Positions 1 to 64,000 of a DNA stretch of 64,000 nucleotides are shown here, in pieces. Where the stretch lies: assembly GCA_001603025.1 (NCBI GenBank), contig LVAP01000012.1, positions 1 through 64,000 on the forward strand. Direction: 5' to 3'. The position numbers and the translations under genes are program-made. Within the stretch, counting starts at the first letter, position 1, and each line of letters begins with the position of its first letter. A model generated the notes under the pieces. That model worked only from the letters and a program-made list of their open reading frames with translations, was not told where the DNA came from and did not search any database. The DNA is from Clostridiales bacterium Firm_10. GTDB lineage: Bacteria; Bacillota; Clostridia; Christensenellales; Aristaeellaceae.

Positions 1-92
1 GGCGTGGGGGTAGGTTCGGGGGTGGGCTCAGGCGTCACCACGGGGGTGGGTTCGGGAGTGGGCACGGGGGTGGGTTCGGGGGTAGGCTCAGG
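1..92 (-). repeat. Tandem Thr-Pro-Glu-Pro coding repeat
   Basis: Near-identical 12-18 base units (variants of ggTTcGGGgGTgGG on the plus strand) encode TPEPTP/TPVP units in the minus-strand membrane protein. The array continues past the window start. Unit length is a multiple of three, so changes in copy number would alter linker length without breaking the frame. Confidence 0.7.
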
Positions 93-242
93 CGTCGCCG
101 TCGCGAAGGGATTCACCGACGCGGCCAAGTCAGGCTTGCTCAGGAGCATGAAGCCGATCAACGCAAGCAGGAGGATAACCGCAATAAACCACAGGGTGCG
201 CAACACATGCCGACGCGCCTTTTTAGCTTTCTTTTTCGCCAT
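1..242 (-). CDS. Membrane-anchored protein with Pro/Thr/Glu-rich linker (3' end outside window)
   Basis: The gene starts at an ATG read leftwards from base 242, preceded by a good AAGGAGTT ribosome binding site, and runs off the window edge still open. The 80 visible residues are a very basic cytoplasmic start (about 12 Lys/Arg in the first 15), one hydrophobic segment (about residues 16-34), and from about residue 50 an almost pure repeat of TPEP/TPVP units. This is the layout of a protein anchored by its N-terminus with a stiff extracytoplasmic linker leading to a domain outside the window. It lies about 40 bases downstream of the acidic membrane protein gene on the same strand, so the two are probably co-transcribed. 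The function cannot be told without the missing domain; a wall- or peptidoglycan-binding domain is a guess. Confidence 0.8.
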   Translation of the reverse strand, partial: MAKKKAKKARRHVLRTLWFIAVILLLALIGFMLLSKPDLAASVNPFATATPEPTPEPTPVPTPEPTPVVTPEPTPEPTPT

Positions 243-283
243 GTTTTTTCAACTCCTTATAATCTATGCATATCAGGCGTTGA

Positions 284-2371
284 TCACCTGGCGATGGGGT
301 TCGGGAAGAGGGTGTTCACAAAACCGATTCTGTCGCCGATGCCGTCCCGCAGCCAGTCAAGGCTGATGTAATTGCCCGCCTCGGCGATGCGAAGCGCCAG
401 AATAATCAGCGCCAGCAGCAGCGCGATGGCAATCAGTGCCTTGAGAAAACCGAACACGCGCTTGCCTGCGCCGATCTCGTCCTCATCGTCGTCGTCCTCG
501 TCTTCGTCCAGGTCGTCGTCTTCATCCTCGTCTTCTTCGTCTTCATCGTCCTCATCGTCATCATCGTCATCATCGTAGACAGGACGCTTCTTGGAGACGC
601 GGCTGGGCTTCTTGGTTTTCGGAGCCTCGTCTTCTTCTTCTTCTTCTTCTTCTTCGTCCTCGTCGTCCTCGTCGTCGAAGATGGAACGTGCCTTTTCAGG
701 ACGGGCCGCCTTCTTTGCCTTCGGCGCTTCTTCCTCCTCGTCCTCGTCGTCCCCGTTTTCGTCTTCCAGCTGCACCACGGGCTTCTTGGCCTTTGTGCGG
801 ACGGGCTTGTACTCCACGGTAGGCTGTTCATCTTCGGAAATGGCGTCGCTCAGGCGATCCAGATCGTCCTCGACCTTTTCCTTCTGGGCGGCAGCGGCGT
901 TGGCTCCGGCATTGGCGGCTTCGGCAAGCATTCTGCGCTCGCGGCGGGAAAGGGAAGGCGTCTCAGTCATGCCTTCAGCCATCATTTCGGTCATCGATTT
1001 CCGATTGTTATCCATCTTCTTCATTTCTCCTTCCATATCTTTCGCGTCTTGCGCAGCTTTCATTGTTTCTGCCGTTGCCTGAGAGGGTTCTTCCGCGGAG
1101 TCGCGGGGAACGATCTCTTCGGATTCGCCTTCGGCCTCCGCTTCATCCGCATCGTCCGTGCTTTCCTCTTCGTCCTCGTCGCTGTCGTCGTCTTCCGATT
1201 CTGCCCTGCGCCGGCTGATGAGCGATTGGATTTTGTTGAAGAATCCGCTCAGGAAAGAAGATTTCTCCTCGCCTTCTTCATCTTCGTCCTCAGCTCCATC
1301 GTAGCCGTCTTCAGTATCCTCGACGCCGTCTTCGGCATCGACATTCTCATCGCTGTCCGTCGTCTCGGGAAGGGAAACATCCTCCTCCGCCACGGTCAGA
1401 TCGATCGGCACGCTGTCGGTGCGTATTTCGCCGTCTGCCAAAGGCGGCGCCGCATCAGAATCAGCGGCTTCTTCTTCGACGTCACCGGCCGGGGTTTCGT
1501 TTCCATTTTCGCCTTCGTCGGCTGGTTCAGGCAGATCGTCGCCTGCTGCCGACGCATCGGCCGCTTCATCCGCTTCGGCTTCGCCATCATCAATGATAAT
1601 CTCCGGCTCGTCGGGGACTGTTTCGGCTTCATCCACGGGCTCGTCAGCATCCGGCTCGCCTTCATCGTCGTCTTCGACGCCGCGGCTGCGACGGCCGATG
1701 GATTTCAGGAATCCGCCGATCGCGCCGCCCAGCCTGGAGCCGACGCCGCGGATGGTCTGTCCGAATCCGCCCTCTTTCGGTTCGCCTTCGTCGTCTTCAT
1801 CCGATCCATCGGATTCTTCCTCGAAATCCTCGTCGTCCTGTTCTTCCTCGAAGTCTTCGCTTTCTGCCGGTTCTTCTTCAGGGCGATCGGTGTCGACCGG
1901 CTCTTCCGCATAAACCTCGCTGTCTTCCGGCGTCTCTTCGGAAGATTCTGCCTCATATGTTTCTTCTGGAACGGCTTCAGAGATGATTTCCGGAGCCGCG
2001 TGCTCGTTATCCTCAACGTCGAGCACTTTGCCGGCAAGGTCTTCCGCTTCGACGAGCTCTTCCTGAATGATGTCAGCCTCGGAAGCATCCGGCACGGCGA
2101 CGGCGCTGGCCAGATCCACAGCCTCGGCGATTGCATCTTCCGGTTTCAGAGGCCGTTGTGCCGGCTCGGGAGGAGAAGCCTGCGCCGCAGGCTTCGTGCG
2201 GACGTGAGCTTCGTCGCTTGCCTCAACGGGCGCCGCTTTCTTTTTGGTAACGGTGGGAGAGACGACCGGACGAGGCTTTGCCGCCGTTTTTTGCAGCCCA
2301 TGCTTTTCCTGCAGCTTTCGGCGGTATTCGTAATAATCCCGTTCGACGTCTTTGGCATCTCTGTGCGCCAT
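284..2371 (-). CDS. Large Asp/Glu-rich protein with C-terminal membrane anchor
   Basis: This 695-residue protein starts at ATG 2371, with GAGGTG nine bases before it; this is preferred to an upstream in-frame start that has no site. The first 30 residues are charged and tyrosine-rich (a DVERDYYEYRRKL stretch). Most of the rest is low-complexity acidic sequence with runs of Asp and Glu. Two short basic/hydrophobic modules, Gly-rich at about 205-232 and FLSGFFNKIQ-like at about 370-390, each end in an Arg cluster and interrupt the acid. A hydrophobic segment at about 641-663 is followed by 32 residues ending in PNPIAR. I recognise no family. The layout suggests a mostly cytoplasmic, highly negative domain tethered to the membrane. 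The gene is divergent from yerC-pcrA-ligA. Confidence 0.8.
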   Translation of the reverse strand: MAHRDAKDVERDYYEYRRKLQEKHGLQKTAAKPRPVVSPTVTKKKAAPVEASDEAHVRTKPAAQASPPEPAQRPLKPEDAIAEAVDLASAVAVPDASEADIIQEELVEAEDLAGKVLDVEDNEHAAPEIISEAVPEETYEAESSEETPEDSEVYAEEPVDTDRPEEEPAESEDFEEEQDDEDFEEESDGSDEDDEGEPKEGGFGQTIRGVGSRLGGAIGGFLKSIGRRSRGVEDDDEGEPDADEPVDEAETVPDEPEIIIDDGEAEADEAADASAAGDDLPEPADEGENGNETPAGDVEEEAADSDAAPPLADGEIRTDSVPIDLTVAEEDVSLPETTDSDENVDAEDGVEDTEDGYDGAEDEDEEGEEKSSFLSGFFNKIQSLISRRRAESEDDDSDEDEEESTDDADEAEAEGESEEIVPRDSAEEPSQATAETMKAAQDAKDMEGEMKKMDNNRKSMTEMMAEGMTETPSLSRRERRMLAEAANAGANAAAAQKEKVEDDLDRLSDAISEDEQPTVEYKPVRTKAKKPVVQLEDENGDDEDEEEEAPKAKKAARPEKARSIFDDEDDEDEEEEEEEEDEAPKTKKPSRVSKKRPVYDDDDDDDEDDEDEEDEDEDDDLDEDEDDDDEDEIGAGKRVFGFLKALIAIALLLALIILALRIAEAGNYISLDWLRDGIGDRIGFVNTLFPNPIAR
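630..653 (-). repeat. (GAA)8 trinucleotide repeat
   Basis: Eight perfect TCT units on the plus strand encode eight consecutive Glu on the minus strand, inside the acidic protein. More GAC/GAT/GAA-type codon runs flank it (about 480-570 and 655-680). Slippage here would change the length but not the frame. Confidence 0.75.
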
Positions 2372-2454
2372 GACCGTAAACACCTCATTCTGTTCCGTCC
2401 GCCGCCGCGCACGGCAGGGACAGTCAAACATATTTTCTACAAGTATTCCTATAC

Positions 2455-2482
2455 ATTATATCATATTGCCCGGCAAACGCAA
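2455..2482 (-). promoter_or_regulatory. Possible promoter of the acidic membrane protein gene
   Basis: A perfect TATAAT reads leftwards at 2460-2455, with TTGCGT 16 bases upstream (2482-2477). The -10 is convincing but the -35 is weak. It lies about 85 bases before the start codon, in the 289-base divergent gap (2372-2660). On the other side I found only a weak plus-strand candidate for yerC (TTGCTT at 2598, TAAAGT at 2621). Confidence 0.4.
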
Positions 2483-2660
2483 GCTTATAGCGGAAAAATC
2501 GCAAAAATTTTCATCACAAATAAGATTTCCTGGCAGGACGGAGCAGAAGGGTTCCTTCCTGCGGCCTGGTGTCATGGAACAAATTTCTTTTTTGTACTTG
2601 CTTTTCACGCTATACTGTGCTAAAGTGTACTGTGAAAAAGAATATGTGGGAGGGGTAGCC

Positions 2661-2963
2661 ATGCAGCCCGGAACCAACGAGGAACAGCTGAAACTGCTCA
2701 TAAGCGTGCTCCTGTCGCTCAAAGACGAGGAGGAGACGAGGAACCTGCTGTCTGACCTGTGTACCATCCGGGAAGTGCAGGACCTTGGCCAGCGCATTGA
2801 GGTGGCCAAGTTGCTGCGCGCTCAGATGACCTACAACGACATCGCTGCGGCCACGGGCGCCTCCACCGCGACAATCAGCCGCGTGAACCGCTGTCTCATC
2901 TACGGCGCGGGCGGATATCGCACGGTGCTCGAGAGGATGGAGAAAGGCGATAAAGAGGCATGA
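2661..2963 (+). CDS. yerC: YerC/YecD-family TrpR-like regulator
   Basis: This is a 100-residue all-helical protein of the TrpR/YerC-YecD family. The start is ATG 2661 behind a GGGAGGGG site; the longer upstream frame has no plausible start. Residues 30-55 match the family core (LCTIREVQDLGQRIEVAKLL), and residues 57-81 form a helix-turn-helix with the typical T-IAAATGAS-ATISRV pattern. TrpR-superfamily members bind DNA, but the target of YerC proteins is not established. Its stop overlaps the pcrA start by four bases (ATGA), so translation is probably coupled. The order yerC-pcrA-ligA resembles the yerC/pcrA/ligA region of Bacillus. Confidence 0.9.
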   Translation: MQPGTNEEQLKLLISVLLSLKDEEETRNLLSDLCTIREVQDLGQRIEVAKLLRAQMTYNDIAAATGASTATISRVNRCLIYGAGGYRTVLERMEKGDKEA

Positions 2964-5233
2964 TCGATCTCACGATGCTCAATCCGCCGCAGCGCGAAGC
3001 GGTGATGGCGGGTACAGGTCCGCTGCTGGTGCTTGCCGGTGCGGGTTCTGGCAAGACGCGTGTGCTGACGCATCGCGTTGCGCGTCTCATAGACGACGGC
3101 TGCCCGCCCTGGTCGATCCTGGCCATAACGTTCACCAACAAAGCCGCGCGGGAGATGAAGGACCGCATCCGCGCTCTGGTGGGAGATCAGGCGGACGAGG
3201 TGTGGGTTTCCACCTTCCATGCCTGCTGTGCGCGGATCCTGCGGCGGGATATCGAAAAGCTGGGCTATCAGCGTGGCTTTTCGATCTATGACGACGACGA
3301 TCAGATGGGGCTCATCAAGAACGTTCTGAAGGACATGAACCTGAACGAAAAGATGTATCCGCCCCGCGAGATCAAAACCATCATTTCAGATGCCAAAAAC
3401 AGGCTGCTCCTGCCCGGCGAATGGGAAAAGGAGGCCGGCGCGGATTTCCGCAGCCGCAAGATAGCGGACGCCTATCGCCGCTATGAAAGGGCGCTGAAAG
3501 CCGCCAACGCGCTGGACTTCGATGACCTCATCATGAAAACCATGGAACTGCTGACGGAGCATCCGCCCGTTCTGGACTATTACAGGCGGAAATTCGATTA
3601 TATCCTGGTGGACGAGTATCAGGATACCAACCTGGCACAGTACGAGCTGGTGCGCCTGCTGGCGGGCGACAAGAAAAACGTATGCGTGGTGGGCGACGAC
3701 GACCAGTCGATCTATGCCTGGCGCGGCGCGGATATTCGCAATATCCTTGAATTTGAAAAGGACTTCCCGGGCTGCCGCGTCATCAAGCTGGAACAGAATT
3801 ACCGCTCTACCGGAAACATTCTGGACGCCGCCAACCAGGTCATTTCGCACAACGCGGGGCGCAAGGAAAAAGCGCTGTGGACCGAAGCGGGCGAGGGTGA
3901 AAGGATACTGGTTTACCGCGCGCAGGACGAGCGTGAGGAGGCGGCCTGGGTCTGCCGTCAGCTGGAATTCTGGAAGAGGGCGGGACGGGCTGTAGGCGAC
4001 GCGGCCGTACTCTACCGCACGAACGCGCAGTCCCGCGTGCTTGAAGAGGCGCTGGTGCGCGCGGGCATACCGTACCGCGTGTACGGAGGCATGAAGTTCT
4101 ACGAACGCAAGGAGGTCAAGGACCTGATCGCCTACCTGCGCGCGCTGGTCAACCCGGCGGACGACATGGCTGTGCGCCGCATCATCAACGAGCCGCGGCG
4201 CGGCATCGGCGCAAGTACCGTCGAGCGGCTGGCCGATTATGCCGCAGCGGAGGGAACATCGCTGTTCATGGCGGCGATGGGCGCGGAGGAGGCAGGGCTG
4301 AGCGGCCGTGCCTGTTCAGCCGTGCAGAAGTTTTCCACGCTGATGGAGGAGCTGGCCGTGGATTCCGAGACCATGCCGGCGGATGAATTTCTGCGCCGCG
4401 TCATTGATGCCACCGGCTATGAGGAACAGTTCAGGCAGGCGCAGAACGAAGAAAACGAGGCCCGGCTGGAGAATATCGCCGAGTTGGAAACGGCCGTGAA
4501 GGAATACCTGGCACGCGAGCCGGAGGGCGGCCTGGAGGGCTTTCTCGAGAATGTGGCGCTGGTCACGGATCTAGACAGCCTGGATTCGGCAGCGCAGGTG
4601 CTCACGCTGATGACGCTGCACTCGGCCAAGGGGCTGGAATTTGACCTGGTGGTCATGACCGGCTTGGAAGAGGGCGTGTTTCCCACCAGCCGGGCGCTGT
4701 TTGATGATGAAAAAATGGAAGAGGAACGGCGGCTGTGCTATGTGGGCATCACACGCGCGCGCCGTCGGCTGATCATGAGCTGGGCCCAGACCAGAGCGTT
4801 GTACGGCTCCCGCCAGTATAACGCCCGCTCGCGCTTCCTGGATGAGATTCCCCGCCGCATCCTGGAGGATGGCAATATCGCGCGGCGGCCGCAGACGAGG
4901 CTGTCCGTCCCGGGAACGACGGCAGGCGGGGAAGGCGTGCGGCGCCCCGCAGGCCCCATGCCGCAGCGCGAACCCGTGCCGGTGCCCGCGGGAACGAAGG
5001 GCCTGAATATACCCGGCGTGTCGAAAGGCATTCCGGGCCGCAGGCCTGCGTCGGAACCCGCGACGCTCTTCAGGCGCGGTGATCGCGTGCGCCACAGCCG
5101 CTTTGGAGAGGGCACGGTTGTGCTGCTTTACGACGGAGACCGTCGCATGACCATCCGGTTTGACGACGGCACGGAGAAGACTTTCGCCGCCGAGCTCGCC
5201 CCCGTGGTGCGCATCGACGGAAACGCTGAATGA
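2960..5233 (+). CDS. pcrA: ATP-dependent DNA helicase PcrA/UvrD
   Basis: The product is a 757-residue superfamily 1A 3'-5' helicase, the normal length for PcrA, acting in repair, rolling-circle replication and removal of RecA or stalled RNA polymerase. Walker A GAGSGKT is at residues 27-33 and the Walker B/motif II DEYQDTN at 218-224. Motif IV to VI features follow, including the GLEFDLVV segment and the [11 protein letters not shown] box near 595. The last 55 residues (about 703-750), [12 protein letters not shown] onwards, are the tudor-like C-terminal fold that contacts RNA polymerase in PcrA. A linker of about 70 residues rich in Pro/Arg/Gly separates it from the helicase core. The gene is coupled to yerC upstream and lies 13 bases before ligA. 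Confidence 0.97.
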
Positions 5234-5246
5234 GAGGCGCATTGAC

Positions 5247-7229
5247 ATGAATCAGGATGATATGAGAGCCCTGGTCGACCGGCTCAACGAGACGGCCTAT
5301 CAGTACTACGTGCTGGACGAGCCCACGATCTCCGACAAGGAATGGGACGCGATGTACGACCGGCTCGTCAGGCTGGAACGGGAGACGGGCGTGGTGCTCC
5401 CTGATTCGCCCACCCGGCGTGTGGGCGGCGATCCGCTGCCTGCCTTTGAACAGCACAGACACCTGTCGCGGCTGTGGAGCCTGGACAAGGCGCAGTCGAT
5501 CGAAGAGGTGAGGGCCTGGGCGAAGCGGGCCGAAAGGCTGCGCGAGGATGCCGTGGCGGGCGGGGAGGCGCTGCCGCCGCTCAGGTATGTTGTGGAGCAC
5601 AAATTCGACGGCCTGACCATCAACCTCACCTATGAAAACGGCGAGCTCGTCGGGGCGGCCACACGGGGCAACGGCGAAGTGGGCGAGGCCATCCTGCCGC
5701 AGGTGCGCACCGTGCGCGCTATTCCCATGCATGTGCCCTACAAAGGGCGCATGGAGGTGCACGGCGAGTGCTTCATGCGGTTGTCCGCGCTGGAAGCCTA
5801 CAACAGGACCGCTGCCGAGCCGCTAAAGAATCCGCGCAATGCGGCCGCCGGCGCGCTGCGCAACCTTGACCCGAAAGTCACGGCCTCACGCAGGCTGTCG
5901 GCCAGCATGTACGGCGTGGATTACATCGAGGGACGCTCTTTCCGGGATCACGCTGAAATGCTCGACTTCCTGCGGGAAAACCGTTTTCCCGTGTCAGACT
6001 GCGAGCTCTGGGCGGACGATATCGACGCCGTGATCGCAGGCATTCACGAGATCGAAGAGACGCGCGGCACGCTGGATTACATGATCGACGGGGCGGTCGT
6101 GGACATCTGCGATTACGCTACCCGGCGCGCGTTGGGCTATACAGACAAATTTCCGCGTTGGGCGGTAGCCTACAAATTTGAAGCGGAAGAAGTGACCACC
6201 AAGCTGCTGGACGTCACCTGGGAAGCCGGCCGCACGGGCAAGCTTACGCCGCTGGCGCATCTGCAGCCGGTGGAGCTGGCCGGCGCGACCATACGCCGGG
6301 CGACGCTGAACAACTGGGGCGACATCCTGCGCAAGCGCGTCCGGATCAACGCGAGGGTGTGGGTGCGCCGGTCAAACGAGGTTATTCCGGAGATCATGGG
6401 CCGCGTGGAGGAGTTCGAGCCGGACGAGCGCGAGGTCGAAAAGCCTGTGGTGTGCCCGGCTTGCGGCGCGGCGCTCGTGGAGAAGGGCGCGCATATCTTT
6501 TGCCCGAACAGGGACGGCTGCATGCCGCAGATCGTATCGCGCCTGTCGCACTACGCCAGCCGCGAGGCCATGGATATCGACACATTGAGCGAGAAGACGG
6601 CCGCCCAGCTCTTTATCGATCTGGGCGTCGCCGAACCGAGCGCGCTTTATGCGCTGACGGTTGAACAGCTCGCCGCGCTTGATCGCTTCGGTGAAACCAA
6701 GGCCAGGAAGCTTGTGGAAGCCATCGACGCCAGCCGTGACTGCGAGCTGGATCGCTTCATCCATGCGCTGGGCATTCCGAACGTGGGCCGCAAGACTGCC
6801 CGCGATTTGGCAGACCGATTCGGCAGCATTGAGGCGCTGCGGCAGGCAGATGCCGAGACGCTCATGGCCATCGACGACGTGGGCGGCATCGTCGCCGGAA
6901 GCATCGTCGATTTCTTCGCTGATCCGGCCAGCGCCGCCGAGGTGAACAGACTTCTTGAAGCGGGAGTGACGCCCAAGGCGCATGAAGGCGTGAAAGGCGG
7001 CCCGTTCGAGGGCATGACCATCGTGGTCACGGGTTCGCTGGAATCCCTGTCACGCGCGCAGGCCGAACAGCTCATCCGGGATCTTGGCGGCGCCGCCTCG
7101 TCCAGCGTGTCGAAAAAGACCAGCCTGGTCGTGGCCGGCGAGAAAGCCGGGAGCAAACTGGACAAGGCACAGAAGCTGGGCGTTCCGGTGATCGGCGAGG
7201 CCGAATTCCTGGCGCGCGCAGGGCGCTGA
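5247..7229 (+). CDS. ligA: NAD+-dependent DNA ligase LigA
   Basis: The 660-residue product seals nicks using NAD+ in replication and repair. The start is ATG 5247, after the pcrA stop, with a GAGAGG site; the in-frame extension into pcrA is rejected. Domain Ia carries the paired Tyr of the NMN-binding helices ([10 protein letters not shown], residues about 11-20). The adenylation lysine is K119 in the KFDG motif. An OB fold follows, then a four-cysteine zinc finger beginning CPAC at 403-406 and ending CPNRDGC, helix-hairpin-helix repeats around 440-570 and a C-terminal BRCT domain (about 585-655). All parts of a complete bacterial ligase are present. Confidence 0.97.
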
Positions 7230-7309
7230 ACGGCTTGGCTTCCGTGCGTGTGAACTATTTTAAATTAACGAAAATTATAGCCGACAAGCGGGCATAATTG
7301 CAGTAAATG

Positions 7310-7318
7310 TGCTATAAT
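7310..7318 (+). promoter_or_regulatory. Extended -10 promoter before yicC
   Basis: TGCTATAAT is a perfect -10 with an extended TG element, about 30 bases before the yicC start and downstream of ligA. No good -35 is seen at the usual distance, which is common for extended -10 promoters. It would start the long yicC-to-rpe run. Confidence 0.6.
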
Positions 7319-7348
7319 AATTTGAATCTGGTCGGGGAGGAATCTGCG

Positions 7349-8224
7349 ATGTACAGCATGACGGGCTATGGCCGCTCGTCCGTCGAGAGGGACGGACGCC
7401 AGCTGACCATTGAGCTCAAGTCAGTCAACCACCGTTTTCTGGATATTTCGTTCCGCATGCCGCGCTCCTTCAACTTCCTGGAGGATGCCATGCGCCGGCA
7501 GATCGGCGCCGCGCTCTCGCGCGGCCATGTGGACCTGTTTGTCACCTATCGCAACATGCGTGAAGACTCCAAACTCGTCACAGTGGACGAGGCGCTGCTG
7601 GCCGCCTATATGAAGGCGTTCGACCGCGTGGAGGCAGACACCGGCCTGCGGGACGACCGCTCGCTGTCCATTGCGGCGCGGCTGCCGGAGGTCATGGCTG
7701 TGACCGAGGCGGATGAAGATCAGGACGCCCTGCGATCCCTGACCGAAGAGGCGCTTGGAGCGGCCCTGGAACAGATGCGCGGCATGCGCGCCAGGGAAGG
7801 CGAAGCGCTGCGGGCGGACATCGCCGACCGGCTTGACCGCCTCGAGGAGATGACCCGTCGCATTGAGGAGCGCTATCCCGACACGGTGACGGAATACCGG
7901 CAGAAGCTCGAAACCCGCGTGCGCGAGTTGCTGAGCGGCGCCACTGTGGAGGAGCAGCGCCTGCTGCAGGAAGTCGCCATCATGGCAGACCGGAGCGCCA
8001 TCGCGGAAGAGACGGTGCGCCTGCACAGCCATTTCCAGCAGATTCGCGGCTTTATGGCGGCGAGCGAGCCCACCGGCCGCAAGCTGGACTTCATTGTGCA
8101 GGAGCTTAACCGTGAGGCAAACACCATTTCCTCGAAGTCGCAGGACGTGGTCATAACCAACCTGGTGGTGGAAGCCAAGGCTGAGATCGAAAAGATACGC
8201 GAGCAGGTTCAGAACGTGGAATAA
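7349..8224 (+). CDS. yicC: YicC-family endoribonuclease
   Basis: This is a 291-residue member of the YicC/YloC family, shown in other bacteria to be an endoribonuclease. The start is ATG 7349 behind GGGGAGG, beginning with the hallmark MYSMTGYGR. The N-terminal YicC domain includes the KSVNHRFLDI segment (about residues 27-36). The C-terminal DUF1732 domain ends in the conserved EANTISSKSQD and KAEIEKIREQVQN(V/I)E motifs. The length and both ends agree with the family. It is the first gene of the packed run and sits 21 bases before remA, the same neighbour as in Bacillus (yloC-remA-gmk). Confidence 0.95.
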   Translation: MYSMTGYGRSSVERDGRQLTIELKSVNHRFLDISFRMPRSFNFLEDAMRRQIGAALSRGHVDLFVTYRNMREDSKLVTVDEALLAAYMKAFDRVEADTGLRDDRSLSIAARLPEVMAVTEADEDQDALRSLTEEALGAALEQMRGMRAREGEALRADIADRLDRLEEMTRRIEERYPDTVTEYRQKLETRVRELLSGATVEEQRLLQEVAIMADRSAIAEETVRLHSHFQQIRGFMAASEPTGRKLDFIVQELNREANTISSKSQDVVITNLVVEAKAEIEKIREQVQNVE

Positions 8225-8245
8225 CCATTGACAGGGGGTGCTTCC

Positions 8246-8518
8246 GTGCCGCTCAAGCTCATCAATATCGGGTTTGGCAACATTGTTTCCGCCAGCCGGA
8301 TCATCGCCATCGTTGGCCCGGACGCAGCTCCGGTCAAGAGGATGGTGCAGGATGCCCGGGAACGCGGTCTTCTGATCGACGCCACCTGCGGCAGACGGAC
8401 GCGCGCCGTGCTGGTGATGGACAGCGAGCACATCGTGCTCTCGGCCGTACAGCCCGAAACGATTACCCATCGTCTCGAGGCGCGCGAGTTGATTACGGAT
8501 GAGGAAGAGGAGGCTTAG
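8246..8518 (+). CDS. remA: RemA-family DNA-binding regulator (DUF370)
   Basis: This 90-residue DUF370/RemA protein starts at GTG 8246, seven bases after an AGGGGG site; the TTG further upstream would cover the ribosome binding site. It opens with [20 protein letters not shown] and contains the [19 protein letters not shown] block typical of RemA. RemA of Bacillus subtilis activates biofilm matrix and osmoprotection genes by binding upstream repeats; the targets in this organism are unknown. It lies between yicC and gmk (6-base gap to gmk), the usual place. Confidence 0.93.
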
Positions 8519-8524
8519 CCGGCC

Positions 8525-9154
8525 ATGCACAAGAAAGTGACGTTCGTCATTTCCGGTCCGTCAGGCGTTGGCAAGGGAACGATCTGTGAAAGAATCATTG
8601 GAAGCATGGAGAACATTGCCCTGTCTGTGTCCTGCACGACGCGCGCGCCGCGCAGGCTTGAGGACGGCGGGATGGAAACGGACGGCGTTCATTATCACTT
8701 TATCACGCCGGAACGTTTCAGCGCCATGATCGATGAAGGAGACTTCTACGAATACGCCTGCGTTCACAGCGGGTATTACGGCACGTCGCGCAGCTTTGTT
8801 GAAAAGCAGAAGGCGGCCGGCAACGACGTCATTTTGGAAATCGAAATGCAGGGCGCGCTGCAGGTGAAGGCGACCGATCCCGAGGCGGTGCTGATCTTCA
8901 TCCTGCCGCCTTCTTATGAAGAACTCAGGCGGCGGCTGGTGGGGCGCAACTCGGAGACGGCCGAGCAGATTGAAAAGCGTCTGGCTGACGCTTCAAACCA
9001 GCTGGCTTTCGCTTATGCCTACGACTATCTTGTGGTTAATGACAATCTTGATGAAGCGGTGCAGGCGGTGACTGAAATCATTGAGGCAAGCCGCATGCGC
9101 ACTTCATCCAACAAGAAGAAAATCGACGACATCAAACGCTGTTTCAGGAGGTAA
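8525..9154 (+). CDS. gmk: Guanylate kinase
   Basis: The 209-residue product phosphorylates GMP to GDP with ATP, needed for GTP and dGTP supply. The P-loop GPSGVGKG is at residues 11-18. The GMP-binding region follows, with SCTTRAPR (about 36-43) and the HYHF and YEYACVHSGYYGTS segments; the lid contains RLVGRNSET. The length is normal for Gmk, with a slightly extended C-terminus (KKKIDDIKRCFRR). The start ATG follows the remA stop closely. It is followed by rpoZ after six bases, the standard gmk-rpoZ pair. Confidence 0.96.
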   Translation: MHKKVTFVISGPSGVGKGTICERIIGSMENIALSVSCTTRAPRRLEDGGMETDGVHYHFITPERFSAMIDEGDFYEYACVHSGYYGTSRSFVEKQKAAGNDVILEIEMQGALQVKATDPEAVLIFILPPSYEELRRRLVGRNSETAEQIEKRLADASNQLAFAYAYDYLVVNDNLDEAVQAVTEIIEASRMRTSSNKKKIDDIKRCFRR

Positions 9155-9160
9155 ACTGAT

Positions 9161-9427
9161 ATGCCCATGATCAATCCCCCCATCGGTGAACTGCTCAGCA
9201 AGGTAGACTGCCGCTATACGCTGGCCGTTGAGGCGGCCAAGCGCGCGCGCCAGCTGGTATCCGGCGCGCAGCCCCTGGTTGTGCCCAAGGATACCAAGCC
9301 GTTGGTCATCGCCATCGACGAGATCAACCGCGGCCTCATCAATTACACCCGCGATGAGAGCGTTCCTACCCCCGAAATGGAGGGTGAGGAGAAAGAACTC
9401 GAAGCGGCGATGCATAACATCGATTAA
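9161..9427 (+). CDS. rpoZ: DNA-directed RNA polymerase omega subunit
   Basis: This 88-residue omega subunit assists folding and assembly of the beta' subunit of RNA polymerase. Family features are an N-terminal [25 protein letters not shown] stretch (read residues 6-30 as the helical core) and a [10 protein letters not shown] helix near 52-61. The C-terminal tail is acidic. It begins after an AGGAGGT site at the gmk stop. Position between gmk and coaBC is conserved in Firmicutes and supports the call. Confidence 0.93.
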
Positions 9428-9457
9428 TTCCGGATCGGTGGAAAGGAGCGGAGAGAC

Positions 9458-10648
9458 ATGCTGAAGGGGAAATGCGTGGTGCTGGGCGTCACGGGCGGCA
9501 TCGCGGCCTATAAGGCCTGCGAGATCGTCAGCCGGCTGAAAAAGCTGCACGCTTCTGTGCGCGTGGTCATGACTGAGCATGCCTGCCGCTTCGTTGCGCC
9601 GCTCACGTTTGAAACGCTCTCCGGCGGGCCGGTCTATGTGAACTCATTTGAGCATTCGTATGAAATCGAACACATATCCCTGGCCAAGTCGGCTGACCTG
9701 ATGCTCATTGCCCCCGCCACGGCCAACATCATCGGAAAGATCGCAAACGGGATTGCGGACGACCTGCTGTCCACCACGGCCATGGCGATGACCGCGCCGC
9801 TGCTGATTGCCCCGGCGATGAACAGCGCCATGTACCGCAGCGCCGCCACGCAGCGCAATATTGAAGTTCTGCGCGAGCGCGGCGCGGCGTTCATCGGTCC
9901 GGAGAGCGGTGTTCTCGCCTGCGGTGATATCGACATCGGCCGCATGAGCGAGCCGGAGCAGATTGTGGAGCGCGTCACAGCCATGCTGTGCCCGAAGCAC
10001 GATCTGGAAGGCAGGCGCGTGCTGGTCACGGCCGGGCCGACTCGCGAGATGCTTGACCCGGTGCGGTTTCTCTCGAACCGCTCCACAGGGAAAATGGGCT
10101 ATGCCATCGCGGAGGCCGCCGCAGCGCGCGGCGCATCGGTGACACTGGTTTCCGGGCCGGTTTCCCTGGAAGCGCCGCTGGGTGTGGAACGCGTCGGTAT
10201 TACCTCCACGCTTGAACTGTTCGATGCGGTGACCAGCCGCGCAGGCGAAGCTGACGTCGTGATTCAGGCCGCCGCCCCGGCAGATTTCCGGCCCGCGGAA
10301 ACATCTGTCCATAAGATCAAGAAGGACGGTACGGGAATGGCGCTTGAATTGGTGCCTAATCCGGACATTGCCGCCCATTTGGGCCGCGGCAGGCATGAAG
10401 GCCAGATCCTGGTGGCTTTCGCCGCGGAGACGGATGACCTGCTTGAAAACGCGCAGAAAAAGCTGGAGAAGAAGAACGCCGACATGGTGGTGGCAAACGA
10501 CGTGACGGAGCCCGGCGCGGGCTTCGAGGTAAACACCAACCGCGTGACGCTTATAACCCGTGAAGACCGGCGTGCCTTGCCGCTCATGAGCAAACGGGAA
10601 GTGGCCGACGCCATTCTGGATCGGGTGCTGGAGCTGATGCGGACATGA
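9458..10648 (+). CDS. coaBC: Bifunctional phosphopantothenoylcysteine decarboxylase/synthetase
   Basis: The 396-residue product makes 4'-phosphopantetheine from 4'-phosphopantothenate and cysteine for coenzyme A. The N-terminal CoaC flavoprotein half (about 1-185) begins GVTGGIAAYKACEIV and contains the PAMNSAMY FMN-binding motif and an ACGD motif carrying the active cysteine. The CoaB half starts near 187 with VLVTAGPTREMLDPVRFLSN, followed by STGKMG and KIKKDG, the CTP-binding and catalytic parts. ATG 9458 has a GGAG site. The stop overlaps priA by four bases. Confidence 0.96.
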   Translation: MLKGKCVVLGVTGGIAAYKACEIVSRLKKLHASVRVVMTEHACRFVAPLTFETLSGGPVYVNSFEHSYEIEHISLAKSADLMLIAPATANIIGKIANGIADDLLSTTAMAMTAPLLIAPAMNSAMYRSAATQRNIEVLRERGAAFIGPESGVLACGDIDIGRMSEPEQIVERVTAMLCPKHDLEGRRVLVTAGPTREMLDPVRFLSNRSTGKMGYAIAEAAAARGASVTLVSGPVSLEAPLGVERVGITSTLELFDAVTSRAGEADVVIQAAAPADFRPAETSVHKIKKDGTGMALELVPNPDIAAHLGRGRHEGQILVAFAAETDDLLENAQKKLEKKNADMVVANDVTEPGAGFEVNTNRVTLITREDRRALPLMSKREVADAILDRVLELMRT

Positions 10649-12885
10649 GCGGATTCGCGGAGATCATCGTCGACCTCTCCAGCGAGCAGGTCGACAGGCT
10701 GTTTACCTATCGCATTCCGGACGGGCTCACGCTCGTCCCGGGCCAAAGGGTCGAGGTACCTTTCCGCACAAAAAGCCTGGAAGGCTTTGTCATAGCCATT
10801 CGCGAAACAACCGAGCTGGACGAGAAAATCATCCGCCCGGTTCTTCGCGTCCTAGAGGACTACCCGGCCATTCTTCCGGAAATGATCGAGCTGGCGCGAT
10901 GGATGCAGAAGAAGTATCACTGCAACCTGGTCGACGGCCTGCGGCAGATGATACCTGCTCAGATGCGGGGCGGCCGCGTGCGCGAAAAAACCGTGGAGAT
11001 CGCACGACTGCTGGCAGAGGGCGACGCATTCGAACAGGCGCTTGCGGCAAATGCCCGCGCGCCGAAGCGGCAGGAAGTGCTGCGGACGCTGGCCGAAGGG
11101 CCGAAGCCCGTGCCCTTCCTCAACATGATTGCCCCCGGTGCGGCAAAGAAGCTGGCGTCGATGGGACTGGTGGAAATCGTCCCGGACGGGGTGCGCCGCA
11201 CGCCCTATGCAGATCTGAGCGGCAGCACCGCGCCTGATCCCGAGCTGATGCCGGAGCAGGCGGATGCTGTAGAGCGCGTCAACGCGGCGCTGGACGCCGG
11301 CGGAGGCAGGTTTCTTCTGCACGGCGTGACCGGAAGCGGCAAGACGGAAGTCTATATCCGCGCCATCCGCCATGCCATGGCCTCGGGCAGGGGAGCCATT
11401 ATTCTCGTGCCGGAAATCTCGCTCACGCCGCAGATGGTAGATTGGTTCCGACGTCGTTTCGGTGCTGACGCGGCTGTGCTGCATTCGCGGCTGTCGGCGG
11501 GCGAGCGCTTTGACGAATGGCAGCGCATCCGTTCGGGGGAGGCGAGGGTGGTCATCGGGGCGCGATCGGCAGTGTTCGCACCGATTGAAAACCCTGGAAT
11601 CATCATTGTGGACGAGGAACACGAGTCCAGCTATGTCTCGGACAAGCGGCCGCGTTATGACGCGCGCGACGTTGCCCGCTGGCGGTGCGATTATCACGGC
11701 GCCGTGCTGCTGCTGGGTAGCGCCACGCCTTCCATCGCCACCTACATGAAGGCCATGCCTGGCGTGAGGCCAGTCAACCGGCTGGAGCTCATCGAAATGA
11801 ACGAGCGGGTGAAAGGCCGCGCCCTGCCAGAGGTTGAGATCGTCGACATGCGCGACGAGTTGGTCAAGGGCAACCGCTCCATCTTCAGCGCGGCGCTTGT
11901 GGGAGCCCTCCAGGAATGTCTGGCAGAGGGGCATCAGGCGATTCTGTTCATCAACCGGCGCGGTTATTCGACGTTTGTATCCTGCCGGGCCTGCGGTTAT
12001 GTGGAAAAATGCAGCCAGTGCGATGTCTCGATGACCTTCCACCAGTCGGACGGCATGCTCCACTGCCATTACTGCGGGGATATGCGCCTTCCTCCGAAGG
12101 TCTGTCCGCAGTGCGGCAGTCGGTTCATCAAGTATTTCGGCACAGGTACGCAGAAAGTCGAGGAGGAAGTGTCGAAGCTCTTCCCCCAGGCGGCGGTTTT
12201 GCGCATGGATATCGACACCACCGGCGGCAAGGATGCACATGAAAGGATCCTCAGTGCGTTCCGCCGGGGTGAGGCACAGGTGCTGGTGGGTACGCAGATG
12301 ATCGCCAAGGGGCTTGATTTTCCAAACGTGACGCTGGTGGGCGTGGTTGCGGCGGATCTGTCGCTGCACGTGCCGGACTATCGGAGTGTGGAGCGCACGT
12401 TCCAGCTCATCACACAGGTGGCCGGGCGCGCCGGGCGAGCCGAGTATCCCGGAAAAGTCATCCTGCAGACTTACGATCCGGAGCATTATGGCATCGTGCT
12501 GGCCGCGAAGCAGGACTACCGTGCGTTCTATTTCAAAGAGGAAACCATGCGGCGGCGCGGGCTGTATCCGCCGTTTACAGTACTGGCCCGGCTGCTGGTG
12601 TCATCCCGCAGCGAGGAAACGGCGCGCAGCGTGGCAAAGGCGCTGGAGGCTCAGCTGAACCAGATGCTGGACAGCCGGGCGGACTGGCGGCGGGATGTCA
12701 TCCAGATGCGCGCGCTGGAAGCCCCGCTGAAAACACTGCGCGGCGAAGCGCGCTGGCAGGTATTTATAAAGATGTACGCGCGCAGCAGCGCGGATGAAGT
12801 GATTTCTCAGATGGAGCTGCTGGAGAGGCAGCCATTCGAGGGCGCGCGCGTGGAGCTGGAGGTCAACCCCAGCGCGATGCTGTGA
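10645..12885 (+). CDS. priA: Primosomal replication restart helicase PriA
   Basis: The 746-residue product reloads the replicative helicase at stalled forks. The N-terminal fork-binding domain (about 1-105) starts VDLSSEQVDRLFTYRIP. Walker A GVTGSGKTE is near residue 228 and DEEH is at 323-326. Two zinc-binding groups begin at C447 (CRACGY, CSQC) and continue with CHYCGD and CPQCGS. These are followed by the GTGTQKVEEE and GTQMIAKGLDF motifs of the second RecA domain. The ATG overlaps the end of coaBC. Length and motif set are complete. Confidence 0.97.
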   Translation: MSGFAEIIVDLSSEQVDRLFTYRIPDGLTLVPGQRVEVPFRTKSLEGFVIAIRETTELDEKIIRPVLRVLEDYPAILPEMIELARWMQKKYHCNLVDGLRQMIPAQMRGGRVREKTVEIARLLAEGDAFEQALAANARAPKRQEVLRTLAEGPKPVPFLNMIAPGAAKKLASMGLVEIVPDGVRRTPYADLSGSTAPDPELMPEQADAVERVNAALDAGGGRFLLHGVTGSGKTEVYIRAIRHAMASGRGAIILVPEISLTPQMVDWFRRRFGADAAVLHSRLSAGERFDEWQRIRSGEARVVIGARSAVFAPIENPGIIIVDEEHESSYVSDKRPRYDARDVARWRCDYHGAVLLLGSATPSIATYMKAMPGVRPVNRLELIEMNERVKGRALPEVEIVDMRDELVKGNRSIFSAALVGALQECLAEGHQAILFINRRGYSTFVSCRACGYVEKCSQCDVSMTFHQSDGMLHCHYCGDMRLPPKVCPQCGSRFIKYFGTGTQKVEEEVSKLFPQAAVLRMDIDTTGGKDAHERILSAFRRGEAQVLVGTQMIAKGLDFPNVTLVGVVAADLSLHVPDYRSVERTFQLITQVAGRAGRAEYPGKVILQTYDPEHYGIVLAAKQDYRAFYFKEETMRRRGLYPPFTVLARLLVSSRSEETARSVAKALEAQLNQMLDSRADWRRDVIQMRALEAPLKTLRGEARWQVFIKMYARSSADEVISQMELLERQPFEGARVELEVNPSAML

Positions 12886-12911
12886 GCGCGAAGGTGAAAG
12901 GAGACGCAACC

Positions 12912-13397
12912 ATGGCGGTTATGAAAATCGTGAAGCTGGGTGAAAACGACGTGCTGCGCAAGAAGGCGCATCCCGTGAAAATCATAGATCGGCGGACGCA
13001 CGCTCTGCTAAAGGACATGGCTGAAACCATGTACGCGGCGGAGGGCGTGGGCTTGGCCGCGCCGCAGGTGGGCATTCTGCGGCGAATCGTGGTCATCGAT
13101 GTGGGCGAAGGCCTGGTAGAGCTCATCAATCCCGAAATCATCTCGGCAGAGGGCGCCGAAATCGGGCCTGAGGGTTGCCTGAGTGTGCCCGGACGCCGCG
13201 GTACGGTCGAGCGGCCCACCAAGGTGGTCGTGCGCGCGCTGGACCGCAAGGGCCGCCAGATCGAGCTGACCGCCGAGGGCTTCTTTGCCCGCGCCGTCTG
13301 CCACGAGCTGGACCATCTGGACGGCATCGTCTACGTGGATAAAATGATCGAGGACGTGACCGAGCAGATGATGAAGCAGGACGGGGAGGCTGACTGA
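12912..13397 (+). CDS. def: Peptide deformylase
   Basis: This 162-residue metalloenzyme removes the formyl group from new proteins. All three motifs are present: GVGLAAPQ at 45-52, EGCLS at 87-91 and HELDH at 131-135, with the Cys and the two His binding the metal. The start is ATG 12912 behind AAAGGAGA; a further in-frame ATG at 12882 overlaps priA and lacks a site. fmt follows after two bases, so the two partner enzymes of N-formyl metabolism are made together, as in most bacteria. Confidence 0.97.
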   Translation: MAVMKIVKLGENDVLRKKAHPVKIIDRRTHALLKDMAETMYAAEGVGLAAPQVGILRRIVVIDVGEGLVELINPEIISAEGAEIGPEGCLSVPGRRGTVERPTKVVVRALDRKGRQIELTAEGFFARAVCHELDHLDGIVYVDKMIEDVTEQMMKQDGEAD

Positions 13398-13399
13398 AT

Positions 13400-14347
13400 T
13401 TGAGAATCGTCTTTATGGGGACGCCGGAATTCGCCGTGCCCTCTCTGCGCGCGCTGATCGACGCGGGCTATGAGGTGGTTGGTGCATTCACTCAGCCGGA
13501 TCGCCCCGCCGGGCGCGGAAACAGGCTGACGGCCTGCCCGGTGAAGCTGCTGGCGCAGGATAACGGCATTCCCACATATCAATTCGAGAAGATCCGCCGC
13601 CGTGAGGGCAGAGAAGCGCTGGAGGCGTTGAAACCGGATCTCGTCGTGACTGCGGCGTTCGGGCAAATTCTCTCACAGCGTATCCTGGATATTCCGCCCC
13701 TGGGCACGCTGAATGTGCACGCCTCGCTGCTGCCGGCCTACCGCGGCGCGGCGCCGATCAACTGGTGCATTGCGCTGGGCGAGAAGAAGGCGGGCGTTAC
13801 CACCATGTTTACCGACGCAGGCATCGACACCGGCGACATGGCGCTTTCCGTCGAGACGGAAATCGGCGAGCTGGAGACAGCCGGCGAACTCACCGCCCGC
13901 CTGAGCGAGATGGGCGCGAAGCTGCTCATCGAGACCATCCGCCGAATCGAAGAAGGCACCTGTCCCCGCGTGAAGCAGGACGAGTCGAAGATGAGCCATC
14001 AGCCCATGCTGAGCCGTGAAGACGGGTTGATCGACTGGACGATGACCGCGCAGGAAATCGCCTGCCGCGTGCGCGGCTTCAACCCGTGGCCGGGCACGTT
14101 CACTTATCTTCCGGACGGCGGCGTGATGAAGCTGTGGCTGGCGCGCGCGGCGGAGAACGGGACGACAGGACAGCCGGGGGCTGTTATCGAGGCTTCGGCG
14201 AAGAAGGGGCTGTTTATCGCATGCGGAGAGGGCACGCTCGAGGTGCTCGAAATGCAGGCGCCCGGCTCTAAGCGGATGAACGCCAAAGCGTATCTGATGG
14301 GCAAACCGCTGCCCGTAGGGACGATATTCAGCAGGGAGAGGGACTAA
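13400..14347 (+). CDS. fmt: Methionyl-tRNA formyltransferase
   Basis: The 315-residue product formylates initiator Met-tRNA using 10-formyltetrahydrofolate. It begins at TTG 13400 (MRIVFMGTPEFAVPSL is the family N-terminus), ten bases after GGGAGG; no ATG in frame would retain this conserved start. The catalytic region has the HASLLPAYRGAAPI loop (about residues 109-122) and a TTMFTDAGIDTGDM segment. The C-terminal OB-like domain includes the RGFNPWPG motif. The stop TAA abuts the rsmB start codon. Confidence 0.96.
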   Translation: MRIVFMGTPEFAVPSLRALIDAGYEVVGAFTQPDRPAGRGNRLTACPVKLLAQDNGIPTYQFEKIRRREGREALEALKPDLVVTAAFGQILSQRILDIPPLGTLNVHASLLPAYRGAAPINWCIALGEKKAGVTTMFTDAGIDTGDMALSVETEIGELETAGELTARLSEMGAKLLIETIRRIEEGTCPRVKQDESKMSHQPMLSREDGLIDWTMTAQEIACRVRGFNPWPGTFTYLPDGGVMKLWLARAAENGTTGQPGAVIEASAKKGLFIACGEGTLEVLEMQAPGSKRMNAKAYLMGKPLPVGTIFSRERD

Positions 14348-15883
14348 ATGGGCGATCAGCGTTTCAATAAACCCCGGAACGATCCGAAAACATTCAACCG
14401 CGACCATCGTCCGGCGGGAGACAGGAATGAAGGAACCCGGCGCGCCGATGTTCGCAGGCCGGCAGGTTCCGGTCATCCTTCAGAGGGCCGCAGGGCCTTT
14501 CCGGGCAAGCCCGGCGGCAAGCGGCCGGAGGCACCGAAGAACATGGATGCGCGCAAGCTGGCGCTGAGCGCCCTCTGCGATGTGACCATCACAGGCGCTT
14601 ACGGCAATCTCGCGCTGGACAAACGCCTGCGTGAAGCCGACCTCAGGCCGGAAGACAAGCGGCTGGCGACGAACATCTTCTACACTGCGCTTGAAAACCG
14701 CATGTACATCGACTACCTGCTCGCGCAATTCATCGAGCATATGCCGGAAGAGAAGGTTGTTCGTGAACTGCTCCACATCGCGGCGGCGCAGATCCTGTTC
14801 ATGGATCGCGTGCCGGATTACGCTGCGGTTGACGAGGCCGTGAATCAGATCAAGGCTTTTAACCGACCGCAGTTTGCGCCCATGGTCAATGGGGCGCTGC
14901 GCAGCCTGATCCGCGCTCGCGATGCGGGCGAGCTGAAGACGCCGGACCGTGAGGCTAATCCCGTCCGCTACCTGTCGATCGTGCATTCGCTGCCGGAAAC
15001 GATGGTGGCCCGCCTGATTGATGCTTATGGCATGGAGACGGCGGAAGCCATCGTGGCTTACAAACCCTCCGAGCATTGGGAGACTGTACGTCCCAACCTG
15101 AACGAGCTGGACGACGCGGCCTTTGAGAAGCGGATGGACGAGCGCGGCTGGCATTTTATGCCGGGCACTGTGCCCCACAGCTGGCATGTTATAGGCGCGG
15201 GAGACCTGCCATCCGATCCGGACTATCGGCACGGCCTGTTCAGCATTCAGTCGGAAAGCTCCATGCTGGCGGCCATGGCCGTTGGGGCCAGACCGGGCAT
15301 GAACATCGTGGACGCCTGCGCGGCGCCGGGCGGCAAATCCGCGCTGATGGCCGAGCAGATGCAGGGCTCCGGTCGCGTATACGCCTACGACCTGCACGAT
15401 CATCGCGTCGAGCTCATCAGGAAAACAGCGATCCGGCTGCGCCTTTACAACATCCGCCCCGTTCAGGCAGACGCTTCGGTGTTCCGCCCGGAAAACGAGG
15501 GCGCGATGGATGCCGTGCTGCTGGACGCGCCGTGTTCCGGACTGGGCGTGATGACCAGCAAGCCGGATCTCAAATACCGGCTGAAAGACGAAAAGATCGA
15601 GCCCATCGTGGAGGAACAGAGGAAACTGCTAGACACCTGCTGCCGCTATGTCAAGCGGGGCGGTACGCTGGTTTATTCCACCTGCACCCTGTTGAAGGAA
15701 GAAAATGGAGATCAAATCGCCGCCTTCCTCGAGCGGCATCCCGAGTTTGAGCCGATCGCAGACGACAGCTGGCTGCCGGAAAAGCTCAGGCCGTATTTCG
15801 AAGGCGGCATGATCCAGCTGCTGGCGCACCGCGATAAGGGCATGGAGGGGTTTTTTATTGCCCGGCTGCGCCGCGTGAGGTAA
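14348..15883 (+). CDS. rsmB: 16S rRNA m5C967 methyltransferase RsmB
   Basis: The 511-residue product methylates cytosine 967 of 16S rRNA. The first ~60 residues are a basic, Gly/Pro/Arg-rich disordered extension that most RsmB proteins lack. A NusB-like RNA-binding domain covers about 63-200 (starting ARKLALSALCDV), and the SAM-dependent domain follows. CAAPGGK near residue 323 binds SAM. C396 in DAPCSG and C446 in STCTL are the release and nucleophile cysteines, 50 residues apart as in E. coli RsmB. ATG directly follows the fmt stop; rlmN starts three bases after the end. Confidence 0.95.
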   Translation: MGDQRFNKPRNDPKTFNRDHRPAGDRNEGTRRADVRRPAGSGHPSEGRRAFPGKPGGKRPEAPKNMDARKLALSALCDVTITGAYGNLALDKRLREADLRPEDKRLATNIFYTALENRMYIDYLLAQFIEHMPEEKVVRELLHIAAAQILFMDRVPDYAAVDEAVNQIKAFNRPQFAPMVNGALRSLIRARDAGELKTPDREANPVRYLSIVHSLPETMVARLIDAYGMETAEAIVAYKPSEHWETVRPNLNELDDAAFEKRMDERGWHFMPGTVPHSWHVIGAGDLPSDPDYRHGLFSIQSESSMLAAMAVGARPGMNIVDACAAPGGKSALMAEQMQGSGRVYAYDLHDHRVELIRKTAIRLRLYNIRPVQADASVFRPENEGAMDAVLLDAPCSGLGVMTSKPDLKYRLKDEKIEPIVEEQRKLLDTCCRYVKRGGTLVYSTCTLLKEENGDQIAAFLERHPEFEPIADDSWLPEKLRPYFEGGMIQLLAHRDKGMEGFFIARLRRVR

Positions 15884-15886
15884 TGC

Positions 15887-16942
15887 ATGGAACAGCTGCT
15901 TTCGATGAACCTTCCCGAGCTGACCGATTGGCTGAAAGCGCTGCGGTATCCGGCTTTCCGCGGAAAGCAGCTCTATGAATGGCTGTTGAAAGGCGTGCCT
16001 TTTGAGGGCATGACGAACCTGCCGAAGGATTTCCGCGCGAAGCTGGCGCGGACAGCCGTGGCCAATCCGGTTCGCATCCGCGATGCATTCGTCTCGCGGC
16101 TGGATGGCACAGAGAAGTACCTTTACGAGCTGGATGATGGGAACCTGATCGAGGGCGTGCTCATGCGCTACCATCACGGCAACACGCTGTGCCTGTCCAC
16201 ACAGGTTGGCTGCCATATGGGCTGTGCATTCTGCGCTTCCACGCTGGAAGGCTGCGTGCGTTCGCTCACCCCGGGAGAAATGCTCGGCCAGATCGTTGCC
16301 GTGAACGCTCGCCTGAACGGCGATCGCGTGGATAACGTGGTGCTGATGGGCAGCGGCGAGCCGCTTGATAACTATGACAACGTGATGAAGTTTCTTCGTC
16401 TGATGAACGACGAAAAGGGACTGAACATGTCTCTGCGCGGCGTATCCCTCTCTACATGCGGTCTGGTTCCGAATATGTATCGCTTGGCGGAGGAAGGATT
16501 GCCGGTGACGCTGTCGCTTTCCTTGCACGCGCCTAATGACGAAATACGCAAAAAACTCATGCCGGTGGCGAAGGTATACGCCATGGACGATGTGCTGGCC
16601 GCATGCCGCAACTATGTGGAAAAGACAGGACGCCGCGTCATCTTTGAGTATGCCATGGTGGGCGATGTCAATTGCGAGCCGGCACATGCCGATGAGCTGG
16701 CGCACAGACTGCGCGGCCTGCAGTGCCACGTGAACCTGATTCCGCTCAACGAGGTTAAGGAGCGCGGCGCTTTGAAAGCCCCGACGCAGGCTCAGATCGA
16801 CCGCTTCATGAAGCGTCTGCAGGAAAGGCACATATCCGTCACCCGCCGGCGCGAGATGGGCGATGACATTCAGGGCGCGTGCGGCCAGCTGCGGCGGCGC
16901 ACGATTATGAACGAGGAATTGGAATCGAACGGCGTAAAATGA
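15887..16942 (+). CDS. rlmN: Radical SAM rRNA/tRNA adenine-C2 methyltransferase RlmN
   Basis: The 351-residue enzyme methylates C2 of A2503 in 23S rRNA and A37 of some tRNAs. The radical SAM cluster cysteines are C109, C113 and C116 (CHMGCAFC). The methyl-carrying cysteine is C332 in GACGQL near the C-terminus. The VVLMGSGEPLDNYDNV segment binds SAM, and STCGLVP and the N-terminal RNA-binding domain fit RlmN, not the resistance enzyme Cfr. ATG 15887 lies three bases after rsmB. The phosphatase gene prpC follows. Confidence 0.95.
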   Translation: MEQLLSMNLPELTDWLKALRYPAFRGKQLYEWLLKGVPFEGMTNLPKDFRAKLARTAVANPVRIRDAFVSRLDGTEKYLYELDDGNLIEGVLMRYHHGNTLCLSTQVGCHMGCAFCASTLEGCVRSLTPGEMLGQIVAVNARLNGDRVDNVVLMGSGEPLDNYDNVMKFLRLMNDEKGLNMSLRGVSLSTCGLVPNMYRLAEEGLPVTLSLSLHAPNDEIRKKLMPVAKVYAMDDVLAACRNYVEKTGRRVIFEYAMVGDVNCEPAHADELAHRLRGLQCHVNLIPLNEVKERGALKAPTQAQIDRFMKRLQERHISVTRRREMGDDIQGACGQLRRRTIMNEELESNGVK

Positions 16943-16980
16943 TTGTCGCGGAATTCGAGAGTTGATTGGAGGCGTTATTG

Positions 16981-17703
16981 TTGAAAGTATTTGCTCTGAC
17001 AGACAAGGGCCGTGTGCGTTCAATCAATCAGGACGCCTTCTATCAGCCGAGGCCAGGCGAGACGTTCGCCGTGATTGCGGACGGCATGGGCGGCCACCAG
17101 GCCGGAGATGTGGCCAGCGTGATGGCTATTGAGGAATTCACCCGCTGGCTCAAATGCGCGCCGCGTCCGGATGAGGATACGTTGCGCTATGCCGTGTCCG
17201 AGGCCAACAGAGCGGTTTATTTGAAGTCCCGCATGGAAGTGGACAAGGCCGGCATGGGCACGACGCTTACCGCTTTCTGGATGGACGACAACAGCGTACT
17301 GCTGGCTCACATCGGCGACAGCCGCGCCTACCGTCTGCGCGACGGCGAACTGAAGCTGATGACGCGCGTGCATAGCCTGGTGGGGGAGCTGCTCGAGAGC
17401 GGCGAGATCAACGAAGAAGAGGCTCGCACGCATCCCCAGCGCAACGTTATCACCAGGGCGCTGGGCACATCCAGCCGCGTGGAGCCGGATATCACCCGCA
17501 GCAGCCGCCAAAAGGGTGATATATGGCTGCTCTGTTCAGACGGACTGACCAATTACATCGGATCCGACGAGCTGAAAACGGTGCTGTCCGGTCGAAGGAA
17601 GTGGTCTGTTAAGGCCGAGGATCTCGTCAAGACCGCGCTTGATCGCGGCGGAGCCGATAACGTGACGGTTCTCATCATCGTCTGCGACGGAGGTGCCGTA
17701 TGA
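16981..17703 (+). CDS. prpC: PP2C-type Ser/Thr protein phosphatase PrpC/Stp
   Basis: This 240-residue PPM/PP2C phosphatase reverses phosphorylation by the downstream kinase PrkC. TTG 16981 is taken as the start because GGAGG (16968-16972) sits eight bases before it; a TTG at 16966 would overlap that site. Metal-binding motifs are RSINQDAF, DGMGGHQAG, HIGDSRAYRL, CSDGLTNYI and DNVTVLI, so both Mn-binding centres look complete. The stop overlaps the prkC start (ATGA), the usual translationally coupled phosphatase-kinase pair. Confidence 0.95.
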   Translation: MKVFALTDKGRVRSINQDAFYQPRPGETFAVIADGMGGHQAGDVASVMAIEEFTRWLKCAPRPDEDTLRYAVSEANRAVYLKSRMEVDKAGMGTTLTAFWMDDNSVLLAHIGDSRAYRLRDGELKLMTRVHSLVGELLESGEINEEEARTHPQRNVITRALGTSSRVEPDITRSSRQKGDIWLLCSDGLTNYIGSDELKTVLSGRRKWSVKAEDLVKTALDRGGADNVTVLIIVCDGGAV

Positions 17704-19514
17704 AGCAGCCACCGCTGTCAGGACGCTATGAGTTGGAAGAAATCGTCGGCACGGGCGGCATGTCGGTGGTATACCGGGCGTGGGATCTCAAAACCGACCG
17801 CGAAGTGGCAGTCAAGGTGCTGCGGCTGGAATACCTGACGGACGACGATTTTGTGCGCCAGTTCAATCGCGAGGCGCAGGCCGCCTCTCAGATGTCTCAT
17901 CCGAATATCGTGAACATGTATGACGTCGGCCAGGACGGCGATACGCGCTACCTGGTGATGGAGTACGTTAAAGGCATTACGCTTAAGGACCTGATCCGCC
18001 AGAACGGCCAGATCAAGCCCCAGCGGGCGATCCAGATGTCGCTTAAAATCCTCGCGGGCATTGACCATGCCCATAAAAACCACATCGTGCACCGCGATAT
18101 CAAACCCCAGAATATTCTTGTGGACAGTGAAGGCCGCGTGAAGGTGGCCGACTTCGGCATCGCCCGCGTGGTGGACTCGGCCGCCAATACGGGGAACGGC
18201 AACGTGCTGGGTTCAGTGCATTACTTTTCGCCGGAGCAGGCGCGTGGCGCCGTGGCAGACGAAAAGAGCGACCTGTATTCAGCTGGCGTGGTGCTTTACG
18301 AGATGGTTACAGGACGCGTTCCCTTCGATGCCGAGACGCCGATGGCCGTTGCGCTCAAGCATATCCAGGAAAAGCCTGAACCGCCGTCCAAGTACAACCC
18401 CGAAGTATCCCCGGCGTTGGACGAAGTGATACTCAAAGCGCTGGAAAAGGAGCCTTCAGACCGCTACCAGAGCGCGGCCGAGATGGCAACGGATCTGAAA
18501 CGGGCAATCAAAATGCCTATGGGCGGGTTCCTCAAGCGCCCGGGCACCAGCCGCGATGTCAAAAACAACGGCAAGAAGATCCGCAAGTGGACGACATGGC
18601 TGCTGGTATGCATGGTAACCGCGGCGCTGGTTGTCGCCCTGCTGGGCAGCTGGCAGTTCTACGAACGGCTCAAGACGCGCGTGCGGGTACCGGCCATGGT
18701 GCTGGCTGACGTGGAGGACGCGCAGGCACAGCTCGACGCGCAGGGGTTGATATACACCATTGAGCGCCGATATGACGACGACATTGTTTCCGGCGCGGTG
18801 ATCTCTCAGGATCCGGACGCGGGCACTCTGCTGTATCCCGGCGAGGAAGTGCGCCTGGAGGTCAGCCTGGGACGGGAGTTTGTTACCGTGCCGGATGTGA
18901 CGATGTACACGCGCAACGATGCCATGGTAGAGCTTGAAGCCGCCGGATTGGTGCTGGGCGCGGTTGACCTGGATATCAGTGACGAAGTCCCGGTTGGCGC
19001 GGTGATCCGACAGACGCCTGCCGGTGGCGAAAGCATTCCGCCCTTCAGTGAGGTCGATCTGGTGGTGAGCGGTGAGACCACGGCCGTCCCCGATCTGGAA
19101 AACCTGACCGTCGAACTGGCCCGCGTGACGCTGGCGGCATCCGGACTGCAGCTGGATAAAGTGACCCAGCGGGAGAGCGACGTGGAAGGCGGTCTGGTGA
19201 TCGAGCAGTCGATTGAGAAGGACACGCGCGTGCTGTGGGGCACGACGGTGGATATCGTGGTGAGTGAAATGGATCAGATGGTGTATGCCACGGAGGTGAG
19301 CATCACCTTGATCATCGAGGAGAACGGAACAATTGTGCATGCGACCCTCAGCGCGTCAGATACGGAACGCGAGATCTATCGCGGCGTACTGAACGCCGGA
19401 GAGCAGACCATCAATATCAGCCTGGACAGTATGAGGCCCGGCCCACAGACGCTGCGCGTGTATGCCGGCAACGATTTGAAGGAAGAAAGAACCGTTGTGT
19501 TCGGTGACGAGTGA
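17700..19514 (+). CDS. prkC: PASTA-domain Ser/Thr protein kinase PrkC
   Basis: This 604-residue membrane kinase senses peptidoglycan fragments and controls cell-wall, division and germination functions in Firmicutes. The kinase domain (about 10-270) has GTGGMSVVYRAWD, the VAVKVL lysine, HRDIKPQN and DFGIARV. A juxtamembrane segment is followed by one membrane span at about 298-320. The outside part has three PASTA domains, about 325-395, 396-460 and 461-530, each with the V-x-x-G/D-V pattern. A further ~70-residue beta-rich tail (YATEVSITLIIEENG onward) resembles the Ig-like end of some PrkC proteins. It overlaps prpC and is followed by rsgA. Confidence 0.95.
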   Translation: MKQPPLSGRYELEEIVGTGGMSVVYRAWDLKTDREVAVKVLRLEYLTDDDFVRQFNREAQAASQMSHPNIVNMYDVGQDGDTRYLVMEYVKGITLKDLIRQNGQIKPQRAIQMSLKILAGIDHAHKNHIVHRDIKPQNILVDSEGRVKVADFGIARVVDSAANTGNGNVLGSVHYFSPEQARGAVADEKSDLYSAGVVLYEMVTGRVPFDAETPMAVALKHIQEKPEPPSKYNPEVSPALDEVILKALEKEPSDRYQSAAEMATDLKRAIKMPMGGFLKRPGTSRDVKNNGKKIRKWTTWLLVCMVTAALVVALLGSWQFYERLKTRVRVPAMVLADVEDAQAQLDAQGLIYTIERRYDDDIVSGAVISQDPDAGTLLYPGEEVRLEVSLGREFVTVPDVTMYTRNDAMVELEAAGLVLGAVDLDISDEVPVGAVIRQTPAGGESIPPFSEVDLVVSGETTAVPDLENLTVELARVTLAASGLQLDKVTQRESDVEGGLVIEQSIEKDTRVLWGTTVDIVVSEMDQMVYATEVSITLIIEENGTIVHATLSASDTEREIYRGVLNAGEQTINISLDSMRPGPQTLRVYAGNDLKEERTVVFGDE

Positions 19515-19528
19515 TCGGAGGATTCGGT

Positions 19529-20407
19529 GTGGAAGGGATTATCCTGAGCGGCATCGGAGGCTTCTATACCGTGCGCGAGGAATCAGGCGCATGCTACACC
19601 CTGCGCGCGCAGGCCAAGCTGCGCCGCCAGAAGCTCACGCCGCTCGTTGGAGACCGCGTTTCGTTTCAGCCTGGCGAGAAAGGCCAGAACGGGTGGCTGG
19701 AGGCCATTCTGCCGCGTCGGAACCAGCTGGTGAGGCCGCCTGTGGCGAATATAGACCTGATCTGCGTTGTCGTTGCGGCAGGCACGCCAATTCCCGATCT
19801 TCTGCTAGTGGACCGCATGCTGATGTATGCACAGAAGCGTTCCATCGGCACCGCACTGGTTGTGAACAAAGCCGATGAGGATGGTCGCATGGCGGATGAA
19901 ATTGCCCGGCAGTATTCCCGGTGCGGTGCGGCGGTATTCCGCACATGTGCCATGACGGGTGAGGGCGTCGATGAGCTGCGTTCGTCGCTCCGTGGAAAGG
20001 TGCACGCGCTGGGCGGGCAGTCAGGCGTGGGCAAAAGCTCTCTGGTGAATCGCTTGTATGGCTTCGATCGGGAAACGGGCTCGCTTTCAGAACGCATCGA
20101 CAGGGGAAAGAACACGACGCGGCGGTGTGAGCTGATCCCCCTGCCGGACGGAGGCATGGTGCTGGACACCCCGGGTTTCAGTCTGCTTGAAATGGAACTC
20201 TGCGATCCGTTTGAGCTGCGCTTTCTCGTTCCGGAGTTCGCCGCATGTGAAGGCAAGTGCCGTTTTTCGCCATGCGCGCATGTGAGCGAGCCGGAATGCG
20301 CGATACGCGGCATGGTGGAGCGGGGGGAGATTCCTCGCGAGCGCTGGGAACGCTACTGCACGCTCTTCAACGATATGAAGGTCAGATGGAGGGAACGTTA
20401 TGGTTAA
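19529..20407 (+). CDS. rsgA: Ribosome small-subunit GTPase RsgA
   Basis: The 292-residue circularly permuted GTPase helps 30S subunit maturation. GTG 19529 is chosen because GGAGG (19517-19521) lies seven bases before it; the GTG at 19511 overlaps prkC and the site itself. The order of G motifs is permuted: VNKADE (G4) comes first, then the P-loop GQSGVGKSS near 163 and DTPGF (G3). An N-terminal OB fold begins GIGGFYTV. The C-terminal zinc-binding knuckle is CEGKCRFSPCAH with a further Cys. The gene overlaps rpe by eight bases. Confidence 0.95.
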   Translation: MEGIILSGIGGFYTVREESGACYTLRAQAKLRRQKLTPLVGDRVSFQPGEKGQNGWLEAILPRRNQLVRPPVANIDLICVVVAAGTPIPDLLLVDRMLMYAQKRSIGTALVVNKADEDGRMADEIARQYSRCGAAVFRTCAMTGEGVDELRSSLRGKVHALGGQSGVGKSSLVNRLYGFDRETGSLSERIDRGKNTTRRCELIPLPDGGMVLDTPGFSLLEMELCDPFELRFLVPEFAACEGKCRFSPCAHVSEPECAIRGMVERGEIPRERWERYCTLFNDMKVRWRERYG

Positions 20408-21044
20408 GATTGCGCCTTCGCTGTTGGCGGCGAATTATCTGAAAATCGGCGATGAGATCGCCCGCATGAGGGACGCGGGCGCGGACTGGCTTCACTTCGA
20501 TGTGATGGACGGCATGTTCGTGCCGAACATTTCCTTCGGTCAGGGCATCCTGAAGGCTGCCGCAGGTTCGGGCATGCTACCCTGCGACGCACACCTGATG
20601 ATCGAAAAGCCCGAACGCTATATTGAGGAGTTCGCCTCTGCTGGCGCTAAGGTCATCACGGTACATGCCGAGGCGACAAATCACCTGAACCGCGTGCTGA
20701 ATCAGATCCGTGAATGCGGCTGCCTGGCGGGCGTTGCGCTCAACCCAGCCACATCGCCGGAGTGCCTGCGCTATGTGCTGGGCGATTTCGACCTGGCGCT
20801 GGTGATGACGGTCAATCCCGGCTTTGGCGGACAGAAGATGATTCCCGCGGCTGTGGAAAAGATTGCGGAGATCGACGGCATGCTCCGGCAGGCCGGCATT
20901 CATGCCGAAATCGAAGTGGACGGCGGCGTCAACGAGAGCAACGCACCCATGCTGATCGCGAAAGGCGCGACGGTCCTCGTGGCCGGTTCGGCGCTGTTTC
21001 GCGCTGCTGACGCGGCTTCTTTCATCCGCAGCGTGAAAAAATAG
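20400..21044 (+). CDS. rpe: Ribulose-phosphate 3-epimerase
   Basis: The 214-residue TIM-barrel enzyme interconverts ribulose 5-phosphate and xylulose 5-phosphate in the pentose phosphate pathway. It shows the family start KIAPSLLAANYLKI, HFDVMDGMFVPNI with the metal-binding His and Asp, the CDAHLMIE segment, MTVNPGFGGQK (phosphate-binding loop) and EVDGGVN with the second catalytic Asp. The length is normal. It is coupled to rsgA, as in other Firmicutes. The thiN gene that follows rpe in Bacillus is absent here. Confidence 0.96.
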   Translation: MVKIAPSLLAANYLKIGDEIARMRDAGADWLHFDVMDGMFVPNISFGQGILKAAAGSGMLPCDAHLMIEKPERYIEEFASAGAKVITVHAEATNHLNRVLNQIRECGCLAGVALNPATSPECLRYVLGDFDLALVMTVNPGFGGQKMIPAAVEKIAEIDGMLRQAGIHAEIEVDGGVNESNAPMLIAKGATVLVAGSALFRAADAASFIRSVKK

Positions 21045-21119
21045 TCAGGCGGGACAGGCAACAGATGCGGCATTTTCCGATAGAATGGAACGGGATATTC
21101 TGCCGGGAGGTGCCGCTCT

Positions 21120-21305
21120 GTGCGTTCGTGTGGAAAAAAAGCAATAGGCTGTCGGGTGCCGTGTTTTGTGTTGAAGGCGGCAGGAATCGCGCTGGCAGCG
21201 TCGGGTTTGTTGCTGACGCTGATCTTTATTCCCGTGAGGATGTGGCTGGCGCTGCTGGGCCTTGCGCTGTTCGGCGCGGGTTTACTTCTGACCCGGATGG
21301 CATGA
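21120..21305 (+). CDS. Small membrane protein (61 aa), unknown
   Basis: The start is GTG 21120, nine bases after GGGAGG (21105-21110), and the stop lies just before a strong terminator. The protein has a short basic, cysteine-containing start (RSCGKKAIGCR) and two hydrophobic stretches, about residues 18-37 and 40-57, separated by one Arg, so it probably makes a membrane hairpin. I recognise no family. The good ribosome binding site, fit between rpe and the terminator, and coherent hydrophobicity favour a real gene at the end of the yicC-rpe operon. Confidence 0.6.
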   Translation: MRSCGKKAIGCRVPCFVLKAAGIALAASGLLLTLIFIPVRMWLALLGLALFGAGLLLTRMA

Positions 21306-21310
21306 CAGAA

Positions 21311-21334
21311 AAGAGGCCTGAAGGCCTCTTTTTT
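21311..21334. terminator. Bidirectional intrinsic terminator
   Basis: An eight-base stem AAGAGGCC/GGCCTCTT with a TGAA loop is followed by six T on the plus strand and preceded by an A run, which gives a T tail on the minus strand. It separates the converging rpe-side operon from the methyltransferase gene. Confidence 0.85.
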
Positions 21335-22462
21335 CTATTCGTTTTTTCCCAGCCATGTAAGGAATTCGCATTCCAGACGGCCGTTGTAAAACCGACGTTT
21401 TTTATCAGCGCGCCGGCCTGCGTTTCGCTCGAACGACATGTCCGCGCTGATGGCGCACAGGCTCCAGCCGGGGCAGCGTTCCTTCAGCAGGTATAGCTGC
21501 CGTTCGACCGCGGCCGCCGCCTTGCGGTCCCCCAGCCGTTCACCATAGGGTGGGTTGCACAGGAACACGCCGTCACCTTCGCCGCGGGTGACATCGCGCA
21601 GATCCCGCTTTTCCAGTGCGATGCGGCCCGACAGTCCGGCCTGCGCCACATGGCGGCGCGCCAGATCCAGCGCTTCGCCGCTGATGTCAGAACCGGCGAT
21701 GCGGACGGGACGCGCTTTAGCTGATTCAAAACGCTCTGCTGCATCCCCGCGCAGGCGCCGCATCTCTTCATGCGGCATGAAACCCCAGCTTTCGCAGTCA
21801 AAGGAGCGTGTGAGGCCAGGCGCACGGTTCAGGGCAATAAACGCCGCTTCGATGAGCAGCGTGCCCGTGCCGCAGCACGGGTCATACAGCGGCATCGCGG
21901 GCCGCCAGGGAGAGGCCAGCACCAGGGCGGCCGCGAGCGTTTCACGCAGGGGCGCTTCACCATTCCAGGTGCGGTAGCCGCGGCGGTTGAGCGCTGTGCC
22001 GGATGCGTCGAGGCAGACGGTCGCGACATTCGCATGGATGGAAACGTCGACGGCGTGCGGCGCGCCGCTTTCTTCAAACCAGTCGATGTGATAGGCTTGC
22101 TTCAGGCGTTCCACGATGGCTTTCTTGACAATGGACTGGCAATCCGATGGGCTCATGAGCGAGGAACGGGCGCAGTGCGCGCGCACGGGGAAGGCGGCAT
22201 CGCGCGGGAGGTAATCCTCCCACGGCAGCGCCCGAACCTGTTCAAACAGGCTGTCGAACGTCAGCGCCTCGAAGCGTCCCGCCAGGAGCATGACGCGGTC
22301 AGCACAGCGCAGCCAGAGGCAGGCGGAAAAAGCCTGCGCAGGCGTTGCCTCGAAGATGACGCCGCCGGTGCTCTGGGGCTGGGTATGCTCGATGCCAAGC
22401 CTTTTCAGATCTTTGTTCGTCTGTCCTTCCAGTCCGAAGGCTGTACTTGCGATCCATTGCAT
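21335..22462 (-). CDS. THUMP-domain RNA guanine-N2 methyltransferase (RlmL/YpsC type)
   Basis: The 375-residue protein starts at ATG 22462 behind AGAGGTG; an upstream in-frame start is not supported. Residues about 1-55 are the ferredoxin-like start (ASTAFGLEGQ), about 60-160 the THUMP RNA-binding domain, and the rest a SAM-dependent methyltransferase. This last part has DPCCGTGTLLIEAA (SAM site) and NPPYGERLG, the NPPY motif of N-methyltransferases. YpsC/RlmL-type enzymes methylate a guanine in 23S rRNA. It lacks the second methyltransferase domain of E. coli RlmKL, as expected for Firmicutes. It lies 60 bases downstream of the GerMN gene on the same strand. Confidence 0.9.
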   Translation of the reverse strand: MQWIASTAFGLEGQTNKDLKRLGIEHTQPQSTGGVIFEATPAQAFSACLWLRCADRVMLLAGRFEALTFDSLFEQVRALPWEDYLPRDAAFPVRAHCARSSLMSPSDCQSIVKKAIVERLKQAYHIDWFEESGAPHAVDVSIHANVATVCLDASGTALNRRGYRTWNGEAPLRETLAAALVLASPWRPAMPLYDPCCGTGTLLIEAAFIALNRAPGLTRSFDCESWGFMPHEEMRRLRGDAAERFESAKARPVRIAGSDISGEALDLARRHVAQAGLSGRIALEKRDLRDVTRGEGDGVFLCNPPYGERLGDRKAAAAVERQLYLLKERCPGWSLCAISADMSFERNAGRRADKKRRFYNGRLECEFLTWLGKNE

Positions 22463-22522
22463 TCCTGTCACCTCTGTGATGAGTATACCATGAATCGCAG
22501 CGCTCCGCAATTGAGAATTGCG

Positions 22523-23647
22523 CTATTCATCCGGCCCGAAGAGCATCCGCGCCTGGGCTTGCAGGAACTGGTCAGCCACAGTCTCCGCATCGTTTACAAA
22601 GCGTGGCAGCGCCGACGTAGCCTCGGCGGCGTCGTAAGGCGAGCCATTGACAAGCACTTCCACAGCTGTGACGCCGGGAAACTGGGCGCAGGTGAGAGCA
22701 AGCGCGCGAAGCGCCTGACGGCCGCCATCCGTGGCATCGATGAGGTTCATGAATTCGGAGGTGAGGTTGATCGAGGCTTTGCCAGCCTGATCGAGATCGA
22801 CGCTGATGAGGCCGCAGCCGGCAGGCAGAGCGCTTTCGAGAGGGCTCATGTCGTCAGGGCCTTTGAGCAGTTCCATGACGGCGGTGTTGAGATCGGCGCT
22901 GCCGTAGACCATACGCGTGACCGGTACGATGAGGGATCCCGTTTCACCGGCAAAGTAGAGAGTGACTGTCTGCGCGGCTTCGACAGGGAAGTCAGCTGCG
23001 ACGGACTCCAGATTGATCATGCCGCGGGTGAAGTCGCCAGAGACGGGCGTGCCGTGGGCCAGTGTTTCCACCTCCCGCCCATTGATCAGGAAGCGGACGG
23101 TGTTCACTGTGTCGAATTCCGTGAGCGCCTGCACTACGGCGCTCACCATGCTGCTCTCAGCCACGGCGTCCGGCAGGTTTTCCACGGCCCCACTCAGGTT
23201 CACGCGTGCCGTTCCGCCGGCGATATCCAGGTCGATGTCAGTACCTTCCGGCAGCACCGTTCTGAGCCCCAGCCGCGCTGCCTCCATGTCATTGTGAGGC
23301 GAGGAAACCATCATGGACAGCGTGGCGCGCGCGATTCCCTCCTGTGGCGCGATCTGTTTCATGACGGGAACAAGGTATCCGTTGTTATCCTGATAATAGA
23401 CAATCGTGCTCACGGCAGACGACGATTCCGCCTCGACCTTCGAGACCGGCTGGGGCGAAGAGCCATCCGGTCCGGGCGTGGTGGATGTCAGCGGATCGGT
23501 GGTGCTGGAAGGCATGGAGGCGATTTCGTCGCGGTGCTCGCCTGCCGTCCCGCTCCAGAATCGCCATGTGAGGCAAAGCAGCACTGTCGCCGCGAGCAGA
23601 CAGGCCGACAGGAAATACAGCCGCCGCTGATCGTTCAGGAATTTCAT
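22523..23647 (-). CDS. GerMN-domain protein (GerM-like, two repeats)
   Basis: The 374-residue protein has an N-terminal membrane anchor or signal (about 10-30), a Ser/Thr/Pro-rich linker, and two copies of the GerMN domain (about 85-205 and 230-350). Each copy shows the pattern of a YY/LYF strand, a MARATL-like helix and an SVDLDQAG-KASINLT or IDLDIAGGTARVNLS block followed by LTEF and V-V-I/L-NG. GerM of Bacillus takes part in sporulation and germination at the engulfment septum. ATG 23647 follows AAGGAGGG. In Bacillus gerM lies next to rph-rdgB-ysnB; here those genes are about 4 kb away. Confidence 0.85.
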   Translation of the reverse strand: MKFLNDQRRLYFLSACLLAATVLLCLTWRFWSGTAGEHRDEIASMPSSTTDPLTSTTPGPDGSSPQPVSKVEAESSSAVSTIVYYQDNNGYLVPVMKQIAPQEGIARATLSMMVSSPHNDMEAARLGLRTVLPEGTDIDLDIAGGTARVNLSGAVENLPDAVAESSMVSAVVQALTEFDTVNTVRFLINGREVETLAHGTPVSGDFTRGMINLESVAADFPVEAAQTVTLYFAGETGSLIVPVTRMVYGSADLNTAVMELLKGPDDMSPLESALPAGCGLISVDLDQAGKASINLTSEFMNLIDATDGGRQALRALALTCAQFPGVTAVEVLVNGSPYDAAEATSALPRFVNDAETVADQFLQAQARMLFGPDE

Positions 23648-23780
23648 GGCAAACCCTCCTTGCGCGTTTCGTTCACGGCCAGTCTATTCCGTAACGCAGG
23701 CCGGTATGTCCGCCAGGCAGGGCTGCGGCGATTTGACCGACTTATTTTGCAAGAAAAGCAGTGCAGTTAAGGAGGTTTTC

Positions 23781-23789
23781 TGATATAAT
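23781..23789 (+). promoter_or_regulatory. Extended -10 promoter before the fRMsr gene
   Basis: TGATATAAT is a perfect -10 with a TG extension; no clear -35 lies upstream. It implies a leader of about 100 bases (23796-23897) before the start codon, in which I recognise no riboswitch. Confidence 0.5.
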
Positions 23790-23897
23790 AAAGAAAACGT
23801 CGGCGGCTTTTCAACAGACGTTTGGGCACGGCTGGGCTGCCGGCAGAACAAGACCATCGCAAGCTTTGGCATCAGTGGGCCAGAGGGAGGCAGATCA

Positions 23898-24359
23898 ATG
23901 AAAACGAATTATGAAATGATTCACGCGCAGCTCCGGGCGTTGGCGGCGGAGGACGGCTGGTATGTGCCGCTCATGGCCAACGCCTCAGCATTGCTTTATG
24001 AGGCGCTGCCGGATCTCAACTGGGCAGGGTTCTACCTCTATCACGGAGGGCAGCTGGTGCTTGGCCCTTTCCAGGGGAAGACGGCTTGTATCCACATCGC
24101 GCCTGGACGCGGCGTATGCGGCACGGCGCTCAGCGAAGACAGAACCATGCTGGTGCCAAACGTGCACGAGTTTCCCGGCCATATCGCTTGTGACAGCGCC
24201 TCCAATTCAGAAATTGTGGTGCCCGTTCACGCGGGCGGCCAGGTCGCGGCCGTGCTGGACATCGACAGTCCGCTGCTGAACCGCTTCAGCGATGAGGACC
24301 TGGCAGGGCTGGAGTCGTTTGTGAGGATATTGGAAAAGGTCATCGCATTTGATCTGTAA
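23898..24359 (+). CDS. Free methionine-(R)-sulfoxide reductase (GAF domain)
   Basis: This 153-residue single GAF-domain protein reduces free Met-R-sulfoxide with thioredoxin as electron donor. Three cysteines, C64, C74 and C98, have exactly the spacing (10 and 24 residues) of the catalytic and resolving cysteines of the E. coli enzyme (84, 94, 118). The surrounding sequence (LNWAGFYLY, LGPFQGK, GVCGTA, HIACDS, EIVVPV, VLDIDSP) is typical. A GGGAGG site precedes ATG 23898. It lies 12 bases upstream of msrA, so free and protein-bound methionine sulfoxide are repaired from one transcript. Confidence 0.93.
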   Translation: MKTNYEMIHAQLRALAAEDGWYVPLMANASALLYEALPDLNWAGFYLYHGGQLVLGPFQGKTACIHIAPGRGVCGTALSEDRTMLVPNVHEFPGHIACDSASNSEIVVPVHAGGQVAAVLDIDSPLLNRFSDEDLAGLESFVRILEKVIAFDL

Positions 24360-24371
24360 AAGGAGGACGCC

Positions 24372-24848
24372 ATGAGCAAACTGATCTATCTGGCCGGCGG
24401 ATGTTTCTGGGGATGTCAGAAGTACTTTGACCTGATGGAGGGCGTGTTGGCGACGGAAGTGGGCTATGCCAACGGCTCTACGGTCAATCCCACTTACGAG
24501 CAGGTGAAGCACGAGCATACCGGCCATGCGGAAACGGTGAAGGTTGAGTATGATCCGGTGGTGCTGCCGCTTCCTGCGCTGCTTGAAAAGTATTTCGCGG
24601 TGATCGATCCAACGGCTGTCAATCGTCAGGGCGAGGATTACGGCATCCAGTACCGCACAGGCATTTATTATGTGAATGAAGAAGATGAAGCCGTGGCCTG
24701 GACTTGCCTTGACAAGCTGGCAGAGCGGTATGCCTCGCCATTGGCAGTGGAACTGAAGCCGCTTGAGAACTTCTATCCAGCGGAGGAATACCATCAGAAA
24801 TACCTGGAGAAGAACCCGGGCGGCTACTGCCACATTCGCTTCGACTGA
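24372..24848 (+). CDS. msrA: Peptide methionine-(S)-sulfoxide reductase MsrA
   Basis: The 158-residue product reduces Met-S-sulfoxide in proteins. The catalytic cysteine is C11 in GGCFWGC, with a second cysteine at C15. Other family marks are TEVGYANG, YEQVKHEHTGHAETVKVEYDP (His/Glu substrate pocket), DPTAVNRQGEDYGIQYR and YPAEEYHQKYL. It is the short clostridial form without MsrB fusion. The AAAGGAGGA site and the 12-base gap to the upstream gene indicate co-translation. A terminator follows. Confidence 0.95.
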   Translation: MSKLIYLAGGCFWGCQKYFDLMEGVLATEVGYANGSTVNPTYEQVKHEHTGHAETVKVEYDPVVLPLPALLEKYFAVIDPTAVNRQGEDYGIQYRTGIYYVNEEDEAVAWTCLDKLAERYASPLAVELKPLENFYPAEEYHQKYLEKNPGGYCHIRFD

Positions 24849-24853
24849 CGCAA

Positions 24854-24894
24854 AAAAACAGCGCTGCGGCATGATTGCTGACTGCGCTGTTTTT
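24854..24894. terminator. Terminator between msrA and the HAD hydrolase gene
   Basis: An eleven-base stem AAAAACAGCGC/GCGCTGTTTTT encloses a 19-base loop and sits between convergent genes. The A and T runs in the stem would serve both strands. Confidence 0.75.
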
Positions 24895-24950
24895 CCGAAA
24901 TGGATTTGGATGGCCGACGGTACAGTTTCGCCGCCTCGCGGAGCGTCGCT

Positions 24951-25610
24951 TTATGCTTCAAAGAGAAAATCCTGCAGTTCCTTCACGGTTTTGAAATAGA
25001 AATCGCAGTGATGGCGCATGAAGGTCTCAATCTCAGGAAGGTCATTGGCCCAGCCTGCCGCCGCGAAGGGCACGCCGCAGGCACGGGCGCAGTCATAGCC
25101 GGGCTTGAGGTCGTCCAGCATGAGCAGCTGTTCTGGCCTGAGGGAAAAACGTTCCATGATTTGAAGAAGCGGCCAGGGATTGGGTTTGCGCTGTTCAGGC
25201 GGGCTGTCCCAGCCAAAGATCAGGTCCGGCTCAGGCAGGTCGTTCAGGCGATAATCGCGCAGAATATTGTTCGCCAGGGAATGCGAAACCACGCAGAGCA
25301 GTCCGCCCTCCGCCTTGTGCGCGCGAAGGACATCACGCATGCCGTCGTACGCGCGGGGCACATGGTTCTGAACGTAGGCGTTCCAGTAGACCTGCTCATG
25401 CAAGAGCTGTTCATCGCTCATGCCGACCTCGTCCCTGAACAGGGCAACGATTCCGGGATCGAAATTCTTGATGAAGTATTCGTCCAGCGTGCAGCCCCTG
25501 TACTGTGGAAAGAATTCTTTCACATAATGCATGAAGCAGGGATAATGCACGGTTGCCGTACTGTTTACGACGGTGTCGTCGTGATCGACGACAAGGCAGG
25601 GGTATTTCAT
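24951..25610 (-). CDS. HAD-family hydrolase
   Basis: This 219-residue protein starts at ATG 25610 after GGGAGG; the frame is open further upstream only because it runs through tRNA sequence. Motif I is VVDHDDTVVN with the nucleophile D9 and acid/base D11. Motif II is a VVSHS Ser near residue 110, and the LMLDDLKPGYDCARACG block carries motif IV acids and the phosphatase-type C-terminal Rossmann end. A helical cap lies between about 20 and 95. The substrate is unknown; sequence type is close to phosphoglycolate phosphatase-like HADs. It lies downstream of the tRNA cluster, with a strong hairpin between. Confidence 0.85.
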   Translation of the reverse strand: MKYPCLVVDHDDTVVNSTATVHYPCFMHYVKEFFPQYRGCTLDEYFIKNFDPGIVALFRDEVGMSDEQLLHEQVYWNAYVQNHVPRAYDGMRDVLRAHKAEGGLLCVVSHSLANNILRDYRLNDLPEPDLIFGWDSPPEQRKPNPWPLLQIMERFSLRPEQLLMLDDLKPGYDCARACGVPFAAAGWANDLPEIETFMRHHCDFYFKTVKELQDFLFEA

Positions 25611-25657
25611 AGAGCCTCCCGGTTCATCCGATGATCCCTTTGATTTCGCTTTTGTAT

Positions 25658-25698
25658 AAACGAGCCGCTTTTGTCTGGCAGACAAAAGCGGTTCGTTT
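25658..25698. terminator. Long hairpin downstream of the tRNA cluster
   Basis: An 18-base-pair stem with one G-T wobble (left arm 25658-25675, right arm 25681-25698) closes a TGGCA loop. It lies just after tRNA-Gln on the minus strand and probably ends or processes the tRNA transcript. The T tail on the minus strand is short (CGTTTATAC). Confidence 0.7.
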
Positions 25699-25705
25699 GT
25701 TCCAA

Positions 25706-25780
25706 TGGCTGGGACGGCTGGGTTCGAACCAGCGAATGCGGGAGTCAAAGTCCCGTGCCTTGCCACTTGGCTACGCCCCA
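25706..25780 (-). tRNA. tRNA-Gln (anticodon TTG)
   Basis: The 75-base gene has acceptor stem TGGGGCG/CGTCCCA with one G-T pair, anticodon stem CGGGA/TCCCG around loop CTTTGAC, and GGTTCGAACC in the T arm. Discriminator G is followed by an encoded CCA. It is the last of three tRNA genes read leftwards. Confidence 0.95.
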
Positions 25781-25801
25781 CCGCCGTCCTGGGAATGAAA
25801 A

Positions 25802-25879
25802 TGGGGTGAGTAGTGGGACTCGAACCCACGATCTCCAGGGCCACAACCTAGCGCTCTAACCAACTGAGCCATACCCACC
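25802..25879 (-). tRNA. tRNA-His (anticodon GTG)
   Basis: The acceptor stem is GTGGGTA/TACTCAC with the extra 5' G (base 25879) opposite discriminator C, the tRNA-His identity mark. Anticodon stem CTAGG/CCTGG surrounds TTGTGGC. CCA is encoded. Confidence 0.95.
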
Positions 25880-25883
25880 ATAT

Positions 25884-25960
25884 TGGCGCGCCCGAAGGGA
25901 TTCGAACCCTTGGCCTACGGCTTAGAAGGCCGTTGCTCTATCCGGCTGAGCTACAGGCGC
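25884..25960 (-). tRNA. tRNA-Arg (anticodon TCT)
   Basis: Acceptor GCGCCTG/CGGGCGC, anticodon stem ACGGC/GCCGT around CTTCTAA, T arm GGGTTCGAATCCC. Discriminator G and CCA are encoded. It is the first gene of the Arg-His-Gln cluster. Confidence 0.95.
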
Positions 25961-26004
25961 TCACATGTCACTTCGGTCGCTTTCATTCCCGCTGACATTT
26001 TAAT

Positions 26005-26033
26005 ATTATAACACGCGTCGGCAATGAATGCAA
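26005..26033 (-). promoter_or_regulatory. Promoter of the Arg-His-Gln tRNA cluster
   Basis: TTGCAT (26033-26028), a 17-base spacer and TATAAT (26010-26005) read leftwards, about 45 bases before tRNA-Arg. A near-consensus housekeeping promoter. Confidence 0.85.
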
Positions 26034-26051
26034 GAAAACGGGAAATATTTA

Positions 26052-26081
26052 ACAAAGCCACCCTGGCTCAGCCGGGGCGGC
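26052..26081 (-). terminator. Terminator after the yfcE-type gene
   Basis: A GC-rich inverted repeat (GCCGCCCCGGC/GCCAGGGTGGC, one mismatch, minus strand) with a three-base loop is followed by TTTGTTAAATATTT on the minus strand. It ends the operon that starts at or above the isomerase gene. Confidence 0.65.
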
Positions 26082-26089
26082 AGGTGATT

Positions 26090-26557
26090 CTACAGGCTCA
26101 GCAGGCTCGGCCTTCGGATGTCGCCATTCTCGATCTCCAGCAGGGCGTAGCGTCCGTCCATGAGCGCGCCGGGGTTGAGCAGCAGCACGCCGCCCTCGCT
26201 GCGCAGACAGCGCGCATGCGTGTGGCCAAACAGCGCAACAGGTGCGCCAAGCTCCAGCGCGCGGTAGGCGAGAGGTTCCAGCGTGTACTTCACGCGGTAA
26301 GTGTGACCATGGCACAGCAGGAGATTCATGCCGCCGAGGGACACAACCTGTTCAGCTGACGATCCGAATTCCATGTCACAATTGCCTGGGACGGAGTAGA
26401 CAGGCATCGCGAGACGGGCGGCAAGCCATTTTGCGTCGCTTTCCATATCGCCCAGATGGATCACGGCATCGATGTCGCCACGTTCGCCGATTTCCTGTGC
26501 GAGGTTCATGAGCATGGCCCGCTCATAATGACTGTCCGAAGCGACGATGATCTTCAT
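26090..26557 (-). CDS. YfcE/MJ0936-type metallophosphoesterase
   Basis: This 155-residue calcineurin-like phosphodiesterase starts at ATG 26557, six bases after GGGGAGG. The metal-binding motifs are complete and in order: D8-x-H10 (VASDSH), HLGD, GNCD, CHGH near residue 88 and GHTH. The bacterial YfcE/YsnB family hydrolyses phosphodiesters in vitro; the natural substrate is unknown. It begins 14 bases after the RNase PH/RdgB gene. The order rph-rdgB-ysnB is the same in Bacillus. Confidence 0.9.
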   Translation of the reverse strand: MKIIVASDSHYERAMLMNLAQEIGERGDIDAVIHLGDMESDAKWLAARLAMPVYSVPGNCDMEFGSSAEQVVSLGGMNLLLCHGHTYRVKYTLEPLAYRALELGAPVALFGHTHARCLRSEGGVLLLNPGALMDGRYALLEIENGDIRRPSLLSL

Positions 26558-26571
26558 GCGCGGCCTCCCCG

Positions 26572-27897
26572 TCACAGCTGCTTCAGCACTTCGTTGATGG
26601 CCCGTGCGCGATGCGAGACGGCGTTCTTTTCTTCCAGTGAAGCCTCTGCAAAAGTCTTGCCGAAGTCCGCGTTCAGGAAGAGCGGATCATAGCCGAAGCC
26701 GCCATCGCCGCGATACTCGCGCAGGATGAGGCCTTCACATGTTCCGCGCCCGATGATGGGCTCGTGTCCGGGGCGCACCAATGCCATCACGCAGGCGTAG
26801 CGGGCGGTGCGCTTTTCATCCGGCACATCCTTCAGCTCTTTGAGAAGCAGCTGATTGTTAGCTTCATCGTCGCCGTGAACGCCGCAGTAGCGGGCGGAAT
26901 GCACCCCCGGGCGGCCGTTCAGTGCGTCCACCTCCAAGCCGGAATCATCCGCAATGCAGGCACAGCCGGTCAGTTTCAGCAAGGCATTGGCCTTGATGAG
27001 CGCGTTTTCCTCAAAGGTCTCACCATTTTCCTCGATCTCGGGATCGAGGCCCAGTTCCTTCATGGAGAGCACGTCGAACTTATCGCCAAGCAGCATGCGC
27101 ATCTCACGCAGCTTCCCGAAATTTGCGCTCGCCAGCACAAGCTTGGGCTTTTTGCCGATGACTTCCGCAGCTTTATCCAATGCTTCCATCTGCTTTCCCA
27201 TGAGCCGGGAGATCCCTTTTTCGCCCAGATCAAGCAGGGTGTTCAGCTCACTTTTGTGCAGGGTCCGGCCTTCGCCGGTGCCCTGGATTTCCACATATTC
27301 CATCTCGCCCGTGGCAGGATTGCGCGTCATGACCAGGTTCATGTCCACCTGGGCGTGACTGTCCTCGATGTATTCCAGGTCCAGCAATGCGGTTTCCTCC
27401 ACCACGCCGACGCTCACGGCGGCCAGATGGCGGGTGACGGGGGAATCCATCAGTTTGCCTTCCTGGATGAGTTTATCCACAGCCAGGCATAGCGCCACGT
27501 ACGCGCCGGTGATGGAGGCGGTTCGCGTGCCGCCGTCGGCCTGGATCACGTCGCAGTCCAGGTAGATTGTGCGCTCACCCAGGCGGGTGAGATCACAGCA
27601 GGCGCGGATTGAGCGGCCGATGAGCCGCTGGATCTCCACGGAGCGGCCGTCGCGCTTGGTGAACTCGCGCTGCTTGCGATGGTCTGTCGAGCCGGGCAGC
27701 ATGGCGTATTCGGCGGTGATCCAACCCTTGCCCGTGCCCTTGAGGAAAGGGGGCACGCTATCTTCGACCGAAGCGGTGCAGATAACGCGCGTTTTGCCGC
27801 ACTCGATGAGCACGGATCCGGCGGCCATTTCGGTGAAGTGCGGGATGATGTTGACGGGACGCAGTTCGTCGAAGCTGCGGCCTCTTGTGCGTTGCAT
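26572..27897 (-). CDS. Fused RNase PH / RdgB (HAM1) nucleotidase
   Basis: The 441-residue protein joins two enzymes. Residues 1 to about 245 are RNase PH, the phosphate-dependent 3' exoribonuclease that trims tRNA, starting [13 protein letters not shown] and holding [34 protein letters not shown] and the QGTGEGR motif. From about 250 ([14 protein letters not shown]) to the end is RdgB/HAM1, which hydrolyses ITP, XTP and dITP; it shows [10 protein letters not shown]-like (here [13 protein letters not shown]), [22 protein letters not shown] and FGYDPLF motifs. Both active sites look intact. ATG 27897 has a GGAGG site. Separate but adjacent genes in Bacillus (rph-rdgB) make fusion a natural step, and similar fusions are known in Clostridia. 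Confidence 0.95.
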
Positions 27898-27933
27898 GAT
27901 ACACGCCTCCTGTTCTGTCAGTTGCCTGTGGAT

Positions 27934-28566
27934 TCAGATATACGATCTAATCAGCGCCTTAACGGTTTCTTCCGTCCCGTTTGCGATGATGTAATCCGTC
28001 ACGATACTGCGGCGCAGCGCACTGCGCACGAGCGTTTTGTCGTATAGGGCGAATACTTCTGGAAGAGCGCGTTTTGTGGCGGCATTTATCTGTTTCAGCA
28101 TTGCCGTGTCGGCGGCCTTCCTCGCGGCATCCACGGGGGGATAGCCTGTGCCGAATGGGCCGTCAAACAGCTTATCCAGCGTGCATTGCAGGTTGATTTC
28201 GCCTGACCAGCCGAAGTTCAGGCCCAATGGCAGGGAAACGGCGTTGCCGCCATTGATGCGCCCGAAGAGGAAGGCGTCCTGGGGCGTGGGCGCATAGCCG
28301 CAGAGCACGCCCGGCAGGCTGTTGCAGGCGAGCATCATGCCCTGTCCAGAGGAGCATCCGGTCACGACGAAATCCACGGCGCCACCCGCCAGCAAGAGGC
28401 TGATGCAAAGCGCCGTCTCCACATAGGTAATGCTGCTGTCCTCATGGGGGAAAACGCCGAAATTGATTATTTCGGCATCCGGACTTTTCACCGCATTCAG
28501 CGTGCAGCTGTACAGCAGTTCATTTTTCCCTTTCTGGGATGCTGCCTGGATTACTCCGATTCGCAT
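27934..28566 (-). CDS. RpiB/LacA/LacB-family sugar-phosphate isomerase
   Basis: This 210-residue protein has the RpiB fold: VVTGCSSGQGMMLACN corresponds to the GTGxGxxIAANK phosphate-binding loop, VLCGYAP to the RAALC segment with the catalytic cysteine, and NGGNAVSLPLG to the NNANVLALG strand. It is longer than typical RpiB (about 150) by a C-terminal helical extension (from about residue 155). The usual opening IGxDHAG is replaced by IGVIQAASQKGKNE, so a substrate other than ribose 5-phosphate is possible. It lies 30 bases downstream of the ZnuA-like gene and 36 bases before the RNase PH gene. Confidence 0.8.
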   Translation of the reverse strand: MRIGVIQAASQKGKNELLYSCTLNAVKSPDAEIINFGVFPHEDSSITYVETALCISLLLAGGAVDFVVTGCSSGQGMMLACNSLPGVLCGYAPTPQDAFLFGRINGGNAVSLPLGLNFGWSGEINLQCTLDKLFDGPFGTGYPPVDAARKAADTAMLKQINAATKRALPEVFALYDKTLVRSALRRSIVTDYIIANGTEETVKALIRSYI

Positions 28567-28596
28567 GGTGGCACTCCCTGTTCCAATTTATTGTTT

Positions 28597-29529
28597 TTAT
28601 GGGTTCGCAGCGCTTTTCAACGTCTCTGCGATGATCTTTGCGTTTTCCAGCATGATGCGTTCATAGGCCCCGCAATCGCCATCGGCGGCATGGGTCATGA
28701 GCGTGTCCAGCCGGGCCACGGCGTAGCCTTCAGCCGTCAGGGCTTCGACAAGGTTCTGCGGCGCCTGCCGTTCGATGAGGATCACGGCGGCTCCGGCGTC
28801 TGCCAGCGTTGCCAGCAGATCGCCCAGATCGTTGCCATACTGTTCGGTGCCCGGCTCGCGCGGATACTCACATACGATATTCAGCCCCAGCTGCCGCGCA
28901 AGGTAACCCAGCCCTTCATGGAGCACGGCCACAGGGAGATCAGGCGCTCGGGAAACGACGTCCTCCATGTCGTCGGCCAGGTTCTGAAGGCGCGTGAGGT
29001 ATTCGCCAAGGTTTTTGTCATACAGAGCGGCATAGGGCTCGTCCATTTGCGCCATGCCGGCGGCAATGGAGATGGAAATGTCCATCGCGCCGGGAACGGA
29101 AAGGAAGAGCCATGGATTGTCGCCTTCCAAATGGCTGCCAGTTTCGCCGCTCGCACCGCCATTGTATAATGTGCGCCCGTTCATCGCGCTCAGGACGGCG
29201 ATTCCTGCGTCGCCCATGGTCAGCGCGGATTCAAAGCTCTCCAGACCGCGTCCACCGATGATGAGCGCATCCTGCCCTGCAATGAGCGCGGCGTCCCAGT
29301 TTGAAAGCTGGTAGGAACGGGGACAGCCCACCTGCGGCTGGACGAGGTTTGAAAGAGTCAGTGCGGGAACGTCCTTCACCAGGTTGACAGAGAGGGCGTA
29401 GAGCGGGTAAAAGGTGGTCATGACGCGCGTGTCGTCCGGCACGGCATCGTCAGTCAATGGGGTGCAGCCGGAAAACGCCGGCAGCGCGGCAATCAGCAGG
29501 AGAGCCGTAAGTCGCTTGAGTTTGTTCAT
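28597..29529 (-). CDS. ZnuA-like metal-binding lipoprotein with altered ligands
   Basis: This 310-residue extracytoplasmic lipoprotein starts at ATG 29529 (AGGAAG site). The signal peptide has a lipobox ending FSGC at about residue 21. The fold matches cluster A-I metal receptors (ZnuA/MntA): TTFYPLYALSVNLV start, DALIIGGRGLES, a long backbone helix, VLHEGLGYLARQLGL and VILIERQ. Two of the four metal ligands are missing: the PHxY His region reads CPRSY, and the NPHxWL region reads NPWLFL. The third His (LHEGLGY) and an acidic residue near the end remain. No ZnuB or ZnuC gene is in the window. Specificity for zinc or manganese cannot be assumed. Confidence 0.8.
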   Translation of the reverse strand: MNKLKRLTALLLIAALPAFSGCTPLTDDAVPDDTRVMTTFYPLYALSVNLVKDVPALTLSNLVQPQVGCPRSYQLSNWDAALIAGQDALIIGGRGLESFESALTMGDAGIAVLSAMNGRTLYNGGASGETGSHLEGDNPWLFLSVPGAMDISISIAAGMAQMDEPYAALYDKNLGEYLTRLQNLADDMEDVVSRAPDLPVAVLHEGLGYLARQLGLNIVCEYPREPGTEQYGNDLGDLLATLADAGAAVILIERQAPQNLVEALTAEGYAVARLDTLMTHAADGDCGAYERIMLENAKIIAETLKSAANP

Positions 29530-29569
29530 CGTTTGCTTCCTGATTTGGGTTGTTGTCCGCGGATGATTC

Positions 29570-29598
29570 ATTATACCATAGTTCGAGGCCATGTTCAA
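29570..29598 (-). promoter_or_regulatory. Promoter of the ZnuA-like gene
   Basis: TTGAAC (29598-29593), 17-base spacer, TATAAT (29575-29570), read leftwards. It overlaps the last codons of the upstream glycosidase-like gene and starts the ZnuA-like, isomerase, RNase PH/RdgB, YfcE run. Confidence 0.75.
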
Positions 29599-31763
29599 TC
29601 CTCGAAGGGAAGGATTCGGGCTTCTGTGAAGGCACGCTCGATTTCGCCGAGACTTAAGTCGGTTTTCAGGTATCGCCGGTTGTCGGCGGGAATCAGGGCG
29701 ATGCCATCTTGCACTGCAACGGCGAGCGGCTCGCCGCCGAGACTGTCCGACAGGGTAAAGGCGTTCGGCGAGAGCGGAAGCAGCAGCCACGCAGCGCCGC
29801 GTCTGTGCCAATACTGGACGCATTGCGCGCCCCCATGCGTGAAGGCAAAGGCGGAAACACCCTCCGGTGCGGCAATAGGGTAACAAGCCGCCAATTCATA
29901 ACGGCCATCCTCGTCGATGAGAAGCGTGTGTTCCTGCTTGAGATCCTTCAGCGCTTCCTTCTGCGCCGCGGTCAGCCAATGCCGTGCGCGTACGTCTTCC
30001 CATCGGCGCATGACCTCGAGGATATCGCCGATGCGCGGATGCTCGTTGAAGCGGCCGAGGTCGGCTTGAATGGTGGCAGGGCAGTCCCACGCGGCCGCGC
30101 GGCTTGTTCCATATTCGACCATGTCGGCCTGTGTGCCATCGTCTTCGTCATTCGGCGCCCAAAAGCCCCACCAGCCAAAGTCGAGGCGGGTGAAATCCTT
30201 TCGCATGCGCGGTGCTTCTTCAGCAGGAAACTGTGCGATCTTTTCCTTGAAAACCCGCGGCGGAAAAATATCGAAAGCGTTGCCGCCAGCCTGGAAGTGC
30301 CAGCTGAAATGCGCCTTGGCCGCTCCTTCTGTGAAGGCGGGCGCTTCGTTGAATTTGCGCCAGACGCGCAGCTGCGCGTTCGCCACGTGATACTCGAACG
30401 GCGCGTTCGTGCCTTCTGAACCATCCATGTAGCAGAAGCGGAAGCCGGCATTGTAGACGTTGGCCAGCTTGTCGGCTATTTCATCCTGCAGGTCAGTGTT
30501 CTGATCTATGTAGCAGCTGCTCGCGCCGAATTCGGAAATATCCAGCAGCCCGCCCATCTGGCCGGCCGGATGCTGTTCGGTGTCCGTATCGAAGGCGCCG
30601 CGTCCTATGCCTGTGAATCGGAAAGGCGGCTCGACTGTATATCCTTCGTATGTGATCAGTTCTCCGCCAAACTGCAACACGCGGCGCTTTGGGTGCATGG
30701 CGCAGCCCGTTGGATTCTCTTCGACGAAGAGGTCTCCGTCGGCCTCAAGCGGGCGGGAGAGAGTGAAGCGGAGCGTTTTGTTCAGGCGATGATCGGCATG
30801 CGGCGTAACATAACGGCTTCTGAGGCCGATATGCGTCTGCAGAAAGTGCAGGCCAGGCGTGATGCCGGCAGCCTTGAGGCGCGCGATAATGGTTTTTACG
30901 TCCTCTCTGCCGTTGGGGTAGCGCTCATTGTAATCGTAGTTGCCGCACAGCGAGTAGCCACGTTCCTCCCTGAACATTGCGGTGTAGTAGATGAGCATGA
31001 GTCGGAAGCCGCCTTGCTTCGCACGGGCGATGTGCTCATCGACATTTTCCGGACAGATGTCCCGCGTCCAGTAAACGGATTGATTGATGACCGCACTGCG
31101 GCGGTTCATGACGCCGCGCGGCATGTCATAGTCTGCCTCCAGATGGTCGATGGCATCCAGCAGTCGGTCCGAGGCGCAGGCGATGAGCGCCGCCGCGCAT
31201 CCTTCAAGGCAGATGCCGCGCACGGCGTCAGCCGTCATTACGCGGCAGCGTGCGCGCCTCTCCTGGTCAATACGGGCGTGCGGCGACACAGCCAGCACGC
31301 TGACGGCGGCATGTTCGTCCCAGATCACGTTGAGCCACTCGCCGAAATGCCTGCGGTGCCTGACAGGCAGCTGGCACAGACGCAGCTCTGCGACGGGCGG
31401 AACGTCCATGCAGAGTCCATCGTAATCCTCGCGATCCACGGTGAAGCCGGCCAGCCGGAAACCGATGTAGCAGGGCGTTTCCCGAATTTCGATAATCGCT
31501 TTCACGGGCACGGTTTCAAAGGAAACGTGCAGCAGGTTCCCCACACGACGGACGGAATTGGCCTGATAGGTGGTGCGTTTGTTGGGGTGCGCTAGTTTCA
31601 CTTCATTGTTGAAGGGCCGCTCTTGGGTGACAGAGAACAGCGTGACTTCCTCCTCCGCCTCGAGGCATTCTTCGCCGTTTTCCTTGATGATGAGGCTCTT
31701 CGCAAGGGCGTTTTCTCCCACAGTCAGGCGGAACAATTCGTTTTCCAGAATAATATCCGACAT
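29595..31763 (-). CDS. TIM-barrel glycoside hydrolase-like protein, family unassigned
   Basis: This 722-residue protein starts at ATG 31763, eight bases after AAGGAGC. No signal peptide is seen, so it is probably cytoplasmic. Residues about 1-200 look like a beta-sandwich (many short strands), 200-560 like a TIM barrel with carbohydrate-enzyme features (GGFRLMLIYYTAMF, GITPGLHFLQTH, FRFCYMDGSEG, HFSWHFQAGG, FGWWGFW), and the last ~100 residues a small beta domain. The acid pair in YMDGSEG is the best candidate for part of the active site. It resembles alpha-galactosidase/GH31-like clans in general layout only; I cannot place it in a named family. Own promoter; ends 65 bases before the ZnuA-like gene. 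Confidence 0.65.
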   Translation of the reverse strand: MSDIILENELFRLTVGENALAKSLIIKENGEECLEAEEEVTLFSVTQERPFNNEVKLAHPNKRTTYQANSVRRVGNLLHVSFETVPVKAIIEIRETPCYIGFRLAGFTVDREDYDGLCMDVPPVAELRLCQLPVRHRRHFGEWLNVIWDEHAAVSVLAVSPHARIDQERRARCRVMTADAVRGICLEGCAAALIACASDRLLDAIDHLEADYDMPRGVMNRRSAVINQSVYWTRDICPENVDEHIARAKQGGFRLMLIYYTAMFREERGYSLCGNYDYNERYPNGREDVKTIIARLKAAGITPGLHFLQTHIGLRSRYVTPHADHRLNKTLRFTLSRPLEADGDLFVEENPTGCAMHPKRRVLQFGGELITYEGYTVEPPFRFTGIGRGAFDTDTEQHPAGQMGGLLDISEFGASSCYIDQNTDLQDEIADKLANVYNAGFRFCYMDGSEGTNAPFEYHVANAQLRVWRKFNEAPAFTEGAAKAHFSWHFQAGGNAFDIFPPRVFKEKIAQFPAEEAPRMRKDFTRLDFGWWGFWAPNDEDDGTQADMVEYGTSRAAAWDCPATIQADLGRFNEHPRIGDILEVMRRWEDVRARHWLTAAQKEALKDLKQEHTLLIDEDGRYELAACYPIAAPEGVSAFAFTHGGAQCVQYWHRRGAAWLLLPLSPNAFTLSDSLGGEPLAVAVQDGIALIPADNRRYLKTDLSLGEIERAFTEARILPFED

Positions 31764-31802
31764 CGCCGGCCGCTCCTTCCGCAAACAATGTGCTCGCTTT
31801 TG

Positions 31803-31831
31803 ATTATACCACAGTGAAGGGCGATGTGCAA
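31803..31831 (-). promoter_or_regulatory. Promoter of the glycosidase-like gene
   Basis: TTGCAC (31831-31826), 17 bases, TATAAT (31808-31803), read leftwards, about 40 bases before the start codon. Confidence 0.8.
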
Positions 31832-31888
31832 TTCGCGTTTTCAGGCGGCAGGGCACGTCATCTTTCCCGGCGCTGTTCTTGAATGGCA

Positions 31889-31917
31889 TTGACCTCTTAC
31901 ACGGTTTCAGATATAAT
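31889..31917 (+). promoter_or_regulatory. Promoter of the macrodomain gene
   Basis: TTGACC (31889-31894), 17-base spacer, TATAAT (31912-31917). It implies a leader of about 110 bases before ATG 32035; no known RNA element was recognised in it. Confidence 0.8.
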
Positions 31918-32034
31918 AAAACACAGTCGGGTACATGGCTTGTCCGCAGAAACGGCCACAGCGGTTGCAGGCACTTTAGCTGTAAATGCAGGCATAAACA
32001 GCCATACAACAACATGCACGATGGGAGCGATGAT

Positions 32035-33087
32035 ATGCCTTTTGAAATTGTGAGGAATGACATAACGAAAATGAAGGTCGATGCTATTGTCAACGCGGCC
32101 AATAAGTCGCTGCTGGGCGGCGGTGGTGTGGATGGCGCGATCCATCAGGCCGCGGGGCCGGAGCTGCTGGCGGAATGCCGAACGCTCGGCGGCTGCGAAA
32201 CCGGTGAAGCTAAAATCACGCACGGATATCGCCTGCCAGCGCGATATGTGATTCACACAGTCGGCCCTGTTTGGCACGGCGGGCACAACGGGGAACGGGA
32301 AAAGCTGGCGTCATGCTACCGCAATGCCCTGGACCTGGCCCTGTCCCACGGATGCGAGACCATCGCATTTCCGCTGATTTCCGCTGGCGCATACGGATAT
32401 CCCAAGGATCAGGCCATGTCCGTGGCCATCGACGAGATTGGGAAGTTTCTGTTCGATCACGACATGATGGTTTATCTTGTGGTGTTCGGTCCGGCGGAAT
32501 TCGCCGTGGGGAGAAAGTTGTTTCGCGATGTGCAGGAGTACATCGATGATGTTTACGCAGCCGTGCACGTCATGAAAAACGTGGAGCGTACCCGTGAGAC
32601 GCTGTGGAAGCAGGACGAAGAAGCCGCGCTGAGACTTGATAAGGAAATCAGCAAGGACATCAGAGTCGGGGCAATGTTCAGCAGCGAGGCGCTTCCGCGT
32701 TCAGCCCCACCGGACTGGGAGAGGATGCTGAAGCAAACGGATGAGGGCTTCTCGGAGACGCTGATGCGCCTGATCGACGAAAAAGGCATGACTGACGCGC
32801 AGTGCTACAAGAAGGCGAACGTAGACAGGAAGCTGTTCAGCAAGATCCGGTCAAACCCTGCCTATAAACCCAGCAAGCCCACGGTGTTCGCCTTTGCCGT
32901 CGCGCTCGAATTATCCCTGCCGGAAACGAAGAAAATGCTGAACAGGGCGGGATTTGCCCTTTCGCACAGCAGTAAATTCGATATCATTCTTGAATACTTC
33001 ATCAAAAACCGGAGCTACAACATCTATGAGATCAACGAGGTGCTGTTCCATTACGATATGCCCCTGCTTGGTTCCGCCGCGAATTGA
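32035..33087 (+). CDS. Macrodomain protein with C-terminal HTH-like helical region
   Basis: This 350-residue protein starts at ATG 32035 after GGGAG; the longer open frame has no site. Residues 1 to about 165 are an Appr-1''-p processing macrodomain of the YmdB/MacroD type, with [18 protein letters not shown] (ADP-ribose-binding Asn and Gly loop), [17 protein letters not shown] and ISAGAYGYP. Such domains remove ADP-ribose from proteins or nucleic acids or hydrolyse O-acetyl-ADP-ribose. Residues about 180-245 form a charged helical linker. The last ~100 residues contain an XRE-like helical pattern ([20 protein letters not shown], then [12 protein letters not shown] and MLNRAGF). The VWA gene follows 105 bases later. 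Confidence 0.85.
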
Positions 33088-33192
33088 ATAATTGTCGCGT
33101 GGCAGGCGACCAATTTCCTTCCGTTTTTGTGTATGATGGCGTTGCAAGGGCGGGGAAAGCCCATGAGCCTATCAATAACGGGAGGGATATCC

Positions 33193-33846
33193 ATGAAAAA
33201 GAATCTGACGGAAATGGTCTTCATACTCGACGCGAGCGGTTCCATGGCCGGCCTGGAGGCCGATACGATTGGCGGCTTCAACGCCATGATCGAACGCCAG
33301 AAGAAAGTGGAGGGGGAGGCGCTCGTTTCCACTGTGCTGTTTTCCAACGAGAGCACTGTCATTCATGATCGCGAAGACCTGAGCAGGATCGAGCCGATGA
33401 CTGACAGGCAGTATCGCGTCGGCGGCTGCACGGCTCTGATCGACGCCGTCGGCGGCGCGATCCACCACATCGGCAATGTCCACAAGTATGCGCGGGAGGA
33501 AGACCGCCCTGAGCACACCATCTTCGTGATCACCACGGATGGCATGGAAAACGCCAGCCGGCACTACACCAGCGAACAGGTGAAGGACATGGTTCGGCGC
33601 CAGAAGGAGAAGTATGGCTGGGAATTCCTGTTCCTGGGCGCCAACATCGACGCGGTTGAAACGGCGGCCCGTTACGGCATTGCGAAGGACCGGGCTGTGA
33701 CTTTCCACAACGACGCTGAAGGGCAGGCGCTGAACTATGCCGAGGTGAGCAAGGCGGTGCACGCCGTACGCACCAACGCGCCGCTCGGTGCGGAGTGGAA
33801 AGAGAACATAGAAGCGGACTACAGGAACCGGAAAAGCCGGCGCTGA
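33193..33846 (+). CDS. von Willebrand factor A domain protein
   Basis: The protein is 217 residues, almost wholly a VWA domain. ATG 33193 follows GGAGGG. The MIDAS metal site is complete: D13-x-S15-x-S17 (DASGS), the Thr in GGCTALIDA and the Asp in TTDGMEN. No signal peptide or membrane segment is visible, so it is probably cytoplasmic. VWA proteins of this size usually act as Mg-dependent protein-interaction modules. It follows the macrodomain gene on the same strand, and I recall this pairing from other gut Firmicutes; a joint function is inference. Target and role are unknown. Confidence 0.85.
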   Translation: MKKNLTEMVFILDASGSMAGLEADTIGGFNAMIERQKKVEGEALVSTVLFSNESTVIHDREDLSRIEPMTDRQYRVGGCTALIDAVGGAIHHIGNVHKYAREEDRPEHTIFVITTDGMENASRHYTSEQVKDMVRRQKEKYGWEFLFLGANIDAVETAARYGIAKDRAVTFHNDAEGQALNYAEVSKAVHAVRTNAPLGAEWKENIEADYRNRKSRR

Positions 33847-33905
33847 TCGCAGGCCCTGAAACCTAATGCTTCATTGGTGGCCGGACTGCCGGAAGGCGGG
33901 TCTGG

Positions 33906-33945
33906 CCGCCTGCGTCGTGGGATGAAACCCACCTGCGGCGGTTTT
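33906..33945 (+). terminator. Probable terminator after the VWA gene
   Basis: Two paired blocks, CCGCC/GGCGG and GTGGG/CCCAC, separated by a small internal loop, form a hairpin followed by TTTTG. The interrupted stem makes it a moderate call. Confidence 0.5.
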
Positions 33946-33960
33946 GTCACAAATTGAATC

Positions 33961-33989
33961 TTCACGGATGTCCGGTTTTGTGTTATACT
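33961..33989 (+). promoter_or_regulatory. Promoter of the serine hydrolase gene
   Basis: TTCACG (33961-33966), 17 bases, TATACT (33984-33989), about 45 bases before ATG 34034. Confidence 0.6.
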
Positions 33990-34033
33990 TGATATGGATA
34001 AGCGGCATGACTGATGAAGGGAGTTGGAAAAAG

Positions 34034-35206
34034 ATGAATTTCCATTTGCTGCAGCAGTATCTTGATTCGCTGAATGAGGAATATGGGATTCCGGCCCTGG
34101 ATGTGATCGTTACCAAGGATCATGAAACGGTTTTCCGCCATATGGTCGGTTTTTCGGCTCCTGAGGGAAAGCGCCCCGTCAGCGACCGCGATTTCTACCT
34201 CATGTATTCCTGCACCAAACTGGTCACCATGACAGCCATGATGCAGCTGATTGAGGCGGGAAAGGTCAGCCTGTACGATCCCGTCAGCCGATTCCTGCCG
34301 GAATGGGAATATATGACTGTCATCAACGCGGACTGGAAGTCGAAAGGCGATCAGTTCAGCCCGGGGCTGCGTGAGCCGTCTCATTTTGCGAAGAACAGGG
34401 TAAGGATTATCGACTGCATGTCCATGACGGCCGGATTGACCTACGACATGCGCTCTGAGGGCATTCGTGAGCTGCTCGAAAAGAAGCCGGACGCCACGAC
34501 CAGGGAGGTTATCGCCGCGCTGGCCAGGATGCCGCTCCTCTTTGAGCCGGGAACGCGCTATCGCTACAGCCTCGGTCACGACGTTATCGCCGCGGTGATC
34601 GAGGTCATCAGCGGCGAACGGTTCAGCGAATACCTGGAAAACCATATCTTCAAACCGCTCGGCATTAAGGACCTGACCTGTCACATGACTGATGAGCAGA
34701 AATCCAGACTGAGCGCGCTATACAGATATCAGCCGGATTCCAAAACGATGGAATGCCTCGGCGAAGATGTTCCCGTGTTTGCCGTTTCGCCCAATTACGA
34801 AAGCGGCGGCGCGGCGCTGGCGGGGACGGCGGAGGCGTATGCCGGCGTGGTCGAAGCGCTCGCAAACGGCGGCGTCGGCCGCAACGGAAACCGCATTCTG
34901 AAAGAGGAGAGCGTAATGCTCTTTACGCATTCGGTGCTCACTGGGGAAGCCGTAAAGGACTTCCGGGTGGGGCGATTTCTGGAGTATACCTATGGCCTTG
35001 GTGTGCGCGTGAAAACAGAACAGATTATCGGGCAGTCCCCGACAGGCGAATTTGGCTGGGACGGTGCCGCCGGCGGCTATGCCGTCGTCGATCCATTCAA
35101 CCACGTCGGCATCTTCTATGTGGAGCATATCCTGAACTTCTTCGAGGGGTACAGTGTCATTCATCCGCGTGTCCGCGATCTGGTCTATAAAGGCCTGGCC
35201 AGGTAA
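34034..35206 (+). CDS. Beta-lactamase/penicillin-binding-type serine hydrolase
   Basis: This 390-residue class C beta-lactamase-fold protein (Pfam Beta-lactamase family) starts at ATG 34034 behind AAGGGAG. The SxxK motif is S59-C60-T61-K62, in the expected place. The YxN equivalent is YSL in RYRYSLGHDV, with Leu replacing the usual Asn. A GWDGAAGG motif near residue 340 corresponds to the HxG/KTG-like strand. No signal peptide is seen, so it may be a cytoplasmic esterase or peptidase instead of a true beta-lactamase. It has its own promoter and terminator. Substrate unknown. Confidence 0.85.
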   Translation: MNFHLLQQYLDSLNEEYGIPALDVIVTKDHETVFRHMVGFSAPEGKRPVSDRDFYLMYSCTKLVTMTAMMQLIEAGKVSLYDPVSRFLPEWEYMTVINADWKSKGDQFSPGLREPSHFAKNRVRIIDCMSMTAGLTYDMRSEGIRELLEKKPDATTREVIAALARMPLLFEPGTRYRYSLGHDVIAAVIEVISGERFSEYLENHIFKPLGIKDLTCHMTDEQKSRLSALYRYQPDSKTMECLGEDVPVFAVSPNYESGGAALAGTAEAYAGVVEALANGGVGRNGNRILKEESVMLFTHSVLTGEAVKDFRVGRFLEYTYGLGVRVKTEQIIGQSPTGEFGWDGAAGGYAVVDPFNHVGIFYVEHILNFFEGYSVIHPRVRDLVYKGLAR

Positions 35207-35219
35207 GTGGAAGGGAAGG

Positions 35220-35246
35220 GCGTCGCTGGAAGCAGCGGCGCTTTTT
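35220..35246 (+). terminator. Terminator after the serine hydrolase gene
   Basis: A nine-base stem GCGTCGCTG/CAGCGGCGC with a GAAG loop is followed by TTTTTCTTC, 14 bases after the stop codon. Confidence 0.85.
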
Positions 35247-35480
35247 CTTCTGCGCCAGAACGACGGGTGAAGGCAGGAACGGCAGGCTTATGCGAAGCTG
35301 CGCACCACCGAAAAAAATAATAAAAACGTGCATTATCGACCGTTGCGCGACCATTCGTTCTGTGAGACAATAAACGAGCTTATCGGCAGCCGGGGCAATA
35401 CGGCTGTTTCGCATCAGCACAATTTACTCCTTACTGTTTATGGATTGAAACACGGCATTTGCAGAAAAGAGGGCGTTTCC

Positions 35481-36893
35481 CGAGTGGATTTATTTCAGAA
35501 ACTCTGCGGCATCAGGGATCAGAATGGCAGGATGATCGAGCCTGACCAGTTGAAAGGGATGTACAGACAGAGCCTCAATATTGCCTGGCCTTCCACCATT
35601 GAAGGCGCGCTGCTCAGCATCATCGGTTCAATTGACACCATGATGGTCGGCACGCTGGGCGCTGCGGCGATTGCCGCGGTCGGCCTAACCAGCCAGCCGC
35701 GCATGATATTGCTGATCTGCGCGCAGGCTCTGTGCGTCGGCACCACGGCCCTTTGCGCGCGCCGCAAAGGCGCAGACGATCAGGCGGCGGCAAACTCCTG
35801 CCTCAATCAGTCACTGGCGCTGGTGACCGTGCTGGGCCTCGTCATGTCGCTGCTCGGTTTTTTCTTCGCGGAGCAGTTTATGCGGATTGCTGGCGCAAAT
35901 GACGATACCATGAAGATGAGCGTGGCTTATTTTCGCATCATCAGCCTGGGTATCCCTTTTAACTGCTGGTCGCTGTGCATCTGCGCCGCCATGCGGGCCA
36001 TTGGAAAAACCCGCATCACCATGGTCACGAATATCACGGCAAACCTGGTGAATGTGTGCCTGAATTATGTGCTCATCAATGGCAAGCTGGGCTTTCCAAG
36101 GCTGGGGGTTCAAGGCGCGGCCATCGCCACGGTTTGCGGCACGGTTGTTTCCTGTGCCATTGCCATCAGCTTTGTTTGCCGAGCAGACAGCTATTATCAT
36201 CTCGCCCTGCCCAGGTTTGACCGGGTAACCCTGAACGGCTTGTTCAACGTCGGCTCCAGCTCCATGGCGGAATCCGTTTTCCTGCGTCTGGGCTTTCTGA
36301 TCAACTCGCGCCTGATCGCCGGCGTCGGCACCAACGCCTTCGCAGCCTATCAGATCGTTTCGCAGGTCACCTCGCTTTCCTTCACCTTAGGGGACGGCGT
36401 CGCCACGGCGGGCGCTTCATTGGTGGGGCAGAGTTTAGGCGCAAGGCGCAGAGACCTGGCTTTGGCGCATGTGAATATATCCCGCCGCATTTCCGTGTTC
36501 GTTTCCATCGGGCTGATGACTATCATTTTCATGCTGCGCCGGCAGCTGGCCCTTTTGTTCACCACGGAGGAGGAGATCATCCTTGGCGTCACCCTGTCCT
36601 TCTACGTGGTTATTATCGGCATGCTGCCACAGAACGGACGCGTGGTCTTCTCAGGCTGCCTGCGCGGCGCAGGCGACACAAAGTACGTGGCGCTGGTCGC
36701 CCTCATCAGCGTGGCAGTTCTGCGGCCTATCCTCACATATCTGTTCTGTTATCCGCTGAACAGCGTCTTTCCCGGCTGGCACATCGCCGTCATGGGGCCG
36801 TGGATCGCCTTTGTCATCGATGCCTTCGTGCGTAACTGGCTGCTGCACAGGCGTATCACAAAGGGCAGATGGCTGGACACCGAGCTGGCTTGA
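35481..36893 (+). CDS. MATE-family multidrug/Na+ exporter
   Basis: The 470-residue product has about 12 membrane segments in two MatE halves. GTG 35481 is chosen: AAGAGGG lies ten bases before it, and the encoded start (VDLFQKLCGIRDQNGRMIEP, before the first membrane helix) resembles other clostridial MATE proteins; ATG 35532 has no usable site and would drop this segment. The first helix has the typical IAWPSTIEGALLSIIGSIDTMMVG pattern (residues about 34-57), then GLTSQPRMILL. MATE proteins expel cationic compounds in exchange for Na+ or H+. The substrate cannot be predicted. The 274 bases before it hold the previous terminator and no other gene I can support. Confidence 0.9.
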   Translation, partial: RVDLFQKLCGIRDQNGRMIEPDQLKGMYRQSLNIAWPSTIEGALLSIIGSIDTMMVGTLGAAAIAAVGLTSQPRMILLICAQALCVGTTALCARRKGADDQAAANSCLNQSLALVTVLGLVMSLLGFFFAEQFMRIAGANDDTMKMSVAYFRIISLGIPFNCWSLCICAAMRAIGKTRITMVTNITANLVNVCLNYVLINGKLGFPRLGVQGAAIATVCGTVVSCAIAISFVCRADSYYHLALPRFDRVTLNGLFNVGSSSMAESVFLRLGFLINSRLIAGVGTNAFAAYQIVSQVTSLSFTLGDGVATAGASLVGQSLGARRRDLALAHVNISRRISVFVSIGLMTIIFMLRRQLALLFTTEEEIILGVTLSFYVVIIGMLPQNGRVVFSGCLRGAGDTKYVALVALISVAVLRPILTYLFCYPLNSVFPGWHIAVMGPWIAFVIDAFVRNWLLHRRITKGRWLDTELA

Positions 36894-36959
36894 CAAAACG
36901 CGGGCGCAGGGAACGACATGCGCCTGGCGCAAATATCATCAAAGGCACAAAAACAATAC

Positions 36960-36988
36960 AAAGGGGGAACCACAATGGTTCCCCCTTT
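36960..36988. terminator. Perfect hairpin between convergent genes
   Basis: A 13-base perfect stem AAAGGGGGAACCA/TGGTTCCCCCTTT with a CAA loop sits 66 bases after the MATE gene. On the plus strand the T run (CTTTTT) begins five bases after the stem; on the minus strand TTTGTATTGTTTTT follows. Either orientation could terminate. Confidence 0.7.
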
Positions 36989-37035
36989 ACGCAGCTTTTT
37001 ATGTCTAACAGGCGCTTTTAAATCTTCAGGACAGA

Positions 37036-37069
37036 AAACAGTGCCGCGCAGCCCATATGCGCGGCACTG
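37036..37069 (-). terminator. Terminator of the sugar ABC operon
   Basis: On the minus strand a 12-base stem CAGTGCCGCGCA/TGCGCGGCACTG with a seven-base loop is followed by TTTTC, about 37 bases after the binding-protein stop. Confidence 0.75.
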
Positions 37070-37105
37070 TTCACAGGGATTCCAAGCGGGATTTCAGGGA
37101 ATCGA

Positions 37106-38935
37106 TCAGCCCATGGCAGCCTGATAGTTCTCCCAAGCGCCCTTGTAGATCGCTTCCCACTCGCGCAGGCCCATGCCCTCGAGCTCGCCAACGAAGGTGT
37201 CAAACTCTTCGATGTCGCGGTCGCCGGAGATGAACTTGGCGATTTCGCCCTCGGCATAGACCTTCAAGGTAGCGCTGTAGTCGCTCAGCTCTTCAGTCTC
37301 CTCGAGCGTGTAGTAGGTGATGGCCGGGAAGCCGCTGGTCTCATAGGGGGTGACCCACTCGTACATGGAGCCGCGGAACTGGCCTTCGGTGGTGTGGGTG
37401 TCGAACGTCGGCGGGTTGGTCTGATACTCCATGTAGTGCTCGACGTAGTAGTTGAAGTCTTCCTCGGACTTCCAGCCGATGCCGCGCAGCTGCATGGCGT
37501 CGCTGCGTCCGGCGTAGATGCCCTCGGGCAGGCCCACGGCGCGGCTGGTGGCCACGTGGCCGCCGTTCAGGCCGAATGAAGCGTAGGGACCGCCGCAGAT
37601 GGAGTACTTGAAGTCGTAGTCGCCGTCATAGGTGCCATCCTCGATTTCGGGGGTGACGCCCTTAACGGTGGCAAGGCCGTCGGGACGCAGGTTCTCATAA
37701 TCGATATACCAGTAAGCGCCCTGCAGGATGCCCATGGTGTTGTTACCCATGCGCGGGCCGTCCCAGATCATCATGAAGCCATAGTCGCTGTAGAAGAAGT
37801 CGGCAAGGCGGGCGATGATTTCGGGATAAGCGGTCTCAGCGCTGGAAGCAAAGCCACCCATATCCCAGCAGTTGTACTCGAGCCACTGCTGCTTGTCGTT
37901 CCACTCGCTGGTGAGGGGAGTGAAAGATACCCAGTGAGAATAGTCCTCATAGTCCGGCGTGACGGTGAAGGGCACGAAGGGATACACGCCCAGCTTGCCT
38001 TCGCTCATCTTCGCGTTCACGGCGGTGCCGTCGTCGGTAAAGAAGCTGTTGGCAATGATACCGTCCTCATAGAACTTGTGCATGATGGTCAGGTATTCCT
38101 TGAACAGCGGATCGCCGACCGGCAGCACGGCCTCGCCGTTGCGGACGGTGATCTTGGTGCCATAGTTGCTGCTCTGGCCGAGGAAGCCCATGGCGTTCAG
38201 GATGTAGTAGCCGGGGTTCATGCTGTCATTGGCGCCGCCCAGCGGGATGCAATCCGGATCGGCTTCCTTAAAGGCGTACAGCATGTCGATGAAATCGTTC
38301 AGGGTCTTCGGCGGCTCGGTCAGGCCGACCGCTTCCATGCGGTTGGTGTCGATGAAGATACGGTTGCTCTCGCCATAGGGAGAGAAGTAGCCACGGTTGG
38401 AGGGCAGGGTGTAGATCTTGCCGTCCGCAGCAGTGGCGTTCGCCTTGAAGATCGGGAACTCCTCAAACGCCAGGCACAGGTTGGGCATGAGCTCCTCGTT
38501 GATGTAGGGAGCGTAGTCCAGCAGCAGGCCTTCGCCGGCGCCGTAGTTCATGACTTCGGTGGTGGTCAGGCCGATGCAAAGCATGATGTCCGGCAGCTCG
38601 GCGGAGGCGAACATCAGGTTCTTGCGCTCGGACAGAGCGGAGTCAAGCACCTGTTCGATCTCGAAGGTGACGCCGGTCTTCGCTTCCAGCCAGTTCCAGA
38701 ACCAGAGGTCATGGGGATCGGTCGGATGCGCGTCTTCCATGTGGGTGAATACGGTCAGGGTCAGGCTCTCGCCGTCCTCGACCAGCGGCCAGGAGTTGCA
38801 GTCCGTTGCCATATAATCGTAGTCCGGATTATACTGATACAGACCATCGCTGGCGTAGGTGAGCCCATCGGCCAGGGCAACGCCGCTCATCGCGAGCATC
38901 GCAAGGGCCAGAACCAGACAAAGCAGCTTCTTCAT
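37106..38935 (-). CDS. Sugar ABC transporter substrate-binding protein (LplA type)
   Basis: This 609-residue extracellular solute-binding protein starts at ATG 38935 behind AAAGGAGGT. Residues 1-23 are a signal peptide (MKKLLCLVLALAMLAMS, cleavage near ALA-D). No lipobox cysteine is at the cleavage site, unusual for Gram-positive binding proteins of this type, most of which are lipoproteins. Length and pattern (FTHMEDAHPTDPHDLWFWNWLEAKTG, then Asp/Tyr/Trp-rich ligand region) fit the long family that works with LplB/YtcP permeases and carries oligosaccharides or polysaccharide fragments. It is the third gene of a permease-permease-binding-protein operon. Confidence 0.9.
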   Translation of the reverse strand: MKKLLCLVLALAMLAMSGVALADGLTYASDGLYQYNPDYDYMATDCNSWPLVEDGESLTLTVFTHMEDAHPTDPHDLWFWNWLEAKTGVTFEIEQVLDSALSERKNLMFASAELPDIMLCIGLTTTEVMNYGAGEGLLLDYAPYINEELMPNLCLAFEEFPIFKANATAADGKIYTLPSNRGYFSPYGESNRIFIDTNRMEAVGLTEPPKTLNDFIDMLYAFKEADPDCIPLGGANDSMNPGYYILNAMGFLGQSSNYGTKITVRNGEAVLPVGDPLFKEYLTIMHKFYEDGIIANSFFTDDGTAVNAKMSEGKLGVYPFVPFTVTPDYEDYSHWVSFTPLTSEWNDKQQWLEYNCWDMGGFASSAETAYPEIIARLADFFYSDYGFMMIWDGPRMGNNTMGILQGAYWYIDYENLRPDGLATVKGVTPEIEDGTYDGDYDFKYSICGGPYASFGLNGGHVATSRAVGLPEGIYAGRSDAMQLRGIGWKSEEDFNYYVEHYMEYQTNPPTFDTHTTEGQFRGSMYEWVTPYETSGFPAITYYTLEETEELSDYSATLKVYAEGEIAKFISGDRDIEEFDTFVGELEGMGLREWEAIYKGAWENYQAAMG

Positions 38936-39037
38936 GGGGTTACCTCCTTTAATTATTTCCCGCCGGCTCATGGGCAGCCGGAGGAGCGTCTATCCAAACC
39001 ACCTCAAGGGCGGCTCGAATCATGGTTGGAGCGGGCG

Positions 39038-39973
39038 TCAGCCCTTGAGAGAGCCGATCATGATGCCCTTCACGAAGTACTTCTGAACGAACGGATAGGC
39101 GATGAGCAGCGGTGCGGAGGAGATGAAGATCAGCGAGTATTTCATGCCCTCAGCCATGTACACCTGCCGCGCCAGCGTCAGCATGTACTCGATGTCGTCC
39201 TGCCCAAGGTTCTGCGTGTTGAGGTTGGCCAGCGCCGTCTGGTTCAGCAGCAGGATGCCGCGCAGGATGATCTGAAGGGGCTGCAGGTTATTGTCGCTGA
39301 TATAGATGAGCGCGGTGAAGTAGTCGTTCCAGCGGCCCACGGCGTAGAACAGCGCCATGACGGCGATGATCGGTTTGGCAAGCGGCAGCGCCATCTGGAA
39401 AAACTGGCGGAAATCGCTGGCGCCGTCGATGGTGGCCGATTCATAGATGTCCTCGGGAATCGAGGTTTGGAAGAACACGCGGGAAACGATCATGTTATAG
39501 ATGGAGAGACCGCCCAGGATGATCAGCGTATACGGCGTGTTGATCAGGTTCATGCTCTTGACCTGCATGTAGGTCGGGATCAGGCCGCCGCCGAAGTACA
39601 TCGGAATGAGGAAATAGGTGGCAAACAGGCCGCGCCCGTGCAGCCGTTTCTTGCTCAGCACATAGGCTGTGGGCAGTGTGAGGATCAGGTTCCACAGCGT
39701 GCCCAGCGGCACGTTGATCAGGTTATTGCGGTAGCCAATCCAGATGCGGTTCTCCTTGAACACGTTCTCATAAGGCTCGAGGGTGGGGTTGATGGGCCAG
39801 AGGACGACCTTGCCATTCACCACGGCGTAGGGATCCGAAAACGATGCGATGACCGTGAAATACAGCGGATACAGGATGACGAACATCAGCACCACCATAA
39901 AGACGGTGTTGAACACATCGAACACCACGTCGGCCTTTGTCTGACGGATTTTCATCTTTTTTGTGTTTGCCAT
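39038..39973 (-). CDS. Carbohydrate ABC permease (LplC/YtcP type)
   Basis: The 311-residue inner-membrane permease starts at ATG 39973 after GAGGAGG. It has six membrane helices: the first at about 18-38 is followed by SFSDPYAVVNGKV, the outside loop typical of YtcP/LplC. The cytoplasmic EAA loop (ESATIDGASDFRQFFQMALPLAKP, about residues 180-203) couples to an ATPase. The last residues are FVKGIMIGSLKG, the usual end of this family. It starts 13 bases after the LplB-type gene. No ATPase gene is nearby; such systems usually use a shared MsmX/UgpC-type ATPase encoded elsewhere. Confidence 0.93.
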   Translation of the reverse strand: MANTKKMKIRQTKADVVFDVFNTVFMVVLMFVILYPLYFTVIASFSDPYAVVNGKVVLWPINPTLEPYENVFKENRIWIGYRNNLINVPLGTLWNLILTLPTAYVLSKKRLHGRGLFATYFLIPMYFGGGLIPTYMQVKSMNLINTPYTLIILGGLSIYNMIVSRVFFQTSIPEDIYESATIDGASDFRQFFQMALPLAKPIIAVMALFYAVGRWNDYFTALIYISDNNLQPLQIILRGILLLNQTALANLNTQNLGQDDIEYMLTLARQVYMAEGMKYSLIFISSAPLLIAYPFVQKYFVKGIMIGSLKG

Positions 39974-39986
39974 GATTTCCGCCTCC

Positions 39987-40952
39987 TCAGAACAGGCTGA
40001 TCTCGCTGACGCGACGGGCAATCGCGTTCACGATGAGCAGCAGCGTGACGTTGACGATTGTGTTGAACAGGCCGATGGCTGCGGAGGCAGAGAACTGAGC
40101 ATTGAGAAGACCCAGCTCGTAGACGTAAGTGGCAATGATATTTGAGGCGTCCAGATTCAGCTTGTTCTGCAGCAGGTAGACCTTTTCAAATCCGACGGAC
40201 AGGATGCCGCCGCAGGACATGATCAGCGTAATGACGATCGTGGGCATGATCGCGGGAATGTTGACATGCAAGACAATCTGCAGGCGGTTTGCGCCGTCAA
40301 TGCGCGCCGCCTCCACCAGTTCAGGCGATACGCCGGAAAGAGCCGCAATGTACAGTATCGAGCTCCAGCCGATGCCCTGCCACACGCCGCTCCAAACGTA
40401 AATGGGTGTGAACAGGTTTGCCTTTTCCAGGAAGGCCGTTCGCTCTCCGCCCAGGGCGGCCGCGATGTTGTTGAACAGGCCGCTGTCTTTGTTGCAGAAC
40501 AGGGTGATCATGGAGCAGACGACGACGGTGGACAGGAAGTGCGGCGCGTAAGTGACCATCTGGACGGACTTCTTGAATTTTTGGTTGTCCAGCTCGTTGA
40601 TCATCAGCGCCAGGATGATGGGCAGCGGGAACGTGGCCAGCGAATACAGGCTGATGCGCATGGTGTTCCAGATGAGCCGCCCGAACAGCGGGTTCTTGAC
40701 GAATTTCTCGAAGTATTTGAGGCCCACCCACGGGCTGCCCCAGATGCCCTTTGAAGGCTTGAAATTCCGGAAGGCGATCTGCACGCCGTACATGGGCATG
40801 TAGTTAAACAGGAAGATATAGACCACAGCCGGCGCGATAAGCACATACAGCTGCCAGTCTGAGAGAATGCCGCGCAGTGTGCGCAGGAAGCGCTTTGACC
40901 TCGCGGGGCGGTTGACCACGCGGCCAGCCTCTGTCGGTGATGCGTAATTCAT
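39987..40952 (-). CDS. Carbohydrate ABC permease (LplB type)
   Basis: The 321-residue permease starts at ATG 40952, five bases after GGAGGG. Features are a cytoplasmic start, the first helix at about 33-55 ending in FNYMPMYGVQIAF, and WVGLKYFEKFV in the outside loop. The EAA loop, LVEAARIDGANRLQIVLHVNIPAIMP, is at about 205-230. It is the first gene of the operon and pairs with the LplC-type gene to form the channel. The promoter is about 215 bases upstream. Confidence 0.93.
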   Translation of the reverse strand: MNYASPTEAGRVVNRPARSKRFLRTLRGILSDWQLYVLIAPAVVYIFLFNYMPMYGVQIAFRNFKPSKGIWGSPWVGLKYFEKFVKNPLFGRLIWNTMRISLYSLATFPLPIILALMINELDNQKFKKSVQMVTYAPHFLSTVVVCSMITLFCNKDSGLFNNIAAALGGERTAFLEKANLFTPIYVWSGVWQGIGWSSILYIAALSGVSPELVEAARIDGANRLQIVLHVNIPAIMPTIVITLIMSCGGILSVGFEKVYLLQNKLNLDASNIIATYVYELGLLNAQFSASAAIGLFNTIVNVTLLLIVNAIARRVSEISLF

Positions 40953-41171
40953 ATAATCCCTCCGCTGAATCAATTTGCTGATGACCTTTCAACTGTACGG
41001 CGACTCAAAGCGCTAAGGTGGGAACGGCTCGACGGCCGGAAATTGGGAAAACGGTATTTTTCTCATGTGGAAAACTTCCCATTATTGTATTCCTAAACAG
41101 GCGAGCCTGCAATAAAACCGCATGTAGTGAAAGACAGAAAGAATAATTATCACATCCTTAACCACCAATAA

Positions 41172-41201
41172 ATATTAGCATATCCCTGCCTGTGTTGTCA
41201 A
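41172..41201 (-). promoter_or_regulatory. Promoter of the sugar ABC operon
   Basis: TTGACA (41201-41196), 18 bases, TAATAT (41177-41172), read leftwards. The -35 lies inside a small inverted repeat GTTGTCAAC, which could be an operator for a sugar-responsive repressor; this is inference. Confidence 0.6.
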
Positions 41202-41374
41202 CAGTTTTTTTTTGTTTTAGGCAGAATGACGATGGATAATTTGAACATGTGGCGATTAAACATAAAAGAAAGAAAAACAGGAAACGTCATTTGTAACAGA
41301 AAGCATAAAAATGCGTGGCAATAAGGGTGGATTGCATCAGCCTGCTGCGATACAGACGTGGCGCCACAAATACT

Positions 41375-41412
41375 GAAAAGAGCACAGCTCCTGCTTCAAT
41401 GAGCAGGAGCTG
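41375..41412 (-). terminator. Terminator of the Thr-Pro tRNA pair
   Basis: On the minus strand an 11-base perfect stem CAGCTCCTGCT/AGCAGGAGCTG with a six-base loop is followed by TGCTCTTTTC, just after tRNA-Pro. Confidence 0.8.
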
Positions 41413-41420
41413 CACTGAGG

Positions 41421-41494
41421 TCGAGGTGACAGGATTTGAACCTGCGACCTTTTGGTCCCGAACCAAACGCGCTACCAAACTGCGCTACACCTCG
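41421..41494 (-). tRNA. tRNA-Pro (anticodon CGG)
   Basis: Acceptor CGAGGTG/CACCTCG, anticodon stem TTTGG/CCAAA around TTCGGGA, T arm with GGTTCAAATCC. Discriminator A is followed by CCT, so CCA is not encoded. Confidence 0.95.
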
Positions 41495-41498
41495 TTAA

Positions 41499-41574
41499 TG
41501 GAGCCAATGAAGGGACTCGAACCCTTGACCTGCGGTTTACGAAACCGCTGCTCTGCCAGCTGAGCTACATTGGC
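41499..41574 (-). tRNA. tRNA-Thr (anticodon CGT)
   Basis: Acceptor GCCAATG/CATTGGC, anticodon stem GCGGT/ACCGC around TTCGTAA, T arm GGGTTCGAGTCCC. Discriminator T and an encoded CCA follow. Confidence 0.95.
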
Positions 41575-41591
41575 GTTGCCAACAATCACAG

Positions 41592-41620
41592 ATTATAGCA
41601 CCATTCCGGCATTTTGTCTA
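41592..41620 (-). promoter_or_regulatory. Promoter of the Thr-Pro tRNA pair
   Basis: TAGACA (41620-41615), 17 bases, TATAAT (41597-41592), read leftwards, about 18 bases before tRNA-Thr. Confidence 0.85.
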
Positions 41621-41630
41621 GAGGGAATTT

Positions 41631-43052
41631 TCAACTTTTCACTATCTTATCATTGCACCCGGCATCCGTACTGGCATGGCAGGCGCTGTCGGCGGATTCG
41701 GTGGGAGCGTGCTCGAAGGCCTGAGTGCTGTCCTGCTTGGAGAAGACAGTAATCGTTCGCAGAATGAGCTTGATATCTTCCAGAAGGCTGTAGCGCTCGA
41801 TGTACATCAGATCCATCATCATCTTGTCCTTCGGTGATGTGTTATAGCGGCCGGCAATCTGTGCATAGCCGGTTAGACCCGCTTTGACGCGGAGACGATA
41901 GGAGAATTCCGGCATGATCCTGGTGTATTCGCGCACGTTGGAGAGCATTTCCGGGCGCGGTCCTACGACGCTCATGTCGCCCTTCAGGATGTTGATAAAC
42001 TGCGGCAGCTCATCCAGGCGCCAACGTCTCAGAAACCGGCCGACGGGGGTGATGCGGCCATCGGAGTTGATGACGGAGGTCTCGCTGTCTGCTCCGACGC
42101 ACATGGTGCGGAATTTATAGATGGTGAATATGCGGCCGTTCTGGGTGGCACGATCCTGACGGAACAGCGCCGGCCCACCGTCACACAGGCGGATAGCGAC
42201 GGCGCAGCCCAGCATGAGCGGCGATAAGAGCACAAGGGCAGCGGCCGAAAACACAATATCGAGCGCTCGTTTGACTATTCGCTGTTCCAGCGTCAGCGAC
42301 AGGCGGTCAATCGAAACAAACGGCGCGTCGTCCAGTATGTCCTGTGTGCCGCTCAGTCCGATGACGTCCTGCAGCACCATATCGTACTGAACGGGCTTGC
42401 GGATCTTGTAGCAATATTCGACGAGTCTTGCGCGCTCTTCGGACGGCAGATCATACAGGAAAACCTGATCAAACTGTGAAAGGCGCTCCAGCAGATCCGG
42501 CTGGTCGCAGCAAAGGGCCTCCTGCAGCATGTAGCGCTTGCGGTAGGGGGAGAGTTTATCGCTGAGTTCCTTTTCTTTCGCCAGACTGGATACGACGACA
42601 CAGCATTTGCGCGGAGGCGTCATGCGGTAATAGAGAAATTTGGTTGAACGCGTGTAAAATACGACCCAGAAAAACTGGAGAACCAGGCAAAGGAGCAGGC
42701 ACCCGATGTCCGCCCATTCCGGTACGAGCGTCGAACGGTTATTCTCATTGAAATTCATGATCATCAACTCGAAGAACGCGCCCGCATCGGTCAGCAGCAC
42801 GGAGATGATGGCGGAAAAGATGATATGCCGGCTCTGCTCATGCTGGATGTCGAAGCCATGGTAGATGTTCATGAAGAGCAGAAACAGCACGGTAAACCCG
42901 AAACCCACGATGGCGGCCGTTCGTGAGATGTTGAGGATATACGGCGTGTTGAGGCCCATGGTGATGAAAAAGCTCAGCGCCACGAGCACAAACAGGCCGA
43001 TTTTCATCAGCAGCAGGAGGAAGCTGCATTTGTTTTCCCGTGATATCTGCAT
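41631..43052 (-). CDS. Exopolysaccharide polyprenyl glycosylphosphotransferase
   Basis: This 473-residue membrane enzyme transfers a sugar 1-phosphate from a nucleotide sugar to undecaprenyl phosphate, the first step in making a capsule or exopolysaccharide unit. Residues about 10-135 hold four membrane helices; the middle (about 150-250) is a Rossmann-like regulatory part. From about 270 comes the bacterial sugar transferase domain, starting KRALDIVFSAAALVLLSPLM, then FRQDRATQNGRIFTIYKFRTM, RRWRLDELPQFINIL and DMSVVGPRPE. All motifs of the active domain are present. It follows the glycosyltransferase gene with almost no gap. The short C-terminal tail is variable. Confidence 0.93.
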   Translation of the reverse strand: MQISRENKCSFLLLLMKIGLFVLVALSFFITMGLNTPYILNISRTAAIVGFGFTVLFLLFMNIYHGFDIQHEQSRHIIFSAIISVLLTDAGAFFELMIMNFNENNRSTLVPEWADIGCLLLCLVLQFFWVVFYTRSTKFLYYRMTPPRKCCVVVSSLAKEKELSDKLSPYRKRYMLQEALCCDQPDLLERLSQFDQVFLYDLPSEERARLVEYCYKIRKPVQYDMVLQDVIGLSGTQDILDDAPFVSIDRLSLTLEQRIVKRALDIVFSAAALVLLSPLMLGCAVAIRLCDGGPALFRQDRATQNGRIFTIYKFRTMCVGADSETSVINSDGRITPVGRFLRRWRLDELPQFINILKGDMSVVGPRPEMLSNVREYTRIMPEFSYRLRVKAGLTGYAQIAGRYNTSPKDKMMMDLMYIERYSLLEDIKLILRTITVFSKQDSTQAFEHAPTESADSACHASTDAGCNDKIVKS

Positions 43053-43054
43053 GA

Positions 43055-44050
43055 TTATCGCCTTTCCATCTTTTGTTTAAGCCGGGCGAGGGTTTTCTCC
43101 CTGAAGCCCAGGCAATGAAGCGCCGTCGCCATCAGGTAACGCGGCCGGACGAGCGTATAGAGCTCGGCGTCGTTCATTTTTAGGTCCCGCATGAAGCTTT
43201 GCGCCAACCGGCGTCCATGCGGTCTGTCCGCGTCATAAATGAGCAGAATGTTGAGATGCGTATGGATCAGCAATTGGCAGCGGCGCCGCACGTATCCGCG
43301 CATGTCTTCGGGTATTTCCGCTTCACGGCGGAAACGCAGGCATTCATCCAGCACGCGCCGGTGCTGGTCTGCTCTGCGGACGTAGTTCTGCGGCGCGACG
43401 GACTGCTCCGCGTTGCCGACGAGGTAATGATAGACGCCTAAATCCGCGAATTGAACGGAACGCACGCGGCTCGTCGTCTTGAGCACATATTCAAAATCGA
43501 CGTAGAAGGTGTGCTCCAGCAGTCGTACATGCAGACTGCGCAGAAAAGCCAGACGCACGTTCATCGTATGCAGCATGTAGAATTCCGTCATTTCCCGGCC
43601 GCACCAGTGGGAAAAAGGGAGAACCTCGCCGAAAGGGACGCCATCAGGCAAGGGATAATAGCGCTCACGCCCGGTTTCCTTCTCGTTTTCAAATTTCTGG
43701 TCGATCACCAGGTCAGCCTGAGAGGTTTCCAGAATATCCAGCAACGCAGGCAGGTTTTTGGTTTCAAACCAATCGTCGCCGTCGAGAATGCGGAAGAACT
43801 TTCCCTGCGCGGCGTCTATTCCCGCGTTTATTGCCGAACCATGGCCGCCGTTCTCCTTGTCTATCAGGCGGAAAAGGGCGGGCATTCGTTCAACATAGCG
43901 CATGGCCGCAGCGCCCGTGCCGTCGGTGGAGCCGTCATTGACGATGAGCGCTTCAAGCCGCCCCTCAAGTCGCGGATCGCACAGGCTGGAGAGGCATTTA
44001 TCCAGATAACCAGCCATGTTGTAACAGGGAATAACCACCGAGAGGATCAT
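43055..44050 (-). CDS. Family 2 glycosyltransferase
   Basis: This 331-residue GT-A glycosyltransferase starts at ATG 44050, behind AAAGGCGG. It begins ILSVVIPCYNMAGYLDKCL, with VNDGSTDGT (nucleotide-binding Asp) near 40-48 and RILDGDDW (the metal-binding DxD) near 92-99. A C-terminal region of about 130 residues lacks membrane helices. It is probably the next sugar-adding enzyme for the same polysaccharide as the adjacent transferase. No flippase, polymerase or further glycosyltransferases are in the window, so the locus looks like a small satellite of a larger one. Confidence 0.9.
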   Translation of the reverse strand: MILSVVIPCYNMAGYLDKCLSSLCDPRLEGRLEALIVNDGSTDGTGAAAMRYVERMPALFRLIDKENGGHGSAINAGIDAAQGKFFRILDGDDWFETKNLPALLDILETSQADLVIDQKFENEKETGRERYYPLPDGVPFGEVLPFSHWCGREMTEFYMLHTMNVRLAFLRSLHVRLLEHTFYVDFEYVLKTTSRVRSVQFADLGVYHYLVGNAEQSVAPQNYVRRADQHRRVLDECLRFRREAEIPEDMRGYVRRRCQLLIHTHLNILLIYDADRPHGRRLAQSFMRDLKMNDAELYTLVRPRYLMATALHCLGFREKTLARLKQKMERR

Positions 44051-44100
44051 GCCGCGCCCGCCTTTCAGCCGTGATGCCAATGCCGCTTAATGACGACACC

Positions 44101-44129
44101 ATAATAGCATACCTTCGCACAAAAAACAA
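44101..44129 (-). promoter_or_regulatory. Promoter of the two glycosyltransferase genes
   Basis: TTGTTT (44129-44124), 17 bases, TATTAT (44106-44101), read leftwards, about 50 bases before ATG 44050. Confidence 0.65.
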
Positions 44130-44274
44130 GTATGGTGAATGCATGAGCCCGGATGCAGGAATAAAAATGGTAAAAAGATGCGCATTGGTGCACCGCCTGC
44201 AGGAATACGGCGTGCAGGCGGCGAATTTGAAAAACCTGACATTATAAAGAAGCATGAGGAATGGGGGACGTGGC

Positions 44275-44745
44275 ATGTCGATCGAGCGAGCGAGAGCGCA
44301 TCTCTCAAAGTGGAACGCCGAGAACCGCATCCGGGAATTTGAAGTATCGAGCGCGACGGTGGAGCTGGCAGCGCTGGCGCTGGGTGTTGATGAAGCGCGC
44401 ATCGCAAAAACGCTCTCGTTCAAGGTTCATGACGAACCTGTTCTCATTGTGATGGCAGGCGATGCGCGGCTGGATAACGCCAAATTCAAGGCCCAGTTCG
44501 GCACAAAGGCGAAGATGCTCGCCGGGCCGGAAGTTGAGCCGCTGATCGGTCATGGGGTCGGCGGCGTGTGTCCTTTTGGCGTTAATCCCGGCGTTGCGGT
44601 GTACCTTGACCGGTCGCTCCAGCGTTTCGACACGGTTTTCCCGGCCGCCGGAACGGGCAACAGCGCTGTTGAATTGACGTGCGGTGAGCTTGAAACAATT
44701 TCCGGAGGCGCATGGATCGATGTCGGCAAGCTGCCCGAAAGATAA
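44275..44745 (+). CDS. YbaK/EbsC-family aminoacyl-tRNA editing protein
   Basis: This 156-residue single-domain protein is of the YbaK/ProX superfamily, which removes wrong amino acids from tRNA (for YbaK, Cys from tRNA-Pro). ATG 44275 follows GGGGGA. Typical features are VSSATVELAALALGVDEARIAKTLSF (about 23-48), VLIVMAGDARLDNAKFKAQFG, the lysine near 82 and GHGVGGVCPFGV (about 98-109), the family GGxxPFG loop. It stands alone between the divergent glycosyltransferase operon and argG. Which tRNA it edits cannot be told from sequence. Confidence 0.9.
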   Translation: MSIERARAHLSKWNAENRIREFEVSSATVELAALALGVDEARIAKTLSFKVHDEPVLIVMAGDARLDNAKFKAQFGTKAKMLAGPEVEPLIGHGVGGVCPFGVNPGVAVYLDRSLQRFDTVFPAAGTGNSAVELTCGELETISGGAWIDVGKLPER

Positions 44746-44764
44746 TTGTTTACCAACACACAAC

Positions 44765-44811
44765 TTGACATTTTGATAGGCGAGAGTATAATAATGCATA
44801 GTGATTGCAAA
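44765..44811 (+). promoter_or_regulatory. argGH promoter with a possible ARG box
   Basis: TTGACA (44765-44770), a 16-base spacer and TATAAT (44787-44792) form a strong promoter. Just downstream, TGCATAGTGATTGCA (44795-44809) resembles the TGNATN(4-5)ATNCA ArgR operator, but with mismatches. Repression by arginine through ArgR at this place would be normal for argGH; the operator call is tentative. Confidence 0.7.
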
Positions 44812-44835
44812 AATATACACTCGGAGGGGATATAA

Positions 44836-46062
44836 ATGGATAAATCGAAGATCAAAAAAGTTGTGCTGGCGTATTCGGGCGGGCTGGATACTTCCATCAT
44901 CATTCCCTGGCTGAAGGAAAACTACAATAACTGCGAGGTCATCGCCGTTTCGGGCGATGTCGGCCAGGGTACGGAGTTGGACGGTCTGGAAGAAAAAGCC
45001 ATCAAAACCGGCGCGTCCAAGCTGTATATTGAGGATCTGAAAAAGGAATTCGTGGAGGACTATATCTTCCCGACGATGCAGGCCGGGGCGATCTACGAAG
45101 GCGAATACCTGCTTGGAACTTCGTTCGCCCGTCCGGTCATCGCGAAGCGCATCGTCGAAATCGCACTCAAGGAAGGGGCGGACGCCATCTGCCACGGCTG
45201 CACCGGCAAAGGAAACGATCAGGTTCGGTTTGAGCTGGCCATCAAGGCCTTCGCGCCGCACATGGCGATCATTGCGCCGTGGCGTGAGTGGAGCATCAAA
45301 TCCCGCGAGGAGGAAATCGACTACGCTGAGGCGCACAACATTCCCCTGCGCATCAACCGCGAGACCAACTATTCCAAAGATAAGAATCTCTGGCACCTGA
45401 GCCATGAGGGCCTGGACCTTGAGGATCCCGCCAACGAGCCGCAGTATTCCAAGCCCGGTTTCCTTGAAATGTGCGTTTCGCCCGAACAGGCGCCCGATGA
45501 ACCCACCTATTTGACCATATCCTTTGAAAAGGGTATTCCGGTCGCCATCGACGGCGAGAAAATGGGTTCAGTTGAGATCGTGGAGAAGCTGAACGAGCTG
45601 GGTGGGAAGAACGGCATCGGCCTCATCGATCTGGTGGAAAACAGGCTGGTCGGCATGAAGAGCCGCGGCGTTTATGAGACCCCCGGCGGAACGATTCTCT
45701 ATCATGCGCACAAGGTGCTGGAGACGCTCTGCCTTGACCGTGATACGCAGCATTATAAGGAACTCGTGGCCAACCGCTTTGCAGAGCTGGTTTACTTCGG
45801 TCAGTGGTACAGCCCCCTGCGCGAGGCATTGAGCGCCTTTGTGACCGAAACGCAGAAAACCGTAACCGGGACCGTTAAGCTGAAGCTGTACAAGGGCAAT
45901 ATCATCAACGCCGGCACGGTTTCAGAATACTCGCTGTATGATCCGGATATAGCCACCTTTGACGAGGATCATGTGTACGACCAGGCCGATGCCAACGGCT
46001 TCATCAACCTGTTTGGTCTGCCCACCAGAGTGCGCGCCATGATGAAGGCAAAGAAGGGCTGA
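44836..46062 (+). CDS. argG: Argininosuccinate synthase
   Basis: The 408-residue product joins citrulline and aspartate using ATP in arginine synthesis. The PP-loop AYSGGLDTS is at about residues 11-19. [15 protein letters not shown] (citrulline/ATP binding), [19 protein letters not shown] and [17 protein letters not shown] follow in order. Length is normal. ATG 44836 has a GGAGGGG site, and argH follows after a 75-base gap containing a hairpin. The upstream genes of arginine synthesis are not in the window. Confidence 0.97.
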
Positions 46063-46081
46063 TTCGACACAAGGCCATATG

Positions 46082-46109
46082 GCTCGCCGGAGGCTTACCT
46101 TCGGCGAGC
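46082..46109 (+). other. Stem-loop between argG and argH
   Basis: GCTCGCCG/CGGCGAGC form an eight-base stem with a 12-base loop. There is no T run, so it is not a classic terminator. It may stabilise the argG end of the message or tune argH translation. Confidence 0.5.
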
Positions 46110-46137
46110 TTCGTTGATATGAGGGGAGAAAACAAAC

Positions 46138-47517
46138 ATGGACAAGATGTGGGCGGGACGTTTTCAGAAGGACCTGGACAGCCAGGCCGACGATTTCAAC
46201 TCCTCCATCCGCTTCGACAGGCGCATGTACCGGCAGGACATCCGGGGCTCAATGGCCCACGCATCCATGCTTGGCGCACAAGGCATCATTCCGCAGGATG
46301 ATGCGGCGCTTATTATTGACACGCTTGAAGACATCCTGAAGGATCTTGACAGCGGCGCGTTGGCCTTTGACATGGCCGCGGAAGATATCCACATGTTCGT
46401 GGAGGCTGAACTGACGAAGCGCATCGGCGACGTCGGAAAGCGCCTGCACACCGCGCGCAGCCGGAACGACCAGGTGGCGCTGGATATCCGGCTGTATCTC
46501 CGCGACGAGACAAACGGCATCATCGCACAGCTTCGCGGCCTTCTTTCCGTGCTGGCGGATCAGGCAGAGGCGCACAAAGCTGCGATCATGCCGGGCTATA
46601 CGCACCTGCAGCGCGCGCAGCCCATCACGTTCGGACATCACCTGATGGCCTATGCCATGATGTTCACGCGGGATATCGGCCGCATGAGTGACGCGATGAG
46701 GCGCATGAACGAATCTCCGCTTGGCTGCTGCGCGTTGGCCGGCACGACCTATGATACCGACCGCATGGCCGTCGCACAGGCGCTGGGTTTTGACGGCATC
46801 GCGCGCAACAGCTTGGACGGCGTGGCAGACCGGGATTTCGGCGTGGAGCTGCTGGCAGCTTACGCGCTCACCATGACGCACCTGTCGCGCTTTTCGGAGG
46901 AGATCGTGTTGTGGACGTCGTGGGAATTCCGGTTTGTCGAGCTGGATGACGCCTATTCCACCGGTTCTTCCATCATGCCCCAAAAGAAAAACCCGGACAT
47001 GGCTGAGCTTGTGCGCGGAAAGACGGGCCGCGTGTATGGTGATTTGATGACGCTTCTGACGGTTCTGAAGGGGCTGCCGCTGGCGTATAACAAGGACATG
47101 CAGGAGGACAAGGAAGCGCTGTTCGACGCCATCGACACGCTGAAGATGTGTCTGACCGTGTTTGCGCCAATGATCGCCACCATGAACGTGCGCGAGGACA
47201 ACATGCGCCGCGCGGCTTCAAGCGGATTCATCAACGCCACGGATTGCGCGGACTATCTGGTAAAAAAGGGCATGCCATTCCGCAGCGCCTACAAGATCAC
47301 AGGTCAGCTGGTGGCGGAATGCATAGAGAAGAAGACCACGCTGGAGGAACTGCCCCTCGAAGCCTACCGCGCGCATTCCGAATTGTTCGGCGAAGACCTT
47401 TACGACGACATCCGCCTGGAGACGTGCGTGGCCAGGCGCATTTCCGCGGGCGGCACGTGCGTGGAATCCGTTGAGCGGCAGATCGCCTTCATACGGGATT
47501 ACATTGAGAACAACTGA
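46138..47517 (+). CDS. argH: Argininosuccinate lyase
   Basis: The 459-residue fumarase/aspartase-superfamily enzyme splits argininosuccinate into arginine and fumarate. It begins KMWAGRFQKDLD; TARSRNDQVALD (about 100-111), PGYTHLQRAQPITFGHH (catalytic His near 158) and the signature SSIMPQKKNPD (about 276-286) with the catalytic Ser are all present. ATG 46138 follows GGGGAG. It is the last gene of argGH and is followed by a shared terminator. Confidence 0.97.
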   Translation: MDKMWAGRFQKDLDSQADDFNSSIRFDRRMYRQDIRGSMAHASMLGAQGIIPQDDAALIIDTLEDILKDLDSGALAFDMAAEDIHMFVEAELTKRIGDVGKRLHTARSRNDQVALDIRLYLRDETNGIIAQLRGLLSVLADQAEAHKAAIMPGYTHLQRAQPITFGHHLMAYAMMFTRDIGRMSDAMRRMNESPLGCCALAGTTYDTDRMAVAQALGFDGIARNSLDGVADRDFGVELLAAYALTMTHLSRFSEEIVLWTSWEFRFVELDDAYSTGSSIMPQKKNPDMAELVRGKTGRVYGDLMTLLTVLKGLPLAYNKDMQEDKEALFDAIDTLKMCLTVFAPMIATMNVREDNMRRAASSGFINATDCADYLVKKGMPFRSAYKITGQLVAECIEKKTTLEELPLEAYRAHSELFGEDLYDDIRLETCVARRISAGGTCVESVERQIAFIRDYIENN

Positions 47518-47529
47518 GCAAATAAAAAA

Positions 47530-47566
47530 CAAGGAGAGGTGCAAAACCTCCCCTTGCTTTTATTTT
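47530..47566. terminator. Bidirectional terminator between argH and the XpaC-like gene
   Basis: An 11-base stem CAAGGAGAGGT/ACCTCCCCTTG with one mismatch and a GCAAA loop is followed by CTTTTATTTTTA on the plus strand, and by TTTTTTATT on the minus strand. Confidence 0.85.
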
Positions 47567-47579
47567 TATATTCAGTACA

Positions 47580-48722
47580 TCAATGCCCGCCCTGGCGCCT
47601 CAGTTTGAAATCGCTGTCCTTCAGACCGTCCGCCGCGAGCATGTTCTCCATGACTTCAATATCGGAAGAGATATCCATGGCCTGGGAGGAGAACAGCTGA
47701 TCCAGCTGCTTCTCAAAGCTCTTGATGAGCGTGTCCATGATCTGGCTGATCTGCTCCTTGGAAGCCGTGATATTCTCGCCTTCGATACCCTGTTCCTCCA
47801 ACATGGCGTAGGAATCGAGCAGCTTGAGGGTGGTGGGCAGGTAGTAATTCATGAACTTGCGGATTTCCCCGATGCGTTCGGGCTTCTTGCGCACGATGCC
47901 GAAAATACGCGCTGTGATGGCCTCGATCTGGTCTATTTTGGCGGAAATCTGCTTGTCGGAAATGCGGTCATTCAGCTCCCGGATCTGACTCAGATAGCGG
48001 CCGAACTGGTCCTCCTGGACAGGCGCCTTTGCCTGCGCCTTTTCGGGTTCGGGCTTTTCAGCGGCCTGCGGGCGTCGGACAGGAGACTCGCGGCGCGTCG
48101 GTTCAGACGATTCTTTGCTGAATTCCTTCTTCATCTCGTCGCGCACGGTGTGGAAAATATCGGAAGCGGTTTTGACGAAATCCTCCACATTAATATGGAT
48201 GTCGGCGCCCCTTTTAGCGGCCTGCCCAGAAGCGGTATGGCTCCAGTTCACGTCGTCCACGCCATCCAGCACGATGCAGCGGCGACTATGGTCGATGTAG
48301 GTGTCGAGACCGAAGTATCCCATATCGATCATGGTCTGCAGGTCTTTCTCCACGGTCTCAAGGCGCTCATTGCTGCGGGCGGCGATTTCGCTCAGCGCGA
48401 TGGGGGATTTGCCTCCGATCACAGCCAGGTAGCGGCGATAGCGTTCCTCACGCCGCTTGTCGCTCTGGCCGAATACAGCCAGCCCCAGGCCTGCCAGCAA
48501 GGTCAGACCAGCCCAGCCGTAAAAGCCAAGGAAGGAATAGAACAGCGAGGCGACAATGGCCGTAAGGCCCATATTGCGCATCTGCCGGTTCCGGTTTTTG
48601 CCGCGTCCGTATTTGCGGAAACGATTGACCAGCATCAGAATGCCCACAGGTGGAATAATTACCAGCATAACGAGACCGCCGATCATGCCCTTGTCGAACT
48701 CAAAGTCAAAATCTCTGCTCAC
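47580..48722 (-). CDS. XpaC-like protein (halogen-indolyl phosphate hydrolysis family)
   Basis: The 380-residue protein starts at GTG 48722 behind AAAAGGATG. Two membrane helices lie at about 13-32 and 50-82. Residues about 100-160 look like a winged helix or PCI-like segment (SEIAARSNERLETVEKDLQTMI). A charged linker follows (about 205-245, Glu/Lys/Pro/Ala-rich). The last ~140 residues are the XpaC/Halogen_Hydrol helical domain (about 250-365, with KFMNYYLPTTLKLLDSYAML). XpaC was named for an activity on a dye substrate in Bacillus; its true role is unsettled. It usually sits beside a TelA-type gene, which is absent here. Confidence 0.85.
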   Translation of the reverse strand: MSRDFDFEFDKGMIGGLVMLVIIPPVGILMLVNRFRKYGRGKNRNRQMRNMGLTAIVASLFYSFLGFYGWAGLTLLAGLGLAVFGQSDKRREERYRRYLAVIGGKSPIALSEIAARSNERLETVEKDLQTMIDMGYFGLDTYIDHSRRCIVLDGVDDVNWSHTASGQAAKRGADIHINVEDFVKTASDIFHTVRDEMKKEFSKESSEPTRRESPVRRPQAAEKPEPEKAQAKAPVQEDQFGRYLSQIRELNDRISDKQISAKIDQIEAITARIFGIVRKKPERIGEIRKFMNYYLPTTLKLLDSYAMLEEQGIEGENITASKEQISQIMDTLIKSFEKQLDQLFSSQAMDISSDIEVMENMLAADGLKDSDFKLRRQGGH

Positions 48723-48759
48723 GGTGCGCTTTCATCCTTTTCTTAAACTCATTAAAAAG

Positions 48760-48788
48760 AGTATACCATGTTTTTGACTCATTGTGAA
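48760..48788 (-). promoter_or_regulatory. Promoter of the XpaC-like gene
   Basis: TTCACA (48788-48783), 17 bases, TATACT (48765-48760), read leftwards, about 40 bases before GTG 48722. Confidence 0.75.
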
Positions 48789-48849
48789 GGGCTTTTGGGT
48801 TACTGCAAGGAATTCATAAGCAAAATCTAATCTTCACCGAAACAGAGAA

Positions 48850-48879
48850 CCGCCCGCCTTCGCAATGTAAGGCGGGCGG
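48850..48879 (-). terminator. Terminator of alaS
   Basis: On the minus strand CCGCCCGCCTT/AAGGCGGGCGG form an 11-base perfect stem with an eight-base loop, followed by TTCTCTGTTTC, 15 bases after the alaS stop. The T tail is interrupted. Confidence 0.75.
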
Positions 48880-48894
48880 GCTGGATTCATGCGC

Positions 48895-50892
48895 TCAGTT
48901 CTGGCCGATGACAGCCTTGATGCGGCGCACGCCGGCAGAGGAGGCTTCTTCCTTCACGATTCTGAAGGACTTGAGGTCGCCGGTATTGGAGGCGTGCGGG
49001 CCGCCGCAAATCTCCTTGGAGAACGGGCCCATGGTGTAAACCTTGACGCGCTCGCCGTATTTGCTTTCGAACAAGCCCGTGGCGCCCTGTGCCTTGGCTT
49101 CGGCCACGGTCATTTCCTCGCAGACCACGGGAACGGCCGCCTTGATGTACTCGTTGACCAGCGCCTCGGTCTGCTTCTTTTCGTCATCGGTCATCTTGCG
49201 AGGGAAACTGAAGTCGAAGCGCAGGCGCTCGGCGGTGATGTTGGAGCCCTTCTGGTTGACCTCCGGCCCCAGCACCTTTCGAAGCGCCGCCTGAAGCAGG
49301 TGGGTGGCGGTATGCAGTTTGGCGGTTTCCTCGGTATGATCGGCCAGACCACCCTTGAAGCGCTGCTCGGCACCCGCGTGAGACTTCTCCTGATGTGCCT
49401 TGTAACGCTCTGTGAAGCCATCTTCGTCAACGGTGAGGCCGTTTTCCTTGGCCAGTTCCATCGTCAGCTCGACAGGATAGCCGAAGGTGTCGTACAGCTT
49501 GAAGGCGGTGCGGCCGTCGATGACGGTCATGGACTTCAGGAAAGCATCGATCTGACCGACAAGGTTCGCAGGCACATTTCCACTCTCCTGGGCCGCCTTG
49601 AGGGTATCCAGCATGGCGGCCATCTCGGGTGTAGGACGAAGCGTGCTGATGGCGCCCTTCAGGGGCTCGGCAGTGTCGGCATTTTCGGAAACCGCAGCCT
49701 TAAGGGCATTCATGGCGGAAGTAACGCGACTGAGGTTTGCCAGCACCTTATCGAACTCGCGCATGCCCTGCTTGAGGGTACGCTGGAAGCGCTCCTCCTC
49801 CAGCTTGAGCTGTTCAAGGATGAAGTCCTCATGGCGCTTGAGTTCGGGATAGACGTTCTCATACTGCTTGATGATGACCTTGGCTACTTCGCAGGTGAAC
49901 CCTTCGGGCATGCCCAGTTTCATGCCATGCCGTACGGCGCGGCGGATCAGGCGGCGCAGCACATACCCCTGGTCCACGTTGGAGGGGGTGACGCCGCGAT
50001 CATCGCCGATGATGATGGTGGCGGTGCGCAGATGGTCGGCGATGATGCGGAAGGAGGCGGTGTTTTCGTCGTCAGGCCGGTATTCCCTGCCGGAAAGCTC
50101 GGCGATCTTGCCGATGATGCTGCTGAACAGGTCGGTCTCATAGACGGACCTGGCGCCTGTCAGCACGCCGATTGTGCGCTCCAGGCCCATGCCGGTGTCG
50201 ACGTTCTTCTGAACCAGTGGGATGTAACTGCCATCAGCCTGCTTGTTATATTGCATGAATACATCGTTCCAGATTTCCAGATACCGACCGCAGTCGCAGG
50301 CGGGAGAGCAGTCCGGTCCGCAGGGCGCCTTGTCGGTGATGATGAACATTTCGGTATCCGGTCCGCAGGGGCCGGTGGTGCCGGCGGGGCCCCACCAGTT
50401 GTTTTTGCGCGGCAGATAAAAGATATGGTCGTCTTTCACGCCGCAGCTGCGCCACAGGTCAGCGGCCTCTTCGTCACGCGGCACGGTATCGTCGCCTGCA
50501 AACACGCTGAAGGCAAGCTTGTCCTTGTCGATGCCGAGCCATTCAGGGCTGGTGAGGAACTCCCAGCTCCAATTGATGGCTTCCTTCTTGAAGTAATCGC
50601 CCAGCGACCAATTGCCCAGCATTTCAAAGAAGGTGCAGTGGCTGGCGTCGCCCACTTCGTCGATATCGCCGGTGCGGATGCACTTCTGCACGTCGGTCAG
50701 GCGGGTGCCCATGGGGTGCTTCTCGCCGAGAAGGTAGGGTACCAGCGGGTGCATGCCAGCGGTGGTGAACAGCACGGTCGGGTCATTCTCCGGGATAACG
50801 GAAGCGGAGGGGATGACGGCGTGGCCGTGCTGCTGATAGAACTTCAGAAACAGGGATCGCAGTTCTGAGGAATGCTTGATGTTGGAATTCAT
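48895..50892 (-). CDS. alaS: Alanyl-tRNA synthetase lacking the C-terminal C-Ala domain
   Basis: This 665-residue enzyme is clearly shorter than the usual ~875. ATG 50892 is seven bases after GGAGA. The catalytic domain is complete: SSELRSLFLKFYQQHGH, TTAGMHPLVPYLLG, ADHLR near 300 and the GDDRGVTPSNVDQGYVLRRLIRRAVRH block. The editing domain is also complete, with HTATHLLQ (HxxxH) near 540 and CGGPHASNTGD (CxxxH) near 637. The protein ends right after ASSAGVRRIKAVIGQN, exactly where the coiled coil and C-Ala domain would begin. Between about 355 and 430 there is an insert absent from most AlaRS. It has its own T-box leader, so it is probably the working enzyme. Confidence 0.93.
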   Translation of the reverse strand: MNSNIKHSSELRSLFLKFYQQHGHAVIPSASVIPENDPTVLFTTAGMHPLVPYLLGEKHPMGTRLTDVQKCIRTGDIDEVGDASHCTFFEMLGNWSLGDYFKKEAINWSWEFLTSPEWLGIDKDKLAFSVFAGDDTVPRDEEAADLWRSCGVKDDHIFYLPRKNNWWGPAGTTGPCGPDTEMFIITDKAPCGPDCSPACDCGRYLEIWNDVFMQYNKQADGSYIPLVQKNVDTGMGLERTIGVLTGARSVYETDLFSSIIGKIAELSGREYRPDDENTASFRIIADHLRTATIIIGDDRGVTPSNVDQGYVLRRLIRRAVRHGMKLGMPEGFTCEVAKVIIKQYENVYPELKRHEDFILEQLKLEEERFQRTLKQGMREFDKVLANLSRVTSAMNALKAAVSENADTAEPLKGAISTLRPTPEMAAMLDTLKAAQESGNVPANLVGQIDAFLKSMTVIDGRTAFKLYDTFGYPVELTMELAKENGLTVDEDGFTERYKAHQEKSHAGAEQRFKGGLADHTEETAKLHTATHLLQAALRKVLGPEVNQKGSNITAERLRFDFSFPRKMTDDEKKQTEALVNEYIKAAVPVVCEEMTVAEAKAQGATGLFESKYGERVKVYTMGPFSKEICGGPHASNTGDLKSFRIVKEEASSAGVRRIKAVIGQN

Positions 50893-50932
50893 GGAGTTTC
50901 TCCATCCTTTCATGGTATTCTATCTGGCACAT

Positions 50933-51160
50933 AAAAAGCGCCTTTCCCCAACAAGGACGAAAAGGCGCATTCGCGGTACCACCTTGATTGATCCGGCAAA
51001 CCGGATCCTCTTGAACACGATAACGGCGTGAACCGCCCCGCCATTGGCCTGCGGGGAGCTGATGGAGTGGCGTTCGCGAGGATCTGCCCCGGCTTGCACC
51101 GGCCGCCGGGTCTCTGATGCAGGTTTCCGCGCTACTGGATTCCGTCATGGCTTCATATCG
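50933..51160 (-). promoter_or_regulatory. T-box leader (alanine-specific) of alaS
   Basis: Read leftwards, the T-box core AAGGTGGTACCGCG is at 50985-50972, followed by the terminator GCGCCTTTTC...GGAAAGGCGC (50968-50938) with TTTTT. Upstream is a long structured Stem I region with AGTA near 51135 and GAACGCCAC near 51074-51067. The GCC at 51071-51069 is an alanine codon in the position expected of the specifier (after GAAC, before A). Uncharged tRNA-Ala would pair here and with the T-box to prevent termination. Confidence 0.93.
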
Positions 51161-51166
51161 AATCAT

Positions 51167-51195
51167 ATTATACCGCGTGGAACCGGGTTCGTCAA
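51167..51195 (-). promoter_or_regulatory. Promoter of the alaS T-box transcript
   Basis: TTGACG (51195-51190), 17 bases, TATAAT (51172-51167), read leftwards; transcription would begin near 51160, at the start of the T-box structure. Confidence 0.88.
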
Positions 51196-51237
51196 ATTAA
51201 GATTGATGGTGAAATGCCGGCACGCCGGGCACGTCCA

Positions 51238-51588
51238 TCAGCGGATGATTTTCAGATTCCCGATGTAAGGCAGACGCATGGGCTTTTTCTGATATGTCTG
51301 CCAAGCCAGATAGAGCGCGGCCAGGATGATCGCTGCCTGCGCCAGCCAGCCGATGAGGGCGATGGCCCAGCCGATGAGCGGGATCCAGCCTGTAAGCACC
51401 TTCAGCACAGCAAAGACCAGCCGAATGGCGATGAAAGCAAGCGCCAGAATCAATCCCTGATTGGCGCAGAAGCGGCCTAACGGCGATTTCGGGCAGGCGA
51501 ATAGTGGAACGGGGAAGCAGATGCAGCCCAGCGCGGCGGGGACAGCGTTTTTCCTGAGATCATCGGTGTCAAAGTGAATGTATGTCAT
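51238..51588 (-). CDS. Small membrane protein (116 aa), unknown
   Basis: ATG 51588 follows GGAGG by eight bases. The first ~45 residues are soluble and contain four cysteines (GCICFPVPLFACP, then FC) that might bind a metal. Two or three hydrophobic helices follow (about 47-68 and 71-96), and a basic C-terminus ends KKPMRLPYIGNLKIIR. The layout is like DUF4870/Tic20-type small membrane proteins, which I mention only as a resemblance. It lies just upstream of the alaS promoter on the same strand, divergent from the aquaporin gene. Confidence 0.7.
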   Translation of the reverse strand: MTYIHFDTDDLRKNAVPAALGCICFPVPLFACPKSPLGRFCANQGLILALAFIAIRLVFAVLKVLTGWIPLIGWAIALIGWLAQAAIILAALYLAWQTYQKKPMRLPYIGNLKIIR

Positions 51589-51713
51589 TGATCGCGCCTC
51601 CATTCATTTCAACGGCTTTTTATCTTCGTACAGTATACCACGGCATCCGCCTTTTTTCACGAAAGTCTGCTTACAGAATTCTTAAAAGTTGATGAGGATG
51701 CAAAGGGACTGAC

Positions 51714-51742
51714 TTGCATTTTTCAATAATTTGCGCTACAAT
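51714..51742 (+). promoter_or_regulatory. Promoter of the aquaporin gene
   Basis: TTGCAT (51714-51719), 17 bases, TACAAT (51737-51742), about 30 bases before ATG 51773. Confidence 0.8.
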
Positions 51743-51772
51743 TATCACATACTGAAAAAGGAGGCGTGTTTC

Positions 51773-52459
51773 ATGAAAAAGTATATTGCGGAGTTTCTTG
51801 GCACTGCCGCGCTTGTGATCCTCGGCTGCGGCACTGCCATGCTCGTAGGCTGCGATGCGGCTGCGGGCGGCGGATACATTCTCACTGCGCTGGCCTTTGG
51901 CCTGACGATCGTCGCCATGGCATATTCGATCGGCAACATTTCTGGCTGTCACATCAACCCGGCTGTTTCCCTGGGGGTTTATCTGACAGGCGGAATGGAC
52001 CTGAGCGAGTTCATCGGGTATGTCGTTTCCCAGTGCGCAGGCGCATTGGCCGGCTCCATTGTTTTGGCGCTTATTTTCGGAATCGGCGGCGTGAAGGACA
52101 TGACGGGCGGCTTCGGCGCCAACGGTCTCGCTGGCGTGAACGGCAATGTGATTGCCGGGCTGCTGGTTGAAATCGTGCTTACATTTATCTTTGTGACGGC
52201 TATCCTGGGCGTCACCAGCAAAAAGGCCGGGCATGGCTCATTTGGCGGACTGGTCATAGGTTTCACGCTGACGCTGGTGCATATCCTTGGTATCGGGCTT
52301 ACTGGCACATCCGTCAATCCCGCGCGCAGCATTGGCCCGGCTATCGTTGCGCTGTTTGCCGGAAATGCACATCCGCTCGCCATGCTGTGGGTTTTCATCG
52401 TCGGCCCCATGATCGGCGCGTTTGCTGCAGCGAAAACCTATAAGTACCTGGAAAAATAA
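51773..52459 (+). CDS. MIP-family aquaporin/glycerol channel
   Basis: This 228-residue channel has six membrane helices and two half-helix loops. ATG 51773 follows AAGGAGG. The two NPA motifs are HINPAVSLG (about residues 60-68) and SVNPARSIG (about 180-188). The Arg of the selectivity filter is present after the second NPA (NPAR). The short length and the absence of the longer GlpF-type loops favour a water channel (AqpZ-like), though small neutral solutes are possible. It stands alone with its own promoter and terminator. Confidence 0.92.
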   Translation: MKKYIAEFLGTAALVILGCGTAMLVGCDAAAGGGYILTALAFGLTIVAMAYSIGNISGCHINPAVSLGVYLTGGMDLSEFIGYVVSQCAGALAGSIVLALIFGIGGVKDMTGGFGANGLAGVNGNVIAGLLVEIVLTFIFVTAILGVTSKKAGHGSFGGLVIGFTLTLVHILGIGLTGTSVNPARSIGPAIVALFAGNAHPLAMLWVFIVGPMIGAFAAAKTYKYLEK

Positions 52460-52477
52460 AGCCGATGAAAAACGTGC

Positions 52478-52504
52478 GCCGGGCCGTACTGGTCCGGCTT
52501 TTTT
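52478..52504 (+). terminator. Terminator after the aquaporin gene
   Basis: An eight-base stem GCCGGGCC/GGTCCGGC with a GTACT loop is followed by TTTTTT. Confidence 0.9.
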
Positions 52505-52550
52505 CTGCTTAAGCGGCACAAATTGCCTTCCTGTCGTTACAGTGTCGTGC

Positions 52551-52579
52551 TTGATTTTTAGCATTACTGATTGTATAAT
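52551..52579 (+). promoter_or_regulatory. Promoter of lon-engB
   Basis: TTGATT (52551-52556), 17 bases, TATAAT (52574-52579), about 80 bases before the lon start. No CIRCE or CtsR-type direct repeat was noticed in the leader. Confidence 0.8.
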
Positions 52580-52662
52580 ACAAATCGTATATGTGAAAGA
52601 CTGCGTTCCGCGCGTATAAATCAAGCGGCGCGGATGCGATGGTTTCCGGGAGGACAATCACT

Positions 52663-54993
52663 TTGGATAAATCAGAGCAAAAGAACGTAACACTGCCCCT
52701 GCTGCCCCTGCGCGGGCTGACTGCCTTTCCCAACACGACGATCTACATCGACGTGGGCAGGGAGCGCTCGCTGGCCGCGCTGGAGAGCGCCATGGACGGC
52801 GACAGGCGCCTTCTGCTGGTGGCCCAGCGCAACATCAACTGTGATCAGCCGGAACAGGCTGATCTCTACACGGTTGGCACAGTGGCGCGTGTGCGCCACG
52901 TGATGCCGGTCAGCGAGGAAGTCGTGCGGCTGGTGTGCGAGGGCGAATCCCGCGCGCTGCTGTTGGCACTGGAAGAAAAAGCGCATCACGCCGAGGCCGC
53001 CTACATTGCGATGACAAGCGACCTGATGGGTGATCCCATCGAAACAACGGGTTATGCCGAAAGAGCCAAGACGCTGTTCGGCGCGCTTTCCCGTGAGCGT
53101 GGGCGCGTGCCGGGTGAGCTCGTGCAGATCGTCGAGAGCGAGACCAGCGCGGACGTATTGGCCGATCTCATTGCCGCGAACGCGCTGCGCAAGGTAGAGG
53201 ATAAGCAGAAGCTGCTTGAATGCCGAAATGTGCTCATGCGGCTGCAGTTGCTGTGCGGCATGCTGCGTGAAGAAATCGAGCTTTCGCGCATTGAGCACGA
53301 GATTGAAGAGAAGGTCAAGGAGCGCATCGAAGAGCATCAGCGCGATTATTACCTGCATGAACAGCTCAAGGTCGTTCAGGAGGAACTCGGGGATGACGAA
53401 GAGCAGGAAATCGTGAAGATGCGCGAAAAACTCGACGCTTCCAAGATGAACGACGAAGCGCGCGAGAAGGTGAAGCGCGAAATCGATCGGCTTGACGGAA
53501 TGGCCCGGGGCACGCCCGAAGCCACCGTTTGCGAGAACTACATAGACTGGATGCTGAACATGCCCTGGGGCATTGAAACCGGCGCGAAGATCGACATGGT
53601 TCGTGCCCGCAAAGTGCTCGAGGCTGATCACTATGGACTGGAGAAAGTCAAGGAACGTATCCTGGAATATCTCGCGGTCTGCAGCGTGCGGGGCGATATG
53701 AAGAGTCCTATCCTGTGCCTGATCGGCCCGCCGGGTGTGGGCAAAACCTCCATCGCTTCTTCTGTGGCGCGCGCGCTTAAGCGAAAATTCGTGCGCGTGT
53801 CGCTGGGCGGCCTGCATGATGAGGCGGAGATCCGCGGCCATCGGCGCACTTACATCGGTTCGCAGCCGGGCCGTATCGTGGCCAATCTGCGCCATTGCGG
53901 CGTGATGGATCCGGTATTCCTGTTTGATGAAATCGACAAGATGGCCAGTGATTTCCGGGGGGATCCTGCATCGGCCATGCTTGAAGCGCTCGATCCCGCG
54001 CAGAATGCAACCTTTACGGATCATTATCTTGACGCGCCCTTCGATCTGTCCCGCGTGCTGTTCATCACGACGGCCAACAGCGCGGAAGATATCCCTGAGC
54101 CCCTGCTGGACCGCATGGAGCTTATTGAAGTGCCCAGCTACACGCTGGAGGAAAAGGTACAGATAGCCAAGCGTCACCTGCTTCCGAGGCAGCTCAAGGA
54201 GCATGGCCTCACCAGAACGCAGATCAGGATCACTGACAAGGCGCTGACCGAGCTGATTTCCGGATACACGCGCGAGGCAGGCGTCCGGACGCTGGAACGT
54301 GAGATCGGTCATGTGTGCCGCAAGGCCGTCCTTGAAATGATCGACGCGGGCCAGACCAAGGAGGACTTCAAGGTGTCCATCCATCCGGACATGCTGGAGC
54401 GTTATCTGGGCATTCGCCGCTTCCTGCCGGACGAAGTAGGTAAAAAGCCTGAAACCGGCGTTGTCAACGGCCTGGCATGGACGCAGGTGGGCGGCACCAC
54501 TATGCCCATCGAAGTGGCCGTAATGCCCGGCCAGGGCGTCATCGAGATGACGGGCCGGCTGGGCGATGTCATGAAAGAATCCGCGCGCACGGCGTTGAGT
54601 TACATCCGCTCACGGTCGCATGAACTGGGCCTGGATGATGAATTCCACAAAAAGAACGACATTCACATCCATGTACCGGAAGGCGCGGTGCCCAAGGATG
54701 GCCCTTCCGCCGGCGTGGCGCTGACCTGCGCCATGGTGTCAGCACTGACCGGTATCCCGGCCCGGCAGGATGCCGCGATGACAGGTGAAATCACACTGCG
54801 CGGCCATGTGCTGCCCATCGGCGGCGTGAAGGAAAAGCTGCTCGCGGCTTATCGGCTGGGCATCACGACGCTGCTGCTGCCCAGTGGCAATGAAAAGGAC
54901 CTGACAGAGATTCCGAAGGATGTGCGGGAGCATCTCGATATCCACCTGCTCAAGCAGGTGGACGAGGCTTTGAACCTGCTGCTGATCCGATAG
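52663..54993 (+). CDS. lon: ATP-dependent protease Lon
   Basis: This 776-residue AAA+ protease degrades misfolded and regulatory proteins. TTG 52663 is taken as the start, nine bases after GGGAGG (52648-52653); the ATG at 52639 lies before that site. The N-terminal LAN domain (about 8-200) starts [14 protein letters not shown]. After a coiled coil comes the AAA+ module with GPPGVGKTS near 355, [10 protein letters not shown], and the arginine region. The protease domain carries the catalytic Ser S682 in KDGPSAG and the Lys in GGVKEK (723/725). lon followed by engB is the same order as in Bacillus. Confidence 0.97.
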
Positions 54994-55071
54994 AACGACA
55001 CGGCCGGACCCACCCGGATGAAGCAAAAACCGAGCGGCCGGCCTGCATATTTTATTGCCTTGGAGGACGAT

Positions 55072-55683
55072 ATGATCATCAGACGAGCGCAGTTCATCAC
55101 CTCGCTGGACGCCCTTGGAAACTATCCGGGGCGCGGTTTGCCCGAGGTCGCTATGGTAGGCAAGAGCAATGTGGGCAAATCTTCGATGATCAATAAGCTC
55201 ACGAACAGCGGAAAGCTGGCCAGGACCTCATCAGAACCCGGGAAGACGAGGCTCATCAATCTGTTCGATCTGAATGGAGAGATCATCCTGGTCGACCTGC
55301 CGGGCTATGGTTTCGCAAAGGTGTCCCGTGAAGAAAGGCGGCGCTGGGCCGGCATGATCGAGGGGTATCTGTCCCGCAGTGAAACGCTCAGGCTCGTGCT
55401 CATGTTGGTTGACATGCGCCACAAACCCACCGAAGACGATGTGACGATGGTGGAGTACCTGCGCCATTATGGTATTCCCTTCCATGTGATCGCCACCAAG
55501 GCAGATAAGCTTTCCCGCGCAGAGGGGAGCCGCAGCATTCCGGTCATCTGCCGCACGCTGGGTGTCCAGCCCTGGCAGATCATTCCCTTTTCCTCGCAGG
55601 ATGGCCGCGGGCGAGACCGCGTTCTGGAGCTTTTTGACGAGCTCCTGCCGCCGCCGGAGATTGTGGAAGGCGAGAATGGCTAA
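55072..55683 (+). CDS. engB: Ribosome-biogenesis GTPase EngB (YsxC/YihA)
   Basis: This 203-residue GTPase is needed for 50S subunit assembly. ATG 55072 follows GGAGG by five bases and gives the family start IIRRAQFITS; an in-frame ATG at 55018 is rejected. G1 is GKSNVGKSS (about 30-38), then LARTSSEPGKTRLINLF (G2 region), DLPGYGFAKV (G3), ATKADKL (G4) and FSSQDG (G5). It follows lon after about 80 bases. Its last codons overlap a second ATG at 55676 that may be the true start of the next gene. Confidence 0.95.
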   Translation: MIIRRAQFITSLDALGNYPGRGLPEVAMVGKSNVGKSSMINKLTNSGKLARTSSEPGKTRLINLFDLNGEIILVDLPGYGFAKVSREERRRWAGMIEGYLSRSETLRLVLMLVDMRHKPTEDDVTMVEYLRHYGIPFHVIATKADKLSRAEGSRSIPVICRTLGVQPWQIIPFSSQDGRGRDRVLELFDELLPPPEIVEGENG

Positions 55684-55731
55684 AGGGCGCCGTAAACCCA
55701 ATGGACATTTCACTGCAGAGGATGATGAGTT

Positions 55732-56697
55732 TTGCAGCATAGCGACAATGCCTTCGCCACGATGCTCCTGATGAGCCAGCTGTCCGCAGACAGGGAGGAA
55801 ATCGTCAGGCCGCTCAGCGCGGCAGAGTTTTACGCCCTGCGCGAACGCGCCGCGGAATGCGGCATGAAGAACCTGGGCGAGCTGATCGACATGGACCTGA
55901 GCGCTGTGCGCATGGCGCTGAAGCTGGAAGAGAACGAAGCGTATCGGGTGTGCGTGCTGATGAACCGCGTAATGCCGCTTTCCTATGCGCTGGAGCGCTT
56001 TGCAGAAGCCGGCATAGACTTCGTGACGCTGGAGGAGGAAAACTATCCGGCGCGTTTGTCCGAGCGTCTGGGCAGGAAAGCGCCGCCCATGGTTTATGCA
56101 TGCGGTGATCTCTCTTTGGCAGCTGAAACTTCCATTACTTTGGCGGCGAGTTCTTGCTCCCGGCCGGATACGATCGGCTGTGCTCGCGAATTGGCAGCCA
56201 TGGCCTGCGAAGCCGGCGTCACCATGATTACGGGAGGCGAGAGTGGCTTTGGACGGCTGATCGAGCGTGAAGCGCTGCAGGGTAATGGCCGTATGGTCAC
56301 GTTCCTCGCGGAATCGCTGTGCGAACGGATCTGTCAGAGTGGACTGAGCGAAATGATCGCCACTGGCAGGGCGGTGGCAATGTCCATTATTCATCCGGAA
56401 GCGAAATACACCGTTTCGCATGCGCTGGACCGCAACAAATGCCTCTATGCGTTGGGTAACGCTGCGTTTGTAATCACCTGCGAGAAGGGCAGGGGAACGA
56501 CGTGGGAGGGGGCCAGCTCCGCGCTCCGCAACGGCTATACAGACCGGATCTACGTGTGGGAGAATGAGGACATACCCGGAAACATGGAATTGATCGCGCG
56601 AGGCGCCACGCCGTTTCGCAGCCCCCAGGACATTCGATTCCGCGAATTGAAGGCGGCCTGGGAAAAACCGGCCTATGAGCAGCTGAGCCTGTTCTGA
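55732..56697 (+). CDS. DprA-like protein, start region frame-shifted
   Basis: The main open frame of 322 codons begins at TTG 55732. It contains a helical N-terminal region, LEEENYPARLSERLGRKAPPMVYACGD (about 101-127) as in DprA/Smf, and a Rossmann fold, degenerate in parts (MITGGESGFGRLIEREAL in place of the canonical SGLARGID). DprA loads RecA on single-stranded DNA in transformation. The end (FRELKAAWEKPAYEQLSLF) is typical. A well-placed ATG at 55676, with GGAAGG before it and overlapping the engB stop, opens a 31-codon frame. If one T were added in the run at 55730-55733 it would read straight into this frame as DDEFLQHSDNAF. The N-terminus is therefore probably longer, with an assembly or real frame break. 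Confidence 0.75.
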   Translation: MQHSDNAFATMLLMSQLSADREEIVRPLSAAEFYALRERAAECGMKNLGELIDMDLSAVRMALKLEENEAYRVCVLMNRVMPLSYALERFAEAGIDFVTLEEENYPARLSERLGRKAPPMVYACGDLSLAAETSITLAASSCSRPDTIGCARELAAMACEAGVTMITGGESGFGRLIEREALQGNGRMVTFLAESLCERICQSGLSEMIATGRAVAMSIIHPEAKYTVSHALDRNKCLYALGNAAFVITCEKGRGTTWEGASSALRNGYTDRIYVWENEDIPGNMELIARGATPFRSPQDIRFRELKAAWEKPAYEQLSLF

Positions 56698-56885
56698 CGG
56701 GATGGCGCGTTTTATGCCTGGGCTGGACGGCACCGTTTCACCATGAGCCGCGCCGCCAAAGAGAAATCGGCAGGATATATGAATTCACTGCCGCAGCCAT
56801 AACCGACAGAGTCGTAAACCGACCGGATTCCCGAACGCTTTTCGGCATGTGGGGAGACCTGGCAAAGAATGCCGATACAGGTCTA

Positions 56886-56914
56886 TTGTGTTTTGATTTG
56901 GAATATGATATAAT
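56886..56914 (+). promoter_or_regulatory. Promoter of the coiled-coil membrane protein gene
   Basis: TTGTGT (56886-56891), 17 bases, TATAAT (56909-56914), about 40 bases before the start. Confidence 0.7.
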
Positions 56915-56953
56915 AAATACAGATGGTGATGCAATTGAACGGAGGTGCTTGTT

Positions 56954-57601
56954 TTGCTTGACTTTATAACTGATAATGCTCTTGTGCTGGTGCTTTCGCT
57001 TGCCGTACTGGTTATCCTTCTGATCGTGATCATGATAGCCATTAACGTAAAGCGCAGCAACAAATGGCGCGAAAAGGAATTTGAGAACAACAGGGATACG
57101 GAAATGCTCAAGGTGCGCATCGGCGAATTGGAAAAGGAAGCGGCCGAGCTGCACGAACATGAGACTCAGCTGCTGGCGGAGAGGGATAATATCCTCATGG
57201 CGGCGCATGAGAAAGCAGACGACATTCTTGAGCAGACGATGGAACGCGTGCAGAAATCCGAGGCGCAGATTCGCCAGAATCGCATCATTGCATCATGTAC
57301 CATCACAGACGCGCGCCGCAGGATTTCAGACCTGATGATAGAAGTTTCAAAGCGACTTGTTATCGAAGATGGCGCCGTGCTGGATGCCGAGGAAATCACG
57401 CCCGAGGCTGTTCAGGCAGCAGAGGCTGAGGAAAAAATCGCCGCGAACAGCTTTGAACGCATTCTCGAAACTGGTGAGAATGCCGGCGCTGAAGAATCTG
57501 AGCAGGAAGAAGCGGATTCCGAACAGGCTGCCGAGGAAGAAACTGTCGTCGTTTCGGAGGATGAAGAGGATGATTCCGAGACCGAGCGGGAAGATGTGTA
57601 G
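56954..57601 (+). CDS. Membrane-anchored coiled-coil protein with acidic tail
   Basis: The start is TTG 56954, eight bases after GGAGG (56941-56945); the GTG at 56945 overlaps that site. The 215-residue protein has one N-terminal membrane helix (about residues 8-30), a long coiled coil (about 35-115, with heptad-like Leu/Glu/Lys spacing), a short helical segment with an ARRRISDLMIEVSKRL core, and an acidic Glu/Asp/Ala tail of about 70 residues. I do not recognise a family. It is monocistronic, between dprA-like and tRNA-Ser. The layout suggests a structural or scaffolding protein at the membrane. Confidence 0.75.
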   Translation: MLDFITDNALVLVLSLAVLVILLIVIMIAINVKRSNKWREKEFENNRDTEMLKVRIGELEKEAAELHEHETQLLAERDNILMAAHEKADDILEQTMERVQKSEAQIRQNRIIASCTITDARRRISDLMIEVSKRLVIEDGAVLDAEEITPEAVQAAEAEEKIAANSFERILETGENAGAEESEQEEADSEQAAEEETVVVSEDEEDDSETEREDV

Positions 57602-57624
57602 AGTGTAAAATTGGTCTGGCTATA

Positions 57625-57653
57625 TTGACAAAAAACTGACAATGCTGTAAGAT
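57625..57653 (+). promoter_or_regulatory. Promoter of tRNA-Ser
   Basis: TTGACA (57625-57630), 17 bases, TAAGAT (57648-57653), about 20 bases before the tRNA. Confidence 0.75.
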
Positions 57654-57672
57654 ATACAGCGTTGTCGGTTGT

Positions 57673-57758
57673 GGAGCGGTATCGAAGCGGTCATAACGGC
57701 CCTGACTCGAAATCAGGTGAGGTGAAAGCCTCCGTGGGTTCGAATCCCACCCGCTCCG
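57673..57758 (+). tRNA. tRNA-Ser (anticodon CGA)
   Basis: A class II tRNA of 86 bases: acceptor GGAGCGG/CCGCTCC, anticodon stem CCTGA/TCAGG around CTCGAAA, a long variable arm GAGGTGAAAGCCTC, T arm GGGTTCGAATCCC. Discriminator G; CCA is not encoded (CTC follows). Confidence 0.95.
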
Positions 57759-57766
57759 CTCGATTG

Positions 57767-57790
57767 AAAAGCCGCGTTTCGCGGCTTTTT
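57767..57790 (+). terminator. Terminator of tRNA-Ser
   Basis: AAAAGCCGCG/CGCGGCTTTTT with a TTT loop and further T residues, nine bases after the tRNA. Confidence 0.85.
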
Positions 57791-57843
57791 CTTTTGTTGC
57801 AAATCAGGCGGCGTATCGCGCCCGATGAATGGAGGGATTTGTC

Positions 57844-58830
57844 ATGAGAGAATCGCTGAAAGCGCTCTGTGACAGCTTTATTGCCAACCGCGACGTCGTA
57901 AAGGAAGCTTTCAGGATGGAAAGCAGCCATATTTACGCCGTATGCGCCAACATTTTCTGCGCGCGCGGCATTCCGGCGGATGCGGCAAAGCTGACAGAAA
58001 GCAAGGCACTCATCAGGCAGAAGACGGGCATTTTCTCTTCGTTCCGTGGCATCGTGCGCCCGCCCATCGCGTGCCTGCTCGCGGTGCAGGATCATCCATC
58101 TTCTGTTCTGGAACAGACTCTGAATTGCTACGATCTTCTCAAGAAGCGCTTCTGGGGGTCGGAATACCTGGCGCTGCTCGCTTTCCTGTTGGCGGATATG
58201 ACGAAGCCGGGGAAGGAAGCCGAAATAATCGCTCGCGGTCGTATCATTTACGAGCGCATGAAAGCTGAGCATCCGTTCCTGACCTCGACAGAGGACAGCA
58301 TTTTTGCCGTTCTGATGGCTTTTTCACCGCATTCTGATGATGAATTGATTGCGGATATGGAGACCTGCTACCAGCTGCTCAGGCAAAGGTTTCCAAGCGG
58401 CAATGCCCTGCAGGCTGTGTCGCATGTGCTGGCTCTTTCGGAAGGCATGCCGGAAGAAAAAACGCGTCGCCTTGTCGACCTGTACGACGCCATTTTGGCG
58501 GCAGGCGGCAAATATGGCAAGCGCAACGAGCTGGCCACGCTTGCCGCCGTGTCCATCCTGAGAACGGATGTATCATTGCTCGCGGCCGATATGATGGAAG
58601 TTGACGCCTTCCTGTCGTCCCAGAAAGGCTATGGAATTCTCGGCATGGATAAGCGTTCTCGCATGATGCATGCGGCGATGATCGTGTCGGATGAATACAT
58701 GCCGCACACCACAGTGGAAACCGCGGCGATTGCAAGCACCATTTCTATTATTGCAGCCCAGCAGGCTGCCATGTGCGCTGCCATCGCGGCAAGCGCTGCC
58801 GCCTCTACTGCTGCAAACGCATCGAATTGA
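57844..58830 (+). CDS. DUF4003-like protein, function unknown
   Basis: The 328-residue protein starts at ATG 57844, seven bases after GGAGGG. It is predicted all-helical; recurring features are YDLLKKRFWGSEYLALLAFLLA (about 95-116), CYQLLRQRFPSGNALQAVSHVLALS (about 177-201) and a YGKRNELATLAA stretch, so the helices may form repeats of a DUF4003 kind. The C-terminal ~35 residues are almost only Ala, Ser, Ile and Met (IIAAQQAAMCAAIAASAAAS), a helix that could enter a membrane. Neighbours are tRNA genes, which say nothing about its role. Confidence 0.75.
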   Translation: MRESLKALCDSFIANRDVVKEAFRMESSHIYAVCANIFCARGIPADAAKLTESKALIRQKTGIFSSFRGIVRPPIACLLAVQDHPSSVLEQTLNCYDLLKKRFWGSEYLALLAFLLADMTKPGKEAEIIARGRIIYERMKAEHPFLTSTEDSIFAVLMAFSPHSDDELIADMETCYQLLRQRFPSGNALQAVSHVLALSEGMPEEKTRRLVDLYDAILAAGGKYGKRNELATLAAVSILRTDVSLLAADMMEVDAFLSSQKGYGILGMDKRSRMMHAAMIVSDEYMPHTTVETAAIASTISIIAAQQAAMCAAIAASAAASTAANASN

Positions 58831-58860
58831 AATGGCGGAGAAAAAACGTCTTGCCGGATA

Positions 58861-58889
58861 TTGACGAGGCAGGGGAAATATGCTAATAT
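58861..58889 (+). promoter_or_regulatory. Promoter of tRNA-Leu
   Basis: TTGACG (58861-58866), 17 bases, TAATAT (58884-58889), about 40 bases before the tRNA. Confidence 0.75.
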
Positions 58890-58928
58890 AGTTTTGTTAT
58901 CGCAAAGCACGGGAGCGCCTTGCCGCAT

Positions 58929-59011
58929 GCCGGTGTGTCGGAATGGCAGACGATGCAGACTCAAAATCTGTTGCTCGAGAGGGCGTGTGGGTTCGAGTCC
59001 CACCACCGGCA
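58929..59011 (+). tRNA. tRNA-Leu (anticodon CAA)
   Basis: Class II tRNA: acceptor GCCGGTG/CACCGGC, anticodon stem GCAGA/TCTGT around CTCAAAA, long variable arm, T arm GGGTTCGAGTCCC. Discriminator A; CCA is not encoded (CTA follows). Confidence 0.95.
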
Positions 59012-59020
59012 CTATCCCTT

Positions 59021-59057
59021 GGACGATAGCCGCAACCGACGGTGTCGTCCTTTTTTT
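59021..59057 (+). terminator. Terminator of tRNA-Leu
   Basis: GGACGA/TCGTCC stem with an 18-base loop, followed by TTTTTTT, ten bases after the tRNA. Confidence 0.8.
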
Positions 59058-59086
59058 AAACTGAGAATAATAAGGGGGTATTTGGG

Positions 59087-59545
59087 ATGCTCGAAATCGG
59101 CACGAAGGCTCCTTCGTTCAGCCTGGCTGACCAAAACGGCGTGCTCCATTCTCTGGAGGAATACGCGGGGAAAAAGGTCGTTCTCTATTTCTATCCCAAG
59201 GACAACACGGCCGGTTGCACGGCGCAGGCCTGCGGTTTTGCGCAGCTTTATCCACAGTTTATGGAAAAGGGGGCCGTTGTGCTCGGCGTGAGCAAGGACA
59301 GTGTTTCCTCGCATAAGAAATTTGAAGAAAAGTATGGCCTGCCGTTCACGCTGCTTTCGGATCCGGAGCTGGAGACGATCAAGGCCTACGGCGTATGGCA
59401 GGAAAAGAAGCTGTACGGCAAGGTTTCCATGGGCGTGGTGCGCACGACCTACCTCATCGACGAAAACGGGATCATTACGCGTGCATATGGCAAGGTAAAG
59501 GCTTCGGATAATCCCGGAGATATGCTCAGGGAGCTGGAAGGCTGA
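59087..59545 (+). CDS. bcp: Bcp/PrxQ-type peroxiredoxin
   Basis: This 152-residue thiol peroxidase reduces peroxides via thioredoxin. The peroxidatic cysteine is C44 in NTAGCTAQACGF and the resolving cysteine is C49, the atypical 2-Cys spacing (5 residues) of Bcp. FYPKDNT before the cysteine, VLGVSKDSVSSHKKF and GVVRTTYLIDENG are also typical. ATG 59087 follows GGGGG. It stands alone and is followed by a terminator shared with the opposite operon. Confidence 0.95.
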   Translation: MLEIGTKAPSFSLADQNGVLHSLEEYAGKKVVLYFYPKDNTAGCTAQACGFAQLYPQFMEKGAVVLGVSKDSVSSHKKFEEKYGLPFTLLSDPELETIKAYGVWQEKKLYGKVSMGVVRTTYLIDENGIITRAYGKVKASDNPGDMLRELEG

Positions 59546-59581
59546 CAAGGATCGCTGCCATGTTCAGACTGCCAGGACATA

Positions 59582-59627
59582 AAACGGCTCCGTGAAACTC
59601 ATTCGAGGTTTCACAGAGCCGTTTTTT
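59582..59627. terminator. Bidirectional terminator between bcp and the antiporter operon
   Basis: A long stem, AAACGGCTC/GAGCCGTTT continued by GTGAAAC/GTTTCAC with one mismatch and one bulge, closes an ATTC loop and is followed by seven T. It serves both convergent transcripts. Confidence 0.85.
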
Positions 59628-59629
59628 TA

Positions 59630-61837
59630 TCACCTGAGCAGATAGGCGAGGGCGGCGTACAATCCAATAGACAACAGCAGCAGACCAAACGATACGCTCA
59701 GCGTGATGCGCCGCATGCTCATGCTCATTTCGTCCCAGCCGGCAGCAAACACGTAAACGAAGCTGGTCTTGATCGGATGCCTGCGCCGCACTGTTCTGTT
59801 CAGGATGGCCGCGATGCCGTCGAACAGCCGGCCCATGGCATAAGTGAAACGATTGCCGACCGGCACGGGAGCACGGCTCCGCTTCCGACGGAAGACTGTG
59901 CGCCACAGGCCCAGGACGATGGTATCCGCGCCGTCGTCAGCCAGGCGCGCCGCAAAGGTCGAAAAACCGCAGAAGGCTGCGCGCACAACGTCTGCCGCCC
60001 TGTCGAGCGTTGTGCATGCGCCGGCTGCGAGGCGGAAGGCTGCGGCAGCCAATCCATTCAGCGCATTTGCGGCCATGGAGATGCCGTCGAAGAGAAAGGG
60101 CAGCACCCTTGTGAGCAGGGGCCGATAGAAGAGTTCTTCCAAATCGAGCCATTCCGGCCAACAGTTGACATAAATCCTGCTGCCGTCAGGCTGTCGCTTC
60201 ATCAGCAGCAGACGAACAACAAACGCATAAAGCAGTGCGCCGATCAACAGTGATTCCGCCGCGCCTGTGATATTGGCTGAGGAAAAATAGTTGAGCGTCT
60301 CGTTAGGGCCTTCACTGCGCATGAAGCCTTGCATGAGACGGGCTGTGCTCTGCAGAAGCCGGTTGGAGAAGATGCCCAGCACGGGCAGCAGGGCGGCGCT
60401 GAGGCCAAGGGCGAGCCCGGCAGGCAGCGGCAGGGGGGCTGCGGCGTCGAAACGCTTCTGCGTTTCGGCGTCGCTTTTCTCCCAGAAGATGGCCACATAC
60501 AATTTGGTCATGTAGGCCGCCGTCATGCCGCCGGTGAACAGGAAGAGCATTTCCACGAGCTTATAGGGCAGCCACGAAGCGCCGCGTTCGCGGAGGATCT
60601 CCACATATTCGAGAATGGATTCGTGGATCAGCGATTTGCTCACAAATCCATTCCACAGCGGCATGCCGATGATACCCAGGTAACCCATCAGGAAAGCGAA
60701 ATGAAGCAGGGGCTTTCCGCGTCCAAAGCCGCGGATCTCGTTGAGATTCAGCTTGTGCAGCCTCATGTAGACCGCGCCGGCTGCCATAAACAGCACCAGC
60801 TTGATGAGCGAATGATTGACCATGTGCAGCAGCGCGCCATGCGCGGCCAGGCCATCGTGATGCCCCAGCAAGGCGGCCATGCCGACGGCGAGCAGAATGA
60901 AGCCGACCTGTGACATGGAGGAGCAAGCCAGCGTGCGTTTGAGATCGATGGAGAACAGGGCCAGCAGCGCGCCTATGAACATGGTTACAACGCCCAAAAG
61001 CGCCAGGGCGTTGCCGCAAGCCGCGTCGTGAGGGAGGATGTTGGCCGAGACGGCCAGCACGCCGAAGAGGCCGGTTTTTGTGAGGATACCGGAGAGCAGC
61101 GCGCTTGCCGGGGCAGGCGCCACAGGATGCGCTTTGGGCAGCCATACATGCAGCGGGAATGCGCCGGCCTTTGCCGCGAACCCTGTCATGATGAGCGCGG
61201 CAATGACGCGGAGCGGGCGCTTATCCTGCGCTCGTGCGCAGGCTGCGAAAACCTCATCAAGCTCCAGCGTACCAATGCGGCTGTAGAGCATGAAAAGGCC
61301 CATCAGCGTCACCATTCCGCCGATGATCGCCACGGCCAGGTATGTTTCGGCAGCGCGCATGGCGGCCTTCTTTTCGTCGTGTGCCACCCAGGCATAGCTG
61401 GTCAAAGACATGATTTCAAAGAATATGAACGCTGTATAGAGGCTCGCAGCCAGGAATACGCCGCATGTCGCGCCCAATGTGAACAGGGTGAACAGGTAAT
61501 AGCGGTTCCGGTTGCGATAATGGGATTCAAAATACGCCGGCGCGAAAAGTCCGCTGGACATAAACCACATCAGCGCAGCGATAAGCGCGTAGACGGCACG
61601 GAAACCATCCAACGTGAAATGCAGCCCGAGGCCGCAGAATCCATCCCAGAAGAATGAGGCAGTCCGACCATTCAACACACCAGCGAACAATCCCGCCGCC
61701 ATCGCCAGTTCCATGGCGCACACGGTGAATACAGTGAGGTCGCGCGCTTTTTTGCTGAATCGTCCGACCGTATAGCCGGTCAGCGCGCCAATCATCGGGA
61801 AAAAGACCATGAGAGGCAGTATTGCATTTCCTCGCAT
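59630..61837 (-). CDS. Proton-antiporter-like membrane subunit (NuoL/MrpA/Mbh type), long form
   Basis: This 735-residue protein has about 14 membrane helices in the proton_antipo_M core (about 100-400), then further helices. ATG 61837 follows GGGAGG by seven bases. Conserved features are YLFTLFTLGATCGVFLAASLYTAFIFFEIMSLTSY (about 118-152) with the helix 5 Glu, and GFAAKAGAFPLHVWLPKAHPVAPAPASALLSG, the Lys/His half-channel (about 222-253). HMVNHSLIKLVLFMAAG has the last Lys. The C-terminal ~330 residues extend the core with extra helices. It belongs to a complex I, Mrp or membrane-bound hydrogenase system. It is the last gene of its operon. Confidence 0.9.
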   Translation of the reverse strand: MRGNAILPLMVFFPMIGALTGYTVGRFSKKARDLTVFTVCAMELAMAAGLFAGVLNGRTASFFWDGFCGLGLHFTLDGFRAVYALIAALMWFMSSGLFAPAYFESHYRNRNRYYLFTLFTLGATCGVFLAASLYTAFIFFEIMSLTSYAWVAHDEKKAAMRAAETYLAVAIIGGMVTLMGLFMLYSRIGTLELDEVFAACARAQDKRPLRVIAALIMTGFAAKAGAFPLHVWLPKAHPVAPAPASALLSGILTKTGLFGVLAVSANILPHDAACGNALALLGVVTMFIGALLALFSIDLKRTLACSSMSQVGFILLAVGMAALLGHHDGLAAHGALLHMVNHSLIKLVLFMAAGAVYMRLHKLNLNEIRGFGRGKPLLHFAFLMGYLGIIGMPLWNGFVSKSLIHESILEYVEILRERGASWLPYKLVEMLFLFTGGMTAAYMTKLYVAIFWEKSDAETQKRFDAAAPLPLPAGLALGLSAALLPVLGIFSNRLLQSTARLMQGFMRSEGPNETLNYFSSANITGAAESLLIGALLYAFVVRLLLMKRQPDGSRIYVNCWPEWLDLEELFYRPLLTRVLPFLFDGISMAANALNGLAAAAFRLAAGACTTLDRAADVVRAAFCGFSTFAARLADDGADTIVLGLWRTVFRRKRSRAPVPVGNRFTYAMGRLFDGIAAILNRTVRRRHPIKTSFVYVFAAGWDEMSMSMRRITLSVSFGLLLLSIGLYAALAYLLR

Positions 61838-61850
61838 ATTCATTCCTCCC

Positions 61851-63326
61851 TCAATACAGTCCCGCGGCAACGATGGTGAAGAATCTCACCAGGGGTACGG
61901 AGCAGATGCCCATCACGACGATGGCGGCAGCGAGCAGAGCGAGCGGCAGTTTCATGCGCCAGCCCGGGTCGTAGTTCTGATTCGTGAGCGCCGCAGACGA
62001 GGCGTTGACGGGCATGAACAGCGCTGTCACCACCACGGTAAACATATAGACCGCCGTAAGTATGGCGGAGATGATCAGCGCGCCGATGCCGATGTATGCT
62101 TCGGTCTGCCCGGCTGCCGCGGCCGCCGTTGCGAGATTCCATTTGCTGATGAATCCCATCAGGGGCGGCACGCCGACCAGCGCCATGGAGGCGATGGTGA
62201 ACACGCCGAAGGTGAACGGCATGATGCGGCCATATCCGCGCAGGTCCTGAACGTATTCCCGGCCGGTCTGCACCATTACGGCACCTGCGCAGAAGAACAG
62301 GGTGATCTTCATGGCGCCGTGAAACAGCATGTGAGTCAGCGCACCAACGAGTCCAGACGGCGTCATCAGCGTTGCGCCAAAGACGACATAACTGAGGTTA
62401 CTCACCGTGGACCAGGCAAGACGCCGTTTGAGATGCTGTTCCTTCACGGCCATGGCCGAACCGTAAACCACGGTGAACATCGCCAGAGCCATCACCACAG
62501 CCTGGGCCCAGGTGCCGCGCAGGAAGTTCGTTCCGAAACTGTAGTATATGATGCGAATGATGGCGAACGCCCCTGCTTTGACGACCGCGACGGCATGCAA
62601 AAGCGCTGTGACGGGCGTGGGTGCGACGGAGACGGCTGGAAGCCAGCGATGCAGCGGGAATACGGCTGCCTTCGCGCTGAAACCGATGAAAGACATCACG
62701 AACACAGCCAGCAGCAGGTCTTTCTTGCCCGCGAAACCGGCCGTGTGCAGCACACCGCCATAAACGAACGCAGTCGAGGGATTGGTGCCGTACGAGAGCA
62801 CGAAAATCATGCCGATAAACGCCAGGGCCGCTCCGCTGATGGAATAGTACAGATACATGCGGCCTGCGCGAATGGAAGCGGTGTCGCGCTTGTGCAGAAC
62901 CAGCGGCAGTGTAACCAAGGTCAGCAGTTCGTAGAAGGCATACAGGGTAAACAGGTTGCCGCTCAGCGCAATGCCCGCCGTGACGCCGTAACTCATCAGG
63001 TAATAGGCGAAGAACGTGCTCTCGCGCTCTTCATGTTCCATGTATTCAAAGGCATACAGCGTCGCTAACGGCCACAGCACGGCAATCAGCCCGCCAAATA
63101 CGCGGGACAGACCATCGACGTGGAAGACGATGGTAAGGTTTTCCGTGAGACGCTGGGCGTGCAGTATCATGCCTTGGCCATTGAAGACGAGCCAGAGCAT
63201 CACTGCGGAATTTGCCAGGGTTGCCGCGCCGACGAATGCTGAACGGATCGTTCGTTTTTTGAACGGTCCCAGTCCGACGATCAGCCCCGCGGCGAGCGGC
63301 AAAAGAACGGGAACTAGCAGTATCAT
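61851..63326 (-). CDS. Proton-antiporter-like membrane subunit (NuoM/MrpD type)
   Basis: The 491-residue protein has about 14 membrane helices. ATG 63326 follows GGAGAGG by eight bases. Core motifs are GNLFTLYAFYELLTLVTLPLVLH (Glu in helix 5, about 122-144), SFIGFSAKAAVFPLHRWLPAVSVAPTPVTALLHAVAVVKAG (Lys and His of the proton path, about 213-253) and HMLFHGAMKITLFFCAGAVM (about 333-352). It is 13 bases before the long subunit downstream and is related to the subunit upstream, so three homologous proton-conducting subunits follow one another. Confidence 0.92.
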   Translation of the reverse strand: MILLVPVLLPLAAGLIVGLGPFKKRTIRSAFVGAATLANSAVMLWLVFNGQGMILHAQRLTENLTIVFHVDGLSRVFGGLIAVLWPLATLYAFEYMEHEERESTFFAYYLMSYGVTAGIALSGNLFTLYAFYELLTLVTLPLVLHKRDTASIRAGRMYLYYSISGAALAFIGMIFVLSYGTNPSTAFVYGGVLHTAGFAGKKDLLLAVFVMSFIGFSAKAAVFPLHRWLPAVSVAPTPVTALLHAVAVVKAGAFAIIRIIYYSFGTNFLRGTWAQAVVMALAMFTVVYGSAMAVKEQHLKRRLAWSTVSNLSYVVFGATLMTPSGLVGALTHMLFHGAMKITLFFCAGAVMVQTGREYVQDLRGYGRIMPFTFGVFTIASMALVGVPPLMGFISKWNLATAAAAAGQTEAYIGIGALIISAILTAVYMFTVVVTALFMPVNASSAALTNQNYDPGWRMKLPLALLAAAIVVMGICSVPLVRFFTIVAAGLY

Positions 63327-63341
63327 GGCCTTAACCTCTCC

Positions 63342-64000
63342 TTACACTGGCATCAGAAGAACGGCGAGGCGGTCCGCAAAGCCTGTCAGCGCACCTGGGA
63401 AGACGCCCAGCAGCAGGGCCGCGGCCGCGAGAGTGAGCAGCGGGACGAGCATGATCCAGGAAGGCTCTTTCTTTTCCAGCGTAGCATAATCGAAGTCGTG
63501 TCCGGGGAAGAAACCCTGAATGGTGATGGGCAGCAGGTAGCCGGCCGTCAAAATCGCGCTGACGAGCAGAACGCAGGGCACCACCCAGCTGAAGGCCGTT
63601 TCACCCAACTGCAATGCGCCGCCGGCCAGGAACCACTTGCTGACAAAGCCGCACGTGGGCGGAATGCCAATCAGGCCGGCGGATACGATGGTAAAGCACC
63701 AGATGACCACAGGCATCTGTTTGCCGATGCCTCGCAGCTCGTCGACGCGCGTTTTCCCGGTCTTGCAGATCACCGCGCCGGCGGACATGAACAGCGTGTT
63801 TTTGATGACTGAATGGCTTACGATATGCAGGAGCGCGCCGACAAAGCCCAGCGGATTGAGCGTTGCCAGGCCGGTCAGCACATATGAAACCTGACTGACC
63901 GTCGAATAGGCGAGGCGCTTTTTGAGCAGCGGCTCGCGGTAGGCCAGCATGGATCCCATGAACACAGTGATGAGGGCAAGTGTCAGCCAGGCAGTCTGGA
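63342..64000 (-). CDS. Proton-antiporter-like membrane subunit (5' end outside window)
   Basis: The frame is open to the window edge and continues upstream (TAWLTLALITVFMGSMLAYRE reads through), so the true start lies outside; a GTG at 63965 is only internal. About 218 residues are visible, the second half of a MrpD/NuoN-like subunit: KKRLAYSTVSQVSYVLTGLATL, HIVSHSVIKNTLFMSAGAVI (conserved Lys), IGIPPTCGFVSKW, and the last membrane helices. It ends 15 bases before the next subunit gene. Other subunits (hydrogenase, Mrp small subunits or complex I-like) should lie beyond the window. Confidence 0.9.
   Translation of the reverse strand, partial: QTAWLTLALITVFMGSMLAYREPLLKKRLAYSTVSQVSYVLTGLATLNPLGFVGALLHIVSHSVIKNTLFMSAGAVICKTGKTRVDELRGIGKQMPVVIWCFTIVSAGLIGIPPTCGFVSKWFLAGGALQLGETAFSWVVPCVLLVSAILTAGYLLPITIQGFFPGHDFDYATLEKKEPSWIMLVPLLTLAAAALLLGVFPGALTGFADRLAVLLMPV

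What the first reader, a model, noticed from the sequence alone, without database searches (positions are those of the whole stretch)
28597..29529. ZnuA-like receptor missing two of its metal-binding His
The lipoprotein clearly has the cluster A-I metal-receptor fold, but the PHxY ligand reads PRSY and the NPHxW ligand reads NPWLF. No ZnuB or ZnuC gene is beside it; instead it shares an operon with an RpiB-like isomerase and RNA genes. It may bind another ligand, use a cysteine (the C of CPRSY) for another metal, or act as a sensor.
Basis: partly seen in the sequence, partly recalled or inferred. Interest (0 to 1): 0.5.

Follow-up and report, generated by a model that had tools for sequence, protein, structure and literature searches.

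The report
Zinc-receptor relative without its metal site
A Clostridia lineage known from rumen samples keeps a lipid-anchored protein that descends from zinc/manganese receptors but has an arginine where the first metal-holding residue should be and no transporter gene beside it, so it probably does something other than metal uptake.

Summary
The 310-aa lipoprotein at 28597-29529 (minus strand) is a full-length ZnuA-family (PF01297) protein; ligand 1 is Arg (R71), ligand 2 Trp (W140), while H204 and D275 remain. It is not a lone oddity or a decaying gene. I read 49 relatives with R71, all from one Clostridia family: all 49 have H133, W78, D79, E205 and E253; 48 lack at least two of four canonical ligands and 47 lack the Trp at 142. 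dN/dS is 0.10-0.35. On a tree without the ligand columns they part from the proteins that keep His at site 1. No ZnuB-type permease gene was found in 39 sampled loci or the window, against 9 of 20 loci of the nearest intact relatives. The cysteine proposed as a new ligand is in all 23 nearest intact relatives, so it is no innovation. H133 is the obvious candidate replacement ligand; its loop is poorly modelled and cannot be judged. Best reading: a transporter-independent ex-metal receptor with an Arg in its cleft, ligand unknown. The operon neighbours named in the finding are not conserved outside the genus.

The parts
28597..29529 (-). Degenerate cluster A-I substrate-binding lipoprotein, 310 aa
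   Evidence: PF01297 E 7.8e-31; model pTM 0.78
29464..29466 (-). Lipobox Cys22 codon
   Evidence: sequence; C at this column in 47 of 49 R71 relatives
29317..29319 (-). Ligand site 1: R71 instead of His
   Evidence: alignments; R in the 49 relatives grouped by it, H in the 23 nearest intact ones
29296..29298 (-). W78, clade-specific invariant near site 1 (LSDWD-type motif; here LSNWD)
   Evidence: 49 of 49 R71 relatives, 0 of 23 intact relatives
29131..29133 (-). H133, invariant His in the loop before site 2; candidate replacement ligand
   Evidence: 49 of 49 R71 relatives; an aligned His in 9 of 23 intact relatives, whose loops are often His-rich
29110..29112 (-). Ligand site 2: W140 instead of His
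   Evidence: H 31, W 15, Y 2, N 1 of 49
28918..28920 (-). Ligand site 3: H204 kept here
   Evidence: N 28, H 13, S 4, Q 3, Y 1 of 49
28705..28707 (-). Ligand site 4: D275 kept here
   Evidence: D 43, N 5, S 1 of 49
27934..28566 (-). PRK09273/RpiB-like protein, next gene on the strand; not a conserved partner
   Evidence: NF006753 E 2.7e-72; next to the receptor in 3 of 5 genomes of the genus
26572..27897 (-). RNase PH-RdgB fusion downstream; with the receptor in the genus only
   Evidence: Pfam RNase_PH, RNase_PH_C and Ham1; near the receptor in 5 of 5 genomes of the genus, in no other of the 40 loci scored

Best explanation
The protein is an ex-metal receptor: a descendant of a Clostridial ZnuA-type receptor that lost the canonical metal site and was kept as a lipid-anchored binding protein without a transporter gene beside it. 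Shown: fold family, change of the canonical site throughout the clade, residues fixed near it (R71, W78, H133, E205, P257 in 49 of 49, S76 in 48), purifying selection, no linked permease. Inferred: descent from a ligand-intact receptor that had already left its znuBC operon; that the Arg, carried by the loop which brings the first His to zinc in AdcA, now sits in the cleft and holds a non-metal ligand with an acid group, so that the protein works as an extracellular receptor or sensor and not as a metal donor to ZnuBC. Zinc uptake in this genome would then rest on the second ZnuA-family protein on C27 and the unlinked ZnuBC on C117.
For: 49 of 49 R71 relatives have H133, W78, D79, E205, E253. 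Canonical ligands kept out of four: 2 in 39, 1 in 6, 0 in 3, 3 in 1 of 49; in the nearest intact relatives 4 in 22 and 3 in 1 of 23. Residue 142 is Y or F in 47 of 49, but W in 23 of 23 and 24 of 24 H71 rows of the two intact types. Tree of 87 rows without the ligand columns: all 43 H71 rows on one side of a branch, SH-aLRT 97; 40 R71 rows and 4 others on the other side. dN/dS (NG86) 0.10-0.35 in 10 pairs, against 0.15-0.21 in 4 intact pairs. Permease 0 of 39 loci versus 9 of 20 intact loci. In PMC7858048 (passages) changing the three His of AdcA to Ala abolishes Zn binding, and His63 sits on a mobile loop that closes the site.
Against: No ligand, structure or phenotype is known. In AdcAII each single ligand mutant still binds Zn (PMC8416893, passages), so metal binding is not excluded, and 43 of 49 proteins keep a His at site 2 or 3 and 43 of 49 keep D275. 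The clade-specific fixed residues are not significantly enriched near the ligand positions in sequence (4 of 9, p 0.16). A related lineage (L155, L156, L166, one genus) has neither R71 nor H133, so neither is needed by every descendant. 11 of 20 intact loci also lack the permease, so lack of linkage alone proves no change of role.
Confidence: 0.5

Rival explanations
2. A self-locked pseudo-receptor: R71 takes the place of the cation and pairs with D275/E205, so the protein is always in the closed, holo-like form and docks on ZnuB as a regulator or competitor without any ligand.
For: R71 is at the position of the His that closes the site in AdcA (PMC7858048, passages); E205 is invariant in the clade (49 of 49) but 16 of 23 in intact relatives; an ABC-3 permease is present in 13 of the 14 clade genomes of the 60-genome set.
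Against: No model coordinates are available to measure the pair; the permease is also present in nearly all family genomes of that set without the protein (all of the 22 but G018), so co-occurrence says nothing; G021 (79% complete) has the protein without a permease match.
Confidence: 0.15
3. A decaying or functionless gene.
For: Two of four ligands lost, no transporter linkage.
Against: dN/dS 0.10-0.35; none of the R71 matches listed over 270 bits has a stop inside except two with one TAA, G005 and G077, in matches that reach the end of the frame (the frames read are open); ten of the tabulated columns are invariant in 49 of 49; 15 genera of the family at over 270 bits (my count).
Confidence: 0.03

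Closest known systems
Cluster A-I metal receptors (ZnuA, AdcA/AdcAII, YcdH, MntC, FpvC; Pfam PF01297)
   Same: Whole-length sequence family and fold; best structural matches FpvC Z 23.6, MntC 22.4, AdcAII 22.3, ZnuA 22.1
   Different: Sites 1 and 2 are Arg and Trp, the Trp at 142 is Phe, no permease linked
Intact 'GCLHDYQL' ZnuA-type receptors of Clostridia (nearest relatives, e.g. L035, L086, L168)
   Same: Closest sequences (mean identity 26%, at most 37%; the other intact type 19%, at most 25%); shared GC before site 1
   Different: H-H-H-D site intact; 9 of 20 loci have the permease and ATPase genes near
AdcAII of Streptococcus pneumoniae
   Same: A receptor that shares a permease with a second receptor (PMC8416893 abstract)
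   Different: Keeps His65, His141, His205, Glu280 as zinc ligands (PMC8416893, passages)
ZrgA of Vibrio cholerae
   Same: The one exception to ligand and Trp conservation named in PMC7731109 (passages)
   Different: By that paper it aligns poorly with cluster A-I and has a long His/Glu/Asp/Lys region; here the whole family profile is matched

Membership tests
PF01297 / cluster A-I substrate-binding proteins | Whole-length match to the family profile | tested here: met
   PF01297 E 7.8e-31, profile 1-262 of 263
PF01297 / cluster A-I substrate-binding proteins | Two-lobed fold with long linker helix | tested here: met
   Model pTM 0.78, helix 164-193; Z 23.6, 255 aligned residues, rmsd 2.9 to FpvC
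PF01297 / cluster A-I substrate-binding proteins | Conserved metal ligands (His, His, His/Glu/Asp, Asp/Glu) | tested here: not met
   R71 and W140 replace the first two
PF01297 / cluster A-I substrate-binding proteins | The Trp called absolutely conserved in PMC7731109 (that it is the one two residues after the second ligand is my inference) | tested here: not met
   F142 here; Y or F in 47 of 49 R71 relatives, W in 47 of 47 H71 rows of the two intact sets
ZnuABC zinc uptake system | Linked permease (PF00950) and ATPase genes | tested here: not met
   0 of 39 clade loci and none in the window; the only permease match of the genome is on C117
ZnuABC zinc uptake system | High-affinity metal binding and delivery to the permease | not testable with these tools
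   Needs purified protein or a mutant

The most novel reading that the evidence does not exclude
A clade of cluster A-I receptors has given up metals altogether and evolved an Arg/Trp/His cleft for a non-metal molecule, acting as a lipid-anchored extracellular sensor or scaffold without an ABC transporter; it would be a non-metal branch of this receptor class, of which my searches found no description.
Probability: 0.35. Interest if true: 0.6.

Novelty: new variant of a known kind. Interest (0 to 1): 0.42.

Why it matters
Cluster A-I receptors are described as metal receptors with conserved ligands and one conserved Trp (PMC7731109, passages). A conserved, selected branch without them suggests that the fold can be used for something else, warns against annotating such genes as zinc uptake proteins, and offers a natural series (intact and operon-linked; intact and unlinked; degenerate and unlinked) for studying how a receptor changes its job.

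Tried and rejected
Cys69 as a new ligand: rejected, shared by the nearest intact relatives. Operon partners as a clue: rejected. Of the 40 loci scored (one of them, L158, is of the intact type; L155, L156 and L166 lack R71; L146 gave no gene call and was left out) the RNase PH-RdgB gene is near in the 5 of the genus only; in 22 an RNase HI gene is next, and in 14 a SpoIID-domain lipoprotein lies one or two genes upstream. The window genome has its SpoIID orthologue on another contig (C125), and RNase HI matches are in 50 of 60 genomes, so these are no fixed partners. An apparent ZnuC near L154 looks like an ABC-F ATPase (my reading of its sequence; not scanned), and gave no ZnuC hit over 80 bits. 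Covariation of sites 2 and 3 (HN 26, WH 12, HS 4, WQ 3, YN 2, NY 1, HH 1 of 49) looks striking but rests on 2 to 3 changes on the tree; independent pairs cannot support it. Enrichment of clade-specific residues near the ligand positions: 4 of 9, p 0.16, on 30 R71 and 21 intact rows thinned to under 60% identity. Pocket inspection in the models was not possible: no coordinates are returned (one search found no file). Paper searches for receptors of this class without ligands gave only ZrgA, through PMC7731109; the library lacks most subscription papers. Passages of PMC4542158 and PMC6719664 were read and not needed. In one search ten of 14 YN00 estimates failed (the four that ran gave 0.04-0.15), so NG86 is quoted; dS is over 1 in eight of the 14 pairs. 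One search read several loci on the wrong strand; its alignment was discarded and replaced. Left out of the tree: nine R71 rows of one genus (near-copies of kept rows), and L036, L037, L038, L046, L068 and L109; the last two are other PF01297 proteins with Glu at site 1, L109 from a genome of the window's genus.

Full report
What is there. The ORF at 28597-29529 on the minus strand encodes a 310-aa protein with a lipoprotein-type signal (Cys22) and a full-length ZnuA domain. Its best sequence matches among solved structures are YcdH, FpvC and AdcAII (the last two names are). Aligned to them, the first three ligand positions read Arg (R71), Trp (W140) and His (H204); the fourth, D275, is kept.

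Fold. The closest solved chains are metal receptors: FpvC Z 23.6 over 255 residues, MntC 22.4, AdcAII 22.3, ZnuA 22.1 (Foldseek's list is of the same kind). The intact relative L035 was modelled as a control, pLDDT 81.5, pTM 0.81. No coordinates are returned, so the pocket could not be measured.

Relatives. A search with the protein found matches in 35 of 60 genomes. A profile of 13 degenerate proteins (A1) was run on 300 genomes of the same family: 260 had a match at E 1e-10. By my count of the listing 56 genomes, in 15 genera, score over 270 bits; four matches lie at 203-226 (G065, G142, G069, G073) and the other listed ones are under 197 (the list was cut near 148 bits). The same profile on 396 genomes of the order and 391 of the class, at E 1e-55, found nothing above 215 bits outside the family; the three of those that I read (G036, L168, L169) have the intact site. 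So in these samples the degenerate type is confined to one family. Named members are MAGs titled 'uncultured Clostridiales bacterium' RUG13560 and 'Clostridia bacterium ... Sheep_Rumen' (L033, L034).

The site across the clade. I read 49 proteins of 260 aa or more with Arg at site 1: 48 of the 56 genomes above 270 bits (8 were not fetched) and one at 217 bits (G069); a fragment in G001 that does not reach site 1 was left out. Invariant in 49 of 49 among the columns tabulated: C69, R71, Y73, W78, D79, H133, E205, E225, E253, P257. Site 2 is H 31, W 15, Y 2, N 1; site 3 is N 28, H 13, S 4, Q 3, Y 1; site 4 is D 43, N 5, S 1. Of four canonical ligands 39 keep two, 6 keep one, 3 keep none and 1 keeps three. 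The 23 nearest intact relatives (chosen by H71, C69 and score) keep four (22) or three (1). C69 is shared with them, so it is not a substitute ligand. [quoted passage not shown] I take this Trp to be the one at 142, which is W in 47 of 47 H71 rows here and Y or F in 47 of 49 R71 rows. Three sequences of one further genus (L155, L156, L166) have T, G, T at site 1 and no H133, and L105 has Glu at site 1 and Tyr at site 2.

Descent and selection. A tree of 87 rows without the signal peptide and without columns 71, 133, 140, 204, 275 puts the 43 H71 rows on one side of a branch and 44 rows (40 R71, 4 other) on the other, SH-aLRT 97 (quick method; L105, L157 and L051 are long branches; rows left out are named under Tried and rejected). 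R71 alone needs two changes, because the three T/G rows fall inside. The R71 proteins are closer to the intact 'GCLHDYQL' type (mean identity 26%) than to the other H71 type (19%). NG86 dN/dS is 0.10-0.35 in 10 R71 pairs and 0.15-0.21 in 4 intact pairs, with dS often near saturation. Among the 36 family genomes of the 60-genome set, 14 have the R71 type (G001 by a fragment) and no GCLHDYQL type, 16 the reverse, 6 neither, none both (my reading; some PF01297 matches in the 6 were not read; Fisher 1.3e-5, not corrected for kinship). This suits replacement of one by the other. Against a strict rule: G069, outside that set, has both, and G028 has the intact type plus the outlier L105.

Context. 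No ZnuB-type gene, and no ZnuC-type hit over 80 bits, was found by tblastn in 39 loci (3 to 17 kb; 35 with R71 or, for the G001 fragment L081, presumed R71, one of them the 217-bit L157; three without R71, L155, L156, L166; and the poorly called L146) or in the window; the same queries hit the permease in 9 of 21 comparison loci, that is 9 of 20 intact ones and not in the outlier L105. Eleven intact loci are thus unlinked as well; that unlinking came first is inference. The window genome has a second ZnuA-family protein on C27 and ZnuB and ZnuC on C117, with no cluster A-I receptor there by the family search. Neighbours of the degenerate gene are housekeeping genes and differ between genera, so they give no partner.

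Mechanism. In AdcA the first His sits on a mobile loop that closes over zinc, and changing the three His to Ala abolishes zinc binding (PMC7858048, passages). In AdcAII each single ligand mutant still binds zinc, and the site-2 mutant grew worst (PMC8416893, abstract, passages and section 20). Here site 1 is itself a cation and, in the window protein, site 2 is Trp. I infer that the canonical metal mode is lost and that the Arg either binds the acid group of a new ligand or pairs with D275/E205. The first is my leading choice because S76 (48 of 49), W78, H133 and P257 also became fixed; but the clade-specific residues are not significantly clustered near the ligands in sequence (p 0.16). A rebuilt metal site using H133 remains the main rival.

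Verdict. A real, conserved variant of a known receptor class with its defining site changed; ligand unknown; interesting to specialists in metal transport, modest beyond.

Noticed in passing
G000:C27:8166-8972 and G000:C117:7807-9361 (L090, L092): In the window genome the second ZnuA-family receptor and the ZnuBC genes are on different contigs; the same holds in 3 of the 4 other genomes of the genus, though the assemblies are in pieces.
   Followed up: partly
L155, L156, L166: A further lineage (genus g62) has T/G/T at site 1 and no H133 but keeps W140 and H204, and D275 in two of three: an even more degenerate branch.
   Followed up: partly
L105:8491-9339: A genome in three contigs (G028) carries, besides an intact operon-linked receptor, an outlier with Glu at site 1 and Tyr at site 2.
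   Followed up: no
L109:2250-3092 and L068:1396-2259: Two other PF01297 proteins with Glu at site 1 but His at sites 2 and 3; left out of the tree.
   Followed up: no
L091, L094-L103: Eleven intact GCLHDYQL receptors that with L035 form a supported 12-row group had no permease hit nearby: unlinked but ligand-intact, a possible intermediate stage.
   Followed up: partly
L078:6754-8841, L151:3864-6129 and 12 other loci: A SpoIID-domain lipoprotein gene lies one or two genes upstream of the degenerate receptor in 14 of 40 loci, often with radA before and an RNase HI gene after it (radA and RNase HI named by my reading).
   Followed up: partly
29595-31763 (-): 722-aa protein upstream of the receptor without any Pfam match at E 0.01.
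   Followed up: no
26572-27897 (-): RNase PH and RdgB (Ham1) fused in one 441-aa protein.
   Followed up: no
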